Source of the DNA: a virus
DNA length: 29,188 nucleotides
IMG/VR virus record: IMGVR_UViG_3300023112_000074
Coordinates: 1 to 29,188 of that record
Direction: 5' to 3' (one strand)
Part shown: positions 1 through 29,188 of the stretch, piece after piece
How the letters are laid out: the number at the start of each line of letters is the position of its first letter
Position numbering within the stretch: position 1 is the first letter of the stretch
Program-made: the position numbers and the translations under genes
The notes under the pieces: generated by a model
Databases searched by the model: none
Told to the model about the DNA's origin: nothing
Seen by the model: the letters and a program-made list of their open reading frames with translations, nothing else

Positions 1-91
1 CCCAGTAGTGCACCACTTCATTCTTAGCCAAGTAATAAAAGTATGTGACTGGCACATCTATTGTTACTGGCATGCTACTCTGTAACTGCAT
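1..91 (-). CDS. Hypothetical protein, partial (runs off left edge)
   Basis: An ATG at 91 on the minus strand follows a very strong Shine-Dalgarno site (AAGGAGGAAGTAAC) placed just inside the end of the preceding gene. The frame stays open for 30 codons to the window edge, beginning MQLQSSMPVTIDVPVTY. Nothing in this fragment identifies a function. It is the last visible gene of the minus-strand unit that starts with the AAA+ ATPase. The start is well supported by the ribosome site; the product is unknown. Confidence 0.6.
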   Translation of the reverse strand, partial: MQLQSSMPVTIDVPVTYFYYLAKNEVVHYW

Positions 92-92
92 G

Positions 93-227
93 TTACTTCC
101 TCCTTAGTTGTTTATCAGTGCGTACCCAAGCACGAGCAAAAGACTTGCGGTTTTGCTCAGGCATTTTTCGTAACTTATCTTTGAACTCTGCTATTTGTTC
201 TGCTCTTTCTTTCTTACTCACAGCCAT
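93..227 (-). CDS. Small basic hypothetical protein (44 aa)
   Basis: A 44-codon frame begins MAVSKKERAEQIAEFKDKLR and ends in a lysine/arginine-rich tail. Its ATG lies inside the last codons of the upstream gene (10-nt overlap, 218-227), and the next gene starts 2 nt after its stop, so it fits a coupled operon gene. The composition (about one third Lys/Arg/Glu, no hydrophobic stretch) suggests a helical charged protein, possibly nucleic-acid or protein binding. I do not recognise a family. Confidence 0.55.
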   Translation of the reverse strand: MAVSKKERAEQIAEFKDKLRKMPEQNRKSFARAWVRTDKQLRRK

Positions 228-796
228 GACTTAACACCATTAACCATAGTAAACATCTTACTCTTGTCCGGGTTGCCATCCGACCCAAAGCACACAGCTA
301 AGCTGCCACCTCTGTCCACCATATTGATAACGTGCTCAAGTCTTGCCTTGTCCCTGTTGTCATACTTCTTAAACACATTGCGTATGAACCCAACACCTAG
401 CTTGGTGTGCTTACACACTATGCCATTCTTATATGGTGATGCTTTGAAGTTATTGCCAGCTTCATTGTAGTCAATACCCTGCACTGTGTCATTGCGCAAA
501 GCTATCATAGCTTTAATATCTTCCTCTACTGCAACAGGTACCTTCCATGTAACTAGCTTCATTGAACCACCAGTGCTCATGTATATGTGACCAAGCCCAT
601 AGTCCACACATATGCATCGGAACAGTGTAGAGATGGCACCCGACCTACTTGGCATTACTCCCATGCGCAGTGCACGCACCAATGATTTCTTTTTGCGGTC
701 ACTCAACTTACCAAGGTTGAATGCTGCGTAGCCTGACACCTCTAATATGTCATCGAGTTCTTTAACTGTACTTACTGCGAAACATTCATCTAACAC
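218..796 (-). CDS. Hypothetical protein (192 aa)
   Basis: The best start is a GTG at 796 (GTG TTA GAT GAA) with a GGAGAG site about six bases upstream, so the first residues are MLDECFAVST. The start lies inside the last codons of the upstream gene (11-nt overlap). The protein has mixed alpha/beta character, no membrane segment and no motif I recognise. It belongs to a set of four unrecognised proteins encoded directly after the VWA/metallopeptidase gene. Conserved operon position suggests a role linked to the AAA+/VWA module; that is inference only. Confidence 0.75.
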   Translation of the reverse strand: MLDECFAVSTVKELDDILEVSGYAAFNLGKLSDRKKKSLVRALRMGVMPSRSGAISTLFRCICVDYGLGHIYMSTGGSMKLVTWKVPVAVEEDIKAMIALRNDTVQGIDYNEAGNNFKASPYKNGIVCKHTKLGVGFIRNVFKKYDNRDKARLEHVINMVDRGGSLAVCFGSDGNPDKSKMFTMVNGVKSWL

Positions 797-1514
797 GCTG
801 CTCTCCTACTGTTATACACATAGCCTGCTCTCGGTGATCCAACTGTGGTTTAAGTGTGCCAAATGCCAGCACACTTATTGCATCAGCTATTCTTGCTGGT
901 GTTGCCTTATCCTCTGTGTCTAGCACAGGTGCTCGGCTCCTACGCTCAGCACTAGCAAGAGTAGATGACAGGTCACTTGGTACAAAGTCCATGATGTTAG
1001 GTATTACTCGTTGTATCTGCCCAACGCTTGAACATTTATATACTATGTGCCTGAGTGTGCCTTGTGCCCTTGCCACCCGGTCAGCTATAACTAAATGGTT
1101 GTTGCCAAAGCTAAGCAAAGAGTTGTGTAGTGGGTGGGATGGGTGGACCCTAAACATTTCATCGGGTAGTGAGTACCATCCGTCATCACCCTCTAGCTCA
1201 GTACCAAATGACAGTTTAATGCCAGCGGCTTTCATTATGTGGAAATGCATACTGGAGGTAGTGCTTATAACTTGGTACCTATAGCGGCGGCGGGTGCTGC
1301 TGGTACCAGCAGGCATAGCAGCCATTGCCGTGGTCTCTACCAGCTTGAGTGCTTTGCACATGTCATTGGGTATTAGTGTCTTGATGAAATTGATTCTACC
1401 CATACCTACTTTATTTATTGGGTCTTCAGGTAGGTACAGCAAGCGGTCACATATATTGTAAAGCCTAGTGTTCAAAGAATTCTTATCATCTCTACTTAGT
1501 CTAGCTGTTGCCAT
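786..1514 (-). CDS. Hypothetical protein (242 aa)
   Basis: The frame runs from ATG at 1514, preceded by AAGGGAGAG eight bases upstream, to a stop at 786. The start is one base after the previous stop. The N-terminal part is rich in Arg/Asn (MATARLSRDDKNSLNTRLYN) and the middle has an STRRRYRYQVIST segment. No catalytic motif, signal peptide or membrane helix is visible. I do not recognise the family. It is part of the block downstream of the VWA protein. Confidence 0.75.
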   Translation of the reverse strand: MATARLSRDDKNSLNTRLYNICDRLLYLPEDPINKVGMGRINFIKTLIPNDMCKALKLVETTAMAAMPAGTSSTRRRYRYQVISTTSSMHFHIMKAAGIKLSFGTELEGDDGWYSLPDEMFRVHPSHPLHNSLLSFGNNHLVIADRVARAQGTLRHIVYKCSSVGQIQRVIPNIMDFVPSDLSSTLASAERRSRAPVLDTEDKATPARIADAISVLAFGTLKPQLDHREQAMCITVGEQRVR

Positions 1515-1515
1515 A

Positions 1516-2136
1516 TTACTTACTCTCCCTTGGTACTATAGATACAGTTTGTTCACCGTGGTTATCATATGCAACTCTAAATGTTGGCTGCGCTTCTACC
1601 AGTTCTAGTAGCATACCAACAGATTCATCATCAACAGGCAGTACAGTGTGCACCATGTTCCTAACTCCGGTACGAGTTAGGTCATGTGTAGTTACATGCA
1701 GTGTGCTCAAGGATAATTGGCATTGTGTGTAGTTACTCCAATTATTGACATATGTTCTATCCATCGAAGCTACTTTTTCTTCTATCATTTTTTTCTGTAT
1801 GGTTCCAAGCGCAGCGAATGAACTACGCAGTTCACATAATTTACCAGCACCCCCCTTGAAGTTAGTGTGTATTGCTAGCTGCCCTCCCTTGTCATATGTA
1901 CCCCACCACTTAGGCTGGGTTGCTTGGCACATCATAGAGTAGACATGCCCAACCATACTTTGCAAACCACCTACACTTATGCCGTGGTGTATAGTCTTGT
2001 TGAGTTCCTTGTCCATGTTTTTTGACATGCGCTGCCAAGGTGAACCTTCAAACATTATGTTAGTATTATTATTAACGTAATGGTAAGCTGGTCCCTTTAG
2101 GTAGAACTTTACTATGTGGTCATCAATGTGACGCAT
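1516..2136 (-). CDS. Hypothetical protein (206 aa)
   Basis: ATG at 2136 is preceded by GGAGG and a closer AAGGGAA. The frame overlaps the upstream gene by 25 nt and ends one base before the next. The protein contains a Trp/Tyr/Gly-rich central part (PKWWGTYDKGGQLAIH) and an acidic hydrophobic C-terminal segment. No known domain is recognised. The context is the same as the two genes downstream: a co-transcribed set behind the AAA+/VWA module. Confidence 0.75.
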   Translation of the reverse strand: MRHIDDHIVKFYLKGPAYHYVNNNTNIMFEGSPWQRMSKNMDKELNKTIHHGISVGGLQSMVGHVYSMMCQATQPKWWGTYDKGGQLAIHTNFKGGAGKLCELRSSFAALGTIQKKMIEEKVASMDRTYVNNWSNYTQCQLSLSTLHVTTHDLTRTGVRNMVHTVLPVDDESVGMLLELVEAQPTFRVAYDNHGEQTVSIVPRESK

Positions 2137-2507
2137 TTCCCTTGTGCCTCCTGTTCAGCGTTGATAGCTGCTACTAATAAATCGAGTGGCATGTATGCAA
2201 ACACCCACCCATCATCTACTGACCCCGCATGATTATTAAGTATGCCTCGTGTGATTAAGTCAGCGTGTTCAATCCCATTTATACCTACCTCCACATGTGT
2301 CCATGCCCCTTTGTTATCTCTTGGCGTGCAGTAGTAATACTCGCTGGCTTGTATTGAGAAACTAACCTTACCTATAACTAGTGGTTGCCGCCTGATGCTG
2401 CCGTAGTTAGCTTCAGTTGTCTTAGTCATCATCAACCAAGCAGACAACACGTCTTCTGTTATCATGGCATGTTGTTGGCAAGCAAAGTGCGGCCATCCAT
2501 TATGCAT
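2112..2507 (-). CDS. Hypothetical protein (131 aa)
   Basis: ATG at 2507 overlaps the last codons of the VWA gene (ATGCATAA, 8 nt), with an AGGGCAGG purine stretch just before it. The protein begins MHNGWPHFACQQHAMITEDV and has mixed composition with no obvious domain. An internal ATG fifteen codons in (MITEDVLSAW) could be the real start. Its tight coupling to the VWA protein argues that the two act together, but no function can be read from the sequence. Confidence 0.65.
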   Translation of the reverse strand: MHNGWPHFACQQHAMITEDVLSAWLMMTKTTEANYGSIRRQPLVIGKVSFSIQASEYYYCTPRDNKGAWTHVEVGINGIEHADLITRGILNNHAGSVDDGWVFAYMPLDLLVAAINAEQEAQGKCVTLMTT

Positions 2508-3672
2508 CCTGCCCTACATGCAGCCGGATAGTCTCGCCGTGACTGGCAACCTTGTCTGAAGTACACACCCATATGGTGGGGTATGACTGCGCATCACCGA
2601 AGGCAGTGTAACCATCAGTTAAGATAATCAATACCTCAGGCTCGTTGTCTATCTCAGCTAGCTTGTCAAAGATTGCAGGCATGTGAGTACCACCACCACC
2701 CTTAGGCTTGTAGGTAAGTATGTCACCAGCATCTTCAATCAACTCAGGCTCGTAAGCCTCGCTGTCACATGAACCTATCCACAGTTCCTCAGGTTTCATC
2801 TCACTGAATAGTCCGTGACACTCACCCATGAAGTGCTTCAACTCCTGATCGCTGACTGACCCTGATGTATCAATGTACATAGCAACCTTGCCACATGAGT
2901 AGCCTGTCTTACCGGGCCAGTACACATGCGGGATGATAGCCAGTCGCCTACGATTAGGCTTGGCCCATGTTGTCTCATCCTTACCAGCTATGGCATTGAT
3001 AGACAGACGCAGCTTGTCCTGCCACTTGACTTGCGGCTCAGCAATCTCACCTACTAGCCTCTCCATACCAGCAGGCATCTTGCCTTGCGACTTGGCGGCC
3101 TCGCTTGCACTAGCAACCGCACGTTGTATGTCAGCCTTGGTAGGCTGTTGTGTGGGGTTGCCCGGTAGATGTTGATCGAACCCATTAGACTTATCAGGTG
3201 GTGGCTCAGGCACCTTAAGGTACACATCATCAGCCAGATCAGCCTTACCAAACCGTGGGTTGTTAAGCCCACCAACGGGGCACGTGCCTACGTTAGATTG
3301 ATTCAACCAGTCATTGATGATGTAGTCAGTAGCATGATTCCACCTGCCACCACTGAATGCTTTCAGGTCTGGGCCTACACCCCGGTCCATGTATCCTTTC
3401 ATACGTGGACAGTGCTCAAGGATAACGTGCATAACTTCATGTGCTAGCACGAACACCCTCTCATCAATGTCTAGGCTGCCAAACCATTTCTTGTTTACTA
3501 TTAGCTTGGTACCATCAGTAGCAGCAGTAGGTACTGGTACGTTAACACTGGTGTTACCTCCCTCCTCAACTTCCTCGATGCTAAGCAGATCAAACAGTAG
3601 TACCGCAAAGAACGGGTGCTGTCCTATCAGTCGGCTGATCGCCTCACTTAGCGGGTAGCTTCGTTGTGCCAT
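2500..3672 (-). CDS. Zinc-metallopeptidase-like / VWA-like domain protein (DUF2201 type)
   Basis: This 390-aa protein has two recognisable halves. Residues about 5-125 carry a zinc-peptidase helix, HEVMHVILEH (HExxH at 78-82), followed by a WNHATDYIIN segment near 111-120, as in the DUF2201 putative metallopeptidase domain. Residues about 260-385 form a VWA-like fold with a MIDAS signature DTSGSVS (268-274), a downstream Gly-rich GGGGTH with the conserved Thr (329), and LTDG (352-354). The family pairs with MoxR-type AAA+ ATPases, and one is encoded upstream here. The start is ATG at 3672 behind a perfect AAGGAGG site. All expected metal-binding residues are present, so it looks active. Substrate and partner are unknown; remodelling or maturation of a host or phage complex is the usual hypothesis for MoxR/VWA pairs. 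Confidence 0.9.
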   Translation of the reverse strand: MAQRSYPLSEAISRLIGQHPFFAVLLFDLLSIEEVEEGGNTSVNVPVPTAATDGTKLIVNKKWFGSLDIDERVFVLAHEVMHVILEHCPRMKGYMDRGVGPDLKAFSGGRWNHATDYIINDWLNQSNVGTCPVGGLNNPRFGKADLADDVYLKVPEPPPDKSNGFDQHLPGNPTQQPTKADIQRAVASASEAAKSQGKMPAGMERLVGEIAEPQVKWQDKLRLSINAIAGKDETTWAKPNRRRLAIIPHVYWPGKTGYSCGKVAMYIDTSGSVSDQELKHFMGECHGLFSEMKPEELWIGSCDSEAYEPELIEDAGDILTYKPKGGGGTHMPAIFDKLAEIDNEPEVLIILTDGYTAFGDAQSYPTIWVCTSDKVASHGETIRLHVGQDA

Positions 3673-3853
3673 TAGTTACCTCCTTTTTAACATTAGGATC
3701 AAACCGATCCATTACTTCACGGAAAACTAAAATGTCATAGGCTGTTAGGTCGTACCCAATATCAACATCGTCTTCCATCGTTTCAACTATAACGCTCATG
3801 GTGCCAGCCAAATCTTCATCAGTCATATTGGCTGGGTTCTCATGGTCATGCAT
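3644..3853 (-). CDS. Small acidic hypothetical protein (69 aa)
   Basis: ATG at 3853 sits two bases after the stop of the DUF3150-like gene and has no clear Shine-Dalgarno of its own, so coupling is likely. Its 3' end overlaps the start of the VWA gene by 29 nt and contains that gene's ribosome site. The protein is strongly acidic (MTDEDLAGTMSVIVETMEDD) with a basic tail. No family is recognised. It always sits between the two module components here, so it may be an adaptor or simply a spacer gene. Confidence 0.65.
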   Translation of the reverse strand: MHDHENPANMTDEDLAGTMSVIVETMEDDVDIGYDLTAYDILVFREVMDRFDPNVKKEVTNGTTKLPAK

Positions 3854-3855
3854 AG

Positions 3856-4986
3856 TTAGTTAAAGAACACGTCATCAAAGTCCATTGACTTTAACATCGC
3901 ATCCACTTCTTCACTGTTATCTTCAACAGCTTCTTCTTCCTCTGCCTCGACGGTTGGTGCCTCGACTATTTCACACTCAACATCAGTCTCAACACCTTCA
4001 GCAACAATCACCTCAGCTTCATCGGACTGGGCTAGTACACCCACCTCTGTCTTCACTGGAGTGGTTGCTACTACCACTGGCACTACTGCTATCCTGCCAA
4101 CAATCTCCTTGGCATGAGTAGCTACGACACCGGCTAACGATACGTTGTCTTTGTACGCTGACGAGTCATACTTAAGTAGCTTGGTTTCTATCTCTGTTGC
4201 TAGCAAGTCAAGAGCAGGGTCATTACGCAAGTTGTTGTTGCGTAACATCTGCACCATGTGTTGCAAGTTACCAGTGAGAGACTTATACACACGAGTCTTC
4301 TCACCTTTAGATAACTTAGTGAGCTGCGTGACCATGCGGTTGAGTGCATCAAGGGTACGCTGTTGCATTTCCTTGAGTGCATTATCAATACATGTGTCTG
4401 CCTGCTTAGCATACAAATCCTTCAAGCCAACGGTCAGCTTGCCCGGTATAGTTAGCCGGTCAAAGTCCTGTATGTCAGGCAGTGGTGCCACGTTAAGCCC
4501 CGCATCAAACAACACTGCTAACTCCGCTGGGTCAGGGTAGTTTGTCTGATCGTACATGGTGCCAAGATTCGCAGCGGCCTTGGACATAGCAGAAGGTAGT
4601 GCTGCTATGAACTTGTCGCGTGCTAACTCAGCTTCTTTCTTAAGGTTAGCGAACTCACCTAGCTTACCCATCACATCACCAGTAGCAATAAGCCTATCGC
4701 CTCGTGCACCTCCCGCATTATTGGAAGTCCACTGCAAGCTGTTGGCATAGAACCAGTTGCGAATGTGATTGTATGCTGCCTGCACCTCTTTCAGTTCTGC
4801 ATCTGCACCGGCAAAGAGTTTCTTAACGAAAGCCCCTGCATCTGACACTGCACCTGACTGACTGATAATACTTTCAGTCAGTTGCTTGTCAGTCTTGCGA
4901 CCGGAATAGACACGAACTGAGCACGATGCCAGCATGTAGCTGGATGACAACGCATTACTTAAGTTGTCATCTTGTTTATTTTCCAT
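3856..4986 (-). CDS. DUF3150-like protein of the AAA+/VWA module
   Basis: This 376-aa protein has an N-terminal segment with SVRVYSGRKTDKQL near residues 23-36, a long helical middle, and a highly acidic C-terminal tail (runs of Glu around residues 335-365). The 'vrvwsGrk' segment, the length and the position between a MoxR-like ATPase and a VWA/metallopeptidase gene match phage DUF3150 proteins as I remember them; I could not run a domain search. The start is ATG at 4986 with GAGGAG seven bases upstream. The acidic tail resembles tails that dock on AAA+ rings or on basic partners. Function is unknown; a bridge between ATPase and VWA protein is a reasonable inference. Confidence 0.75.
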   Translation of the reverse strand: MENKQDDNLSNALSSSYMLASCSVRVYSGRKTDKQLTESIISQSGAVSDAGAFVKKLFAGADAELKEVQAAYNHIRNWFYANSLQWTSNNAGGARGDRLIATGDVMGKLGEFANLKKEAELARDKFIAALPSAMSKAAANLGTMYDQTNYPDPAELAVLFDAGLNVAPLPDIQDFDRLTIPGKLTVGLKDLYAKQADTCIDNALKEMQQRTLDALNRMVTQLTKLSKGEKTRVYKSLTGNLQHMVQMLRNNNLRNDPALDLLATEIETKLLKYDSSAYKDNVSLAGVVATHAKEIVGRIAVVPVVVATTPVKTEVGVLAQSDEAEVIVAEGVETDVECEIVEAPTVEAEEEEAVEDNSEEVDAMLKSMDFDDVFFN

Positions 4987-4988
4987 AC

Positions 4989-5051
4989 TTAGTCTCCTCT
5001 CTTATTGTCTTCATCTTTCCACAATTCCCACTCGGCTACCCCGGTAGCCAT
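4989..5051 (-). CDS. Possible 20-codon ORF between ATPase and DUF3150 genes
   Basis: A frame starting at ATG 5051 overlaps the ATPase stop (TAATG) and encodes MATGVAEWELWKDEDNKRGD before TAA just upstream of the next gene. It has no independent ribosome site. The first codons form a short palindromic hairpin. It could be a real leader-type microprotein, or simply the sequence carrying the hairpin and the ribosome site of the next gene. The evidence is weak. Confidence 0.3.
   Translation of the reverse strand: MATGVAEWELWKDEDNKRGD
5034..5049 (-). other. Short intercistronic hairpin
   Basis: GGCTACC and GGTAGCC face each other across two bases, giving a 6-bp stem with a CGGG loop in the minus-strand transcript immediately after the ATPase stop codon. 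No T-run follows, so it is not a classical terminator. It may be an mRNA processing or stability element that sets the ratio of ATPase to downstream proteins. Confidence 0.35.
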
Positions 5052-6139
5052 TAGCTGTTGGTAGTAATAACCAATGCTTTGTTGTTGCTAATCCAGTTGC
5101 TTAACGCTTGGCTGTTCAACAGTATGCCGCCTGCCTTATCAAGCAGAGACTTAGCAGCACTGGTCTGCAACTCAACAGGCAACCGCTCAACGTAGGTCCA
5201 CAGTGAGTTCACTGTCTTGTTGTCGGCATAGTGGATGCATAGCTGTACTGCCATGTACGCAGCGTCCAAACGGTCAGGACATTTGCAACCCTTAGGGTCT
5301 TTGAGAATCTCATCGACCGTAGGTACGTGTTCCTTCAGCTTGGCATAGCTTGTCAACTCAGCAGCCACACCCTCACCTATCTCACCGGCAAGTAACTGTT
5401 GTGTCACACCATCACTCGGCAAGTCCATGCTTGGGTTGCCTTGATCGTCAGTGCCAGCAAGACAAGCAAGCAAGTGCATCGCCTTGGTGTATGACCGTGG
5501 TGTACAGAATGGTACGGGCTTAGCAGGTACATGGTCAGCGAACACACCGGGACGGTGCTTGATGAACGCTACGCCAATAGGGTGCATGTTGTTTGCTTCC
5601 CACCACAGCGCGGCTGACTGAAGATCGTACTCAACATCAATCTGTCGCTCTCTATTTATTAAGTGCATCGGTGGCTTAACAACACCTGACTTGTCTTCCA
5701 TGCGATTACTAGCACTGACAACCATCCAGCCATCGGGTAGGTACTCACTACCAAACTTCTTATCCAAGACAACAGGTGCTAGTGCCTTCTGTACATCAAG
5801 GTTTGATTGGCTGCGCTCATCAATGAAGTAGATGCCACGCGGGTGCGCTTCAAGGTATTCCCGTGTTGGTAGGATACCCGGTCGAGTAAAGTAACTAATA
5901 CCACGGCCCTGCTCATCCTTACTTGGGACGAGAAAGCCACGCACATCAGGTGCCTCAATGGTGGTGGTAGTTTCTTCATGGTAACCAAATGTTTCACCGT
6001 ACACCTTGGATAAGATAACCGGCAACTCTCGTGCCAGTGTAGACTTGCCAATGCCCGGAGCTGAAACCCAATGCTCAGCGGTACCCACTTCGTAGCGGGC
6101 CTTGAGCATGGTAGGGTTACTTAGATCACGTAAATACAT
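5051..6139 (-). CDS. MoxR-like AAA+ ATPase
   Basis: This 362-aa protein has a Walker A motif SAPGIGKST at about residues 26-34; the usual first Gly is Ser. It also has a Walker B motif GIYFIDER (102-109), a sensor-1 Asn in SASNRMEDKSG (143-152), and arginine-finger candidates in INRERQ (161-166). The DVRGF segment near 65-69 is typical of MoxR-type ATPases. The start is ATG at 6139 with AGGAGG upstream, and a strong promoter lies about 60 bases farther up. It heads a unit whose third and fifth frames are the DUF3150-like and VWA/metallopeptidase proteins. The expected activity is ATP-driven remodelling of a partner together with the VWA protein, in the cytoplasm. CobS/CobT-like metal chelatase partners are related in organisation, but nothing here shows metal chelation. 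Confidence 0.9.
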   Translation of the reverse strand: MYLRDLSNPTMLKARYEVGTAEHWVSAPGIGKSTLARELPVILSKVYGETFGYHEETTTTIEAPDVRGFLVPSKDEQGRGISYFTRPGILPTREYLEAHPRGIYFIDERSQSNLDVQKALAPVVLDKKFGSEYLPDGWMVVSASNRMEDKSGVVKPPMHLINRERQIDVEYDLQSAALWWEANNMHPIGVAFIKHRPGVFADHVPAKPVPFCTPRSYTKAMHLLACLAGTDDQGNPSMDLPSDGVTQQLLAGEIGEGVAAELTSYAKLKEHVPTVDEILKDPKGCKCPDRLDAAYMAVQLCIHYADNKTVNSLWTYVERLPVELQTSAAKSLLDKAGGILLNSQALSNWISNNKALVITTNS

Positions 6140-6162
6140 AGTGCCTCCTAGTATTACGTTGT

Positions 6163-6188
6163 TGGTGGTGGAAAAAGCAGCACCACCA
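6163..6188 (-). other. Leader hairpin upstream of the ATPase gene
   Basis: TGGTGGTG and CACCACCA form a perfect 8-bp stem around a 10-nt loop (6171-6180) in the predicted 5' leader of the ATPase transcript, about 15 bases upstream of its ribosome site. There is no T-run on the minus-strand exit side, so a role in mRNA stability or regulation is more likely than termination. Confidence 0.45.
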
Positions 6189-6204
6189 TCTGCTTAGGAA
6201 ACTA

Positions 6205-6233
6205 ATTATAACATAACGGGGTGTTAATGTCTA
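6205..6233 (-). promoter_or_regulatory. Sigma70-type promoter with extended -10 for the AAA+/VWA module
   Basis: Read on the minus strand there is TAGACA (6233-6228), a 17-bp spacer, and a perfect TATAAT (6210-6205) preceded by TG at the extended -10 position (TGTTATAAT). The -35 box differs from consensus by one base and overlaps the stop codon of the upstream gene. Transcription should start near 6198, giving a leader of about 60 nt before the ATPase ATG. This separates the module from the small-gene string upstream and lets it be expressed by host polymerase. Confidence 0.75.
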
Positions 6234-6575
6234 CCCCTTACTATTCATTGCTTGTATTCTAACCAGCAGTTCCTTAGTAATAAGAAACTCAGGGCACGTG
6301 GTACCTCGCATGTATTCTGAAAACTTATTTACAAACTGCTCACCCGCACTAGGCATAGGTACAATGACGTTGTACTCATGCAGGCTGTGTGAGCAGTGCA
6401 GCTTGACGTGCAGTGCGGTTGATGTGTACATGGTAGCATTCTTGCCCTTACTCATCACAAAGTACCTGCATGCCGTGCATGACAGTGGTATGCCGAGCAT
6501 GATATGCCTAGCCTTGAAGTCATCTGATGCAGCGTGTACCGGGTGGATGCGCTCATCAGGCGCGTGGCTATCCAC
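6231..6575 (-). CDS. Hypothetical protein with CxxC motif (114 aa)
   Basis: The start is a GTG at 6575 that overlaps the last codons of the membrane-protein gene by 8 nt. The protein contains CTACRYFVMSKGK and scattered His/Cys residues, compatible with a small metal-binding site. No signal peptide or membrane segment is present. The gene ends where the -35 box of the ATPase promoter begins. I do not recognise the family. Confidence 0.6.
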   Translation of the reverse strand: MDSHAPDERIHPVHAASDDFKARHIMLGIPLSCTACRYFVMSKGKNATMYTSTALHVKLHCSHSLHEYNVIVPMPSAGEQFVNKFSEYMRGTTCPEFLITKELLVRIQAMNSKG

Positions 6576-6876
6576 CTTGCGACCTGTTATCTAGGTCAAT
6601 CACTTCCAGTGCGGCCTCCCAGTTCTTCAGCTTCTTGCCAGCCCATGTGTACAGGCCGAAGGCTGCGCCCATGATAGCTACCCCCCACAGTGGAGACTTA
6701 ACAACCCATGCGTCTGTTGCCCTTGCTAGCCACTCCTCCTTGCCGTAGTAGTCCTGCACTGCCATGCTGAACCCGATGTGCATTAGCCAACCCATCCAGA
6801 AAGATAAGGTGGTAAAACCTATCGCTCTCTTTATGAAACTAATCACATCTCTTGGGGTGTATGTAATTCTAGCCAT
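6568..6876 (-). CDS. Two-helix small membrane protein (102 aa)
   Basis: I place the start at ATG 6876 (MARITYTPRDVISF) because AGGAGG lies seven bases upstream of it; the longer frame from 6906 has no such site. Two hydrophobic segments are visible, FTTLSFWMGWLMHIGF at about residues 21-36 and SPLWGVAIMGAAFGLYTW at about 61-78, with a charged C-terminal tail. It probably sits in the host inner membrane. Holin, superinfection-exclusion or host-takeover roles are all possible; nothing decides between them. Confidence 0.65.
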   Translation of the reverse strand: MARITYTPRDVISFIKRAIGFTTLSFWMGWLMHIGFSMAVQDYYGKEEWLARATDAWVVKSPLWGVAIMGAAFGLYTWAGKKLKNWEAALEVIDLDNRSQGG

Positions 6877-7256
6877 GCCATTGCCTCCTGTCTGAATAAT
6901 CCCCATGTCTTGGTATGTATTAAGAACCTATTATCTGATGGGCTGAAGTCGAACAGCAGTTGCCCTCGATGCAGCCATGCGTAGGTAGCACCCACACCTG
7001 CTTGTTCCAACAGGTCATCATCCATCTCATACATTTCTTTCTGATAGAACCTAATGATACTGAGTACCAAGTCTTCTTTGTATGGCTCCACCTTCAGTAT
7101 GCCCTCGAATAACATCCACCTACCAGTGAACAGGGTGTGTATCAATGCCCATAGGCTAGGCTTACGTGCTCGCATAGCCCAGTACACTGGTGTCCATGCC
7201 ACCTCGCGGGCCAGCTTGATCTGCATGTAGTCAAACACTTTCGTTTTATTTTCCAC
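6843..7256 (-). CDS. Hypothetical protein (137 aa)
   Basis: The likely start is GTG at 7256 because AAGGAG sits exactly six bases upstream. The ATG at 7271 overlaps that ribosome site and would make it non-functional. The protein is rich in Trp, Tyr and Leu (TPVYWAMRARKPSLWALI) with amphipathic segments, but no clear transmembrane helix. It overlaps the start region of the membrane-protein gene by 34 nt. I do not recognise a family. Confidence 0.6.
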   Translation of the reverse strand: MENKTKVFDYMQIKLAREVAWTPVYWAMRARKPSLWALIHTLFTGRWMLFEGILKVEPYKEDLVLSIIRFYQKEMYEMDDDLLEQAGVGATYAWLHRGQLLFDFSPSDNRFLIHTKTWGLFRQEAMAWLELHTPQEM

Positions 7257-7267
7257 GTGTGTCTCCT

Positions 7268-7438
7268 TCATAACACAGGGTACAGTCGCAGTGCTGGTGC
7301 GTACTCACGCACAGTGTGGTGGTACCTGATAACAGACAGCACCTTGACTGATGATCTGGATGGCAGCATGGTGGTTGACATATACTTATAGATACACCCA
7401 TAGTTGCCACCTGTTAGCCTTACCCTTGCGAAACCCAT
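7268..7438 (-). CDS. Small ORF (56 aa), possible second half of a frameshifted gene
   Basis: A frame from ATG 7438 reads MGFARVRLTGGNYGCIYKYM and ends YAPALRLYPVL. It overlaps the upstream 41-codon ORF in the +1 frame. It has no good ribosome site, which suggests either coupling or that it is the continuation of the upstream ORF after a frameshift. A later ATG at 7381 (MSTTMLPSRSSVKV) is an alternative start. The end of the frame looks coding, with many basic and hydrophobic residues. Product unknown. Confidence 0.4.
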   Translation of the reverse strand: MGFARVRLTGGNYGCIYKYMSTTMLPSRSSVKVLSVIRYHHTVREYAPALRLYPVL

Positions 7439-7511
7439 ATGCACTAAGTACCTTGTACACCTTGGTATTAGGCCACTGCTTCTGGCTGTTCTTGTTGATA
7501 ACAAAACACAT
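7386..7511 (-). CDS. Small ORF (41 aa), possible first half of a frameshifted gene
   Basis: ATG at 7511 overlaps the stop of the preceding gene (TAATG), with AGGGAG ten bases upstream. It encodes MCFVINKNSQKQWPNTKVYK and stops at a TAA within the 56-codon ORF of the next frame. The start is better supported than that of its overlapping neighbour. Together the two frames would give a protein of about 80-90 aa, a usual size for this gene string. Confidence 0.45.
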   Translation of the reverse strand: MCFVINKNSQKQWPNTKVYKVLSAYGFRKGKANRWQLWVYL

Positions 7512-7753
7512 TAGTTGTTGTCTCCCTGTCGGTTAGCCTTAGCTTGCTCACGGCACTCGCTGATTACTAAGTCATGCAGGTGGTGGGGTACACCACTGCT
7601 ATGTGCTAGCTTGTCTACGCTATTAAAGAAATCAGTAGTGTCAACATGTGCGAGTATGTTACGTGCATAGTTGGCAATGATAGGCTTGAACGCCTCACTG
7701 ATAGGTGTGCTAAGAAACGTGTGTCTCTTGGTGTGTTGCTTACGTGTCTTCAT
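7511..7753 (-). CDS. Hypothetical protein (80 aa)
   Basis: ATG at 7753 has a perfect AAGGAGG seven bases upstream. The protein has a basic N-terminus (MKTRKQHTKRHTF) and a helical remainder that ends in Gln/Asn/Asp. No domain is recognised. It is flanked by a gene ending 21 bases upstream and by a TAATG junction downstream, so it is a typical member of the small-gene operon. Confidence 0.65.
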   Translation of the reverse strand: MKTRKQHTKRHTFLSTPISEAFKPIIANYARNILAHVDTTDFFNSVDKLAHSSGVPHHLHDLVISECREQAKANRQGDNN

Positions 7754-7774
7754 AGCTTGCCTCCTTACTGGTAG

Positions 7775-8149
7775 CTACGTGGTTGTGGAATGTGTGCTTT
7801 GGTTGCCGATACCTACCTCCTCTGTTGTGATGTTACGCAGTGCGATGATGCCATGTTCATACACACTGTATTGCTTCAGCCCAAGGTGACATGATGCTAC
7901 TCGTGAGCCATCACGAACACTCCACCTTACATGGGCTGGCTGGTTCATCATGTCTGTGCTATGAACTACTACTAATACCTTAGCCAGCCACCCGCTAGCA
8001 GTAAGCAGTGCCAACCATGCCTCAAACGCCTCAACATTTGGGTATGCAACGGTGTACCTACCACTGGCGATGCCGCTGACAATGAACGTGTACTCATGCC
8101 CAGCCCATAAGTTTAACGGTGTGTGTAGGAAGTTAATTGTCTTTGTCAT
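7775..8149 (-). CDS. Hypothetical protein (124 aa)
   Basis: The frame opens at ATG 8149 (MTKTINFLHTPLNLWAGHEY) with only a weak TTAGGT site, and overlaps the preceding gene by 17 nt, so coupling is likely. The sequence alternates beta-like segments (YTFIVSGIASGRYTVAYP) with a hydrophobic helix (AWLALLTASGWLAKVLVVV) that is probably buried rather than membrane-spanning. No family is recognised. Confidence 0.6.
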   Translation of the reverse strand: MTKTINFLHTPLNLWAGHEYTFIVSGIASGRYTVAYPNVEAFEAWLALLTASGWLAKVLVVVHSTDMMNQPAHVRWSVRDGSRVASCHLGLKQYSVYEHGIIALRNITTEEVGIGNQSTHSTTT

Positions 8150-8471
8150 ATGTGTTACCTAATACAGTAGCTATCCACCCCGCTACGATTGTCTGTGCTC
8201 GCACCCACATGGCGTTGTCATCTGTCTCTAGTTTCTTTTGGTTGTCATCAAACAAGTCACGCTGCTGTTCGGGTGGTGCGACCTTGCGGCCTGCTACTAT
8301 GTGCGCCTTAACTTTATCGCATGTCTGCTCGTACTGACCAATTAGCATGAGCATCTTAGTGTTACGCTGCGCCCTGCCTGCTGGGTCAATGTCATTAAGG
8401 GTATCGTGGTGTGCCTTGAGTATGTCTATGTTACGGCGCATGTCCTCTAGCTTTTTAATGAGTTCATCCAT
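8133..8471 (-). CDS. Helical hypothetical protein (112 aa)
   Basis: I choose ATG 8471 (MDELIKKLEDMRRNIDIL) because GGGAGAGG lies about eight bases upstream; the ATG at 8489 would sit on top of that site. The N-terminal half is a predicted coiled coil. Residues near 34-40 (TLNDIDPA) are encoded by a 25-bp segment repeated exactly in a neighbouring gene. Function unknown. Confidence 0.6.
   Translation of the reverse strand: MDELIKKLEDMRRNIDILKAHHDTLNDIDPAGRAQRNTKMLMLIGQYEQTCDKVKAHIVAGRKVAPPEQQRDLFDDNQKKLETDDNAMWVRAQTIVAGWIATVLGNTYDKDN
8380..8404 (-). repeat. 25-bp exact direct repeat, copy 1
   Basis: These 25 bases (starting GCTGGGTCAATGTC on the plus strand) are identical to 8848-8872. Both copies lie inside different small genes in the same reading frame and encode TLNDIDPA. 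A shorter, diverged version (GGGTCAGTGTCGTT) is at 9206-9219 in a third gene, encoding NDTDPA. Confidence 0.9.
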
Positions 8472-8788
8472 ACTCGCATCCTCTCCCATGCTGGTTGATG
8501 TAGTTCATAGCTAAGTGCGTGACCATTAGGTGGCCTCGACACCATAGCTGGGCGTATTAGTCGTGTGTCTATACTCACCCTATTCTGGATAGCAATGACA
8601 GGCTCTCTCCAATAGAACACACCAAAGCCTGACCTGAATATGAATGGCATGAGCGTAGCCCACGCTATCAACTCACGCACCCTGTATTTCTTTACTGCCT
8701 GCCAATGTTTAAGCACTATCCTTGGCTCACTTTTAGGTGAGCGTATGTACAACACACACAGTGCATTGGCACTCTCATCAGTAATCAC
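8447..8788 (-). CDS. Hypothetical protein (113 aa)
   Basis: The start is GTG at 8788 with GAGGAG six bases upstream, inside the end of the preceding gene (11-nt overlap). The protein has basic and aromatic residues (KHWQAVKKYRVRELIAWATL) and one moderately hydrophobic stretch, LMPFIFRSGFGVFYW. It overlaps the next gene by 25 nt. No domain is recognised. Confidence 0.6.
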   Translation of the reverse strand: MITDESANALCVLYIRSPKSEPRIVLKHWQAVKKYRVRELIAWATLMPFIFRSGFGVFYWREPVIAIQNRVSIDTRLIRPAMVSRPPNGHALSYELHQPAWERMRVWMNSLKS

Positions 8789-9125
8789 GGGCTAACTCCT
8801 CTTGCTCTCGTACCATTAACTTCCACTGCCTAACGTGCAGCCAGTACGCTGGGTCAATGTCATTAAGGGTATGTGTTACACATGGCTCAAGTAATAGTAC
8901 GTTGTGCCATAGCACTGACTTTGGCAGCCCAAGTCTTTGTAGTGCGGTGGTCTGGTCTACTGTCATGTCAGGCATGAGTAGCAGTAGCGCAAGCAAGTCA
9001 TCTTGGTAGCATGACCTGACTACTAGCTTGCCATCTAAGTTTTGTCTGCCTTGGTACCAGTGGTAGGTAGGTGTGCATAACACCACTGCGTGCATCTTGA
9101 GTAGGTTAGTCGCGCCCATCGCCAT
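8778..9125 (-). CDS. Hypothetical protein (115 aa)
   Basis: Two starts are possible: ATG 9125 (four bases after GGGGAG) and ATG 9119 (ten bases after it). The second has the more normal spacing. The protein carries CYQDDLLALLLLMPDMTVDQ and a TLNDIDPAYWLHVRQW segment encoded by the second copy of the 25-bp repeat. No family is recognised. Confidence 0.6.
   Translation of the reverse strand: MAMGATNLLKMHAVVLCTPTYHWYQGRQNLDGKLVVRSCYQDDLLALLLLMPDMTVDQTTALQRLGLPKSVLWHNVLLLEPCVTHTLNDIDPAYWLHVRQWKLMVREQEELARDY
8848..8872 (-). repeat. 25-bp exact direct repeat, copy 2
   Basis: Identical to 8380-8404 over 25 bases; the flanks on both sides are unrelated. The two copies are 468 bp apart and in the same orientation. 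Confidence 0.9.
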
Positions 9126-9516
9126 AAATCTCCCCGCGTGGCTCAGTCATAAGTAGGAACGCTGTTATCTTTTGTGCCAGCTCCTCCGCATATCTAACAG
9201 CAGCAGGGTCAGTGTCGTTTGTATGTATCACTATCACACCCATGCTGCTGCTGCTGTTGATAAGTACATAAGGGTGGTTGTCACCTATGCCAAGTATGCT
9301 CCCCGGCAATGAGACAATGCCTCGGTGTGGTATGCCTTGGTTGTCTTTGATAATTGCCTTGTCTGAATTATCACGTGTGTCACCAACCTCCCATGCTGGT
9401 TCATTTTTCATAGCATCTCTACCCATGCGTTGTAGTGTGCGGTCAAGCACACGTTGCCAATCGTGTGCTACTTTCCTATTGCTGCGTATCACCCTGACCC
9501 TCGCTGCCGTGTGCAT
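9106..9516 (-). CDS. Hypothetical protein (136 aa)
   Basis: The longest frame starts at ATG 9516 without a ribosome site. A GTG at 9492 (VIRSNRKVAHDW) has GAGG at good spacing and may be the true start. The protein shows a Ser-rich stretch (INSSSSMGVIVIHTNDTDPA) from a CTG-rich tract near 9244-9256. The N-terminus is basic. It overlaps neighbours on both sides (20 nt downstream, 41 nt upstream). No domain is recognised. Confidence 0.6.
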   Translation of the reverse strand: MHTAARVRVIRSNRKVAHDWQRVLDRTLQRMGRDAMKNEPAWEVGDTRDNSDKAIIKDNQGIPHRGIVSLPGSILGIGDNHPYVLINSSSSMGVIVIHTNDTDPAAVRYAEELAQKITAFLLMTEPRGEIYGDGRD

Positions 9517-9862
9517 CAGGCAAGGTGGGCCATATGATTATCATGTTGGGATGCTCAGCCCACGCTGGCTCATGTATAGGTAGTGCACAGTCCACCACAT
9601 GTACGTCATACACCTTGCCTGTCTGTGCGTCCTTGCTCTGCCAGAAACAAGCCATCGGCTTACAGCTATTCCCGCTACCAATTAGAGTATTGGCACACTC
9701 ATTGGTAGCTAGGCTATGCTTAACCCTGTCTACCTCACCATCAATGATGATGTTCACGCGGCTACGTTCATTCGCTGCCATGCGCCCTATTACAGTGCCA
9801 ATGGTGGCACCTATGATTACTAGCAGTATCATTGCAACTGCTGATAGTGTGCTTGTCTTCAT
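9476..9862 (-). CDS. Membrane-anchored small protein (128 aa)
   Basis: ATG at 9862 follows a TTAGGA site. Residues about 5-27 form a single hydrophobic helix (LSAVAMILLVIIGATIGTVI) after a short basic start, giving an N-terminal membrane anchor or uncleaved signal with the rest outside. The exposed part has four Cys (NECAN, GNSCKP, MACFW, VDCALP), which fits disulfides in the periplasm. The layout (single N-terminal helix plus periplasmic part) is also seen in i-spanins, but the coiled coil expected there is absent. Function unknown. Confidence 0.65.
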   Translation of the reverse strand: MKTSTLSAVAMILLVIIGATIGTVIGRMAANERSRVNIIIDGEVDRVKHSLATNECANTLIGSGNSCKPMACFWQSKDAQTGKVYDVHVVDCALPIHEPAWAEHPNMIIIWPTLPDAHGSEGQGDTQQ

Positions 9863-9880
9863 GTGTCTAGGTTCCTAAGG

Positions 9881-9995
9881 TTATTGTCTACCGGCACCTG
9901 CTAATGCCAGTAAGTTAAGGATGGTTGGCCCGTTGTCCAACGGTGGAACCGTACCGCCACGCAAGCAATTATCCCCATAACCTTGCGTGTTCCAT
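9881..9995 (-). pseudogene. Probable frameshifted small gene
   Basis: ATG at 9995 opens a frame (MEHARLWG) that stops after eight codons. Across a GGGG run at about 9977-9980 another frame continues with protein-like sequence, NCLRGGTVPPLDNGPTILNL and LLALAGAGRQ, up to TAA at 9881. Removing one G would join them into a 37-aa protein. The gap otherwise has no gene, and both flanks are genes with minimal spacing, so a broken or mis-read small gene is the best explanation. Confidence 0.35.
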
Positions 9996-10001
9996 GCTCT
10001 G

Positions 10002-10184
10002 TTACTCCAATGAGATTAGTAGCCAATCATGCCCGCCATGCTCTGGTACTAGTTCTGTTGTGATGTTCTCAGGCTCATGCTCGGACACTAGGTGCCATAG
10101 CGTAGCTGGTGGCACCTAGTGTAACTCAGCTATCAAGTCACCAACTGTCATGGCTGCTTTGGTATTCGCTCGTGTAATTACCAT
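10002..10184 (-). pseudogene. Small phage protein gene interrupted in frame by an amber codon
   Basis: ATG at 10184 opens MVITRANTKAAMTVGDLIAE-LH and then meets TAG at 10118-10116. The same frame continues with VPPATLWHLVSEHEP and runs 37 more codons to TAA at 10002, ending HDWLLISLE. The piece after the TAG continues the pattern 'tVgdLIaeL..lPpda.vwh', common in small phage proteins, so the two pieces appear to be one protein of 60 residues with amber at codon 23. CAG to TAG is the simplest mutation. A GTG directly after the TAG could also restart translation. The amber codon lies inside a perfect 13-bp hairpin, so readthrough is possible. Other genes here end normally with TAG, so genome-wide recoding is unlikely. 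Confidence 0.6.
10085..10122. other. Perfect 13-bp hairpin over the amber codon
   Basis: ACACTAGGTGCCA (10085-10097) and TGGCACCTAGTGT (10110-10122) pair perfectly around a 12-nt loop. No T-run follows on either strand, so it is not a normal terminator. The stem contains the internal TAG of the overlapping gene and remains coding on both sides. Confidence 0.8.
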
Positions 10185-10185
10185 G

Positions 10186-10416
10186 CTACTTGCCTCTGTA
10201 CCTGCTGATAGTATCTTCCACCACCACATCATTGCGCCGTGACTGAGTGGCAGTCACCCACTCCTGATAGCAGCCCTTGCACTTGGTGTGTTCCAGTGGC
10301 ACGAGCAACCTAACCCCTATGCTGCGGGGCGTGATGTATGTGTCGCTGCTGTGCTCACTGATGTCAGTGCCGGAACACGTAGGGCATACGCCCGATGGTG
10401 CTATTAGTGTGGTCAT
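10186..10416 (-). CDS. Small zinc-ribbon protein (76 aa)
   Basis: ATG at 10416 follows an AGGATAA site. The protein contains CPTC at residues 11-14 and CKGC at about 46-49, a two-knuckle zinc ribbon, with a basic C-terminus (TQSRRNDVVVEDTISRYRGK). Such ribbons occur in many small phage proteins and in MqsA/YgiT-type antitoxin N-termini; no toxin partner is seen here. A nucleic-acid or protein-binding role is likely. Confidence 0.7.
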   Translation of the reverse strand: MTTLIAPSGVCPTCSGTDISEHSSDTYITPRSIGVRLLVPLEHTKCKGCYQEWVTATQSRRNDVVVEDTISRYRGK

Positions 10417-10422
10417 GTGTGT

Positions 10423-10656
10423 TTATCCTACGCTGCTTGGTGAGTTGCCTTGTATGTCGTCAATAGTAACTCGTTGTGCCATGCCAATATGCATGATGAT
10501 GCCTTGCTCTGTCTTGCAGTATGAGTACATACCATCAGGGTGGTCGAAGTATATGCGTGTCGGCGGCTCATCAGGCGTGCCACCAACAAGTATCCACGTG
10601 CCTAATGGCACGTTATACAGTGGTGTGTTGTGGATGTGCGGTGGGTTGTGTCTCAT
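10423..10656 (-). CDS. Conserved small phage protein with DGMYSYC motif (77 aa)
   Basis: ATG at 10656 follows GGAGG seven bases upstream. The centre of the protein reads IYFDHPDGMYSYCKTEQG, a motif I recall from a widespread small phage protein family of unknown function ('f.hiDGMYSyc.d..G.v.hl'). The preceding YNVPLGTWILVGG also fits that family. It is probably a small beta-rich protein. The 208 bp upstream to the next gene have no convincing ORF and carry a GT-repeat near 10782-10799. Confidence 0.7.
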   Translation of the reverse strand: MRHNPPHIHNTPLYNVPLGTWILVGGTPDEPPTRIYFDHPDGMYSYCKTEQGIIMHIGMAQRVTIDDIQGNSPSSVG

Positions 10657-10864
10657 GGGCGTGCCTCCAATGGGGTCGGAGATGTGAATGGGTTAGATGT
10701 GCATGATGTGTGGTGTTAGAGATGCCACACGACAAAAGGACATTGGGTACCCAAGCCTACCACTGAATGTGTCAGTGTCCGTGTGGTGTGTGTGTGTGGT
10801 GACTTCATCAGCTGCGACTCAGGTTATATGCCACGCCACCACATGGCGAGCCGATTCGGTACTG

Positions 10865-11062
10865 TTAGCTATCTAGGTGCTTCACGCACTGGGTTGGGTC
10901 AGTTGTGTCTATGCAACCGGCAAGCGTGAAGGTGAGTGTTACCCCACCAACAAATGTCAGCGCTAGTGGGTATGGGTGTGGCTCGGTGATAGATGTAACC
11001 GTGGCTGGTGCGCCATGATAGTCTGTCACTTTGTCACCCACTTTGAATGGGCGTTGTGCCAT
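10865..11062 (-). CDS. Small beta-barrel-like phage protein (65 aa)
   Basis: ATG at 11062 follows AGGAGG ten bases upstream. The sequence begins MAQRPFKVGDKVTDYHGAPA and continues with VTSI and YPLALTF. The 'vGDkV.d..ga.atVtsI' pattern is that of small SH3/KOW-like barrels common in phages. It is the first gene of the minus-strand string after the repeat-rich control region. Function unknown. Confidence 0.65.
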   Translation of the reverse strand: MAQRPFKVGDKVTDYHGAPATVTSITEPHPYPLALTFVGGVTLTFTLAGCIDTTDPTQCVKHLDS

Positions 11063-11162
11063 AGTTGTGTAACCTCCTGATTTCTTAGTGAGATTGTGTG
11101 TAAAGTACGGCGTGACCTAGCGGCCTTGCGTACTGGTGTAAAGATGCACCATATGAACTGCA

Positions 11163-11421
11163 TTGTAATGTCCATAATGTCCATGTTTGTAAATTGTAAT
11201 GTCCATTGATTTCTTTATACTAATCAATAGGTTGCCTTAATGTCCATAATGTCCATGTCTTAAACGGACATTACTTTTTTACACTCGCATTTTTATTTTG
11301 CGTAGCAGCAAGGCGCTTCTATAGCTCATCCTCTTTTACTACATGGACATTAAAGACATTAGGACATTAAGACTTGGAATGCCTATGGTTGTGCCGATCT
11401 TAATGTCCATATAAATGTCCA
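11163..11421. repeat. Array of AATGTCC words in both orientations (possible origin or operator array)
   Basis: AATGTCCAT occurs at 11167, 11176, 11198, 11239, 11248 and 11402, and AATGTCCA at 11414. The reverse complement GGACATT occurs at 11266, 11345 (as ATGGACATTA) and 11362. Two pairs are exact 9-bp tandem doublets (11167-11184 and 11239-11256). About ten copies in 255 bp of AT-rich, non-coding DNA is far above chance. No convincing gene lies in 11063-11524. The form fits iterons of a replication origin or binding sites of a phage regulator; the binding protein is unknown. Confidence 0.8.
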
Positions 11422-11470
11422 CCTGTGCCGCATCGCGTCACAAAACCTAGACATTTGGCTGTACTTGTCC

Positions 11471-11495
11471 TGACTTTCTGTAGGTGACACTCACA
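11471..11495 (+). repeat. 25-bp inverted repeat, left copy
   Basis: The segment TGACTTTCTGTAGGTGACAC and the five bases after it match 12180-12156 on the other strand at 22 of 25 positions; all three differences are transitions. The two copies point toward each other and bracket the 199-codon gene. Confidence 0.75.
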
Positions 11496-11524
11496 TTGAT
11501 TACTTTCTACTAGGGTACTGGGTA

Positions 11525-12124
11525 CTACGCGGCCTTGCGACCTTCCGGCAATGCGGCGGGGCGAGTGAGCAACCGGGCATTGTTGTATGCCTTGTCAATC
11601 TGTGCCTCGCTGTTACCGGCCTTGCGTGATTTAGCTAATACCAGCTTGAACGCTTCAGCCATTTTGAAGTCAGCCTTGGATGATGCCTTCTCCGCTGCGT
11701 TCTCGTTGTCGAGTGCCATGCGGAGCAGCTTTTCCCAGACTGGTACAGCTACTAACGTCCCATCAGCTTGCTTGTATTCAGACATTTCGCGGAGTGCAGC
11801 CAACTTATCTTTGTCAGCTTTGCCCGTGAATGTCTCAGCATCGGCTATGTATTCAAAGGGTATCAGTCCTTGAGAGAACTCCTCACCAACTGATATACTT
11901 GTGAATACACGCTTCACGAACCGGAACCGCTTGAATTGTCGCGCACCTTCCAACACCTTGTCGAAGTGTGCGGTGTCGCCGGAGTCGAAACCCTTGGCGA
12001 CGTGATTAGCAATCCAGTCCTCGAAGCGTTTGGCTACCTTAGCTGCGCCGCCTTCGATGAAGTAGACATCCGCTGCTTTGAGTTGCTTTGCTGTGAACTG
12101 CTTGAACAGTGTGATTTTATTCAT
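11525..12124 (-). CDS. Unrecognised protein of the control region (199 aa)
   Basis: I place the start at ATG 12124 (MNKITLFKQFTAKQLKAADV) because AAAGGA lies nine bases upstream; the open frame extends to 12190, but that part is leader. The protein is Lys/Ala/Glu-rich and mainly helical, ending LPEGRKAA. It contains no known catalytic or DNA-binding motif that I can see. It sits alone in the divergent control region between a repeat array and a hairpin, flanked by inverted repeats. This position suggests a regulatory or replication role, or an independently acquired gene. The size and composition would fit a DNA-binding or structural early protein. Confidence 0.75.
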   Translation of the reverse strand: MNKITLFKQFTAKQLKAADVYFIEGGAAKVAKRFEDWIANHVAKGFDSGDTAHFDKVLEGARQFKRFRFVKRVFTSISVGEEFSQGLIPFEYIADAETFTGKADKDKLAALREMSEYKQADGTLVAVPVWEKLLRMALDNENAAEKASSKADFKMAEAFKLVLAKSRKAGNSEAQIDKAYNNARLLTRPAALPEGRKAA

Positions 12125-12155
12125 GTCATTTATTCCTTTCAGTGTTACTCGTGAG

Positions 12156-12180
12156 TGCGAGTGCCACCTACAGAAAATCA
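12156..12180 (-). repeat. 25-bp inverted repeat, right copy, in the leader of the 199-aa gene
   Basis: Read on the minus strand, TGATTTTCTGTAGGTGGCAC and the next five bases match 11471-11495 with three transitions. It lies 32 bp upstream of the ATG at 12124 and directly after the strong hairpin. Confidence 0.75.
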
Positions 12181-12211
12181 GGCCGCTCAATCGTGTGGAC
12201 TTGAGCGGCCT
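12180..12211 (-). other. Strong 11-bp hairpin (attenuator or leader RNA element)
   Basis: AGGCCGCTCAA (12180-12190) and TTGAGCGGCCT (12201-12211) form a perfect GC-rich stem around a 10-nt loop. In the minus-strand transcript it is followed by GATTTTC, a short T-run, and lies about 55 nt before the 199-aa gene. It could be an attenuator for that gene or part of a small RNA; on the plus strand no T-run follows. Confidence 0.6.
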
Positions 12212-12533
12212 AACAAAAATCGTTTTACCTGCGTGCTCAACGTCACTCCAATAAGGGTTGAGGTACAGGGAATATCGCTGTCGTTGTGTGCGCGGCCCTA
12301 TTTCAAGGGTCGATTGTGTCCCGCGCTTATCGCTACCGGGCTAGAGTCCTTACCAATTCGCCTTGCGACTTCGCGCTTCCTTGCGCATCAGGTTATGGGT
12401 TAGGGGCGGCGGCCTACCATGGCTGCGCGACTCGGCGTATTCGTACCCGCTTTTGCTTCGGACTTGAGGGATTCGGTATCTCGGCACATCGCTGCGTCGT
12501 AGCACCTAACCGCATGGCTATCCTAGAACGGCG

Positions 12534-12564
12534 CATCGGGGATAATCATCGGGGATAATCATCG
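12534..12564. repeat. 13-bp tandem repeat
   Basis: CATCGGGGATAAT occurs twice in direct succession (12534-12546, 12547-12559), followed by CATCG, giving 2.4 units. It lies in the non-coding part of the control region about 160 bp before the plus-strand promoter. Confidence 0.85.
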
Positions 12565-12633
12565 CTTGCAATTTGCCGCTCATAATTGGGGTTTTCAATC
12601 ATCATCGACCGACCCACCACCACGGACACCACA

Positions 12634-12648
12634 CCCCCCCCACCCCCC
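12634..12648. other. C-tract (C8-A-C6)
   Basis: An uninterrupted C8 followed by A and C6 lies in a C/A-rich stretch (about 12610-12650). The minus strand is correspondingly G-rich and could form unusual structure. It stands out from the balanced composition elsewhere. Confidence 0.6.
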
Positions 12649-12721
12649 GGTCACGTTTATCGCTCAGTCGCATAGATTTCAGAAAATTTCAGCTTAGGCC
12701 CATTTTAGCAACTAAGTGACC

Positions 12722-12750
12722 TTGACACACCAACCCCCATCCCCTATTAT
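12722..12750 (+). promoter_or_regulatory. Near-consensus sigma70 promoter for the plus-strand arm
   Basis: TTGACA (12722-12727), a 17-bp spacer and TATTAT (12745-12750) match the consensus at 11 of 12 positions with optimal spacing. The expected start point, 6-8 bases after the -10, falls at or next to the ATG at 12757, so the first gene would be leaderless or nearly so. This is the strongest host-type promoter in the window and points into the small-gene and packaging cassette. Confidence 0.8.
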
Positions 12751-12756
12751 CTACAC

Positions 12757-13113
12757 ATGACATACGGACGCCTGAATGATCCAAGCATACCTGCCATCGG
12801 CATGGTCAATATACCTGCGCTACACGCCCATATCACAGGCAGCACCAACATAACCAAGGCAAAGAAAGCCACGCAGCCATGTGAAGCACTTGTGTCTAAC
12901 CATAAATTCACAGTATATGGTGCCGTTGAGATACAAGGCACCATAACCGCCTCGCGGGCCTGCCAACCCACCCACGGCCCATACAACAACGTATTAAGTT
13001 CCGAGGACGAGTACCAGCAAGCTGACGATGAGCAGAGGGTGCAAGGCTACATCAATCACTTTCAGGATGACGGCCAGCCACGCATGCCCCGACACCGCCC
13101 TTGCTGTGATTGA
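12757..13113 (+). CDS. Hypothetical protein at the predicted transcription start (118 aa)
   Basis: The ATG coincides with the predicted start point of the promoter just upstream, leaving no room for a Shine-Dalgarno site. The N-terminal part reads MTYGRLNDPSIPAIGMVNIP and the C-terminal part is acidic and Gln-rich (DEYQQADDEQRVQGYINHFQ). No domain is recognised. The last 47 bases overlap another small ORF. Frames on the other strand are also open here, so the coding call is moderate. Confidence 0.5.
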   Translation: MTYGRLNDPSIPAIGMVNIPALHAHITGSTNITKAKKATQPCEALVSNHKFTVYGAVEIQGTITASRACQPTHGPYNNVLSSEDEYQQADDEQRVQGYINHFQDDGQPRMPRHRPCCD

Positions 13114-13156
13114 GGCGTTGGAAGCGGAGCATGAGGCGAATGGTTCTTTGCTGTGA
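13067..13156 (+). CDS. 29-codon ORF, fragment of a repeated module
   Basis: ATG at 13067 is preceded by TTCAGG and opens MTASHACPDTALAVIEALEA, stopping at 13156. The DTALAVIEA part, and 24 of 27 bases beneath it, match residues in the gene at 13517-13882. It is either a tiny gene or a leftover of a duplicated copy of that gene. Confidence 0.4.
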   Translation: MTASHACPDTALAVIEALEAEHEANGSLL

Positions 13157-13217
13157 CTGCTGTTGATACAACTGGAAACGAAAGCGAATTTTCTAATTCC
13201 GGCAGCAAGGAAATACC

Positions 13218-13520
13218 ATGACTGATGAACTAACAAAAGCCCTGCAAGCAATGGACGCACAAGCGGATGAGGTGCGTGGGTGGTGTACGCACATTCCGCT
13301 TTTAACTCTAATCGCCCAGCGTGATGCGTTACGTGGGTTGGCTGAGTTTGCAGGGCATAAGTTTGAATGTGCAGCCTCACGTAATCATTTGGATTGTTAC
13401 AAAAATCATGCGCCACATCCATGCACCTGCGGATTCGACAAAGCTGAATATGCCCTTAAGAGCAGATTAACTGACTTAGTACGCCTTCAAGAGCAGTCAG
13501 GAAACGAGGGAGACAAATGA
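13218..13520 (+). CDS. Small Cys/His-rich phage protein (100 aa)
   Basis: ATG at 13218 follows AAGGAAATACC. The N-terminal half is helical (MTDELTKALQAMDAQADEVR). The C-terminal part has HKFEC, HLDC and HPCTCGFDKAEYALKSRL, the 'C.CG.d.A...l' zinc-binding tail found in many short phage proteins. It overlaps the next gene by ATGA. The role is probably metal-stabilised binding; nothing more specific is visible. Confidence 0.7.
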   Translation: MTDELTKALQAMDAQADEVRGWCTHIPLLTLIAQRDALRGLAEFAGHKFECAASRNHLDCYKNHAPHPCTCGFDKAEYALKSRLTDLVRLQEQSGNEGDK

Positions 13521-13882
13521 CCGCCCTAACCGACAAGCTAAAGGCTGACGTTGCTGGTGCGCGGGAGCGGCATTACCACGTAACAAAGCATGGATACAAT
13601 ATAAGTGAGCCATTAACCATAAATTCAGAGCCTATAGAAGCACATTGTGATCGCGCTGACCTGCTCGCCACCCTCGATACCGCCCTTGATGTGATTGAAG
13701 CGCAAGAGGAGTTGGTTGAAGCCTCACAAGGTATTCGCAAAGCACTACATCAGTGGTTAATGGATCACTCAGATAGATGCCGTATATGCACTGACAAATC
13801 CACACAAGCTATTAAGGCCGCATCTAACGCAGCAATGAGGCTTAATCATGTTATTACCGCAGCACTTGGAGATAAGGGATGA
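13517..13882 (+). CDS. Small helical phage protein (121 aa)
   Basis: The start ATG overlaps the preceding stop, with GAGGGAG four bases upstream. The centre reads HCDRADLLATLDTALDVIEA and the C-terminal part has CRICTDKS. The ATLDTALDVIEA stretch is repeated in degenerate form before and after this gene. Helical, no known catalytic motif. It is coupled to both neighbours by ATGA junctions. Confidence 0.7.
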   Translation: MTALTDKLKADVAGARERHYHVTKHGYNISEPLTINSEPIEAHCDRADLLATLDTALDVIEAQEELVEASQGIRKALHQWLMDHSDRCRICTDKSTQAIKAASNAAMRLNHVITAALGDKG

Positions 13883-14085
13883 CTGATAGAAAAACCTATG
13901 AAAAGGATTTGCAGCGTAGACGCGATGCGTTACTTAAACAGCAGGATGCAAATTGGCAACCTTGCTTACACGATGCTTGTCAGGAGTGTGCCGGTACGGG
14001 GCGCAAGGCGAATGGTAGTGCGTGTATCCACGGTATCAGCTGTCCTTGCCCCAAGTGTTCGCCAATGAGTATGTCGCCACCCTAG
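13879..14085 (+). CDS. Small zinc-finger protein (68 aa)
   Basis: An ATGA overlap and GGAGATAAGGG support the start. The basic N-terminus (MTDRKTYEKDLQRRRDALLK) is followed by CQECAGTGRK and CPCPKCSP, Cys pairs in DnaJ-like 'CxxCxGtG' style. It probably binds zinc and nucleic acid or protein. The gene ends inside a segment that is a degenerate copy of the neighbouring ATLDTA module. Confidence 0.65.
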   Translation: MTDRKTYEKDLQRRRDALLKQQDANWQPCLHDACQECAGTGRKANGSACIHGISCPCPKCSPMSMSPP

Positions 14086-14191
14086 ACACCGCGAGATAGC
14101 CGCGTGGCTACGCATCCAGAAAAAAGCAAACCACTATATTAAAAACCTGAGTACAGACGATTTGATAATATTGCTCAGGGAGGGCAAATAG
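14055..14191 (+). pseudogene. Frameshifted small gene remnant
   Basis: One frame reads VFANEYVATLDTAR and stops at TAG. The next frame continues without any start codon as EIAAWLRIQKKANHYIKNLS and TDDLIILLREGK to TAG at 14189. Adding one G after 14092 would join them into one protein of about 46 residues. The first part is the third copy of the TCGCCACCCT-GA-ACCGC module. This looks like a decayed gene overlapping the end of the zinc-finger gene. Confidence 0.4.
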
Positions 14192-14192
14192 C

Positions 14193-14468
14193 ATGAAATC
14201 ATTCACATTAGGTACCCAACTACAGGACATTGTGTCAGGTGTTAAAGGCATTGCCACTGCTAGGACAGAGTTTCTTAATGGCTGCATCCAGTACACCATT
14301 TCACCACGAGCATCTAAGCCAACCTCACCTGAGATACCTGAATCATATTTAATCGACGCTGACCAACTTAAAGAGGTTGGTGTTGGTATTATAAAAAAGA
14401 AACAAGCCACCAGCCGAGTTACAGGTGGACCAACTACCAGCCAACAAGCTAAACGGGGAACAAGATGA
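14193..14468 (+). CDS. KOW/SH3-like conserved phage protein (91 aa)
   Basis: ATG at 14193 is preceded by GGGAGGGCAAATAGC. The N-terminus reads MKSFTLGTQLQDIVSGVKGI and then ATARTEFLNGCIQYTISP. The 'l.d.vsG..GiatAr.eyLnGC.Qy.i.P' pattern is one I recall from a widespread small phage protein of unknown function with a KOW-like barrel. The C-terminus is basic. It leads the run of genes before the packaging cassette and is joined to the next gene by ATGA. Confidence 0.75.
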   Translation: MKSFTLGTQLQDIVSGVKGIATARTEFLNGCIQYTISPRASKPTSPEIPESYLIDADQLKEVGVGIIKKKQATSRVTGGPTTSQQAKRGTR

Positions 14469-14683
14469 ATGAGATATACACGTATTTATGGCTGGGTTTT
14501 GGTGCCCTGTTCATAATTATTGAAGGTGCAGCTCTGATGAATAAGAAGCCGGGTGGCACACTCAGCGAACATGTGTGGCATTGGGTTGGGACACGAGAAC
14601 GCACAGCCGGTTGGAAAGCACGGCGCGGGGCACTCGCAATTTTCCTGATAGCACTAGCAGTACACTTGCTGGATATTCTATGA
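14465..14683 (+). CDS. Two-helix small membrane protein (72 aa)
   Basis: The start overlaps the previous stop, with GGGGAACAAG upstream. Helices are visible at about residues 7-24 (YLWLGFGALFIIIEGAAL) and 54-70 (GALAIFLIALAVHLLDIL). Between them lies NKKPGGTLSEHVWHWVG, a segment I recall from conserved phage membrane proteins. The next gene encodes an exported protein and is coupled by ATGA. Size and topology would fit a class II holin, but no endolysin is in view. Confidence 0.7.
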   Translation: MNEIYTYLWLGFGALFIIIEGAALMNKKPGGTLSEHVWHWVGTRERTAGWKARRGALAIFLIALAVHLLDIL

Positions 14684-15192
14684 GAATTTTAATCCTGCTG
14701 CTGTTAACTACCACTGCCTACGCACAAGATGTAGTGCTGAGTGATTTCCAAACTAAGATTGGCAACTGCATCTACGAGATAGGGCAGAAGTCACAGGAAG
14801 AAGCTGACTGGGTGTGCGTTACATTTTCACCCACCAGTGTTGGTGACCACCCGTGGTTATGGGATGCAGCTGTTGGGTGCCAACTTGCACGCGGTGCAGA
14901 TAAGCATGCGCTGTGGGGCAACCATATTGTGCTGTGGCCGGTGTCGTGTGATACACCTCCCACCGAGCTAGCATGGGCTGCTCCCACACAAAATGAAGAT
15001 GGGTCACCACTAACTGACCTTGCTGGGTACAACGTGTACTGCGCTGACCAGACATGGGAGCTTGGTCCATTGACTACTAGCTGGCAGTTTGATCCGGCAT
15101 TGTCTGGTGAGTTCACTTGTCATGTAACAGCATTTGATGAAGTACCCAATGAGTCTGCAAATTCAGGCACTGTTACAGTGTCACTGCCGTAA
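14680..15192 (+). CDS. Exported fibronectin type III-like protein (170 aa)
   Basis: The ATGA overlap fixes the start at 14680. The protein begins with a short Sec signal peptide, MRILILLLLTTTAYAQ, with cleavage expected after AYA. The mature part has six Cys, suitable for disulfides outside the cytoplasm. Residues about 90-170 match a fibronectin type III pattern (AWAAPTQNEDGSPLTDLAGY followed by NVYC and a closing V-rich strand). A phage-coded periplasmic or surface protein next to head genes is unusual; it may alter the infected cell surface, block superinfection or decorate the virion. Function is not proven by the sequence. Confidence 0.75.
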   Translation: MRILILLLLTTTAYAQDVVLSDFQTKIGNCIYEIGQKSQEEADWVCVTFSPTSVGDHPWLWDAAVGCQLARGADKHALWGNHIVLWPVSCDTPPTELAWAAPTQNEDGSPLTDLAGYNVYCADQTWELGPLTTSWQFDPALSGEFTCHVTAFDEVPNESANSGTVTVSLP

Positions 15193-15206
15193 GGAGGAGG
15201 AAGAAG

Positions 15207-15590
15207 ATGGCACGAGCTAAAACACCCGGACTGAAGAAGTTCAATATCTATTTGCCAATACCAGTGATGGGTGCACTGGACCACTTGGCTAAGCTACGTA
15301 ATGCCACGCGGGCTGAACTTGTGCGTGATGCTCTGCGGGAATATGCTAAGGCTGAGTTACTTAAAGAACGTGACACCCCTGAGTTTGGGGAGTTGATTGG
15401 TTCTACACCCATACCAGAGGGGACAGCTAAGGCACCTGTTGAGTTGCCACCACTGCGCAAACCAGAAGTGCAAATGACAATGCAGCTAGGTGATGTGGAC
15501 CCAAATGCATCAGAGCCAAACGAGTTCCCAACCGAGAAAGCAAATGCCAAACCAAGACCAATGCCCAACGGCCCCATCCGAATCAGTTAA
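15207..15590 (+). CDS. Ribbon-helix-helix (CopG/MetJ-type) DNA-binding protein
   Basis: ATG at 15207 follows AAGGAGGAGGAAGAAG. Residues about 12-50 read FNIYLPIPVMGALDHLAK, LRNATRAELVRDALREYA: one beta strand, then two helices, as in ribbon-helix-helix repressors. The remaining C-terminal half is Pro/Glu-rich and probably disordered. It lies just before the terminase genes and overlaps the next ORF by 47 nt. It may be a late-gene regulator or bind packaging sites. Confidence 0.75.
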   Translation: MARAKTPGLKKFNIYLPIPVMGALDHLAKLRNATRAELVRDALREYAKAELLKERDTPEFGELIGSTPIPEGTAKAPVELPPLRKPEVQMTMQLGDVDPNASEPNEFPTEKANAKPRPMPNGPIRIS

Positions 15591-16038
15591 GCCACAGCCG
15601 CTTAGCAGCACGGACGCGCAGCTCGCAATGGAGCTGGTTGCTAATTTACGTGACCGCAAAACTGTGGCGCAAGCATATGGGTATTCTGTACCTGAGCTGA
15701 AGAAAAAATTAAAAGACCCGCTGTTTAAGCGGATACTTAAAGAGTGCCACCAACTGTGGACTTCAGATGCTAATACCAAAGACAGGGTGCGCCAGAAGGC
15801 AGGGTTCCTAGTGGAAGATTCATTGCTCGATGTGTTCAAGCTGATTAAAAACCCTGAGGTTGGGCCACGCGAGAAGAACGAGATATTCAAGTCTCTGACC
15901 CGTGTAGCGTCAATGGACGCGCCTGATAAGGAGCTTTCGCAAGCAGAGGGCTTTCGGGTTATCATCAACATGGGGAATCCCCCAGAACGGGAGGTTCCAA
16001 AAACCAGCAATTTAATTATTGACGGAGAGGCACAATGA
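15544..16038 (+). CDS. Putative small terminase subunit (164 aa)
   Basis: I choose ATG 15544 (MPNQDQCPTAPSESVK); the frame is open from 15490, but that part overlaps deeper into the RHH gene. An N-terminal helix-turn-helix-like stretch (LRDRKTVAQAYGYSVPELKK) is followed by a helical part with KDRVRQKAGFLVEDSLLDVF, and then RVIINMG. Size, DNA-binding-like start and position before the large terminase (three frames on) fit a small terminase subunit, which recognises phage DNA for packaging. No match could be searched. Confidence 0.6.
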   Translation: MPNQDQCPTAPSESVKPQPLSSTDAQLAMELVANLRDRKTVAQAYGYSVPELKKKLKDPLFKRILKECHQLWTSDANTKDRVRQKAGFLVEDSLLDVFKLIKNPEVGPREKNEIFKSLTRVASMDAPDKELSQAEGFRVIINMGNPPEREVPKTSNLIIDGEAQ

Positions 16039-16511
16039 GTTTCATAAGCAAATGGTTAGGTGGGGACAAGAATAAACGCATGGCTAAATCACCTGCTGAT
16101 AGCATGCAGGCAACACACAAAGGCCAGCAATCATTTCCGGGGCCACGCCAAGCATCAGCTAAGTATGGTGAGTCAATGGCAGGTGCTACTGACTACAACA
16201 CGCGTAAGAAGGAAGACAAAATTGCACGGTCAATGTCGAAGGAAGATGCCAAGAAGTACTACGAAAGTGAACGGCAGAAGCGCATTGCTAAAACAGCTAG
16301 CACACAGAAGAAAGTAAAACAGAACAAAGCAAAGTCTGATTACAAAGAGGCACCCCTTGGAGGTAAGCAGACCAAAGACGGGTTCTATCCAGCGTACAAA
16401 AAGAAATCAAAAACTGCTGGTAGTTTCCGCAAGGCATTTGCCGCTGCTCGCAAAGCGGGCAAGACAGAGTTCACATGGAAAAATCGGAAGTACAATACTA
16501 AAGTTAAGTAA
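16035..16511 (+). CDS. Lys-rich virion-associated-type protein (158 aa)
   Basis: The ATGA overlap gives the start. The protein is very basic (many Lys) and ends with SFRKAFAAARKAGKTEFTWK followed by NRKYNTKVK. That closing motif, 'f..AFa.ar..G...F.w.gk.Y.t', recurs at the C-terminus of many otherwise unrelated phage proteins, mostly structural. Its role is not known to me. The basic body fits nucleic-acid contact during packaging. It lies between the small and large terminase genes. Confidence 0.7.
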   Translation: MSFISKWLGGDKNKRMAKSPADSMQATHKGQQSFPGPRQASAKYGESMAGATDYNTRKKEDKIARSMSKEDAKKYYESERQKRIAKTASTQKKVKQNKAKSDYKEAPLGGKQTKDGFYPAYKKKSKTAGSFRKAFAAARKAGKTEFTWKNRKYNTKVK

Positions 16512-16537
16512 TGTAGACGGATGTGGGCAAGCAAACT

Positions 16538-16702
16538 ATGCATGAGCTAAAAAGGAGTGGCTACTATGCTGGCATGTCAGGGCAATCTGCTTTCGGCACG
16601 TCAATAGCTGGCGCGATGCAATCAACGCAATGGATTACTAGTAGTACCACTGGTGGTGACATAAAAATTAGTTTTCCATTCAGTATGCGCATAACTACGT
16701 GA
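16538..16702 (+). CDS. Small Gly/Ser/Thr-rich ORF coupled to the terminase (54 aa)
   Basis: ATG at 16538 opens MHELKRSGYYAGMSGQSAFG and ends DIKISFPFSMRITT. Its stop overlaps the terminase start (GTGA), so it may drive terminase translation by coupling. Its own ribosome site is weak. An AGGAG at 16553-16557 would instead serve an ATG at 16566, which gives only 13 codons in another frame. The composition looks coding. No family is recognised. Confidence 0.5.
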   Translation: MHELKRSGYYAGMSGQSAFGTSIAGAMQSTQWITSSTTGGDIKISFPFSMRITT

Positions 16703-18150
16703 AGGAACTTAACTTCACACCCGAACCTACGTGCCTTAGGTTCATGCAGTCCGAAGCACCTTTCAGATTTCTGGTTGGTGCTATCGGCTCTGCTAAAACT
16801 ACCACCTGCGTATACGAGATACTTAAACGTGCCTCGGAGCAGGAACCAGCGGAGGATGGGATACGCTACACGCGGTTTGCCATAGTTCGTAATACCTTGC
16901 AGGCCATAAAGAACACTGTACTTAAAGATATGCAGTTGATCTTTGCAGGCATAATTGATTGGCGAGTGTCCGAGAGCACTATCTACATCAAGCAAGGGGA
17001 CATCAACTGTGAAATATTATTGATACCGCTGGAACACGAAGAAGATCAGAAGCGCCTGTTATCATCACAGCTAACAGGCGTTTTCTTTAATGAGTTTGTA
17101 GAGATAAAACCTGAATTTGTTACAGGTGCCTTTAGTCGCTGTGGGCGTTACCCCTCCCAATCACGTGGGCTGCCCACTTGGAAGGGGATTTTTTGTGACT
17201 CTAACCCCGGCACCGAGGATTCACCATGGTTTGCTAAACTCAAACTAGAATTACCCGACAGATGGGAATACTTTGAACAGCCGGTTCCAATGTTCAAGGA
17301 AGAAGATGGCACTGTTGTTGAAAACCCTGAAGCTGAAAACATATACCACCTTGGTAAACTCATGGGGGAGGGCAAAACGGGCTATGATTATTACTACAAT
17401 TCACTTGCTGGAGCTGATCCTGCATGGGCTGATCGTTACGTGTTTGGTAATTGGGGTGCTAGTCTTTCTGGCGAAGCAGTTTTCAAGTCCACTTTTAATC
17501 CGGGTTTCCACGTTGCTAAAGGAAGGTTGTCGCCATCACCGGGATACCCACTAATCATCGGGATGGATTTCGCACGGCACCCAGCTGCTATCATTCAGCA
17601 GATAAATCACACTGGTCGCATGCTGTGTTTGCAAGAAGTGTTCAAAGCTAACTGCGGTGTAGAGAAATTTGTGCGTGAATACCTCATGCCAGTGCTTTAT
17701 CAAGAAAGATTTGCAGGACTATCTACATATATCAGCGGTGACCCCAGTGGTATTAGTAAATCGCAGATTGGTGAGGAGTCAGTGTTCCATATGTTGGAGC
17801 GATTGGGCTTTATTGCTGTGCCAGCGTTCAGTAACCACATTGATCCGCGCCTGCGCTCGGTAGATAGCTGGTTATTGCAGCAACGAGATGGTGAATCCGC
17901 AATTATTTACGATCCTGAAGGCTGCCCCACGCTAATTAGCGCGATGAAGGGCAAGTATCGCTACAAAAAGAATAAAGATGGTGAGCTTGAAGCCAAACCA
18001 GACAAAAAACGCCCATGGGCTGACCTCGCGGACGCGCACCAGTACGGATGCATGGGCGCTAACAAGAATGTGATGGGTAGAGTGATGCACCGGCTGCGAA
18101 CCAAAGAGAAACGTCCACGGAAACGTATGCCTGTTGGTGCTTGGACATAA
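16699..18150 (+). CDS. terL: Large terminase subunit (packaging ATPase/nuclease)
   Basis: This 483-aa protein is the DNA packaging motor. The Walker A-like loop is GAIGSAKTTT (27-36), with Ala in place of the second Gly. Walker B and the catalytic Glu are in GVFFNEFVEI (127-136). The C-terminal RNase H-like nuclease shows its acidic residues in IIGMDFARH (about 289), SGDPSG (about 347) and ADLADAHQYG (about 441). The start is GTG at 16699, without its own ribosome site but overlapping the stop of the small ORF upstream. The length is typical for TerL. It cuts concatemers and pumps DNA through the portal (20171-22228). A hairpin terminator follows. Confidence 0.95.
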   Translation: MKELNFTPEPTCLRFMQSEAPFRFLVGAIGSAKTTTCVYEILKRASEQEPAEDGIRYTRFAIVRNTLQAIKNTVLKDMQLIFAGIIDWRVSESTIYIKQGDINCEILLIPLEHEEDQKRLLSSQLTGVFFNEFVEIKPEFVTGAFSRCGRYPSQSRGLPTWKGIFCDSNPGTEDSPWFAKLKLELPDRWEYFEQPVPMFKEEDGTVVENPEAENIYHLGKLMGEGKTGYDYYYNSLAGADPAWADRYVFGNWGASLSGEAVFKSTFNPGFHVAKGRLSPSPGYPLIIGMDFARHPAAIIQQINHTGRMLCLQEVFKANCGVEKFVREYLMPVLYQERFAGLSTYISGDPSGISKSQIGEESVFHMLERLGFIAVPAFSNHIDPRLRSVDSWLLQQRDGESAIIYDPEGCPTLISAMKGKYRYKKNKDGELEAKPDKKRPWADLADAHQYGCMGANKNVMGRVMHRLRTKEKRPRKRMPVGAWT

Positions 18151-18152
18151 AA

Positions 18153-18190
18153 AAAGCCCCGAAACTCAAGGAGGCGAGAGCCGGGGCTTT
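18153..18190 (+). terminator. Terminator after the large terminase gene
   Basis: AAAGCCCCG (18153-18161) pairs with CGGGGCTTT (18182-18190), and an inner CTC/GAG pair tightens the 20-nt loop. It begins three bases after the terminase stop. The T-run is short (three), so termination may be partial. It separates terminase from the fibre-like gene. Confidence 0.65.
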
Positions 18191-18273
18191 AGGATGTGTG
18201 ATCTTAGGGAGTAAAGACCACGAGCGAGTGATAGTATACTCGGCACAACCTATGGTTATCAAGGATTAGCGCC

Positions 18274-19956
18274 ATGCAGCGTATCAGAGGCAGTAGTTTC
18301 CCAGCAGCTCGCACAGTAGCCGACTTACGGCTATGGACTGAGCATGAAAACAAAGACTTAGCTTGGCTTTCTACTGGAAGCAAACCAATCCTGTATTGGT
18401 ATGACAGTGCTAATGCCACCACAGATGATGGTGACAATTACATAACACCTGATGACGTAGCAGGCAATGGCCGCTGGGTAAAAGAAGATACAGTTACTCT
18501 TGAGGTTGCTGATGGCGGCACTGGTGCCACTACGCTAGCAACTGCACCACTGATTGGTGATGGTACTAACCCTATAACATCGCTTGGTGTAATGGCTAAT
18601 GGTGAATTTTTAGTTGGTGACGGGAATGGTGCGCCTGTATATGAATCCGACGCAGTAGTGCGAGCCTCGTTAGGGCTAGGTATTGCTGATGATGTAACTT
18701 TCAATTCACTTGTTATAGCTGACAACTTAGTGACCGGGGTGCAGACTATGTCGGGCACTGGTAGCACTTTGGAGCTACCAACTGCTGGTGCATTACTAAA
18801 ATTAGGCCACGCATCTGACACACTCATTGGTCGCACAAGCGCAGGGCAGCTTAATGTGTCAGGCAATGAAATTTACGCACAGGGTGGTACGACTGTCGCA
18901 GTGGCTGATGGTGGCACCGGAGAGACAACCAAGCAGGCTGCTATTGACTCACTAACAGGCCTGTTACCTGCTACAACAGTAGGCCATGTCTTAACTAAAT
19001 CAGCAGCAGGCAATGCAGAATGGGAACAAGCACCGGGAGCACAAGGTGGTGAGGCAAACCACGGTGTTAATTTACCAGCAAACGGGGAAGGTATTTTTGC
19101 TGGCATGGATGTCAACGATGATCTTACATTCAGAAATGTAAGTGCAGGTTTAGGTATTTCAGTTTCAACTGTGAATGATGACGTTTTTATATCCACTGGT
19201 GCGCAACTTAACCAAGGGGAGGCTTTGGCTGGTAGTGGTGAACGTGTGTACACTGGGATGAACTCCACCACTAATGCTCTAAAGTTTAGAACTATAACCG
19301 CAAGCACAAATATGGGTTTGTCAGCTGATACAAATAATGTGTACGTATGGACATCAGCTGAGCCAAACACAATAGAATCTGCTAGCTCCCTTGGAGGCGC
19401 AGGCATATACAAAACCCTAACAACAAAGAACCTTGAGTTCCGGGGCATTACTGGTACAGGTGGGATAGCAGTATCTGAAGAAACTAATGATGTAGAAATA
19501 AGTTTAGCTAACCCTGAGATACTATCTGTTTTGGCTGCTGATAGTTCAAAGACTTCTGTTACGTTAAGTGCGTATGAAACGGACCTAACTACAACACTGG
19601 CAGTGGGGGTGTGGAAAGTAGATGGACTATTGACTGTTTCTAATGCTGTAACTGGTGTAGATGCTAAAGTAGAGCGTAGCTTTACTGGTACAACAGGTGC
19701 GGTAGTGAATTGGAATGCTAATTACATACCTGTAACGGGTGGACATTACCTTACGTACGGGTGGGCTGATGGTGCCGCACTACCTTTGGACATAACTGGT
19801 GTAGCAGGCAGAGCCGCACCCCTTTATATAAGCGCAATTATGGAAGTAACAGTAGCAGGGGATGTAAGAATTAGATTTGCACAGAATACAGGTGACGCAG
19901 GCAATGCATCAATAATGAGGAAGGGCAGCTACCTCAAGTTCACTAAACTAATTTAG
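18274..19956 (+). CDS. Tail-fibre-like protein (560 aa)
   Basis: ATG at 18274 follows AAGGATT. The N-terminal part has AARTVADLRLWTEH and a ...VAGNGRWV segment typical of fibre and spike attachment regions. Two GGTGATT-type repeats follow (VADGGTGATT and VADGGTGETT), the second leading into the common LPATTVGHVLTKSAAGNAEW. The rest is Gly/Thr/Ser-rich beta repeats with a compact C-terminal beta domain that could be the receptor-binding tip. Its place between terminase and portal, after a terminator, is unusual for a fibre gene. The receptor and any chaperone are unknown. Confidence 0.8.
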   Translation: MQRIRGSSFPAARTVADLRLWTEHENKDLAWLSTGSKPILYWYDSANATTDDGDNYITPDDVAGNGRWVKEDTVTLEVADGGTGATTLATAPLIGDGTNPITSLGVMANGEFLVGDGNGAPVYESDAVVRASLGLGIADDVTFNSLVIADNLVTGVQTMSGTGSTLELPTAGALLKLGHASDTLIGRTSAGQLNVSGNEIYAQGGTTVAVADGGTGETTKQAAIDSLTGLLPATTVGHVLTKSAAGNAEWEQAPGAQGGEANHGVNLPANGEGIFAGMDVNDDLTFRNVSAGLGISVSTVNDDVFISTGAQLNQGEALAGSGERVYTGMNSTTNALKFRTITASTNMGLSADTNNVYVWTSAEPNTIESASSLGGAGIYKTLTTKNLEFRGITGTGGIAVSEETNDVEISLANPEILSVLAADSSKTSVTLSAYETDLTTTLAVGVWKVDGLLTVSNAVTGVDAKVERSFTGTTGAVVNWNANYIPVTGGHYLTYGWADGAALPLDITGVAGRAAPLYISAIMEVTVAGDVRIRFAQNTGDAGNASIMRKGSYLKFTKLI

Positions 19957-19976
19957 ATTATTTGCAGGAGCTAGTA

Positions 19977-20102
19977 ATGAGTAAAAGTTTGATAGCTAAA
20001 ATATTTTCCTCAGAAGAAGGCCACTCACCATTTCGGCGTTTGGGACTACCAATTATTGCTATGGTAGTTGTATTTGCTATAGCCTATTGGTTTTCAACGT
20101 AG
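19977..20102 (+). CDS. Single-helix membrane microprotein (41 aa)
   Basis: ATG at 19977 has AGGAG six bases upstream. The protein has a polar start (MSKSLIAKIFSSEEGHSPFR) and one hydrophobic helix at about residues 22-39 (LGLPIIAMVVVFAIAYWF). It lies between the fibre-like and portal genes. It could be a lysis-related or virion membrane-contact peptide; nothing decides this. Confidence 0.65.
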   Translation: MSKSLIAKIFSSEEGHSPFRRLGLPIIAMVVVFAIAYWFST

Positions 20103-20170
20103 GCTAGCTTGTATAAGGCACCTACCACTAGTACTATTCAGGAACTCATGTCATACCTCAGGAATACCCT

Positions 20171-22228
20171 ATGGCTCAGGGCATAGTCCAACTAGCCTCA
20201 CCCTCACAGCTTGCTGAAGCTGAAGCTAAGCAGCAGCAGGATACAGAGGCTGCTGCTAAGGATGGTGAGGAGCAACCAATATCTGAACTGGTTGCTTTTA
20301 TACGCGAGGAATTTCGTGAAGCACGAGACTCACGGTACACCACAGGCGTTTCCGGCAGGCTAATCAATGCATTGCGCGTATACAAGGGTGTGTATTCTCC
20401 TCAGAAACTAACTGAAGTGCAGTCTTTTGGTGGGTCAGAGGTCTATTCCAAGATAACTGCCACAAAATGCCGAGCTGCTACTGCTCTCCTTAGGGATTTG
20501 TACCTATCTTCTGATAGAGCATGGGAACTCAAACCATCCCCCATACCAACGATACCAGATGAAATAGATGGCAACATAGTAGAGCTGGTTCGCATGGAGG
20601 CTGAGTACGCATCCCAAGCAGGCGAGCAAATAACAGAAACACAGATGCGTGATAGGCTGGCCCAGCTACATAAAGCTGCACAGTTGGCCGCCCATAGGCA
20701 AGCAGATAAAGCTGCTAAAGTTTCTACCAGACAACTCAATGACATTCTTGTTGAGGGTGGGTACTACAAAGCTCTCCGAGCATTTCTTATTGACCTACCT
20801 ATTTTCCCAATCGCCTGTATAAAAGGCCCAGTGGTAAAAAACTTTTCTAAGGTCAGGTGGGTAGATGGGCAGGCGCAGGTAACATACAAACCTAAGCTGT
20901 TTTGGGAACGTGTAAGCCCACTTGATTTGTACTTTACAGCGGACGCCAGTGACGTAGCACAGTCTAATGTCATGGAGCATGTACGTTACACACGCCAAGA
21001 TTTATATGGCCTCATTGGTGTAGCAGGGTTTGATGAAGATGCTATTCGCGGTGTGCTTGAAGATTTTGAAAGTGGCCGTGTATCCCAGCAGTGGCGTGAT
21101 TGGTTTGAGACAGAGCGGGAAAAACTTGAGGAACGTGATTTCTGGCAGACTTCTCGTGGCAAGCTGATTGATGGTGTTGAGTTTCACGGCTGTATTCCGG
21201 GCAAACTGCTTGTGCAGTTTGGTTGGGGCAAAGATAAAATTGAAGACGAAGATGCCGAGTACATGGTTGACATCTGGATCATCGATAGACATGCCATTAA
21301 GGTGCAGATCAACCCAAGTGTTGACATGCGTGCGCCTTACTACACCAGCAGTTTTGAAAAGATTCCCGGTAGTATTTTTGGGTATGGCCTACCTGACATA
21401 CTGGACGATGTTCAGTCAGTAATGAACGCAACTATGCGGGCTATGGTGAACAACCTATCTATAGCATCAGGCCCACAGGTAGTTGTTAATGACAGCCGCT
21501 TAGCTAGCACAGAGGACGGCAATGAGCTGTACCCATGGAAGCGTTGGCATGTGACTGATGACCCACTCAGCAACAAGGGCCGTGAACCTATTACATTCTT
21601 TCAGCCACAAAGCAATTCACAAGAACTGTTAGGTGTGTACCAGCAGTTCAATGTTATAGCTGATGAAATATCAGCCATACCCCGCTATATGACAGGTGGT
21701 GGTAAGGTAGGCGGTGCTGGCCGTACAGCTTCCGGGCTGGCAATGCTTATGGAAAACAGCAGCAAGGTTATGCAAAACGTAGCTGCTAATGTGGATGATG
21801 ATATTTTAGACCCGTCTATTAAGGCTCTGTATGAGATGACATTGCTGACTCAGAAGACACCAATCATACGTGGAGATGAAACAATACGTGTGCGTGGAGT
21901 TACAGTAGCAGTGGCCCGCGAGGCCGATAGGATGCGCAGGCTTGAGTTCCTTCAGATGACAGGCAACCCGACAGACCTTGGTATCATGGGTATTGACGGC
22001 AGAGCGGCGGTGTTGCGCGAACTAGCTGACGATCTAGGTATGGATGGTGTAGAATTAGTTCCCTCAGAGGAAGAACTTGAAATGATGAAGGCTGCTCAGG
22101 AACAGCAGCAAAGGTTGTTGGCACAGCAAGAAGGCCCGCAGGGGTCAGCTGGTCAACAGCAACCCGGAGTCAGCCCAGAACGGGCACCGGCAGAGGCAGT
22201 CCGTGAACCGTATGAAGGAGTTAGATAA
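20171..22228 (+). CDS. Portal protein (head-tail connector)
   Basis: This 685-aa protein begins MAQGIVQLASPSQLAEAEAK, with AGGAAT before the ATG. The size, the position between terminase and scaffold/capsid, a central RYMTGGGKVGGAGRTASGLA stretch (near 510-530) and a long helical, Gln-rich C-terminal tail (EQQQRLLAQQEGPQGSAGQ) are typical of large portals of podovirus-like phages. Twelve copies would form the DNA channel that docks the terminase and later the tail. The Gln-rich end resembles the barrel region of P22-type portals, but homology was not tested. Confidence 0.85.
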   Translation: MAQGIVQLASPSQLAEAEAKQQQDTEAAAKDGEEQPISELVAFIREEFREARDSRYTTGVSGRLINALRVYKGVYSPQKLTEVQSFGGSEVYSKITATKCRAATALLRDLYLSSDRAWELKPSPIPTIPDEIDGNIVELVRMEAEYASQAGEQITETQMRDRLAQLHKAAQLAAHRQADKAAKVSTRQLNDILVEGGYYKALRAFLIDLPIFPIACIKGPVVKNFSKVRWVDGQAQVTYKPKLFWERVSPLDLYFTADASDVAQSNVMEHVRYTRQDLYGLIGVAGFDEDAIRGVLEDFESGRVSQQWRDWFETEREKLEERDFWQTSRGKLIDGVEFHGCIPGKLLVQFGWGKDKIEDEDAEYMVDIWIIDRHAIKVQINPSVDMRAPYYTSSFEKIPGSIFGYGLPDILDDVQSVMNATMRAMVNNLSIASGPQVVVNDSRLASTEDGNELYPWKRWHVTDDPLSNKGREPITFFQPQSNSQELLGVYQQFNVIADEISAIPRYMTGGGKVGGAGRTASGLAMLMENSSKVMQNVAANVDDDILDPSIKALYEMTLLTQKTPIIRGDETIRVRGVTVAVAREADRMRRLEFLQMTGNPTDLGIMGIDGRAAVLRELADDLGMDGVELVPSEEELEMMKAAQEQQQRLLAQQEGPQGSAGQQQPGVSPERAPAEAVREPYEGVR

Positions 22229-22230
22229 CT

Positions 22231-22554
22231 ATGGGTAATAAAAGTTTTAGTTGTGGCATGCAGAAAAAGGGTGAGAACATTCGCACTCCCGCTTCTGAAG
22301 GTATTAGCCAAGTCAGTGGTGGTACTCAGGGGTACCCTGCTACCAACGGCTCTGAAAGTCTGTCTTACGACAAGTGCAGTTCTTCACAGAAACCAAAGTT
22401 TGCGTTGACTGCTGAAGCGCCACTTACCAGCAAGCCATGGCAGAGTGGCAAGTCCAATACGAATGATTACAAGGGTGGTTCACACAAGAATCACGGCGGC
22501 GAGAAAGCTGGCCCTGACATTCGTTCTGGCAAACCGGGCGCTTCTTATGTCTGA
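22231..22554 (+). CDS. Small hypothetical structural-region protein (107 aa)
   Basis: ATG at 22231 follows AAGGAG ten bases upstream, two bases after the portal stop. The protein is Gly/Ser/Lys-rich and low in hydrophobics (MGNKSFSCGMQKKGENIRTP), so it is probably largely disordered. Short disordered proteins between portal and scaffold are common in this kind of cassette. No family is recognised. Confidence 0.65.
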   Translation: MGNKSFSCGMQKKGENIRTPASEGISQVSGGTQGYPATNGSESLSYDKCSSSQKPKFALTAEAPLTSKPWQSGKSNTNDYKGGSHKNHGGEKAGPDIRSGKPGASYV

Positions 22555-22795
22555 GTCATTCCCAAAATCAGGCAAAACCTCAAAGCTGACGGCTAGCAGC
22601 AAAAGCACACAGCACAAACTCGCATCTATGGATGACAAGTTTACTGGTACTGCACCTGCTGCTTCTCGTGGGCACTTGATGAATAACTATGGCAAGACAC
22701 CAAAGGTTAGGTCACATGGTGGTGTAACTGGTGATGTTGATAACATCAACCGTACTGTCAGCTACAACGGAGATAAGTTCGGAACCAACAAATGA
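22547..22795 (+). CDS. Small basic hypothetical protein (82 aa)
   Basis: The frame is open from 22445, but the ATG at 22547 (MSESFPKSGKTSKLTASSKS) gives a minimal 8-nt overlap with the preceding gene and is the likely start. Like its neighbour it is Ser/Lys/Gly-rich and probably disordered. An ATGA junction joins it to the next gene. Function unknown. Confidence 0.6.
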   Translation: MSESFPKSGKTSKLTASSKSTQHKLASMDDKFTGTAPAASRGHLMNNYGKTPKVRSHGGVTGDVDNINRTVSYNGDKFGTNK

Positions 22796-23052
22796 ATGAC
22801 CCAAAAACAATAGAGGCTGTCGCTAACTTAGTAGCAGGTGACAATACCTATTTCAATGAGTACCACAAGTATCTGGCTTCATTGAAGGCTGCAACTGTGC
22901 AGTCAATGATTAACGCACCGGCTGATGACCTACAACTTATTCAGGGGGCTTGTCGTATGATTGACAGCTTGTTGAATGACTTGGCACAGGCACCAGTTAA
23001 ATCCCAGAAAATGAAACTAACAGCGGAGAACACCAGAAATGGCTCTACCTAA
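22792..23052 (+). CDS. Small helical hypothetical protein (86 aa)
   Basis: The ATGA overlap fixes the start (MNDPKTIEAVANLVAGDNTY). It is mainly helical, with one Cys (GACRMIDSLL). It overlaps the scaffold gene by 14 nt. Such small helical proteins before the scaffold are frequent in podovirus-like cassettes. No specific function can be read. Confidence 0.65.
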   Translation: MNDPKTIEAVANLVAGDNTYFNEYHKYLASLKAATVQSMINAPADDLQLIQGACRMIDSLLNDLAQAPVKSQKMKLTAENTRNGST

Positions 23053-24085
23053 GCAAGCACAGGAACAGATCAAGGTCGCCCAAAAGATTGAAGCTGCAAT
23101 AGTGGCTGAGCACGATACAGTTACGGGTAAGAAACAGGCTGAGATTGATGCGTTTTTGAAAGACGTTGATGGGGAAGAAGCAGCACCACTTGCTGTTGAA
23201 CCACCTGCCAGTGAGGAAAACCCGCTGCTTCTTGATGGTGAGGAAGCACCAGTAGAAGGTGAGCCTACTACAAAAAAACCGCGAAAAGACTTCAAGCAGA
23301 TGTACAATGTGCTGCAAGGCAAGTACGATGCTGAAGTACCGCGATTGCACAGTGACATAAAAGCACTCACAGCACAGGTTGCTGAGTTGCGAGATTCACT
23401 AACAACACCTGCTGTGAAAGAACCTAGTGCTACTACTGCTACTACGTATATCCAGCCGGAAGAATTAGAGGAGTATGGTGAAGACCTACTCAACGTAATT
23501 GGCCGCAAGGCTAAAGAAATTGTAGAGACTGAATATCGTCCGTTGATAAACAAACTCAACACGGAGATTGACAGCCTTAAAGGCGTAGTTGGCAATACAG
23601 GCCAGCGCGTTGATTTACAGGAACAGAATCAGGTATTCGCTCAGCTCGACAGAGATGTTGAAAACTGGCGTGTAACAAATGAAGCCCCAGCGTTCAAAGA
23701 ATGGCTGGGCGGTGTTGACCTATTTTCAGGCAGAACACGACAAGCTATGATGCTTGAAGCATTTCATAACCGTGATATTGCATTGGTTAAGAACTTCTTC
23801 AATAGCTTCCATAAGGAAAACGCCGCTGTTAGTACAACAGGTACAGCCGGTCAGCCTATTCCGGGCAAGCCGACACTGGACTTAGAGAACTATGTTGCAC
23901 CCACTGCTACGGCAGGCGGGGCACAGCAGGAAGGCGCTCCTAAGCAAAAACGTGTTTGGGCGCAGGCCGAGATTGCCAAGTTCTATTCTGATGTACAGAA
24001 AGGACACTATAAGAACCGGGATAAAGATCGTATGAAGATCGACCGGGAAATTGGCACCGCAGTTTCGGAAAACCGCGTCCGTTAA
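23039..24085 (+). CDS. Capsid scaffolding protein
   Basis: This 348-aa protein directly precedes the major capsid gene. It is acidic at the start, has an early coiled-coil part (KYDAEVPRLHSDIKALTAQ) and a Pro/Thr-rich linker. It ends in a basic segment (WAQAEIAKFYSDVQKGHYKN) of the 'W...eI..fY.dv..G.y..r' type seen in phage scaffolds, which would hold the coat protein. ATG at 23039 follows GGAGA. The role is assembly of the procapsid, then loss or proteolysis. No protease gene is visible nearby. Confidence 0.8.
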   Translation: MALPKQAQEQIKVAQKIEAAIVAEHDTVTGKKQAEIDAFLKDVDGEEAAPLAVEPPASEENPLLLDGEEAPVEGEPTTKKPRKDFKQMYNVLQGKYDAEVPRLHSDIKALTAQVAELRDSLTTPAVKEPSATTATTYIQPEELEEYGEDLLNVIGRKAKEIVETEYRPLINKLNTEIDSLKGVVGNTGQRVDLQEQNQVFAQLDRDVENWRVTNEAPAFKEWLGGVDLFSGRTRQAMMLEAFHNRDIALVKNFFNSFHKENAAVSTTGTAGQPIPGKPTLDLENYVAPTATAGGAQQEGAPKQKRVWAQAEIAKFYSDVQKGHYKNRDKDRMKIDREIGTAVSENRVR

Positions 24086-24108
24086 TTTAGCTAACGGAGA
24101 GTTTTCTA

Positions 24109-25071
24109 ATGAGTACTATTGCAGTTGGACCCGGTTTTCCGGGTGACGGCCAAAATTATTCTGGCAACTTTATCCCAGCCTTATGGTCTGGCAAACTTAT
24201 CGAGAAGTTCTATGATGCGACCGTACTGGCCGCTATCAGTAACACGGACTATGAAGGTGAGATTACAAGCTATGGTGACAAGGTTGTTATCCGCACCAAG
24301 CCCAACATCACAATTCGTGATTACATTTCTGAGACTGACCCGCTTACAAATGAGCGACCAGTCAGTGATGCGGTTGAGCTGAACATCGACAAGGGTAAGT
24401 ATTGGAGTACTGTCCTCGACGATGTTATGGAGATTCAATCGGACATTGATATGATGTCCATGTGGGCTGACGATGCTAGCCAGCAGATGAAAATCCAGAT
24501 TGATTCAGATGTAATGAAAGCCATTCGTGATGACATTGTTGGCAATACTAATAGTGGCGCAACCGCCGGTGCTGTTAGCGGTGGCATTAATTTTGGTGTT
24601 ACAGGTGCACCAATCCCAATCGACGACACCAACATCATCGACATGATTACCAAAGCAGGCCAAGCACTGGATGAGAACAACATCCCTGAGCAGGGCCGAT
24701 GGATGATTATCTCAGCAGCAATGGCTCAGCTTATTAAGCGGTCAGAGTTGCGTGATGCATCGTTGACTGGTGATGGTGTCTCTATACTGCGTAATGGTCG
24801 CCTCGGTATGATCGACCGCTTTACACTGTATGGCAGTAACCTCATCCCGCGTGATGCTGCTGGTGGTACTGTTACCAACGTGCTGCTTCCCGGTGAAACA
24901 GCTGTCCCGTTTGGTCATAGCCATGGCCTGACTTTTGCTTCACAGCTGACCAAGGTTGAAACGCTGCGTGCAGAGTCTACCTTTGGTACGATCCTGCGAG
25001 GGTTGCAGGTCTTCGGCTACAAGGTGGTTGACGATACCGCTGTTGGCGAAATCGTCGCCACTGGCGTTTAA
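24109..25071 (+). CDS. Major capsid protein
   Basis: ATG at 24109 follows ACGGAGAG. The 320-aa protein begins MSTIAVGPGFPGDGQNYSGN and has the elements expected of an HK97-fold coat protein: an N-terminal arm, GKLIEKFYDATVL, a GDKVVIRTKP strand pair, a long spine helix (MKIQIDSDVMKAIRDDIVG) and a C-terminal GLQVFGYKVV. Gene order (scaffold before, adaptors after) and the terminator directly after it support this strongly expressed structural gene. Confidence 0.9.
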   Translation: MSTIAVGPGFPGDGQNYSGNFIPALWSGKLIEKFYDATVLAAISNTDYEGEITSYGDKVVIRTKPNITIRDYISETDPLTNERPVSDAVELNIDKGKYWSTVLDDVMEIQSDIDMMSMWADDASQQMKIQIDSDVMKAIRDDIVGNTNSGATAGAVSGGINFGVTGAPIPIDDTNIIDMITKAGQALDENNIPEQGRWMIISAAMAQLIKRSELRDASLTGDGVSILRNGRLGMIDRFTLYGSNLIPRDAAGGTVTNVLLPGETAVPFGHSHGLTFASQLTKVETLRAESTFGTILRGLQVFGYKVVDDTAVGEIVATGV

Positions 25072-25080
25072 GCCAGCCTA

Positions 25081-25108
25081 GGGAGAGGGCTTTAACCGGC
25101 CCTCTCCC
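25081..25108 (+). terminator. Hairpin terminator after the capsid gene
   Basis: GGGAGAGGGC (25081-25090) and GCCCTCTCCC (25099-25108) form a perfect 10-bp stem around an 8-nt loop, nine bases after the capsid stop. It is followed by GTTATTA, a weak T-run. It would lower expression of downstream adaptors relative to the capsid. Confidence 0.75.
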
Positions 25109-25127
25109 GTTATTACTGAGGTGGCTA

Positions 25128-25466
25128 ATGAGAACTGTAGGGGAAGCCGTAACGCAAGCGCGTGAGATTCTTCAAGATGAAGATGACACAGCGTATCGCT
25201 ATTCAGATTCGCAGTTAGTTTCTTACTTCAATAACTGCACTGCTGAACTTAAGCGTGTGCGCCCAGATATTTTCATATTTGGAGAAGCCCTACCATCGTT
25301 CACTGACGGTGAGCTAACTGAATATTTTCCTTTTCCACAACAGTACTTCCAATCATTCATATATTTCATGGCTGGCACTGCTGAGCTGCGTGATGATGAG
25401 TTTACTGTAGACAGCAGGGCTATGACTCTTATTGGCCGGTCTACAGCGATGATGGTGGGTTCCTAA
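25128..25466 (+). CDS. Head-tail adaptor-like protein (DUF6682-like, 112 aa)
   Basis: ATG at 25128 follows GAGGTGG. The N-terminus reads MRTVGEAVTQAREILQDEDD, then YRYSDSQLVSYFNNCTAELK. The 'a...lqD.d..RysD..Ll.yln...e' pattern fits the small adaptor family (DUF6682) that closes the portal in many podovirus-like phages. Position right after the capsid supports this. It was matched from memory, without a search. Confidence 0.75.
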   Translation: MRTVGEAVTQAREILQDEDDTAYRYSDSQLVSYFNNCTAELKRVRPDIFIFGEALPSFTDGELTEYFPFPQQYFQSFIYFMAGTAELRDDEFTVDSRAMTLIGRSTAMMVGS

Positions 25467-25467
25467 C

Positions 25468-26142
25468 ATGCCACAGACTGGATATGAAGATGGGACCACC
25501 GCTGTCAAGCAAGCAGAAAACCTAAACAAGATTGTTGTTGAGGCTGCTGCTAAGCTACCCGGTGCTGCGGAAAGTTATATACGCACACAACTTAATCGGG
25601 TTGTGGAAGACTTCTTCAGGAAGTCAACAGCTTGGCGTGTGTTCACTGACCCAGTAACAGTTACTCCAACTGACCTACCAATAGCACTTAACCCTTACAG
25701 TGGCACTGCTCGTGTAATAAATGTTCTGGCAGTGTCAATAGCAGGGTATCCACTGTCTCCTCTTGGTATTGATTCACGAGTTCTTATAAGAGCAGCCAAC
25801 ACTGCTACTAGGCCAGCTGGGTACTACACCAATCCATTTGATACTGTTTACTTCTCACCAACTGTAACTGCTGACGTTGAAGATGTTGTGTTCACGCTAG
25901 CACTAAAACCAATACCTGAAACTGATGTTGAAGATTGGGTGCTTGACCAGTTCTATGAGTTCCTTATAGCTGGGTTATATTCACGCATGTTCAGTGAGAA
26001 GGAAAAGCCTTACACTGACAGAACGTATGCGGAGCAATATGGCAGGCGGTATTTCGCTGGCATAGCGGAAGCCAAAGCATTAGCTGAAAAGAACTTTACT
26101 GCTGGTCCTAGCCCATGGGCATTTCCTAGGTTTGCGGGATGA
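25468..26142 (+). CDS. Head-tail connector / tail tubular-like protein (224 aa)
   Basis: The start is ATG 25468, one base after the adaptor stop, with GGTGGG upstream. Length and position correspond to the tail tubular protein A slot (T7 gp11-like, roughly 200 aa). Visible segments include VVEDFFRKSTAWRVFTDPV near 42-60 and a helical closing part, DQFYEFLIAGLYSRM. It probably forms the ring below the portal. An ATGA junction joins it to the next gene. Confidence 0.7.
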   Translation: MPQTGYEDGTTAVKQAENLNKIVVEAAAKLPGAAESYIRTQLNRVVEDFFRKSTAWRVFTDPVTVTPTDLPIALNPYSGTARVINVLAVSIAGYPLSPLGIDSRVLIRAANTATRPAGYYTNPFDTVYFSPTVTADVEDVVFTLALKPIPETDVEDWVLDQFYEFLIAGLYSRMFSEKEKPYTDRTYAEQYGRRYFAGIAEAKALAEKNFTAGPSPWAFPRFAG

Positions 26143-26354
26143 ACACAGCACAAATAAATGGCTCACAAATAAATGGCAGTGCGGTTATTATTTCCGTTGG
26201 TGACGCCACTATGTTTAGTGCTATTGCAGCAGTGCAGTATGAAAACCGCACTGTGTATTTGCTGCGCCCAGTCACAGCAATGCATGGCAGGAAGCCATCA
26301 GCCTCAACAGAGCCGCTAACAAAGCAGGGTAATGTACAAAATGTTGATAGCTAA
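26139..26354 (+). CDS. Small phage protein with repeated 'QINGS' start (71 aa)
   Basis: The ATGA overlap gives the start. The N-terminus has an internal repeat, AQINGSQINGSAV, a style seen in small proteins of phage tail cassettes. The middle is hydrophobic/beta (VGDATMFSAIAAVQYENRTV). It overlaps the next gene by 23 nt. Function unknown. Confidence 0.65.
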   Translation: MNTAQINGSQINGSAVIISVGDATMFSAIAAVQYENRTVYLLRPVTAMHGRKPSASTEPLTKQGNVQNVDS

Positions 26355-26673
26355 GTACAACAAACAACCAAATGAAGTTAAGCAGTATGTTATTAGCTAT
26401 GCTTCTTTTCTTGCAGAAGGTGAAACTATTTCACTAAACCCGTTCCCTGTGCCTAGTGTAAAGCTGCTAAACCCATCTAGTGATACAGACCCAGAAATAG
26501 CTTCACCATCTTTAATTGTCACAAACATAGATGTAAGTACTGATGGTACTGAGATTAGCTACTTTGCTTTTTTCGGTACTGATGGAAAACGGTACCAAGC
26601 TACTATGACTGCGACTACAAGTAATTTTCAGGTAGTTGAGAGTGAGATTGAATTTAGGATAGTAGAGATATGA
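26332..26673 (+). CDS. Beta-sandwich tail-cassette protein (113 aa)
   Basis: Two starts are close together: ATG 26332 (MYKMLIAKYN) and ATG 26341. Both lie near AGCAGGG, so I keep the longer. The N-terminal YNKQPNEVKQYVISYASFLA then EGETIS recalls a widespread phage family, 'pde.kdY.vdws.wL..GetI', of beta-rich neck or tail proteins. The rest is Ig-like strands (VSTDGTEISYFAFFG). It is coupled to the fibre-like gene by ATGA. Confidence 0.65.
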   Translation: MYKMLIAKYNKQPNEVKQYVISYASFLAEGETISLNPFPVPSVKLLNPSSDTDPEIASPSLIVTNIDVSTDGTEISYFAFFGTDGKRYQATMTATTSNFQVVESEIEFRIVEI

Positions 26674-27584
26674 CACAAAAATTTGCAAACAATGCTAGCG
26701 GTATATTGGCTGACCCATTACCAGCAGACGCTGGTGCACCGGGAACTACAATAACTTTGCAGCTTGGTACTGGTGCTAATTTCCCTACAATAGTTGCACC
26801 TGACTGGTGTATAGCTTCTATTGAAGCTACTGATGGAACATGGGAGATAACTAAGGTTGTTGCACACTCAACAGCTTCAGACACGCTAATAGTTGAACGG
26901 GAGTGGGAGTCATCATTACTAACAGCATTTGCAAGTGGTTCGCGTGTTGAGCTAAGAATGACTAAGGGCACTGCTGAGAACTTCTTTCAAACATCGGGCG
27001 GTACATTTACTGGCACTGTTGATTTTGATAACAATGAATCGCGCAACATGCGCATTACTAACTTTGGTGGCAACCAATCCTATGGTGAAGACTTAATACT
27101 ACGCAGCGCCAATGGTGTAGCAACACACCAACTAAATTTCCCTTCATCGGGTGCTAAAGCTCAGATGGGTACATCGAACTTAGTTACTGAAGCTGTGCTT
27201 GTTGATGACAAATATGCGCAAACTAATGTAGCAGAAACAATTTCATCAGAGTGGTCATTCAGCACAACAACTAACTTCAATGGCGGGCTTGATATAAAAG
27301 CCCCATCAGCGGCAGTGCATAATGCAGTTTTTATTCGTAATAGTGCAGATACAGCTATGTGGCGGTTTAGGTACCGCCCTGATTTAACTGGTGCTGATCT
27401 TGATGCATTAGATATTTATAGCGATAGCGGCGGCGGCACCGTAATGCGGCTGCGTGGTAATGGTGACATACTTATGTACGGGGATGTGACTGTGACTGGG
27501 GCGCTAACAGTAAATGGTGCTATCAGCACTACTAATACTAGCGACATTACCGCTGATGGTGATGTTATCGCCAATGGTAATTGA
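26670..27584 (+). CDS. Tail-fibre-like protein (304 aa)
   Basis: The ATGA overlap fixes the start. Residues about 3-107 form a domain (QKFANNASGILADP to RVELRMTKGTAENFF) that is paralogous to the N-terminus of the protein at 28141. The following TSGGTFTGTVDFDN is the typical fibre repeat 'sGGtftG.v.f', and the closing part has GDVTVTGALTVNGAI. It is a likely structural or receptor-contacting tail protein. The ending DGDVIANGN is short and may need a partner chain to complete the fibre. Confidence 0.75.
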   Translation: MTQKFANNASGILADPLPADAGAPGTTITLQLGTGANFPTIVAPDWCIASIEATDGTWEITKVVAHSTASDTLIVEREWESSLLTAFASGSRVELRMTKGTAENFFQTSGGTFTGTVDFDNNESRNMRITNFGGNQSYGEDLILRSANGVATHQLNFPSSGAKAQMGTSNLVTEAVLVDDKYAQTNVAETISSEWSFSTTTNFNGGLDIKAPSAAVHNAVFIRNSADTAMWRFRYRPDLTGADLDALDIYSDSGGGTVMRLRGNGDILMYGDVTVTGALTVNGAISTTNTSDITADGDVIANGN

Positions 27585-27586
27585 TT

Positions 27587-28144
27587 ATGAATTCATTACC
27601 GTCTTCAGGCGTATTAAAAGCATCTGAAATAGCTATTGAGTTTAGTGGGTATCCCGGTGATGGCTTAACTGACTACTATCGCGGTGGGGCGTTAGTACAT
27701 GATAACCACAATACAGATAACGCTAGCATAGCTACATCGGGAGTAATAAAAATGTCTCAGTTTTATGGGGCAGACAAAAATAGTTACTCACGAGACTTGG
27801 TGGCATTTTCAGGGTATTTTGGAATTAAATATCTGAGCCTAACAACAGGTGACCAAGACCCTTGGTGGTATAAGGGCAATACATACACACAAATAAATGA
27901 TTACACCACCAACAGTTACACTATAGGTATATGGGGGCTACACCCACAAGATTATTTTACCTCATGGAAAACAACAGGCACTTTTGTAACTGGCACTGGC
28001 ACAAGAACTAACACAACAGCTACTGCTAGGAATTATAGCCAAGTGGGTGGTAACTACACGCACTGGTTGTGGTATGCCACAGATAGTGGTGGGCTTAATG
28101 GATTTATACCCGGCAATACCTATACTGTAGAGGTAACACCGTGA
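27587..28144 (+). CDS. Tail protein with 'SGxIKMSQFYG' repeats (185 aa)
   Basis: I use ATG 27587 (MNSLPSSGVLKASEIAIEFS); a TTG at 27581 would give a TTGA overlap and two more residues. LPSSGVLKASEI and SGVIKMSQFYGA are a pair of the 'SG.Is.sdf.g' repeats known from many phage tail and fibre proteins. The C-terminal half is aromatic and beta-rich (WWYKGNTYTQINDYTTNSYT). It is part of the fibre set here. The stop overlaps the next GTG start. Confidence 0.7.
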   Translation: MNSLPSSGVLKASEIAIEFSGYPGDGLTDYYRGGALVHDNHNTDNASIATSGVIKMSQFYGADKNSYSRDLVAFSGYFGIKYLSLTTGDQDPWWYKGNTYTQINDYTTNSYTIGIWGLHPQDYFTSWKTTGTFVTGTGTRTNTTATARNYSQVGGNYTHWLWYATDSGGLNGFIPGNTYTVEVTP

Positions 28145-28737
28145 CTAAATTAGCCTTTGCAAATAACGCAGCTACTACACTTACAGCTAGTATTGATAAC
28201 AGCACGACAACCGTACCTGTTGTTAGCACAGCTGGATTCCCACTAGTGGCACCCGGTGTTACTGATTACTATATAACACTAGTGTCAATAGCTAGGGTTG
28301 TTGAGATTTGCAAAGTAGCTTCAGTTACAGCCACATCGTTTGAAGTCATACGTGGGCAAGAAGGAACAACAGCAATACAGTTTACACAAAATGCTACTAT
28401 TGTTGAGCATAGGGCTACCGCTGCTACGTTCAATAAGTTCGCTCAATTTGAGGAGAACTACACACCAGCTACAGGTGAGTTGTTCACAGTAGATGCAAAT
28501 GGTGCTGTAGTAGCAATAGCTTTAGAGAGAGCCACTGTAGTAGCCACCACTGACCCGCAACAAGATTTTGTTGCACCGGAACCTATTGATTTAGTACCAG
28601 ATGCTATCAATGTATACCTAAATGGTGTGCTTCAGACTGACTACACAGTAGTAAGCAATGATACTATTAGGTTCACAAACACACCGTACCCCTACACAGG
28701 CGACGTGGTACGAGTCCTATATATGGAATTGGCTTAG
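28141..28737 (+). CDS. Tail-fibre-like protein with duplicated N-terminal domain (198 aa)
   Basis: The start is GTG 28141 in a GTGA overlap. Residues about 3-99 (KLAFANNAATTLTA to VEHRATAATFNKF) correspond to the N-terminal domain of the protein at 26670, with shared FANNA, FP, EI-KV, V-RE/GQE, VE-R and T-A/N-F positions. The C-terminal part (PDAINVYLNGVLQTDYTVVS) is the 'vyvNGvlq...ytv' module of phage tail and baseplate proteins. It is probably a fibre or collar component. Confidence 0.75.
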   Translation: MTKLAFANNAATTLTASIDNSTTTVPVVSTAGFPLVAPGVTDYYITLVSIARVVEICKVASVTATSFEVIRGQEGTTAIQFTQNATIVEHRATAATFNKFAQFEENYTPATGELFTVDANGAVVAIALERATVVATTDPQQDFVAPEPIDLVPDAINVYLNGVLQTDYTVVSNDTIRFTNTPYPYTGDVVRVLYMELA

Positions 28738-28746
28738 GAGAACACC

Positions 28747-29188
28747 ATGACTACTGGAAGATCACAACGACACTTACGCGAGATACAGGGTATTGACAGC
28801 GGCGGCAATACTAATGGCTACTACGATCACACCCAGACAGACGGGTTGCACTCTCTTGCAGCAATCAATGGTAGCATCTATGGTGGTGCTGGTAACGACG
28901 AGCTTGATCCTACTCTATCTGAGTGGGATGGGGTGCTCACCGCAAATGAGCATGGTGTAGGCATGTTTTCGTTCGAGCTTGGTGCTGACAAGGCAGGTGA
29001 CGTAATTTCGACAGCGATACTCTCGCTGTACTCTCATGTCGCTAACGGCGCAAGACCCGGACCCACCGGAAGCGGCACAGCTTTTGCCTACATCAACAGC
29101 GCAAACCATGCCTCATACGCAACGACCTATCCGCACATAGACAGAGCCAACCGGACTGACGATACGTCAGTGGCTCCTTTTGATTTTC
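28747..29188 (+). CDS. Tail-region protein, partial at the right edge
   Basis: ATG at 28747 follows TTAGGAGAACACC and the frame stays open for 147 codons to the edge. It begins MTTGRSQRHLREIQGI and contains SLYSHVANGARPG and YINSANHASYATTYP. The beta-rich pattern recalls carbohydrate-binding or jelly-roll modules of tail proteins, but only part is visible. It continues the fibre gene set. Confidence 0.7.
   Translation, partial: MTTGRSQRHLREIQGIDSGGNTNGYYDHTQTDGLHSLAAINGSIYGGAGNDELDPTLSEWDGVLTANEHGVGMFSFELGADKAGDVISTAILSLYSHVANGARPGPTGSGTAFAYINSANHASYATTYPHIDRANRTDDTSVAPFDF

Follow-up and report, generated by a model that had tools for sequence, protein, structure and literature searches.

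What does a phage module encoding a MoxR-type ATPase, a DUF3150-like protein and a fused peptidase–VWA protein act on, and is the machine peculiar to phages? The question is raised by a complete IMG/VR virus record of 29,188 bp, referred to here as the window. In its right half, the plus strand encodes the terminase, portal and major capsid proteins, and the left 12 kb carries small genes, mostly on the minus strand. The major capsid protein shares 57% identity with that of Rhizobium phage RHph_TM3_14A, a 61-kb phage, and further capsid relatives are found in Pelagibacter and Roseobacter phages.

A four-gene module on the minus strand

The original prediction placed four genes behind a strong promoter, encoding an ATPase, a DUF3150-like protein, a small acidic protein and a peptidase–VWA protein. 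All four open reading frames are present on the minus strand, opposite to the structural genes, and are laid out as follows.

6205..6233, minus strand: extended -10 promoter TAGACA-17-TATAAT (TATGTTATAAT); 11/12 match plus TG
5051..6139, minus strand: MoxR/AAA_5-type AAA+ ATPase, 362 aa, N4 gp24 orthologue; PHROG 1297, invariant residues, N4 gp24 match
3856..4986, minus strand: DUF3150-family third component, 376 aa; profile–profile comparison and fold
3644..3853, minus strand: 69-aa acidic protein; open reading frame and charge
2500..3672, minus strand: metallopeptidase–VWA fusion, 390 aa, N4 gp25 orthologue; PF13203, PF09967 and invariant columns
218..2507, minus strand: four downstream genes (131, 206, 242 and 192 aa), overlapping or abutting, function unassigned

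The ATPase and the metallopeptidase–VWA fusion

The ATPase carries a P-loop, SAPGIGKST, at residues 26–34, in which serine takes the place of the first glycine, a substitution shared with N4 gp24 and with the Rhizobium phage, and a Walker B motif, FIDE, at residues 105–108. The P-loop, the Walker B DE, the sensor-1 residue N145, R163 and R215 are invariant in an eight-phage alignment, bearing out the MoxR-like assignment with Walker A, Walker B and sensor 1. The protein matches PHROG 1297 ("ATPase") at E 4e-54, N4 gp24 at E 2e-48 and plasmid MoxR/CbbQ (AAA_5/CbbQ) ATPases at E 5e-11. Pfam gives no hit at E 0.1 for the window ATPase alone, and its homologues in phages MinM2 and SBP1 are slightly over the AAA_5 (PF07728) cut-off. 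PDB sequence searches with the ATPase and with the VWA protein returned nothing useful.

The fusion protein contains two Pfam domains in one chain, PF13203 (E 2e-35, 123 bits against a cut-off of 23.2) and PF09967 (E 1e-14, 55 bits against 26.4). Across 40 relatives, the HExxH residues H78, E79 and H82 are invariant, as are H87, N112, D116 and N120, and the MIDAS is complete, with D268-S270-S272, T329 and D353 equally invariant. The predicted model (pLDDT 89) matches the VWA folds of BatB and of the Rea1/MDN1 MIDAS, the latter in Rea1/MDN1 MIDAS-UBL complexes, and the protein is an orthologue of N4 gp25 (E 5e-47). The proposed fusion of HExxH peptidase and MIDAS VWA domains is thus upheld at both sites, and by its sequence the protein is a DUF2201-type VWA co-factor joined to a zincin-type, predicted metallopeptidase. 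The "HNH endonuclease" label of PHROG 1314 and of the N4 gp25 record was considered and rejected; N4 gp25 matches DUF2201_N at 3e-87 and DUF2201 at 1e-46 in Pfam.

A divergent DUF3150 relative as the third component

Searched as a single sequence, the middle protein hits no Pfam family at E 0.1, PF11348 included; the FliS (4e-3) and RACo hits of single-sequence Pfam/NCBIfam searches are noise. Its family is more informative. A tblastn search reaches a DUF3150-annotated protein of Synechococcus phage MinM2 (E 1e-5), and nine of the 36 family members match PF11348, at best with 2e-5. When the 36 phage proteins are aligned by hhalign to seven plasmid DUF3150 proteins, the probability is 97 and the E-value 1e-10, against a probability of 0.1 for an unrelated control. 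The AlphaFold model (pLDDT 85) resembles that of a phage protein named DUF3150, with a TM-score of 0.80 and E 1e-13, and consists of a helical core (residues 1–301) followed by an acidic linker, with residues 307–351 mostly disordered. A fold search of the PDB with this model finds no solved relative, and a scan of a genome collection with the single protein as query finds no bacterial relatives. Since the window protein itself has no Pfam match, it is, by profile comparison and predicted fold, a divergent DUF3150 relative and not a Pfam-defined member. The DUF3150-like call of the original prediction is therefore supported by homology as well as by predicted structure, and domain matches exist for both this protein and the VWA part of the fusion. 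The label "acidic" also holds, with net charges of -20 for the DUF3150-like protein and -10 for the 69-aa protein. No relatives of the latter were found, and it is missing from L007, the closest relative.

The C-terminal tip of the window DUF3150 protein, SMDFDDVFFN, follows the acidic disordered linker, and the same arrangement occurs in the two closest relatives, L007 (PDFDEDEFMFSA) and L013 (SLDFNPDDFML). The majority of the seven DUF3150 proteins from plasmids likewise have acidic-aromatic tips (DDDGDYFF, DDDETIMVF, DEEEDVDSWF), which resemble those of SSB proteins such as the IncC SSB (WDDDIPF). In its loose form, the feature is present in five of the seven plasmid proteins and in 6% of background open reading frames. 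The window tip (MDFDDVFF) could dock on SSB-binding enzymes or could serve as an acidic ligand of the MIDAS. However, among about 43 phage DUF3150 proteins, only those of the window, L007 and L013 have an SSB-like tip, and because most other phage members lack it, this tip is only suggestive as a clue to the role of DUF3150.

A promoter without a closed transcription unit

The promoter upstream of the ATPase gene matches the consensus at 11 of 12 positions, with a 17-nt spacer and the TG of an extended -10. Promoter-like sites in general are not commoner than chance, and a site of this quality (11/12 plus TG) occurs in none of 200 simulated 12-kb sequences. In L007, the ATPase gene is preceded at the equivalent position by TAGACA-16-TATACT, again with TG; a promoter of this kind is absent before the module in L013. 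Between promoter and start codon, leader hairpins in the window and in L007 are no better than in shuffles.

The strong promoter that had been predicted is thus present and shared by one relative, but the independence it was said to give the module holds only in part, as the module is not a closed unit. The preceding same-strand gene has its stop codon within the -35 box, and no terminator is seen; at the other end, the VWA stop codon (2500) overlaps the start of the next gene (2507), after which three more overlapping or abutting genes continue down to 218. These overlaps suggest that the module probably shares a longer transcript with the four downstream genes, and, with the upstream gene ending inside the -35 box, that read-in and read-out are both likely. 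The 242-aa protein encoded among these downstream genes has a weak homologue (E 3e-4) in L013, likewise encoded 3′ of the module.

Conservation in phages and exchange of the third component

The VWA protein has 564 relatives in IMG/VR. Conservation was assessed in the best 80 of them, all from uncultured viruses, a choice that biases the set towards kin of the window. The closest, L007 (61% identity in the VWA protein) and L013 (50%), both keep the order ATPase–DUF3150–VWA. The ATPase is seen in 71 of these best 80 loci, most of the others being cut by contig ends, and the DUF3150 protein in 38, so that the trio is conserved in other phages, as had been anticipated. Wherever present, both share the strand of the VWA gene (71/71 and 38/38). 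The order ATPase–DUF3150–VWA is found in 33 loci and DUF3150–ATPase–VWA in four; two loci retrieved with the DUF3150 protein as query (L010 and L011) have ATPase–VWA–DUF3150. By gene neighborhood, DUF3150 is a regular third partner of the ATPase/peptidase–VWA pair in uncultured phages, an association that appears to be new.

Among records of isolated phages, the VWA protein is found in 680, the ATPase in 438 and this DUF3150 type in only three. The phage DUF3150 family also has no PHROG match, which, with its near absence from isolated phages, explains why it has been overlooked in phage annotation. Iterated profiles reveal no hidden DUF3150 in loci with the pair only. In loci without DUF3150, the space between the ATPase and VWA genes is filled by an acidic protein of about 73 aa in 17 cases and by a 216–260-aa Nmad5-family protein (PF18757, E 3e-8) in 12. 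The identity of the third component tracks clades on the VWA tree (13 changes, compared with 42 in shuffles). Nested within the DUF3150-bearing group that includes the window is the clade with the 73-aa protein, which suggests replacement of the third component among related phages. The existence of pair-only, Nmad5-type and 73-aa-type phages indicates that other lineages can do without DUF3150.

Of the 53 loci that offer 5 kb or more of downstream sequence, 47 have a PolA-type polymerase (DNA polymerase I) gene there on the same strand, and none has one on the opposite strand. The median distance is 1.9 kb, and when the loci are grouped into independent clusters at 50% identity, 14 of 18 show the association. 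L013 carries the polymerase downstream; in L007, it sits at the far contig end, which in a circular genome would place it 3–4 kb downstream. In phage N4, gp24 and gp25 precede genes for a dCTP deaminase, helicase, polymerase, primase and SSB. Such adjacency may reflect common timing instead of common function.

The same trio on conjugative plasmids

Of the 1,139 plasmid records with a canonical DUF3150 protein, 983 are typed as conjugative; the pCAR1 protein matches PF11348 at 8e-92. Genes for an AAA ATPase, DUF3150 and a VWA protein lie together on pCAR1, IncC pVC1447 and Providencia, Citrobacter and Marinobacter plasmids, beside genes for RecT/Bet, lambda-exonuclease and sometimes SSB, which in pCAR1 fall within about 20 kb. 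The plasmid VWA proteins have an N-terminal HExxH with invariant H57, E58 and H61 that aligns with the phage peptidase region. The conjugative Burkholderia plasmid pBMC401 carries a Pfam-checked operon in the order AAA–DUF3150-like–DUF2201, whose neighbors are PRTRC and type IV secretion genes. By annotation, ATPase, DUF3150-like and "VWA-like" genes are also found on Rhodovastum and Simplicispira plasmids, the Simplicispira ATPase gene being about 3.6 kb away. Aromatoleum plasmid 1 has DUF3150 without the trio or recombination neighbors.

The MoxR and VWA genes of pCAR1 have been noted before, as conserved in R478, Rts1, SXT and R391 (PMC2642839). In SXT, a Red-like operon is under SetCD control (PMC4344509, PMC2791158), and loss of bet, exo, s067, s068 and s070 reduces transfer by 10-fold at the most (PMC2791158); s067 and s068 are taken here as DUF3150 and VWA from the IncC gene order, not from sequence.

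Proposed function and alternatives

Genes for a MoxR-type ATPase, a VWA-peptidase and DUF3150 sit together and stay linked in phages as well as in conjugative plasmids. This sequence-level pattern is consistent with an ATP-driven remodeling or protease module that acts on replication–recombination complexes with DUF3150 as adaptor, a reading to which we give roughly even chances. MIDAS-dependent substrate capture by an ATPase ring is known from Rea1 and RavA-ViaA. In the phage module, the ATPase would similarly assemble as a ring that pulls on substrates, the VWA MIDAS site would capture them, the peptidase would then cleave them, and DUF3150 would bring the machine to its target. The likeliest targets would be nucleoprotein complexes of element DNA in replication or recombination, and possible tasks include clearing or maturing replication and recombination proteins, or host proteins on DNA. 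A more specific version appears unlikely: DUF3150, by its SSB-like tip or otherwise, would bind replication or recombination complexes and recruit an AAA+-driven metalloprotease that removes or cuts proteins stuck on phage or plasmid DNA. Such a nucleoprotein-clearing protease would be a prokaryotic counterpart of Cdc48-Wss1/SPRTN in logic, not in ancestry.

Alternatively, the pair may fold or cleave structural proteins during virion assembly, as proposed for jumbo phages by Iyer et al. 2021 (PMC7824862), who drew a parallel to the MoxR-VWA proteins that Acidianus two-tailed virus encodes. In favor of this role, the PA5oct record flags its ATPase ESI-MS/MS, and roseophage RPP1 encodes virion proteins beside its gp24/gp25 homologues (PMC4193335). 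Nevertheless, the N4 copies are middle and not late transcripts (PMC4193335), the phage module precedes a DNA polymerase gene and is opposite in strand to the structural genes of the window, and plasmids, which build no virions, carry the full trio, making a purely virion-assembly role unlikely. A machine that unfolds or degrades a host defense or metabolic protein, comparable to MoxR-vWA ternary conflict systems, would suit elements that are both exposed to host defenses, as well as the swapping of the third component between lineages; conflict systems pairing MoxR-vWA with a variable third partner are known (PMC7159879). This counter-defense or host-takeover role also seems improbable, given that the pair is core in N4-like phages, which is unusual for an accessory function, and that the polymerase context is conserved. 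PADLOC likewise finds no match, so the module is not identified as a defense system either. A role in maturing a metal- or cofactor-containing phage or plasmid enzyme, in the manner of CbbQ/CbbO, NorQ/NorD and CobS/CobT, is very unlikely: in its favor are the CbbQ_C of the plasmid ATPase and the CobT match of the IncC VWA protein, but no consistent metalloenzyme partner is seen nearby. To our knowledge, those three systems have no DUF3150, and their VWA partners have not been described with a peptidase domain.

The occurrence of the same machine in phages and in widespread conjugative plasmids, including IncC, narrows its role to a need of both elements. This sharing argues against a purely virion-assembly role, and the DNA-copying genes beside the trio in phages and the DNA-recombination genes beside it on plasmids suggest a part in DNA handling. 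For years, N4 gp24 and gp25 have been core genes without an assigned function. Phage N4 in E. coli K-12 and pCAR1 in P. putida KT2440 offer tractable models.

Comparison with known systems

The original description of a chaperone-like remodeling system whose phage target is not established stands, but as a pair the system was already known: N4 gp24 and gp25 are core genes of N4-like phages (PMC4193335), and a MoxR/metallopeptidase-vWA pair has been named in jumbo phages (PMC7824862). N4 gp24/gp25 resemble the window proteins as a full-length orthologous ATPase and DUF2201 peptidase–VWA upstream of replication genes. In N4, however, the two genes are adjacent, with no DUF3150 gene between or beside them, whereas in the window this adjacency is broken by the DUF3150 and 69-aa genes. 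The group 2.2 jumbo-phage pair is built in the same way from two proteins, the vWA protein bearing a metallopeptidase at its N-terminus, and is described in the available part of the source without a DUF3150 partner or plasmid link (PMC7824862).

MoxR-vWA ternary conflict systems (PMC7159879) also combine a MoxR ATPase, a VWA protein and a third partner, but their VMAP, iSTAND and FtsH partners are unrelated to DUF3150, and the window module has no effector domains, its VWA protein consisting of peptidase and VWA only. Among the plasmid modules, pCAR1 ORF101-103 and the IncC genes share the three components and the N-terminal HExxH of the VWA protein, but that protein is about 600 aa and of the VWA/CobT rather than the DUF2201 type, and the genes are linked to RecT/Bet-Exo. 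The pBMC401 operon matches the window in gene order and in its DUF2201_N/DUF2201 protein type, and differs in residing on a conjugative plasmid with PRTRC and type IV secretion neighbors. No paper naming DUF3150 was found in the literature searched; as far as that literature shows, the phage trio, its sharing with conjugative plasmids, its polymerase and recombination context and the swapping of its third partner are new.

Annotation and possible virion association of the module proteins

Features of the two proteins in other phages:
L109 (phage N4) 3165-4307, gp25, DUF2201 peptidase-VWA protein, PHROG 1314
L004 (jumbo phage PA5oct) 984-2099, ATPase homologue, record carrying an ESI-MS/MS mark

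The DUF2201 peptidase-VWA protein is commonly annotated as an 'HNH endonuclease', including in the N4 gp25 record, in its PHROG and in many Vibrio phages. We reject this name; no HNH domain was found in the protein, and the label is a propagated misannotation. The mark in the PA5oct record hints that its ATPase homologue may be virion-associated.

Sequences around the module

L007 (closest relative of the window) about 5560-5640, palindrome CTGACAAGTCCTTGTCAG, immediately ahead of the ATPase-gene promoter
Window 11525-12190, minus strand, 221-aa ORF outside the module

The palindrome is a possible operator. The 221-aa ORF has no PHROG match; a homologue lies close to the L007 end (E 5e-9).

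Alternative third genes and plasmid neighbours

The third component varies among loci. Within the Rhizobium phage RHph_TM3_14A clade (L001, L014, L016-L019, L021, L022, L025-L031, L039 and L042), DUF3150 gives way to a family of acidic proteins of ~73 aa. On Burkholderia and Aromatoleum plasmids that carry DUF3150 (L096, L103), a PRTRC gene cassette adjoins or neighbours it. Elsewhere, an Nmad5-family protein takes the place of DUF3150 between the ATPase and VWA genes (L033, L034, L041, L055, L059, L069-L071, L076, L077, L082, L087); a point mutation in Nmad5 allows Dhillonvirus to escape Tmn defence (PMC11846954).
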